DNA from: Candidatus Iainarchaeum sp.
GTDB lineage: Archaea > Iainarchaeota > Iainarchaeia > JAADDC01
Assembly: GCA_030445695.1 (NCBI GenBank)
Contig: JASUTF010000022.1
Location: forward strand, 1-7,940
Length of the DNA stretch: 7,940 bases
Reading direction: 5' to 3'
Position numbers and translations under genes: made by a program
In this document: piece by piece, positions 1 through 7,940 of the stretch
How the letters are laid out: each line of letters opens with the position of its first letter
Position numbering within the stretch: the first letter of the stretch is position 1
Notes under the pieces: generated by a model
The model's input: only the letters and a program-made list of their open reading frames with translations
The model's database searches: none
What the model was told of the DNA's origin: nothing

Positions 1-621
1 CCTCTTTACAAAGCCCTCGTGCTCTGAAACCCCCGTAACTGGGCCCAGACGTGCGAGGCGGTCGATGTCGTGGCGCATGATGTTCATGAGGAACGTCTGG
101 ATCTCGTCGTCCAGATTGTGCCCCGTGACGAGGACCGTTGCCCCCATCTCCTTTGCACCCTTGTTGAGGAAGTACCTCCGGAAAACTCCGCAGTACGTGC
201 ATGGTTGATACGGCAGTCTCTTTTCGTGCCCTCTTGTCACAATTTCGTCCAGTGATGCTCCGATTTCGTCCTTGAAAGACAGGATACGGTAGGGGACTTC
301 CCACTCCTCTACCCACTTCTTGAAATCCTTTATCGTTATGGGCCTGTAGCCCTGAATGCCCTCGTCTATGAGTAACGCCTCGACTTCCCAGCCCGGCACC
401 CTTTTTGAGAGGTTCTTCATGTAGTGCAGTGCTGCTAGCGAGTCCTTGCCGCCGGAGACGGCCACAACGATCTTTTCCTTCTTCCCGAACATCCTGTACT
501 TCCGTATGGTCTTTCTGACGCGCCTGTCGAACCATTCCAGAAAGTGCTCTGGACAGTACGCCTTGCCCTCGTATTTGGCAACGTATACTGCTGGTTTTCC
601 ACAGACAGAGCACTTAGCCAC
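1..621 (-). CDS. ncsA/ttuA: tRNA 2-thiolation protein, NcsA/TtuA family (partial, 3' end off window)
   Basis: This ATP-dependent enzyme adenylates a tRNA uridine and replaces its 2-oxygen with sulfur, at U54 for TtuA or U34 for NcsA; the window cannot separate the two. The visible 207 residues show an N-terminal zinc-binding pattern (C4, C7, C23, H26), a PP-loop SGGKDS at 56-61, a CTYC pair at C141/C144 that in the family helps bind the catalytic Fe-S cluster, and GHNLDDE at 167-173. The third cluster cysteine and any C-terminal zinc finger would lie beyond the left edge. The start is GTG at 621, preceded by GGTGGT five nt away, and that site lies inside the codons of the upstream ubiquitin-like gene. 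The two genes overlap by 8 nt, which suggests translational coupling of the enzyme to its sulfur donor. The family call is secure. Confidence 0.93.
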   Translation of the reverse strand, partial: MAKCSVCGKPAVYVAKYEGKAYCPEHFLEWFDRRVRKTIRKYRMFGKKEKIVVAVSGGKDSLAALHYMKNLSKRVPGWEVEALLIDEGIQGYRPITIKDFKKWVEEWEVPYRILSFKDEIGASLDEIVTRGHEKRLPYQPCTYCGVFRRYFLNKGAKEMGATVLVTGHNLDDEIQTFLMNIMRHDIDRLARLGPVTGVSEHEGFVKR

Positions 622-814
622 CTGAAACCACCGGAACGAATGTTATTTCGTCGCTTTCATTTATCTCGTCGTCGGGAGTGACCAGTTTTCCATTCCTGCT
701 CGGCAAATACTCTTCATACGAGATGCCCAATTCACTCATCAATTCTCCAACTGTTTTTGCGCTCGTTTCTACCTCTCTCCATTCCCCGCCCAGTATCCTC
801 CAGCGTATCTTCAT
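614..814 (-). CDS. Ubiquitin-like sulfur carrier (SAMP2/Urm1/TtuB-like, ThiS/MoaD superfamily)
   Basis: This 66-residue beta-grasp protein ends in VVSGG. Such proteins are adenylated by an E1-like enzyme, carry sulfur as a C-terminal thiocarboxylate, and can also be attached to lysines as protein tags. The segment NGKLVTPDDEI followed by DEITFVPVVSGG is typical of SAMP2/Urm1 relatives. I place the start at ATG 814 (MKIRWR) because GAGATGAT lies six nt upstream and the length suits the family; a 16-residue extension to 862 would run into the divergent archease gene. The Gly-Gly codons overlap the GTG start of the thiolation gene, so its most likely job is to supply sulfur for that enzyme. No E1 (UbaA/MoeB) is visible in the window. 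Confidence 0.9.
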   Translation of the reverse strand: MKIRWRILGGEWREVETSAKTVGELMSELGISYEEYLPSRNGKLVTPDDEINESDEITFVPVVSGG

Positions 815-845
815 GCTTTTATCATCTCGCGACCATCTTTTATGC
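815..845. promoter_or_regulatory. Compact divergent promoter with interleaved TATA-like boxes
   Basis: Only 31 nt separate the two divergent start codons. TTTTATC at 817-823 lies 23-29 nt before the archease ATG, and on the minus strand CATAAAAG at 837-844 lies 23-30 nt before the sulfur-carrier ATG. Each box therefore abuts the start of the opposite gene. The archease side has no Shine-Dalgarno site, which fits a leaderless mRNA. The minus-side box is a weak match to the archaeal consensus. Confidence 0.45.
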
Positions 846-1265
846 ATGCCCTTTGAGTTCAAGGATCACGTGGCGGACATCATATTCGTGGCGCACGGGA
901 AAACGCTGGAGGAGCTCCTTGCAGAGGCGGGCAGGGCTTTGTTCGCAGCGATGCTCGATATTGACAGGGTACAGCCCGTTGTGCAGACCTACTTTACCGT
1001 GGAGGGAAAGGACGAGGAGGATCTGCTCTACAACTTTCTGGAGGAACTCCTTGTCTACAAGGATGCCGACTCGCTTGCCTTTTCGCGTTTCGACGTTTCT
1101 GTCCGTCCTGAGAACGGAAAAATGATTGCTGAGGTCGTTGCAGAGGGCGAGAAGATTTCCCCCGAGCATAACCCCCGTGCAGACGTGAAGGCCATTTCCT
1201 GGCACGGTTTCCGCGTTTGGCGGGACGAGAAAGGATATCACGCAGAGGTGCTGCTTGACCTTTAG
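846..1265 (+). CDS. Archease (RtcB tRNA ligase activator)
   Basis: Archease helps the RtcB RNA ligase become guanylylated and turn over, so it supports joining of tRNA exons after intron removal. The 139-residue product matches the family length. It shows the N-terminal FKDHVAD segment (D7, H8, D11) expected at the metal site, GKTLEELLAEAGRALF, the strongly conserved EEDLLYNFLEELL at 57-69, VKAISWHGF at 114-122, and a C-terminal VLLDL. I chose ATG 846 over an upstream in-frame ATG at 678 because homology begins at MPFEF and the upstream part is antisense to the sulfur-carrier gene. The ferredoxin gene follows 38 nt downstream with its own promoter. RtcB is not in the window. Confidence 0.93.
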   Translation: MPFEFKDHVADIIFVAHGKTLEELLAEAGRALFAAMLDIDRVQPVVQTYFTVEGKDEEDLLYNFLEELLVYKDADSLAFSRFDVSVRPENGKMIAEVVAEGEKISPEHNPRADVKAISWHGFRVWRDEKGYHAEVLLDL

Positions 1266-1266
1266 G

Positions 1267-1300
1267 TTTAAATGTTCGGTGTCCATATCCATACGGTGAT
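1267..1300 (+). promoter_or_regulatory. TATA box and Shine-Dalgarno site of the ferredoxin gene
   Basis: TTTAAAT at 1267-1273 is a good archaeal TATA element just after the archease stop codon. A start site about 26 nt downstream would give a leader of only some 8 nt. GGTGAT at 1295-1300 matches the anti-Shine-Dalgarno sequence but stands only 3 nt before the ATG. Confidence 0.5.
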
Positions 1301-1303
1301 CGC

Positions 1304-1495
1304 ATGAAGGTTCACGTGAATAAGGACACGTGCATCGGCTGTGGCGTCTGCGTCGCTCTTGCACCAAAGTACTTCAAGCTCGACACGGACGGCAAGTCCG
1401 TCGCTATAAAGGAAGAGGTTGACGCGGGCGACGAGGAAACCGTGAAGAACGCAGCCATGTCCTGCCCGACGCAGTCCATCATCATCGAGGAGTGA
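1304..1495 (+). CDS. Single-cluster [4Fe-4S] ferredoxin
   Basis: This 63-residue cytoplasmic electron carrier has the pattern C10-x2-C13-x2-C16 (CIGCGVC) and a fourth ligand at C54 followed by proline (SCPTQSI), which together hold one [4Fe-4S] cluster. The second position is Cys; the aspartate found in some hyperthermophile ferredoxins is absent. No further cysteines are present, so a second cluster or a disulfide is excluded. The family length is about 60-65 residues. The last 14 nt overlap the 3' end of the convergent YggU-type gene. Its partner is unknown; an inference is that it could feed electrons to Fe-S enzymes encoded nearby such as Dph2 or NcsA/TtuA, but small ferredoxins are general carriers. 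Confidence 0.93.
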   Translation: MKVHVNKDTCIGCGVCVALAPKYFKLDTDGKSVAIKEEVDAGDEETVKNAAMSCPTQSIIIEE

Positions 1496-1703
1496 TTGCC
1501 ACCACTTTTTCCCTGCTTTTCCCCCCTCTAACAATGCGTATCGCATTCTTCTTTACTCCGAAGTGCTTTGCCAGAATCTCAATCAGGCGTTTGTTGGCCT
1601 TTCCCTCCACCGCTGGCGCATCCACCCATATCTTCAGCCCGTTTTCCGTTTCTTCGACCTTCGCCCTCTTTGCGTTTGGCACGACGCGGACAAGGAGTTG
1701 CAT
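1482..1703 (-). CDS. DUF167 / YggU family protein (UPF0235)
   Basis: This 73-residue protein belongs to the small YggU/DUF167 family, whose function is not established. Diagnostic features are the VRVVPNAKRAKVE start, the central DAPAVEGKANKRLIEILAKHFGV (residues 28-50), and IRIVRGGKSREKVV near the end. The length suits the family. The ATG at 1703 has no clear Shine-Dalgarno site, but TTTAAATA on the minus strand at 1723-1730 lies 20-27 nt upstream, so a leaderless transcript is likely. The gene ends inside the ferredoxin gene on the other strand (14-nt tail-to-tail overlap) and starts head to head with an sRNA gene. Confidence 0.9.
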   Translation of the reverse strand: MQLLVRVVPNAKRAKVEETENGLKIWVDAPAVEGKANKRLIEILAKHFGVKKNAIRIVRGGKSREKVVAITPR

Positions 1704-1730
1704 ATTATAACCCTTTTGTACGTATTTAAA
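1703..1730. promoter_or_regulatory. Divergent promoter between the YggU gene and C/D sRNA A
   Basis: TTTAAATA on the minus strand (1723-1730) is a strong TATA element for the YggU gene. TATTATAA on the plus strand (1703-1710) lies about 25 nt before the predicted 5' end of sRNA A. The two boxes sit back to back, each touching the start of the other transcript, as at 815-845. Confidence 0.5.
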
Positions 1731-1786
1731 CGGGATGATGATTCTTCACCTATCTGAGTCGTGATGAGCTCTGGGGTAACTGACCT
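1731..1786 (+). ncRNA. C/D box guide sRNA A
   Basis: Box C ATGATGA 1735-1741, a 12-nt D' guide 1742-1753, box D' CTGA 1754-1757, a 3-nt spacer, box C' GTGATGA 1761-1767, a 12-nt D guide 1768-1779, box D CTGA 1780-1783. All four boxes are perfect, and the 12-nt inter-box spacing is that of archaeal sRNAs directing 2'-O-methylation with fibrillarin, Nop5 and L7Ae. The closing stem is short (GGG before C, CC after D). By the rule of the fifth nucleotide upstream of D or D', each guide picks one target base; I did not assign an rRNA or tRNA target. Confidence 0.85.
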
Positions 1787-1790
1787 TTAA
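1786..1790 (+). promoter_or_regulatory. Possible TATA box of C/D sRNA B
   Basis: TTTAA at 1786-1790 lies about 25 nt before the G-rich 5' stem of sRNA B. It is a short, weak match and rests mainly on its distance. Confidence 0.3.
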
Positions 1791-1811
1791 TGTTCTTCTT
1801 CCTCCTTTTAC

Positions 1812-1871
1812 GGGGGATGATGAATCGGACGTTCCACGGAACGGATGACGATTCTGTTACCCCCTGACCCC
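1812..1871 (+). ncRNA. C/D box guide sRNA B (degenerate internal boxes)
   Basis: Box C ATGATGA 1817-1823 and box D CTGA 1864-1867 are perfect, and GGGG 1813-1816 pairs with CCCC 1868-1871 to close the molecule. The internal motifs each differ by one base: D' CGGA at 1837-1840 and C' ATGACGA at 1845-1851, separated by 4 nt. The guides are 13 nt (1824-1836) and 12 nt (1852-1863). The D guide keeps the standard spacing and is probably functional; the D' guide is less certain. It lies 28 nt downstream of sRNA A on the same strand. No target was assigned. Confidence 0.75.
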
Positions 1872-1880
1872 TTGTTCTCT

Positions 1881-1938
1881 CCGGTCAGCCGCGCCCTACA
1901 TCATCATATTTCAGACAAGGCCGAATTCATCATCCCGT
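1881..1938 (-). ncRNA. C/D box guide sRNA C
   Basis: Read on the minus strand: box C ATGATGA 1933-1927, a 12-nt D' guide 1926-1915, D' CTGA 1914-1911, a 3-nt spacer, C' ATGATGA 1907-1901, a 12-nt D guide 1900-1889, box D CTGA 1888-1885. All boxes are perfect. The closing stem is weak (CGGG against CCGG with a mismatch). It lies 10 nt downstream of sRNA D on the same strand and tail to tail with sRNA B. No clear T-rich terminator follows. No target was assigned. Confidence 0.85.
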
Positions 1939-1948
1939 AATGTTTTCT

Positions 1949-2010
1949 GGGCGGTCAGTCGTAAAAAATCATCACAACCTTCAGCATTGGACTCAATCAT
2001 CATTCCGCCC
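1949..2010 (-). ncRNA. C/D box guide sRNA D
   Basis: Read on the minus strand: GGGCGG 2010-2005 and CCGCCC 1954-1949 form a perfect 6-bp closing stem. Inside are box C ATGATGA 2003-1997, a 12-nt D' guide 1996-1985, D' CTGA 1984-1981, a 5-nt spacer, C' GTGATGA 1975-1969, a 10-nt D guide 1968-1959 with a run of six T, and D CTGA 1958-1955. The gene starts 11 nt after the 3' end of tRNA-Ser, too close for a promoter of its own outside the tRNA. Co-transcription with the tRNA is therefore the simplest reading. No target was assigned. Confidence 0.87.
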
Positions 2011-2021
2011 TTGCTTTTGAG

Positions 2022-2107
2022 CGCCGGGGAGGGGATTTGAACCCCTGCGGGCCAAACGGCCCACCGGATCTCAAGTCCGGCCCCTTAGACCACTCGGGCA
2101 CCCCGGC
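2022..2107 (-). tRNA. tRNA-Ser (anticodon UGA)
   Basis: The 7-bp acceptor stem GCCGGGG/CCCCGGC is perfect. The D stem CCC/GGG, the anticodon stem CCGGA/TCCGG and the T arm AGGGG-TTCAAAT-CCCCT are intact. The anticodon loop CTTGAGA gives UGA, reading UCA. The long variable arm (GGGCC-GTTT-GGCCC) and discriminator G73 support serine and argue against leucine. CCA is not encoded, and no intron is present. The gene begins 12 nt after the stop codon of the 367-aa protein gene and is followed 11 nt later by sRNA D. Confidence 0.96.
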
Positions 2108-2119
2108 GTGTGCAGATGA

Positions 2120-3223
2120 TTATATGCCCAGTCGCTTTTTTAGGTGGTTTCGCCCGCTGGGTGGCAGGTAGCGTGCTATGTTTTCGAATAACTTTGCCGC
2201 TGCCCTTTCAGGGCCGTGCTCTCCAATGTACCTGTCAAAGTTGAGGATCTCCTGTTTTATCTTATCGGCATCTTTGCTTTTGAACCCCCTGTTGAGTGCC
2301 TTCTTGGCCTTGGGCAGTGTTTCTGCGAGGGTTGCGTATGCGTAGAGTGCGTTTATGTCGTCCCTTTCTATGGCCCTGTTTGCGTTCCGTATGAACTCCT
2401 CCTGTATATCCTCTGGCAGGTGCCTTGCGTTCTTGACTACTGTCTGCCACAGGTTGTACTTTGTTGTGGTTAGGAACTTTTTTCCGTAAAACACGAACCT
2501 GTTCTTCTTCATGTGCGTGTCGATGTCCTTCTGAATCCATTTCATTTCGTTTGGCAGCCCCACCGCAAGAATGAGTGGTTTAACATCTACGATGAACCCC
2601 TTGCTCTTCAGGAAGTTGAAGAATTCAGCCCAAACCCTTGCCTTGTGCTCTATCCTGCGGTGGTTGGACGTGAGCACTTCCCCTATCCTGAATGTTATCT
2701 GGTTGTCCAGCACGTTTATGCCCAGAAGGTCGAAGTCCGTAAGCGTCCTTTTCTCTTCCACGCCGTTCTCTCCGTTCTTCTCAATCATAACGCCCACGTC
2801 GTCGAATATGTGGTGGTTCTCGTTCAGGAGGGCTGCCGCAAGTGCGTATTTGCCGTATAATTCCTTTGGTGGCCCGTGGTGAAGCGTTACGCCCTTTATT
2901 TTTGGGAGTCGCTTCGTGTCGCTCTTTTTGTAGTTGAGCGGGAAGTGCAGGAGATATTTCTCTTTTTCGTCCCCTATGGCGAGGTTTACGGCACCGTGTT
3001 CCGCCTTCTCTTCAAAGTATGTGCGAAGTTCCCGCATGAAGTTCAGCACCCTAGGGAACTCCCACACGTCCCTGAGTTCCATGTGCACGTCTATGTAAGG
3101 GCCATATTTCGTCGATTTTTTGGGTCTGACTGCCTTTATTTTCACGCCGTGACGCTTCGCAATGTCGCGTATGACCATTTCGTGTTCCAGCATCTTCCTT
3201 CTCTGCCCTATGCCTCTCCCCAT
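2120..3223 (-). CDS. Unrecognised 367-aa protein, last protein gene of the operon
   Basis: I do not recognise this family. There is no signal peptide or membrane segment, and the protein is basic and probably cytoplasmic. Residues 60-75 form an amphipathic helix. Residues 161-210 run TDFDLLGINV, a strand ending in IGEVLTS (E182), then a long helix, which resembles the core layout of PD-(D/E)XK nucleases; the expected E-x-K lysine is missing, so this is only a weak hint. Residues 262-367 look wholly helical and end in a basic tail, KKRLGI. The start is uncertain. ATG 3223 overlaps the dph2 end by 16 nt and abuts GGAGGT with no spacing, while ATG 3193 (M11) would leave a 14-nt gap after dph2. 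It follows dph2, suggesting a linked translation-related role, but no function is assigned. Confidence 0.8.
   Translation of the reverse strand: MGRGIGQRRKMLEHEMVIRDIAKRHGVKIKAVRPKKSTKYGPYIDVHMELRDVWEFPRVLNFMRELRTYFEEKAEHGAVNLAIGDEKEKYLLHFPLNYKKSDTKRLPKIKGVTLHHGPPKELYGKYALAAALLNENHHIFDDVGVMIEKNGENGVEEKRTLTDFDLLGINVLDNQITFRIGEVLTSNHRRIEHKARVWAEFFNFLKSKGFIVDVKPLILAVGLPNEMKWIQKDIDTHMKKNRFVFYGKKFLTTTKYNLWQTVVKNARHLPEDIQEEFIRNANRAIERDDINALYAYATLAETLPKAKKALNRGFKSKDADKIKQEILNFDRYIGEHGPERAAAKLFENIARYLPPSGRNHLKKRLGI
2135..2142 (-). promoter_or_regulatory. Possible TATA box of tRNA-Ser
   Basis: On the minus strand CTAAAAAAG lies 28-35 nt before the tRNA 5' end, inside the last codons of the preceding protein gene. 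It would allow a leader of about 6 nt. The alternative is processing of the tRNA from the operon mRNA. Confidence 0.3.
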
Positions 3224-4134
3224 ACCTCCATCGCCTCCGCCACCGTCAGCACAGGCTTTTTGAATCTTGTATAGTCATCTATGGGCACCCGTGGACATCC
3301 GGTGAACACGTAAGCGTCGTAGGGCATGCCTTCGACGTATTCTGGATAGAAGTAGTCGCAGACGAGTATATCTACCTTTACTCCTGCCTTTCGGATGACC
3401 TCCGCAACTCTTTCCGCCACGTCGGCATACATCTGACCCTTCTTCGTTGTTATAACAACGCCCACACGTTTTGCCTCCCTTGCAAGCATCTTCGCGGCCT
3501 CTCTCTGGCGGATGTATTTGTCTACGTGTGGTTCCACGTCTATGAGCTTCCCCGCCGGTGTGAGGATATACGTCCTTCTCCCCGTCTGCATTCTTGCCAG
3601 AACGCCGTGGAATATGCCATCTGTTATGATCACGTTCACGTCTGCATCCACGTTGCACGCACCCGGGTCACAGCCCAGCACCTGCCCCTCTTCCGTTGCC
3701 AGGACCCCCCGCCCGATAACGATCTTATCTCCCAACCTTTTCTTAATCTCCTTCAGGTATGGCAGGTACTGAACCGTTGTGCAGAGGGCAATTTTTCCCT
3801 CGACCTTTTTCAGCGCAGTAACAATCTTCTCAACGTCTAGTTCCAGCGTGATTGGAACGTAAATGACCGGAATTTCCGTTTTTGTTATTCGTCCAAATCG
3901 GTTGTGCCCAAAATGGATAAGAACGTCTGCCCCCAGTTTCCTCGCTTCCCCATCCTTCAAATCGCAGGCACCGAAGTTCGGGTCGATAAAGAGAAAAACG
4001 TTCTTTGCCCTCCTCTTGTGGAGCGCGTCGATGATCCGGTCTGCATACTGCTTCAGCCCCTCCGGAATCTGGACAGCAACGACTTTACCTTCTACCTCTA
4101 TTTTTTTTATGGTGCTCTCCAACCGCTCTATCAC
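3208..4134 (-). CDS. dph2: Dph2, diphthamide synthase subunit (archaeal homodimer type)
   Basis: Archaeal Dph2 is a [4Fe-4S] radical enzyme that transfers the 3-amino-3-carboxypropyl group of S-adenosylmethionine to a histidine of elongation factor 2, the first step of diphthamide synthesis. The 308-residue protein has three cysteines in the expected cluster contexts: C57 (NFGACDL), C155 (VLGCDPGAC) and C280 (FTGCPRVPIDDY). The N-terminal segment VAVQIPEGLKQYA at 19-31 is also typical. The extra C160 is not expected to be a ligand. The length is slightly below the usual 330-340. The start is GTG 4134. Its Shine-Dalgarno site GGTGAT (4138-4143) contains the stop codon of the upstream gene, so translation is probably coupled. 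Confidence 0.94.
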   Translation of the reverse strand: MIERLESTIKKIEVEGKVVAVQIPEGLKQYADRIIDALHKRRAKNVFLFIDPNFGACDLKDGEARKLGADVLIHFGHNRFGRITKTEIPVIYVPITLELDVEKIVTALKKVEGKIALCTTVQYLPYLKEIKKRLGDKIVIGRGVLATEEGQVLGCDPGACNVDADVNVIITDGIFHGVLARMQTGRRTYILTPAGKLIDVEPHVDKYIRQREAAKMLAREAKRVGVVITTKKGQMYADVAERVAEVIRKAGVKVDILVCDYFYPEYVEGMPYDAYVFTGCPRVPIDDYTRFKKPVLTVAEAMEVWGEA

Positions 4135-4138
4135 AGAA

Positions 4139-4771
4139 TCACCGCTCGTGGAAGATCCGATACCTTTTCTTCATTAGACCCTCGAGCCGCTTCGGCTCGT
4201 GGATTGAGGATTCCAGTTCGTTCAGGCGTTCATGAACATCTGACGGCGTGCCTATGCCCTGCTTTGATGTGTGGTATAGGGCCATCCACGCCAGCGTTTT
4301 GTGCTCCTCCTTTTCGAGCGATGAGATTTTCGCTGCGATTCTTTTTAGCTGGTCTATGTGTTCCGGGGTCGAAATGGTCGTTCCTGCTGTCCGGAGCGCC
4401 ATGCGTGCCCATGGGTGATCACGGTATCTGTGGTAGAGTTCCACGAACTCCGCGAACTTTCGGATGTCTTCGGGGGTATGCTTAGGAGACCTGTGCTCCA
4501 GTTCCTTCACGTACCGATCGAAAGCAGACGAAATGAGCTCCTTCTCAAATTCCCTCCACTCATTGTTCGCTATTGTATCGTGCACAGAAAAGATTGCCCT
4601 TGCCTTTTCCAGATCTATGTCCTCACTGGCTGTGGCTCTCAGCGCCTTTATTATCTTCCCGCTCCTTTTGCTAAGTTCCACGATTTCCTTCAGGGTTCTC
4701 ACGAACTCCTCAAATCCTCCACCGCCCTTTCGCGTGCGTTTTGCTATCGCACTCATGGATACGTTCTGCAT
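4139..4771 (-). CDS. Unrecognised 210-aa helical protein upstream of dph2
   Basis: I do not recognise this protein. It is rich in Glu, Lys and Arg and predicted from composition to be almost entirely alpha-helical, without cysteines, membrane segments or a signal peptide. A basic, glycine-containing N-terminus (AKRTRKGGGGFEEF, residues 9-22) precedes charged helices, and the end is strongly basic (KKRYRIFHER). Such features would suit an RNA- or ribosome-binding protein, but that is inference. ATG 4771 is preceded by GGAGTGGT with 6-nt spacing; the internal ATG at 4756 lacks one. It lies 24 nt after the methyltransferase gene, and its stop codon is part of the dph2 ribosome-binding site, 4 nt before that gene. 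Confidence 0.82.
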   Translation of the reverse strand: MQNVSMSAIAKRTRKGGGGFEEFVRTLKEIVELSKRSGKIIKALRATASEDIDLEKARAIFSVHDTIANNEWREFEKELISSAFDRYVKELEHRSPKHTPEDIRKFAEFVELYHRYRDHPWARMALRTAGTTISTPEHIDQLKRIAAKISSLEKEEHKTLAWMALYHTSKQGIGTPSDVHERLNELESSIHEPKRLEGLMKKRYRIFHER

Positions 4772-4795
4772 GTAATTACCACTCCTTCAGGGTTT

Positions 4796-5944
4796 TTATT
4801 CAACACGGAAAAAACCGCACTTGAGGTACTGCGTTTCCGGCTGGGGGAGGTAAACGGTGTGATCCGGTGCCTGTCCCCTCAGATGCCCGAGAAGCTGCAC
4901 GTGTCTTCCCGTCTTCTCCGCGGCGCCCTGTACTATTCCTAAAAAGTCCCTCGGCGTTATGGGTTGGGAGCAGGAGCACGTGACGAGCATCCCCCCACTT
5001 TCAACGAGTTTTAGACCGAGTTCGTTGATGAGAAAGTACATCTTCTTGGCACGGCTGATGTCCGCCCTCCCCTTTGCCAGAGCAGGCGGATCCAGCACGA
5101 TTGCATCGTATTTCTCCCCCTTCCTAATCATTTTCTTCATGGTGTCCACCGCATCCGCCGTTATTACTTTTCCCTTCGCACCGTTCAGCCGCAGGTTCTT
5201 CTTTATCGTCCTGCTTGCCGTTCTCCCCAGCTCAACGAACGTTACGTCCCCTCCCGCAACCGCCGCGTGGATGCCAAAGCCCCCCGTTGAAGCGAAGACG
5301 TCCAGGACGCGATCCCCTTCCAACACGAGGCGTTCCAGTTCTATCCTGTTCTCTCGCTGGTCCAGGTAGAAGCCTGTTTTCTGTCCGCCCACCACGTCCA
5401 CGTAGAACCTCGCGTTTCCTTCCTCTATGATCACTGGTTCCTTTCTGCCCCCGAGCAACCACTTCTCCGTCTGTGGTAGCCCCTCCTTCCGTCTTCCGCC
5501 GCCCTTTCCCTTCAGATAGACGTGTTCCACCCCGTGTCTCTGCATCTCCTCGGCAATGAACTCTAAATACTGTTCCAGCCCGAGTGTCTGGTTCTTTATC
5601 ACGGCGGTATCCCTGAACCGGTCGATTACCAGCCCCGGGATGAGGTCGCCCTCTGCGAAGATCCAGCGGTATGTATCGTCGTAGATTTTACCCTTCCAGC
5701 GTGCCGTTTCTTCCAACCGTCTTGCGAGCACCTCTTCCGGCGACTCTTCCTCCCACGTGAACAGGCGGACGGTTATGGCGGACTTGGAGTTGTAGAATCC
5801 GTACCCCAGTACGTTGTTTTCATGTCGTATCTCTACCCAGTCCCCGTCCTTTGCCTCTGCCTTCTCTATGTTCTGGGCGTAGACGTGCAGGGCACCCCTC
5901 TTCAGTTCCGAAGCAGCCCCTTCGTTCACCCAGACCCTTGCCAT
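4796..5944 (-). CDS. PUA-domain class I SAM-dependent rRNA methyltransferase (RlmI / PH1915-like)
   Basis: This 382-residue enzyme resembles the RlmI family, which methylates carbon 5 of a cytosine in large-subunit rRNA; the archaeal target position is not known to me. An N-terminal PUA RNA-binding domain covers about residues 1-75. The central part carries GGQKTGFYLDQRENR at 187-200. The Rossmann domain has the SAM-binding VLDVFASTGG (213-222), motif IV LDPPAL (284-289) and TCSCSQ (322-327) with the probable catalytic cysteine. The DHTVYLPQPETQYLKC end is typical. I use ATG 5944 (MARVWV) because the PUA homology begins there and its first base is the last base of the ZIP stop codon (TGATG). 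A 19-residue extension to 6001 lies inside the ZIP gene and is unlikely. Confidence 0.9.
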   Translation of the reverse strand: MARVWVNEGAASELKRGALHVYAQNIEKAEAKDGDWVEIRHENNVLGYGFYNSKSAITVRLFTWEEESPEEVLARRLEETARWKGKIYDDTYRWIFAEGDLIPGLVIDRFRDTAVIKNQTLGLEQYLEFIAEEMQRHGVEHVYLKGKGGGRRKEGLPQTEKWLLGGRKEPVIIEEGNARFYVDVVGGQKTGFYLDQRENRIELERLVLEGDRVLDVFASTGGFGIHAAVAGGDVTFVELGRTASRTIKKNLRLNGAKGKVITADAVDTMKKMIRKGEKYDAIVLDPPALAKGRADISRAKKMYFLINELGLKLVESGGMLVTCSCSQPITPRDFLGIVQGAAEKTGRHVQLLGHLRGQAPDHTVYLPQPETQYLKCGFFRVE

Positions 5945-6684
5945 CAGTGATGCACCGCCATCTTTATCCCAATCATGAACGCGGCACCGATGAGGAACCA
6001 CATGAAGTGCCGGACACTCTTCTTCACGTCCTTTTCCCTGTGGAGTTCTGGGACGAGGTCCGATGCCCCTATGTACAGGAATCCACCTGCAGCGAACGCT
6101 AGGATCGGGGCAATTATGTTCTGCGGCGTGAAGAACCAGCCGATAACGCCGCCGAGGATGCAGGTTGCCTGGGAGAGAAACGTCCAGAGGATCGCTTTCT
6201 TCTTCTCGTAACCGCCGTAGAGGAGGACTGAAAAGTTCCCCAATTCCTGCGGCACCTCGTGCCCTATGATCAGGGCGGTGGTAATCCAGCCCGTTACGGA
6301 GTCTACGAGGAACGCAGCGGCAATAACGAGACCATCTATGAAGTTATGTATTGCGTCGCCTATGATGGTCAGTTTTGTGACGGGGTGGACCTCGCAGGCC
6401 TTCGTCTCGTGGCAGTGGTGCCAGTGTATATAGCGTTCAAGCAGGAAGAACGCAAAGAATCCCAGTATTGCTGTTTCCCCGGCGTATTCGAATTGAAGTA
6501 CGGTAAGGGCCTTTGGTAGCATGTGGGCAAGGGCACCGGCGACCATTGCTCCCGCTGCAAAGGCAACGAGCGTTTTCACGATCTTTTCCAGTGTTTCCTC
6601 GCGGACGTAGAGGGAGAAGACGCCGATAAGCCCCGTTATGCTGTCCAGAAATGTTGCAGCGAGAACGCTGATAAATCCTGCCAT
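5944..6684 (-). CDS. ZIP family divalent metal transporter (ZupT-like)
   Basis: The 246-residue membrane protein has about eight hydrophobic segments (near 3-27, 36-60, 68-88, 103-130, 132-157, 164-186, 189-213 and 224-244), the ZIP topology. Metal-site signatures are present in TM4, GDAIHNFIDGL with H113, N114 and D117, and in TM5, GHEVPQELGNF with H142, E143 and E147. A histidine- and cysteine-rich loop at 87-100 (H87, H89, H90, C91, H92, C97, H100) lies between TM3 and TM4, as is common in ZIP proteins. It should import zinc or another divalent cation. It is the first gene of the operon and overlaps the next by one base. A perfect palindrome sits directly before the start and may be an operator for metal control. 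Confidence 0.94.
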   Translation of the reverse strand: MAGFISVLAATFLDSITGLIGVFSLYVREETLEKIVKTLVAFAAGAMVAGALAHMLPKALTVLQFEYAGETAILGFFAFFLLERYIHWHHCHETKACEVHPVTKLTIIGDAIHNFIDGLVIAAAFLVDSVTGWITTALIIGHEVPQELGNFSVLLYGGYEKKKAILWTFLSQATCILGGVIGWFFTPQNIIAPILAFAAGGFLYIGASDLVPELHREKDVKKSVRHFMWFLIGAAFMIGIKMAVHH

Positions 6685-6690
6685 GTTAGG

Positions 6691-6707
6691 AAACTACCTC
6701 GTAGTTT
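6691..6707. promoter_or_regulatory. Perfect palindrome before the ZIP gene, candidate operator
   Basis: AAACTAC-CTC-GTAGTTT is a perfect 7-bp inverted repeat with a 3-nt centre, 7-23 nt before the ZIP start codon and overlapping the A/T block used as TATA box. This is where an archaeal repressor would block transcription; DtxR/MntR-type metal regulators use sites of this kind, though the exact bases are not a consensus I recognise. On the minus strand the centre contains a Shine-Dalgarno-like GAGGT, so an RNA hairpin is an alternative. Confidence 0.5.
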
Positions 6708-6715
6708 TTTAATTT
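6704..6715. promoter_or_regulatory. Shared A/T block, possible TATA box for both ZIP and tRNA-Val
   Basis: GTTTTTTAATTT is centred about 25 nt before the ZIP start on the minus strand and about 36 nt before tRNA-Val on the plus strand. Either reading gives a plausible archaeal promoter, with a leader of about 10 nt for the tRNA. Confidence 0.4.
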
Positions 6716-6745
6716 CTCCTCACATTCCTTTTCTTTGCTGTTTGT

Positions 6746-6819
6746 GGGCCCGTGGTCTAGCCCGGCATGACGTCGCCTTCACGCGGCGAAGGTCCCCGGT
6801 TCAAATCCGGGCGGGCCCA
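6746..6819 (+). tRNA. tRNA-Val (anticodon CAC)
   Basis: The acceptor stem GGGCCCG/CGGGCCC is perfect, with discriminator A73 at 6819. The anticodon stem TCGCC/GGCGA closes the loop TTCACGC, giving CAC, which reads GUG. The T arm CCCGG-TTCAAAT-CCGGG is intact. The D region follows the GTGGTCTAG...ATGACG pattern of archaeal valine tRNAs. The length is 74 nt; CCA is not encoded and there is no intron. Confidence 0.96.
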
Positions 6820-6909
6820 CTAGAGGGGGTTGCACCCCCCTTCACCCCTGCGTGTGCCGGGCACACACAAATTCCTTCGCGCCCCTACATCTCCATGCGG
6901 GGCGTGGAA
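6820..6909 (+). other. Structured spacer between tRNA-Val and tRNA-Arg
   Basis: This 90-nt stretch holds three short inverted repeats: GGGGGT/ACCCCC (6825-6830, 6834-6839), GTGTGC/GCACAC (6852-6857, 6861-6866) and CGCCCC/GGGGCG (6880-6885, 6899-6904). No C/D boxes, convincing TATA box or reading frame is evident. The hairpins could be processing or termination signals, or part of a small RNA. Confidence 0.35.
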
Positions 6910-6984
6910 GGGTCCGTAGCCTAGTCTGGATATGGCGGCGGCCTCCTAAGCCGCAGGTCGGGGGTTCGAATCCCCCCGGGCCCG
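6910..6984 (+). tRNA. tRNA-Arg (anticodon CCU)
   Basis: The acceptor stem GGGTCCG/CGGGCCC pairs with one T-G wobble, and the discriminator is G73 at 6984. The anticodon stem GCGGC/GCCGC closes the loop CTCCTAA, giving CCU, which reads AGG. The T arm GGGGG-TTCGAAT-CCCCC is intact. The length is 75 nt, with no CCA and no intron. Confidence 0.96.
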
Positions 6985-6999
6985 CTCCTGCACATCATA

Positions 7000-7007
7000 T
7001 CTTAATT
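7000..7007 (+). promoter_or_regulatory. TATA box of truD
   Basis: TCTTAATT at 7000-7007 is centred about 24 nt before the GTG start of truD. No Shine-Dalgarno site lies before that start, which fits a leaderless transcript. Confidence 0.45.
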
Positions 7008-7027
7008 CTTCTCTCCCTCTTTACTTG

Positions 7028-7940
7028 GTGGTCAAGAAAGCGCCGGAATGGGAGCGGGAGATTGGCATATACTACTATCTGACGGATTTTGACGGGGTAG
7101 GGGGCAGGATAAAGGAGAGACCGGAGGATTTTATCGTTGAAGAAGTTAACGAGCTGGGACGGGCGCAGGTACTCGTGCTCTTCGGGAAGAAGGCCCCCAC
7201 TATGCCCGAAGGTTCCGGAGAGTTTTTATGGGTCGTTATGGAGAAGAGGGACTGGTCCACGGTGGACGCTGTAAATCGTATTGCCCGGATTCTGAGGATA
7301 CCCGTCAGGAACATAGGTTTTGCGGGCACCAAGGACAAGAACGCCGTCACCGCGCAGTGGATCTCCATCCGTGGTGTGAAGTGGAAGGATCTGAAGGGCC
7401 TTGAGTTGAAGGACATGGCGTTCCACACACCCGTCTACATGAAGGGCCGCCTCCGGCTGGGGCACTTGGAGGGCAACTACTTCACCGTTCGCATACGCGG
7501 CGCCCGCAGCCCTGTCCCCCCCGTTCATCAGTTCCCCAACTACTTTGCACACCAGCGTTTCGGCTCGTATCGTTTCGTTTCGCACATCGTGGGGCGGCAC
7601 ATAGTCCGTGGCGAGTGGGAAGAAGCGGTCAGGGTGTATCTGACGCATCACAGCCCCTACGAGCCGAAGGAAACAGTGGAGGCCAGGAAACGCCTTGCGG
7701 AGGAGTGGGGCGACTGGGAAGGGGCACAATCATACTTCCCGAGGCGTTTGCGTCCCGAACGAACAATTCTTCACGCCCTTTCCAAGGGAAAATCATTTGA
7801 GTCCGCCCTGCGATCGCTGCATCCTCGTATGTTCTCCCTCTTCATACACGCATACCAGTCATACCTCTTCAACGTGATCCTTTCCCGGCGGCTTGAGCAC
7901 GGTGTCAGGCCCGAAAAGGGAGATATCCTGCTCAAGGGTG
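7028..7940 (+). CDS. truD: TruD, tRNA pseudouridine(13) synthase (partial, 3' end off window)
   Basis: TruD converts uridine 13 of tRNAs to pseudouridine. The frame is open from GTG 7028 to the right edge (304 complete codons). The N-terminus VGGRIKERPEDFIVEEV at 24-40 is typical. The catalytic motif GFAGTKDKNAVTAQ at 97-110 contains the presumed nucleophile D103, and the second signature NYFAHQRFGS is at 171-180. HAYQSYLFNVILSRR near the edge also matches. Archaeal TruD proteins are usually 400-450 residues, so a quarter or more is missing. GTG 7028 is preferred by the TATA spacing; TTG 7025 is a less likely in-frame alternative. The gene lies 43 nt after tRNA-Arg. Confidence 0.95.
   Translation, partial: MVKKAPEWEREIGIYYYLTDFDGVGGRIKERPEDFIVEEVNELGRAQVLVLFGKKAPTMPEGSGEFLWVVMEKRDWSTVDAVNRIARILRIPVRNIGFAGTKDKNAVTAQWISIRGVKWKDLKGLELKDMAFHTPVYMKGRLRLGHLEGNYFTVRIRGARSPVPPVHQFPNYFAHQRFGSYRFVSHIVGRHIVRGEWEEAVRVYLTHHSPYEPKETVEARKRLAEEWGDWEGAQSYFPRRLRPERTILHALSKGKSFESALRSLHPRMFSLFIHAYQSYLFNVILSRRLEHGVRPEKGDILLKG

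Follow-up and report, generated by a model that had tools for sequence, protein, structure and literature searches.

The window, a stretch of 7,940 nt, is contig C10 of a MAG of 664,191 bases in 29 contigs (88.6% complete). The host is a tiny uncultured archaeon belonging to DPANN. ThiS-like, archease, ferredoxin and DUF167 genes, tRNA-Ser, a gene for a 367-aa protein, and diphthamide synthesis and ZIP transporter genes surround a gap of 318 nt (1704-2021), which is bounded by the DUF167 gene and tRNA-Ser(UGA). The borders of the gap given in an earlier reading made from the letters of this DNA (the sequence-only reading) agree with those found here, where DUF167 adjoins it at 1703 and tRNA-Ser(TGA) at 2021. 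The 367-aa protein adjoining tRNA-Ser (2120-3223) is without a Pfam match and, among 55 relatives, occurs only in the source genome and two congeners. The features of the gap and its flanks are as follows.

1482-1703, minus strand: DUF167 (YggU family) gene, left flank and syntenic marker (PF02594, 84 bits).
1703-1710, plus strand: TATTATAA, probable TATA box of sRNA A, 32 nt upstream of the C box.
1731-1786, plus strand: sRNA A; array 1735-1783, ATGATGA-12-CTGA-3-GTGATGA-12-CTGA (C 1735-1741, D' 1754-1757, C' 1761-1767, D 1780-1783); D' guide TTCTTCACCTAT, 1742-1753; D guide GCTCTGGGGTAA, 1768-1779.
1812-1871, plus strand: sRNA B; array 1817-1867, ATGATGA-13-CGGA-4-ATGACGA-12-CTGA (C 1817-1823, D' CGGA 1837-1840, C' ATGACGA 1845-1851, D 1864-1867); D' guide ATCGGACGTTCCA, 1824-1836; D guide TTCTGTTACCCC, 1852-1863.
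1881-1938, minus strand: sRNA C; array 1885-1933, ATGATGA-12-CTGA-3-ATGATGA-12-CTGA (C 1927-1933, D' 1911-1914, C' 1901-1907, D 1885-1888); D' guide ATTCGGCCTTGT, 1915-1926; D guide TGTAGGGCGCGG, 1889-1900.
1949-2010, minus strand: sRNA D; array 1955-2003, ATGATGA-12-CTGA-5-GTGATGA-10-CTGA (C 1997-2003, D' 1981-1984, C' 1969-1975, D 1955-1958); D' guide TTGAGTCCAATG, 1985-1996; D guide TTTTTTACGA, 1959-1968.
2021-2107, minus strand: tRNA-Ser(UGA), right flank (ARAGORN, anticodon TGA, and Rfam).

The sequence-only reading had placed four C-D'-C'-D arrays, two per strand, in 1704-2021, with guides of 12, 12, 13, 12, 12, 12, 12 and 10 nt. Re-derivation by script returned the same coordinates and exactly these lengths, which fit the roughly 10-13 nt of guides in this class; the intervals reported there are the box arrays plus short terminal stems, which in sRNA D read GGGCGG/CCGCCC. 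All four sRNAs carry C (RUGAUGA) and D (CUGA) boxes near both ends as well as internal D' and C' boxes. The boxes are perfect in A, C and D, but B is not a perfect array, having the variant pair D' CGGA and C' ATGACGA. As CGGA recurs together with ATGAAGA in two other sRNAs of the source genome, the pair in B seems to be a variant in which the two boxes match, rather than a sign of decay.

The Rfam family RF00095 (snoPyro_CD) matched A with 49.3 bits, above the gathering threshold of 45; C (41.8 bits) and D (22.0 bits) scored below it, and B was absent from the matches. RF00095 therefore does not hold all four sRNAs as one family, only A reaching at least 45 bits. C also matched sR60 (RF01309) with 45.3 bits, just under the gathering threshold of 50. 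The covariance-model search proposed earlier was thus borne out for A, but B, C and D were below threshold or unlisted, and the statement that an ordinary annotation would leave the stretch blank needs amending, since Rfam at gathering thresholds would find one sRNA of the four. The genes for fibrillarin (PF01269, 267.9 bits) and Nop5 (PF01798, 249.9 bits) are adjacent on contig C23, and L7Ae (PF01248) has two matches in the source MAG. Identification of the four window genes as archaeal box C/D methylation-guide sRNAs is supported by the Rfam match, the box anatomy, these fibrillarin, Nop5 and L7Ae genes and, as described below, conservation in congeners and complementarity to rRNA at N+5.

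TIGR-Tas systems combine a Nop-domain protein with box C/D-like repeats, and the window resembles their arrays in outline, with tandem C/D-like modules and dual guides. A TIGR-Tas-type array for RNA-guided DNA targeting is nevertheless extremely improbable: the guides match rRNA, the genes lie on both strands, and the only Nop-domain protein of the MAG is encoded directly beside fibrillarin on C23. A Nop-domain Tas protein neighbouring the arrays was sought, and this reading was rejected on finding the sole Nop-domain match at that place.

A box-motif scan of the whole 664-kb MAG, with three order-2 Markov randomised genomes as control, gave 22 matches at a score of at least 8 (overlapping second registers of the same genes included) and 14 at 10 or above, and none in the randomised genomes; it yielded about 16 C/D genes. 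Profile R1, built from 25 arrays of which 16 are from the source MAG, recovered 16 genes there at E≤0.001, having been trained largely on these, and addition of the gene at C1:25633 brings the number to about 17. The box motifs are short, and one might regard the arrays as chance occurrences of a low-complexity TGATGA/CTGA motif, not genes. This explanation, to which we give practically no credence, is refuted by the randomisation, in which no such score arose, by synteny with guides under different constraint, and by the match of the guides to rRNA.

For 17 uniformly scattered genes the expectation of a quadruple is about 3.5e-7; four genes fell within 250 nt in 0 of 20,000 simulations, and the other C/D genes of the source MAG lie at least 1.3 kb from their nearest neighbours on the same contig. 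Among the 55 relatives, R1 has 7-16 matches per genome in the own family and 0-3 in other families of the class, a contrast that may partly reflect the training of R1 on this genus. Since the other neighbouring C/D genes of the family form pairs only (G001 C7, G005 C31), no gap seen holds more than the four found here, and four C/D genes in 318 nt are extreme for the genus. The earlier remark that dense clustering is unusual holds in this form only, because a significant fraction of archaeal C/D genes has been reported in clusters of two or three (PMC7994747).

In RNAs of this kind, 2'-O-methylation would be directed to the rRNA nucleotide paired to guide base five, counting upstream from D or D' (N+5). 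The guides were paired with the own 16S rRNA, the own tRNAs and the 23S rRNA of congener G001; a search with RF02540 found no 23S rRNA in the source MAG, and the 23S targets consequently rest on G001 numbering. The p values refer to shuffled guides, with pairing of the N+5 base required, and the sites were aligned to E. coli rRNA for numbering. Complementarity at N+5 is strong for three guides. The D' guide of sRNA D pairs with 16S 928-939 (11 Watson-Crick pairs, N+5 = G932, E. coli 962; p=0.002, the best of the eight), the D guide of C with 16S 1196-1207 (11 Watson-Crick pairs, N+5 = G1200, E. coli ~1231; p=0.008), and the D guide of B with 23S 2519-2530 (11 Watson-Crick pairs and one GU, N+5 = U2523, E. 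coli 2449; p=0.012). It is moderate for the D guide of A at 23S 2511-2522 (N+5 = C2515, E. coli 2441; p=0.09) and for the D' guide of C at 16S 867-878 (N+5 = G871, E. coli ~902; p=0.13), the G001 version of which forms 10 contiguous Watson-Crick pairs at the 16S site. The remaining guides are weak or without a match: the D' guide of A at 16S G164 (p=0.12), and the D' guide of B (p=0.32) and the D guide of D (p=0.26), neither of which has a convincing target in 16S rRNA, congener 23S rRNA or the own tRNAs.

Every sRNA of the window thus has at least one guide with a candidate target. Of the eight guides, several match rRNA at N+5, but two or three are without a convincing target. The single-guide p values are modest because the guides are short; combined, the eight give p=3e-5. 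Among the 32 guides examined in the source genome, 15 have p<0.05 as against 1.6 expected (binomial 8e-12); the C/D class, taken together, therefore looks functional, even if an individual guide may be borderline. Complements of the D' guides of A and B over 12 nt occur genome-wide only at their own loci, and the D guide of D has a 10-nt match in two unrelated places besides its own locus. Between the guides of A and B there is partial complementarity, which simply follows from the inverted repeat (TTACCCC/GGGGGTAA) that their 23S targets make up. The 16S sites at ~1231 and 962 we take to lie near helices 30/31. Literature searches found nothing direct on sR60 targets or on archaeal methylation at U2449.

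The two guides of another sRNA of the source genome (L048:6409-6462) match tRNA-Leu(taa) 56-67 and tRNA-Leu(caa) 31-42, and this RNA is likely, from its complementarity, to be a tRNA-methylating guide. The sRNA at L052:10202-10249 matches tRNA-Ser and tRNA-Leu likewise.

Orthologues occur at the same locus in three congeners, G001, G002 and G003, in each of which DUF167 adjoins sRNAs A and B. From DUF167(-), G003 continues with A(+), B(+), a stray half of B, C(+) and tRNA-Ser(-); in G002, DUF167, A and B (in one direction) are followed by a composite sRNA, further DNA and tRNA-Ser. G001 has A and B next to DUF167 and, at a distance of 18 kb, a second B with a three-guide array adjoining tRNA-Ser and the 23S gene. 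Named by the E. coli positions of their sites, the guides of the G002 composite are 962 at D' and 1231 at D. The G001 array (L095:10535-10615, just upstream of the 23S gene) has guides 962, 1231 and 902 in succession and can be parsed into two sRNAs that overlap, one of the two being a circular permutation of C. All of G001-G003 conserve the D guide of A, while its D' guide differs in every species; the D guide of B hardly varies among five copies, orthologous or paralogous. The D' guide of D together with its box was found in G000, G001 and G002 only. A homologue of B was sought outside the genus; a single exact 14-mer turned up, in G055 (L097), but no C/D array surrounds it and it was rejected.

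Folded alone, sRNA B (1812-1871) forms one long hairpin in which its D guide would be buried, a point against the guide reading, and the fold is similar in G003 and G001. Together with the D' guide ATCGGACGTTCCA, which is nearly identical in three species and has no rRNA or tRNA target, this might be read as half a guide, the D guide working on 23S rRNA and the D' side serving as a conserved hairpin for stability, chaperoning or regulation of guide exposure. We regard this as unlikely. Fold z scores of -2.4 (window), -3.6 (G003), -4.4 and -1.1 (G001) and -1.4 (G002) speak for the hairpin, as do two double changes, one compensatory (A-U to G-C), the other C-G to G-C. However, 86 of 500 shuffles reach this number of double changes, the second G001 copy of B breaks hairpin pairs, lone folding is not special to B (z of -3.3 for the L052 sRNA), and the D' guide might have its target in the own 23S rRNA, which is absent from the MAG. 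A B-specific hairpin was accordingly set aside, the folds being suggestive and the covariation weak.

The 16S guides are paired differently from species to species: 902 with 1231 in C of the window and in G003, 962 with 1231 in G002, and 962, 1231 and 902 in the one permuted array of G001. We suggest tentatively that the locus may be a hot spot of recombination where C-guide-D modules are swapped as cassettes. If so, the double guide around helices 30/31 has been split onto two sRNAs, which would offer a test of the idea of an rRNA-folding chaperone that needs both guides in one molecule; the natural comparison is between the 16S guide pair on one sRNA (G001/G002) and on two (window). In G009, of another genus of the family, a 1231-like guide is paired with a guide resembling the 23S ~2021 guide (L118:842-891), whose counterpart in the source genome is at L092:4938; judged from the sequences, this pairing would be more module exchange.

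It is conceivable, if rather doubtful, that the cluster is real and partly decayed, with A, B and C working and D either keeping only its D' guide or becoming a pseudogene from the split double guide. The second guide of D, TTTTTTACGA, has only 10 nt with a run of six T, and no target was found for it; in G001 and G002 a single sRNA combines the D' guide of D with the 1231 guide. Between B and C of G003 (L096 (C98):1574-1587) the D-half of B occurs a second time as a stray copy, CTGTTACCCCCTGA, likely a duplication remnant, which would suggest that debris accumulates at the locus. Against decay, D has four perfect boxes, a long terminal stem and the D' guide with the lowest p value of the eight guides.

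In most scattered sRNAs of the source genome a TATA-like element lies about 32 nt before the C box. The element of A, TATTATAA, equals those of the best scattered sRNA genes, with a score reached by 0.2% of random genomic sites. That of B is weaker (2.5% of random sites), and those of C and D are the weakest of the four (6.6% and 17%), although some scattered sRNAs also have poor TATA scores. D starts at ~2010, about 10 nt downstream of the tRNA-Ser 3' end (2021) and on the same strand, and is followed by C. This is the arrangement of tRNA-C/D dicistrons, an sRNA directly downstream of a tRNA, and neither D nor C has a strong TATA element. From their layout, tRNA-Ser, D and C probably form a tRNA-sRNA precursor; the contrast between the strong element of A and the weak ones of D and C fits transcription of A from its own promoter and of D and C from the tRNA-Ser precursor. 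The congener sRNAs oppose the direction of tRNA-Ser, and only C and D of the window run with it. Hence the inversion of C and D and the tRNA-Ser-D-C tandem are peculiar to the source species among the four, and the tandem is probably recent.

From the observed sequence anatomy, conservation, complementarity and machinery genes we infer how the RNAs may be transcribed and processed, how they may direct methylation, and in what order the locus may have changed. In each sRNA the C/D and C'/D' motifs would be bound by L7Ae, which would be joined by Nop5 and fibrillarin. A and B, on the plus strand, would guide methylation of the neighbouring 23S domain V peptidyl-transferase nucleotides C2515 and U2523 (G001 numbering); C and D, on the minus strand, would address 16S G1200, G871 and G932, of which G1200 and G932 would be near neighbours at helices 30/31. 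Its own TATA box probably drives transcription of A; B is probably transcribed from the weaker one or by read-through, and D and C probably from the tRNA-Ser precursor, where the RNase Z cut at the tRNA 3' end may help to release D. The cluster itself may have arisen as guide modules were duplicated, inverted and paired anew. This proposal as a whole, covering C/D sRNA function, targets, transcription modes and cluster origin, is held with high confidence.

With the Pyrococcus families RF00095 and RF01309 (sR60) the window sRNAs share the C-D'-C'-D order, guides of ~12 nt and a short terminal stem, and the D' guide of C resembles that of the sR60 consensus. The guides otherwise differ, the host is DPANN and not Thermococcales, and A alone passes the gathering threshold. 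The cited C/D guide sets are from cultured archaea, among DPANN only N. equitans, and a computed set for another DPANN lineage is given here.

Some archaeal C/D genes directly follow a tRNA, as with tRNA-Ser in I. hospitalis (PMC7994747), and N. equitans has tRNA-C/D dicistrons such as tRNA-Val/sRNA8 (PMC3491384). In these tandems the C/D sRNA lies downstream of the tRNA on the same strand, like D of the window; here, by contrast, two sRNAs, D and then C, follow the tRNA, with a convergent pair opposite. Rearrangement of archaeal guide modules has also been published (PMC4644070). N. equitans sR15 (PMC4644070, Table 3, Fig. 5) addresses, as a double guide, two strands that lie far apart around 16S helix 30, and the G001/G002 composite, with the 1231 guide at D and 962 at D', is much like it. 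Its D target G1217/1218 is probably equivalent to E. coli ~1231, as estimated from numbering offsets; its D' site is G930, whereas the window and congener guide has the E. coli 962 site (helix 31), and in the window the two guides are on the adjacent sRNAs C and D. Duplication, circular permutation and guide-module exchange, as at the window locus, are known from M. kandleri sR39/88/119 and sR56/103 (PMC4644070). Those rearrangements lie within one genome, and earlier work inferred them mostly from one-genome paralogues; here guide shuffling and strand inversion are seen between close relatives, at one syntenic locus in four congeners. Clusters, tRNA-C/D tandems and module rearrangement being known, what is added is the evolutionary comparison.
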